Positions 1-5,096 of a stretch of 5,096 nucleotides of DNA are shown here, piece after piece. Every line of letters starts with the position of its first letter. Position 1 is the first letter of the stretch. Location of the stretch: assembly GCA_016209155.1 (NCBI GenBank), contig JACQWU010000055.1, forward strand, positions 1 through 5,096, given 5' to 3'. The DNA is from Candidatus Desantisiibacteriota bacterium. GTDB lineage: Bacteria; JACRDZ01. Made by a program: the position numbers and the translations under genes. The notes beneath the pieces were generated by a model. That model saw nothing but the letters and a program-made list of their open reading frames with translations, searched no databases and was not told where the DNA came from.

Positions 1-653
1 AAAATAATAATAAGCATTTAGTCTATCGCAATAGCATTTACGAGGACAATTCGCGAAGAACAAAAATAATTGATAAATATGTATCAAGTTATGATGGAGA
101 TAACTGGGGATTAAAAGATATAAGTGATTCAACATATCGTCTTTCTTCACTTGAATTGAATGATAACGACCAGCCCTGCTTTATTGCCGGCAATAATAAT
201 TTCAAGCTATATTTGCATACCCTGAAAGAAGAAGGATGGAAAAAAGAGTATATAAGGGATATTGGTTATTCAGAAGGAATAGATATGTCTTTCAGGTTAT
301 ACAATGATCTCCCTGCATTTTTAATTCCTCTATATAAATTAAATTGGGATTCTTACTATGGATGGTATTATGAACTTGGTCTGGATTATTGCGCGAAAAT
401 TTTTATAAAACTTAAAATAAGAGAGCAACTGGGACAAACTATAATTTTTAATGTTCTGACAGAAATGCCGAAAGGCATTGAAATAAAAAAATATTTATGG
501 AATTTTGAAGGCACTCGCGGTACACAGCTTATCACAACCGAACCTTATGCCAGTTATACCTATATAAAATCTGCTATATATAAAGCGCGTGTAATTGCTG
601 TTATGGAAGATGATACAAGAATTGCTGCTTTCATAGATGTGAATGTACAGTAA
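1..653 (+). CDS. Exported beta-propeller-like repeat protein with C-terminal PKD-like domain (5' end outside window)
   Basis: The frame is open from position 3 to the TAA at 651-653, so this is the last 216 residues of a longer gene. The TTG at 156 is only an internal codon: the reading frame upstream of it is coherent protein. The first ~140 residues hold repeats of the type 'S-hydrophobic-L-x3-D-x-P-x-hydrophobic', each followed by aromatic strands ending in 'GW/NW'. Examples are SSLELNDNDQPCFIAG, then LHTLKEEGWKKEYI, then MSFRLYNDLPAFLI. This resembles the BNR/sialidase-like propeller repeats found in many secreted bacterial proteins. The last ~75 residues (from GQTIIFNV through YLWNF, SYTY and VIAVMEDD to the C-terminus) follow the PKD/Ig-like strand pattern. 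No catalytic residues are visible, and a binding or adhesive role outside the cytoplasm is inference. The gene is followed after 17 bp by a lipoprotein gene on the same strand. It shows no frameshift inside the window. Confidence 0.8.
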   Translation, partial: NNNKHLVYRNSIYEDNSRRTKIIDKYVSSYDGDNWGLKDISDSTYRLSSLELNDNDQPCFIAGNNNFKLYLHTLKEEGWKKEYIRDIGYSEGIDMSFRLYNDLPAFLIPLYKLNWDSYYGWYYELGLDYCAKIFIKLKIREQLGQTIIFNVLTEMPKGIEIKKYLWNFEGTRGTQLITTEPYASYTYIKSAIYKARVIAVMEDDTRIAAFIDVNVQ

Positions 654-670
654 TTAACAAAAGATAATAT

Positions 671-781
671 ATGAAAAAAACAAAAATATTAATTCCAATA
701 TTATTAATACTATTTTTAACAGCCTGCGGAATGAACAACAAAAATTCTCAAAATACGGAACAAGGTCAAAATTTTTATTGA
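671..781 (+). CDS. Fragment 1: lipoprotein signal peptide and start of the broken lipoprotein gene
   Basis: ATG at 671 opens a 36-codon frame ending in TGA at 779-781. The peptide has a textbook type II signal: positive n-region MKKTK, a hydrophobic stretch ILIPILLILFL, then lipobox L-T-A-C with Cys at residue 19. A Ser/Asn/Gln-rich tether follows (GMNNKNSQNTEQGQN). As it stands, translation yields only a short lipopeptide. The rest of the protein lies in the next frame, reached by removing one T from the run at 772-776. The start is 17 bp after the upstream stop, with only a loose purine stretch (aaaag) as a candidate ribosome site. Confidence 0.75.
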   Translation: MKKTKILIPILLILFLTACGMNNKNSQNTEQGQNFY

Positions 782-1187
782 TAATATATTATATTTTATC
801 ACAAATAATACCGGTTACTATAATATTGATAATATTTCTATAGGTACTCATACAATAAGTGCAACTAAAATAAACTATAAACCATATAATGATATTATTC
901 AAATAGATAAAACAGGGATAACGCATGATATTCAAATGATTTATAATAATAAACCTATTGCTTCTGCCGGACAGGATCAAAATGTTATAACAGGAAATAT
1001 TATAAAACTTGATGGAAGCGAATCTTCTGATGCTGATAATGATCCGATAACTTATTCATGGTCTTTTATATTAAAACCATCCACAAGTACCGCAGCCCTT
1101 TCAAATATATCAATAAAAAATCCTGAATTTGCTGCGGATGTTGATGTATTTATGTTTTTACTCTATCAGTTAATGATGGAATTATAA
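774..1187 (+). CDS. Fragment 2: CarboxypepD_reg-like remnant plus first part of a PKD/K319L-like domain
   Basis: This frame begins around FIDNILYF and has no convincing start of its own. TNNTGYYNIDNISIGTHTI, followed by a GY-like NYKPY, matches the second half of a carboxypeptidase-regulatory-like beta-sandwich ('T-D-x-x-G-x-Y-x-hydrophobic...G-x-Y/H-x-hydrophobic'). The first strand of that domain (typically G-x-V-x-D...) is not seen. Next comes KPIASAGQDQNVITGN, LDGSESSDADNDPITYSW and PEFAADVD, a clear PKD/K319L-like pattern. The frame then drifts into VFMFLLYQLMMEL and stops at 1185-1187, whereas the final strands of the domain are in the next frame from about 1145. Confidence 0.7.
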   Translation, partial: FIDNILYFITNNTGYYNIDNISIGTHTISATKINYKPYNDIIQIDKTGITHDIQMIYNNKPIASAGQDQNVITGNIIKLDGSESSDADNDPITYSWSFILKPSTSTAALSNISIKNPEFAADVDVFMFLLYQLMMEL

Positions 1188-1945
1188 ATAGTGATTTAGA
1201 TACTGTTAATATCGCATCAAAATATTATTCCACGGTTCCACCTCCACCAGCCAATGTGACTGCTATTTCAGGAAATGGAGAGATAACTTTAACATGGGAT
1301 AGCTGTTATGAAGCAATATCTTATGATATTTACTATGCAAAAAATTCTGGAGTATCAAAAAATAAATACGAACTTAAAATATCCGGTATTACTTCAAACC
1401 TTTATATACATAAAGGACTTACAAATGACATTACGTATTATTATATTATAATAGCAAATAATATTTATGGGCAAAGTGATAATTCAAAAGAAGTAAATGC
1501 CACACCTGCCATCCCGCCTTCGGCTCCAGCTTTTCTCAATGCTTTACCGGCTGGAGACAGTAAAATTGATTTATTCTGGCAGCCTTTAGCAGACAGCACA
1601 AAAGTTAAAGGTTACTATATCTATCGTGATGGTGTAAAAATTGATTCCACTTCAATTAATACTTATCGTGATATAAATTTAAATTCTAAAACAAAATATA
1701 ATTATTCTATTTCCGCATATGATTTTAATGGAAATGTATCACAACAAACAAATAAAGTTTCATCAACCACATTAGGAAATCCGGTATATTTAAGCGGAGA
1801 GATAACTGCTGATACTATATGGCAGGATGAATATATTATAATTATTGACAATGTTATTATTCCGGAAGATGTTAAATTAACAGTTAACCCCGAAACATTA
1901 TTGCATTTAATGGAAATTATAATATATTTGTTAAGGGAGAATTAA
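1145..1945 (+). CDS. Fragment 3: end of the PKD-like domain, two fibronectin type III domains, start of the beta-helix
   Basis: From 1145 this frame reads IYVFTLSVNDGIINSDLDTVNI, the last strands of the PKD-like domain begun in fragment 2. A proline linker (VPPPPANV) leads to FN3 domain 1: GEITLTWDS, YDIYYA, LTNDITYYYIIIAN, EVNATP. FN3 domain 2 follows: SKIDLFWQPL, VKGYYIYRDG, LNSKTKYNYSISAYD, NKVSSTT. Both carry the core Trp on strand B, the Tyr of strand C and the L...T.Y.Y.I.A pattern near strand F. The tail GEITADTIWQDEYIIIIDNVIIPEDVKLTVNPET is the usual N-cap of a right-handed beta-helix. The frame then turns to nonsense and stops at 1943-1945. The GTG at 1256 is not a believable start, because coherent protein precedes it. 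Confidence 0.75.
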   Translation, partial: CIYVFTLSVNDGIINSDLDTVNIASKYYSTVPPPPANVTAISGNGEITLTWDSCYEAISYDIYYAKNSGVSKNKYELKISGITSNLYIHKGLTNDITYYYIIIANNIYGQSDNSKEVNATPAIPPSAPAFLNALPAGDSKIDLFWQPLADSTKVKGYYIYRDGVKIDSTSINTYRDINLNSKTKYNYSISAYDFNGNVSQQTNKVSSTTLGNPVYLSGEITADTIWQDEYIIIIDNVIIPEDVKLTVNPETLLHLMEIIIYLLREN

Positions 1946-3291
1946 AAGTTTTGGGTTCTCCATTTAAAATAATTCGATTTATTAATAATAATTATCCCAA
2001 TGATAGTGATGTCAGCAGTATTATATTTGAATCTACAAGTATTGATGCTTATGCAGATAATCTTAATAATTATATAACTGTTGGAAGCGTTATTTCTTTT
2101 GCAGAATTAAGCCGCAATGTCTCTATTCAGATTGATAAGAGCTCCCCATATATTGGTGATAACTGGATACATTTCAATAAAGACACAATATTATTATGCG
2201 GGAGTTCTTCTATCATCAAAAATAATATTATCGAAGATAATTCCGGAAGCGGGATTGTGATTTATAATCAGGCTCCAAAAATAATAAAAAATATTTTACG
2301 AAGAAATAAAAGTATAAACGGAGGAGGTATTTTTGTTTCAAATTCAAACAGTTGTATTACATCCGGAAGTATTAATAATATTTTAATAGATGGGAATATT
2401 ATTGATAATAATATGGCTGAAAATGGTGCCGGAATTGCATTGTTTAATGGGCCGGCTACTATTAAGTATAATAATATCATTAACAATAAAAGTCATACTC
2501 CGGATAAAAGAGCCGCTATTTTTATTGATGGAAATAGTACCTATTCCATTACTAACAATAATATATGGGACTCATCTTTATATGAAATTTATTTAAACAA
2601 TAATGTGTCAGAAAATGTTGATGCTTCAAATAATTACTGGTACACCAATGATTCAACTATTATTGCAGAGAGAATACGGGATAAAAATGATGCGTCAATT
2701 TCAGGTTTTGTAGATTTCTCTGAATGGCTGGGTTATTATGAACAACATATAAAAACCAGTCCAAGGATTTCATTGAATGGGACAACCAAAAAACAAATTG
2801 CTGATTTCAGGATTCAAAAAGTTAATGAATATTATAATTTAAATTTATTTTCTGTAAATTATGATCCTTTAAAAGAACCGGGCAATAAGATTTACGGCTC
2901 GATAACCGATGGCGCAGATTGGATGGAGGATACTCAATATTATATATGTAATCCATATCTTTTAATGATTATTACATATCAAAATTATATTCGGCCTTTT
3001 GAATTTAGCAGTCAAGTTTCAGAAATTAAATATTTTAATAATATTATTGAAGAAATATATGATAAAGAAAGCGCACGTAGATTTTTTTTAGATTTAGAAT
3101 ATTATATGATTTATGCAGAGGCTTATGAGAGAGTTGTCGAGTTATGGATGGTTAATGCTTATGATGCCGGATATCTTTATGCTAATATCGATATTGACAA
3201 ATCTGCAAATATTAAACCATATAAAGATACTTCCACAAATATAATTAATTCTATTTATAGTAATTCAAGTTTTTATCATTATGGGCGTTAA
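1897..3291 (+). CDS. Fragment 4: right-handed parallel beta-helix and unrecognised C-terminal domain, ended by an in-frame TAA
   Basis: Starting near 1897 (IIAFNGNYNIFVKGELKVLGS), this frame continues the beta-helix cap from fragment 3 exactly where the family has 'PGTxIxFxxxxxIxVxGxLxAxG'. PbH1-type coils follow with Asn ladders: IIKNNIIEDNSGSGIVIYNQAPKI, ILIDGNIIDNN, ATIKYNNIINN, YSITNNNIW. The helix ends with NNYWYTNDSTIIAERI, then FVDFSEWL, a standard terminal coil of such repeats. About 190 residues follow (YYEQHIKTSPRISLNG onward) that I cannot assign. They include YGSITDGADWMEDTQYYICN and an acidic, Tyr-rich stretch. The TTG at 1951 is an unlikely true start. Helices of this type bind or cleave polysaccharides in some proteins, but no catalytic triad is evident here. 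Confidence 0.78.
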   Translation: MIAFNGNYNIFVKGELKVLGSPFKIIRFINNNYPNDSDVSSIIFESTSIDAYADNLNNYITVGSVISFAELSRNVSIQIDKSSPYIGDNWIHFNKDTILLCGSSSIIKNNIIEDNSGSGIVIYNQAPKIIKNILRRNKSINGGGIFVSNSNSCITSGSINNILIDGNIIDNNMAENGAGIALFNGPATIKYNNIINNKSHTPDKRAAIFIDGNSTYSITNNNIWDSSLYEIYLNNNVSENVDASNNYWYTNDSTIIAERIRDKNDASISGFVDFSEWLGYYEQHIKTSPRISLNGTTKKQIADFRIQKVNEYYNLNLFSVNYDPLKEPGNKIYGSITDGADWMEDTQYYICNPYLLMIITYQNYIRPFEFSSQVSEIKYFNNIIEEIYDKESARRFFLDLEYYMIYAEAYERVVELWMVNAYDAGYLYANIDIDKSANIKPYKDTSTNIINSIYSNSSFYHYGR

Positions 3292-3447
3292 AAAGTTAAT
3301 AATATAAGTCCATATGATGAAAATGCTTGTGTCTATATTATAGAAGATAATATTTATACATGTTTATATGTAAAATTATGGAGAACAAGACCTGTCAATA
3401 AAGATCAAAAAGAAGATTTAGCATTTATCATTAAAATAATGCCTTAA
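3292..3447 (+). CDS. Fragment 5: C-terminal 51 codons of the lipoprotein beyond the in-frame TAA
   Basis: Directly after the TAA at 3289-3291 the same frame stays open for 51 codons (KVNNISPYDENACVYIIEDN, then YTCLYVKLWRTRPVNKDQKE, then DLAFIIKIMP) to a TAA at 3445-3447. The alternating hydrophobic pattern (ACVYIIEDNIYTCLYVKLW) looks like paired beta strands. An open stretch this long is unlikely by chance in such AT-rich DNA. I therefore read the earlier TAA as a mutation or base error rather than the natural end. The alternative is that 3289-3291 is the true stop and this is fortuitous. Confidence 0.5.
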   Translation, partial: KVNNISPYDENACVYIIEDNIYTCLYVKLWRTRPVNKDQKEDLAFIIKIMP

Positions 3448-3463
3448 CACTTATATTTTTATT

Positions 3464-3478
3464 ACAAATTTCATTTGT
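3464..3478 (+). other. Short inverted repeat downstream of the lipoprotein gene
   Basis: A perfect 6-bp inverted repeat with a 3-nt loop (ACAAAT-ttc-ATTTGT) lies 16 bp after the stop at 3447. It is AT-rich and no T-run follows it on either side at the right place, so it is at best a weak terminator candidate. The 3448-3512 stretch otherwise holds nothing I can recognise. Confidence 0.25.
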
Positions 3479-3512
3479 CTGGATATATAAATAAAATCCT
3501 ATTCCTCTTTTT

Positions 3513-3731
3513 GTGCAGGCTCAGCACTATTTACTAAAAATGGGATATATATGGCGGAGAGACGGGACACAAAACGGAGGAGGCGGGATACAGAGCGGAG
3601 GAAGCGAGGCTGAAGCCTCGCACTACATGTCATACATTGTATGGCAGACGAATTATTCAAGTGCAACAGGGCATGAGCGGCAGATGTGGCAGGCGAGTTT
3701 GGAATATGTAATCCATGTATTATATAAATAA
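3513..3731 (+). CDS. Doubtful 72-residue ORF across a G+C-rich repeat patch
   Basis: I do not recognise this product. The frame is open from 3495 (after TAA 3492-3494), with GTG at 3513 and ATG at 3540 as possible starts; neither has a good Shine-Dalgarno. It reads MQAQHYLLKMGYIWRRDG, then three heptad-like units (RRDGTQN, GGGGIQS, GGSEAEA) encoded by imperfect 21-bp DNA repeats. A Trp/Tyr/His-bearing tail follows (WQTNYSSATGHERQMWQASL, then EYVIHVLYK). Base composition of the first half is far more G+C-rich than the neighbours. The last 12 bp overlap the end of the convergent acetyltransferase frame. It could be a small real gene, the tail of a decayed gene whose 5' part is lost, or a chance frame over a dispersed repeat. 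The coherent tail keeps the first two options open. Confidence 0.3.
   Translation: MQAQHYLLKMGYIWRRDGTQNGGGGIQSGGSEAEASHYMSYIVWQTNYSSATGHERQMWQASLEYVIHVLYK
3555..3617 (+). repeat. Three imperfect 21-bp tandem repeats, G+A-rich
   Basis: Units are 3555-3575, 3576-3596 and 3597-3617. Units 1 and 2 share 14 of 21 bases, and units 2 and 3 share 12 of 21, mostly the leading GGAGGA. On the + strand the block is strongly purine-rich and much higher in G+C than the surrounding DNA. The unit length is a multiple of three, so the repeat stays in frame with the overlapping ORF. Confidence 0.5.
3604..3621 (+). repeat. Perfect GC-rich hairpin (REP-like palindrome)
   Basis: GCGAGGC-TGAA-GCCTCGC is a perfect 7-bp stem with a TGAA loop, followed by ACTACA. 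Strings of the form 'GCGAGGCT..AGCCTCGC..CTACA' look like the dispersed intergenic palindromes seen in multiple copies in various bacterial genomes; that comparison is from memory. No T-run follows, so a terminator role is less likely. Confidence 0.45.
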
Positions 3732-3977
3732 CTTTTCAGCTGGTTGAATAGTTATGTTCTTAAATTCTTCAGTATTTATCCAATCCAAAGGTATAACATT
3801 ATTACCAAAAGTAAATATCTGAAGTTCTTTTGTACCTTTGCAATAAGATGATTTTAGCAGTTTATGAAATTCTTCCTTTGAGGAACATTGCCCGGATGAG
3901 AGAAACATAATACTAACCGGGGTGTGTATATTCACAGGGAACATAAAGATGCGGGAAGATATATGCTGATAAACCAA
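3720..3977 (-). CDS. C-terminal fragment of the acetyltransferase in the shifted frame
   Basis: This frame has only a TTG at 3977 as a possible start and overlaps frame A by about 65 bp. It supplies FPVNIHTPVSIMFLSSGQCS, then KEEFHKLLKSSYCKGTKELQ, ending in NITIQPAEKLFI at the TAA 3720-3722. It looks like a real helix/strand segment and is most simply the displaced tail of the upstream frame rather than its own gene. Confidence 0.55.
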   Translation of the reverse strand: MVYQHISSRIFMFPVNIHTPVSIMFLSSGQCSSKEEFHKLLKSSYCKGTKELQIFTFGNNVIPLDWINTEEFKNITIQPAEKLFI

Positions 3978-4866
3978 GTTTATATTTTGTTAGTCCATTA
4001 TTAAGAAATGCACGAGTACCGCCTATATTTATTTTTTTGTAACCTTTTTTTTGCATTTCTATAATAGTGAAATAATACGCCGCACCAATAATTCCTGCTT
4101 TTAAATATGCTTCATTTCCATTTTCAATACCAAGTCTTCTAAAAAATACACCATTATTTTTATACTCTACTATCATCCCACCCGCAGTTTCATTTTCTTT
4201 TTTAAAAATAAACAATTCAGAATTTTTACAAATTTTCATAAAATCCGAATAACTATCTATAATCGCAATATTAAGATGACGTTTTTTGATATAAGGCAAA
4301 TGCATATTATAATAAAAATTTTCAAATTGAATCTGAGATGTTGTTACTTCAAAGTTTAAATTATATTTTCGAATATGACGTTGAATATCTAAATAACCGG
4401 AACGGCGCAATTTGCGCATCAAATTCATGGGAAGCGAAATATCAATTTCCATTTCAAGCCAGGATGGTATTTTAAAAGACGGCTGTTTTTTAAATAAATA
4501 GTTTGTGAAAATATTAAATTCCACAAAAATCAGAATGCATTCAGGAAAGTTTTTACGCATAAAATTCCGGATGTTCCAAAATAGATGATAACCTATAAAT
4601 TCTTTTTTATATCCCGGAGAAAAGAATTCCTCCGCAAAATAATTATGATAAATATCATCGGATCCGGCATATATAAAAACAAATTCAATACCATTTAATT
4701 TACTTTTCCCATGGAATTTAAAAGCAGGAAGATATATTTTCTGGAATTGTCCCCAAACCCAGAAAATAGGCTTAAGAAATTTCCGGTTTTTTTCGGGAAT
4801 TCTTTGATAAAACTGTTTGAATTTTTGTTTATTATTTGAAATGAAATGCTGGTATATATTATTCAT
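3913..4866 (-). CDS. Main fragment of the acetyltransferase (residues 1-317)
   Basis: As sequenced, this is the longest intact product of the locus and contains essentially the whole GNAT core, including the GGTRAFLNNG motif. The last ~13 residues (from about PHLYVPCEYTHPG) probably come from the wrong frame. The truncated product lacks ~70 C-terminal residues, so activity is uncertain. The frame stays open upstream of the ATG to 4926 but crosses repeat-like DNA and has no other ATG, which favours the start at 4866. Confidence 0.72.
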   Translation of the reverse strand: MNNIYQHFISNNKQKFKQFYQRIPEKNRKFLKPIFWVWGQFQKIYLPAFKFHGKSKLNGIEFVFIYAGSDDIYHNYFAEEFFSPGYKKEFIGYHLFWNIRNFMRKNFPECILIFVEFNIFTNYLFKKQPSFKIPSWLEMEIDISLPMNLMRKLRRSGYLDIQRHIRKYNLNFEVTTSQIQFENFYYNMHLPYIKKRHLNIAIIDSYSDFMKICKNSELFIFKKENETAGGMIVEYKNNGVFFRRLGIENGNEAYLKAGIIGAAYYFTIIEMQKKGYKKINIGGTRAFLNNGLTKYKLGLSAYIFPHLYVPCEYTHPG

Positions 4867-4873
4867 AAATATG

Positions 4874-4893
4874 TTCGCTTTGCCCGCAATGAC
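4874..4893 (-). repeat. Dispersed-repeat-like string next to the acetyltransferase start
   Basis: On the minus strand this reads GTCATTGCGGGCAAAGCGAA, ending 7 bp before the ATG. It closely resembles the 'GTCATTGCGAGC...GAAGCGAAGCAATC' repeats scattered through many bacterial genomes (recalled, not searched). It is G+C-richer than the surrounding DNA. It is probably a fragment of such an element lying in the leader of the gene. Confidence 0.4.
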
Positions 4894-4902
4894 TGATCCC
4901 GT

Positions 4903-4920
4903 ACTTTTTGGACAGCCCCT
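4903..4920 (-). mobile_element. Possible solitary insertion-sequence end
   Basis: The minus strand reads AGGGGCTGTCCAAAAAGT. This resembles terminal inverted repeats of several IS families (ends of the type G-x-G-x-CTGTCC-x-AAAA), though I cannot assign a family. There is no transposase frame and no second end in the window, so at most this is a remnant. Confidence 0.22.
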
Positions 4921-4942
4921 TCTTCATTAAAATAATGAAGAA
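4920..4942 (-). promoter_or_regulatory. Perfect 10-bp hairpin in the leader of the acetyltransferase
   Basis: TTCTTCATTA-AAA-TAATGAAGAA is an exact 10-bp inverted repeat with a 3-nt loop, about 54 bp upstream of the ATG. No T-run follows on either strand, so it is not a canonical terminator. It could be an operator-like dyad, an RNA leader stem, or part of the mobile remnant beside it. Confidence 0.4.
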
Positions 4943-4974
4943 CCCTGCGGCAGATAGATTGGGTCAAATCAATT

Positions 4975-5002
4975 TTTATAAAAATTAAAAAATTTCAGTC
5001 AA
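4975..5002 (-). promoter_or_regulatory. Candidate sigma70-type promoter for the acetyltransferase
   Basis: On the minus strand TTGACT (5002-4997) is followed after 16 bp by TATAAA (4980-4975). Both boxes are close to TTGACA and TATAAT. Transcription would start near 4968 and leave a leader of about 100 nt containing the 10-bp hairpin. The region is very AT-rich, so a chance match is possible. Confidence 0.4.
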
Positions 5003-5012
5003 AAACTTTTGT

Positions 5013-5040
5013 TATCCCCCAAAATTTTTTATCGGGGATA
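5013..5040. repeat. Inverted repeat TATCCCC/GGGGATA upstream of the candidate promoter
   Basis: Perfect 7-bp arms at 5013-5019 and 5034-5040 flank a 14-nt AT-rich spacer. Lying just upstream of the candidate promoter, it could be a protein-binding dyad or a stem. Neither strand has a clear T-run after it that would mark a terminator. The rest of 5041-5096 shows nothing firm. Confidence 0.3.
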
Positions 5041-5096
5041 TGGTTTTAATAAACTGAATTCCAGCTAACCCATGAAGGACAATACTAAATCAAATT

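Follow-up and report, generated by a model that had tools for sequence, protein, structure and literature searches.

Evidence for a single modular surface lipoprotein gene, broken into five pieces, in a draft genome of Candidatus Desantisiibacteriota

The sequence between positions 671 and 3447 of the window, which is an entire contig (C30, 5096 bases) from a 3.08-Mb draft genome (352 contigs, estimated to be 79% complete), supports the reading of a single former gene, now broken, that would have encoded a modular, multi-domain surface lipoprotein. Its domains follow one another in the order lipoprotein signal, CarboxypepD_reg-like remnant, K319L-type PKD, two FN3 domains, right-handed beta-helix and orphan C-terminal domain, and they are spread over consecutive open pieces (Table 1). 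Three frame changes and a premature stop disrupt the gene, rather than the four frame junctions of the preliminary description, since the last break is an in-frame TAA. From the start that carries the sole signal peptide, translation stops after 36 residues, and so no full lipoprotein is expected from the present sequence. The region is an ordinary lipoprotein gene that is either decaying or badly assembled, and not a new kind of gene.

Table 1. Features of the window, with coordinates, strand, content and the evidence on which each was placed.
Feature	Position	Strand	Content	Evidence
Piece 1	671–781	+	Frame 2: start codon, signal peptide, lipobox LTAC and ~15 residues to break 1	Translation
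Lipobox Cys codon of piece 1	725–727	+		Translation
Piece 2	764–1147 (frame open to 1189)	+	Frame 3: CarboxypepD_reg-like remnant without its start, then first half of K319L/PKD	Pfam; codon bias 0.34
Piece 3	1148–1897 (frame open to 1945)	+	Frame 2: second PKD half, two FN3, first strand of the beta-helix cap	Pfam; codon bias 0.31
Piece 4	1900–3288 (open frame from ~1897)	+	Frame 1: right-handed parallel beta-helix (to ~2700), most of the orphan C-terminal domain	Pfam
Break 4	3289–3291	+	In-frame TAA stop; frame 1 reads ...YHYGR*KVNNIS...	Translation
Piece 5	3292–3447	+	Frame 1: probable C-terminal end and natural stop	51 open codons; codon bias
Gene fragment, not part of the lipoprotein gene	3513–3728	+	Directly downstream
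Neighbour gene, weak arginyltransferase similarity	3723–4866	-	Split into two adjoining open pieces that differ in frame

The pieces are genuine coding sequence. For each piece longer than 50 codons, codon bias peaks in the frame named in Table 1, at 0.24–0.34 bits per codon, and the long ORFs of the genome average 0.30. As the bias of the main pieces equals that of the intact genes of this genome, the breaks appear to be recent, leaving no time for decay of the coding signal. Piece 5 scores 0.24 in its own frame versus −0.42 and −0.82 in the other two and probably continues the same protein; a run of 51 open codons would arise by chance alone in ~3% of cases, which makes this assignment probable, not proven. 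Pieces 1 and 2, like pieces 4 and 5, are joined solely by their order, frame and codon bias, from which we infer that pieces 1 and 5 belonged to the same protein as the rest.

The lipoprotein signal lies in piece 1, where MKKTKILIPILLILFLTAC forms a signal peptide with a lipobox ending in cysteine, as judged from the translation alone; in a profile search this piece weakly matched several families in their lipoprotein-signal portion. The K319L-like PKD domain (PF22352, cut-off 27) is recovered over nearly its whole length only once pieces 2 and 3 have been joined: piece 2 alone matches PKD_4, above its cut-off, with 32.3 bits and K319L-like_PKD with 28.7 bits (profile positions 1–44 of 84), and repair of a net loss of one base at break 2 extends the latter match to positions 1–82 of 84 at 47.8 bits. 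Piece 3 contains two stretches matching fn3 (PF00041; 36.4 bits versus a cut-off of 25), and piece 4 two stretches matching Beta_helix (PF13229; 37.7 bits versus a cut-off of 25.9), together with a para_beta_helix repeat marginally below its own cut-off. The CarboxypepD_reg profile (PF13620) reaches 22.6–23.5 bits against a cut-off of 32.3, over about positions 31–71 of 82, and we regard the stretch on this similarity as a remnant rather than a member of the family. Profile searches thus bear out the PKD/K319L domain, both fn3 domains and the beta-helix that had been proposed at the outset, the CarboxypepD_reg assignment being the one that falls under its cut-off.

For the C-terminal domain (~2704–3444) we found neither a Pfam family nor a relative of solved structure, and no homologue turned up in the searched genomes. 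Against PDB sequences its sole match is meaningless (E 0.28), and when the domain alone or the full-length protein was compared with the genome and its relatives, similarity was confined to the beta-helix or FN3 parts. Two alignment-free structure predictions gave pLDDT values of 32–33, too low to be informative or to corroborate the beta-helix. The Pfam families K319L-like_PKD, fn3 and Beta_helix are building blocks of the protein and do not describe a full-length family; none in Pfam spans the whole architecture or the C-terminal domain.

The four breaks are not of one kind. Break 1 probably removed more than a single base, given that the CarboxypepD_reg domain lacks its start (the first ~30 profile positions). 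At break 3, continuous frames of other genomes (L013/L018, L149/L016, L150 and L022/L024) align without a gap across the junction, so that this break, like break 2, amounts to a one-base net loss; the same junction is also spanned by an intact lipoprotein of the same genome (L177:3617-4750). The preliminary description had repaired every break with a single base, and this fits breaks 2 and 3, probably not break 1, and not the in-frame TAA of break 4. Its statement that every break splits a domain into halves read in adjacent frames is likewise shown for breaks 2 and 3, break 1 lying at the edge of the CarboxypepD_reg-like stretch and break 4 within the domain that has no family. Its central claim of one gene in five frame pieces is supported by the mutual register of the five open pieces, by the completion of the PKD domain on joining and by the homologues that span junction 3, with the amendment that the last break is a nonsense codon and not a frame junction.

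An intact full-length homologue over all four junctions, which had been proposed as a check, was found in none of ~60 relatives, nor among GTDB genome contigs or in IMG/VR, collections whose scans may have excluded entries for this genome or a very close one, and a tblastn search of 1506 ORFs against the window gave no hit pair bracketing a junction at the level of the pieces. Homologues that end at the fragment borders, the result that would have spoken for separate genes, were likewise not seen. The closest systems each share part of the architecture. The intact beta-helix lipoprotein on contig C123 of the same genome (G000; L177:3617-4750, Pfam Beta_helix/NosD) has a lipoprotein signal with its own SGC, the beta-helix entry motif (SGxIxxDTIW ... 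IPxxxxLTxxPxT) and the parallel beta-helix, but is ~28% identical, lacks the PKD/FN3 stalk and has no matching C-terminal domain, its frame running off the contig end. An intact two-FN3 lipoprotein on contig C49, also of the same genome (L176:644-1348, minus strand), shares a signal peptide ending in cysteine and tandem FN3 domains, the best-matching of which is 50% identical to that of the present gene, whereas it comprises only 235 aa and carries neither PKD nor beta-helix. In a distant genome, an open frame of ~1047 aa (G027:C4; loci L017 and L151) covers residues 107–368 of the joined FN3/beta-helix query, and thereby junction 3, in one frame, although at ~27% identity and as compared over that query only.

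The sequence beyond the gene is also disturbed. Within the fragment directly downstream, positions 3538–3704 match, with 82% DNA identity, the interior of an ORF of 1894 aa that carries FG-GAP repeats (contig C285, L042 7002-7170, minus strand), and the fragment is apparently gene debris. A short palindromic repeat, GAGGCTGAAGCCTCGCAC, occurs at positions 3603–3628 of the window and on several other contigs (L037, L040, L041 and L043), partly within coding frames, where it encodes SEAEASHY; we take it to resemble the in-gene palindromic elements of other bacteria. The minus-strand neighbour consists of the pieces 3915–4866 and 3723–3989, with a frame change within ~3915–3989, near its 3′ end. 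Its arginyltransferase assignment is a weak match, and it has no homologue in 30 relatives. At the end of the window (4937–5096) lies a ~160-base repeat that recurs, 78–96% identical, at or near the ends of four other contigs (C280:1-162, C108:59-213, C100:67-226 and C287:1-119); its position at or near five contig ends indicates that it probably broke the assembly there.

As to the cause of the breaks, assembly error, a possibility that the preliminary description had left out, is demonstrable elsewhere in the genome. The single-copy rpoB gene is frame-broken with ~32 bases missing (G000 contig C276, L100, position 2769), and in alaS the break falls at an N run with duplicated edges (contig C332, L101, ~10622); valS is intact and rpoC is divided between two contigs. 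In a search with rpoB the best match, ~59% identical, came from a candidate division Zixibacteria genome, followed closely by KSB1 and many others. Since rpoB and alaS are essential and single-copy, their broken frames make assembly artefacts certain in this draft. The ORFs of two genomes of the same phylum were compared with ~0.58 Mb of the draft, giving 113 kb of conserved coding DNA. This survey returned 16 frame breaks, all with a net change of at least 10 bases and six with Ns nearby, one internal stop and, over the same 113 kb, no one-base indel. Mis-joins are therefore common in the draft and one-base errors rare.

With this background, we favour, with modest confidence, a recent inactivation of the gene by real mutation in this bacterium, as part of a local decay. 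Breaks 2–4 (two net one-base losses and one nonsense codon) all fall within 2.2 kb, and the two one-base breaks taken together with the stop, the broken neighbour and the downstream gene fragment argue for real local decay over assembly error. Against this stand break 1, where the missing start of the CarboxypepD_reg domain resembles the artefacts of the draft, the poor state of the draft itself, with its many contigs, its incompleteness and its certain artefacts, and the fact that our searches found no full-length intact orthologue.

The main alternative, which we hold tentatively as a real but lesser possibility, is that the cell carries an intact gene, the breaks being assembly errors introduced at mis-joined gaps or in a low-coverage contig. 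The broken frames of rpoB and alaS and the N runs with duplicated gap edges are in keeping with this, as is the rate of 1.4 frame breaks per 10 kb of conserved genes versus 0.5 in the related control G001 (two breaks in 38 kb, a small sample), and errors may cluster in low-coverage contigs. Many frameshift ‘pseudogenes’ in assemblies are, moreover, technical in origin (PMC11017572). However, the artefacts of this draft consist of N gaps or of indels with a large net change, and two one-base breaks with a nonsense codon in 2.2 kb are unlike that type of error. Nor is the rate of frame changes estimated by codon bias raised above that of two relatives, in a simple count that cannot tell breaks from overlapping genes and serves for comparison only. 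The window was itself chosen for looking broken, which inflates, and so weakens, any comparison of it with the genome average.

It is very improbable that the pieces are separate small genes, each an independent frame making its own protein. Possible start codons do occur in some of them (936, 1256 and 1951), but the signal peptide is confined to piece 1, the PKD domain and the beta-helix cap are each split by a piece border, and homologues extend across junction 3, so that this reading is largely refuted. We give equally little credence to programmed frameshifting or phase variation, by which recoding or switching at the breaks would sometimes yield the full protein as a mechanism of surface variation. 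Surface lipoproteins can be phase-variable, and there are runs of five T close to breaks 1 and 2; yet the cell would need to get past three separate frame changes as well as an in-frame stop, and the breaks are conserved in no relative. Phase variation by long repeats is ruled out, as no run at the breaks exceeds five bases and there is no long simple repeat. An alternative genetic code is ruled out because only one of the four breaks is a stop codon, the other three shifting the frame.

Whether through local decay, as we prefer, or through assembly, the three frame changes and the premature stop would block production of the protein in the present sequence. The domain families suggest what the intact protein may have done. 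Its signal peptide and lipobox would route the protein into Sec export, with its lipidated cysteine as the anchor, and the immunoglobulin-like domains (CarboxypepD_reg-like, PKD, FN3 and FN3) would form a stalk holding the beta-helix and the C-terminal domain off the cell. This distal end would most likely bind, or possibly process, a polysaccharide or other surface ligand.

As the same draft breaks rpoB, genes that appear absent or short in this genome are not to be trusted. The region also holds a lesson for annotation, in that gene callers would list several short ‘hypothetical proteins’ here and overlook one lipoprotein. The protein itself would be a surface lipoprotein of a common mosaic type, with a single orphan domain at its C-terminus.
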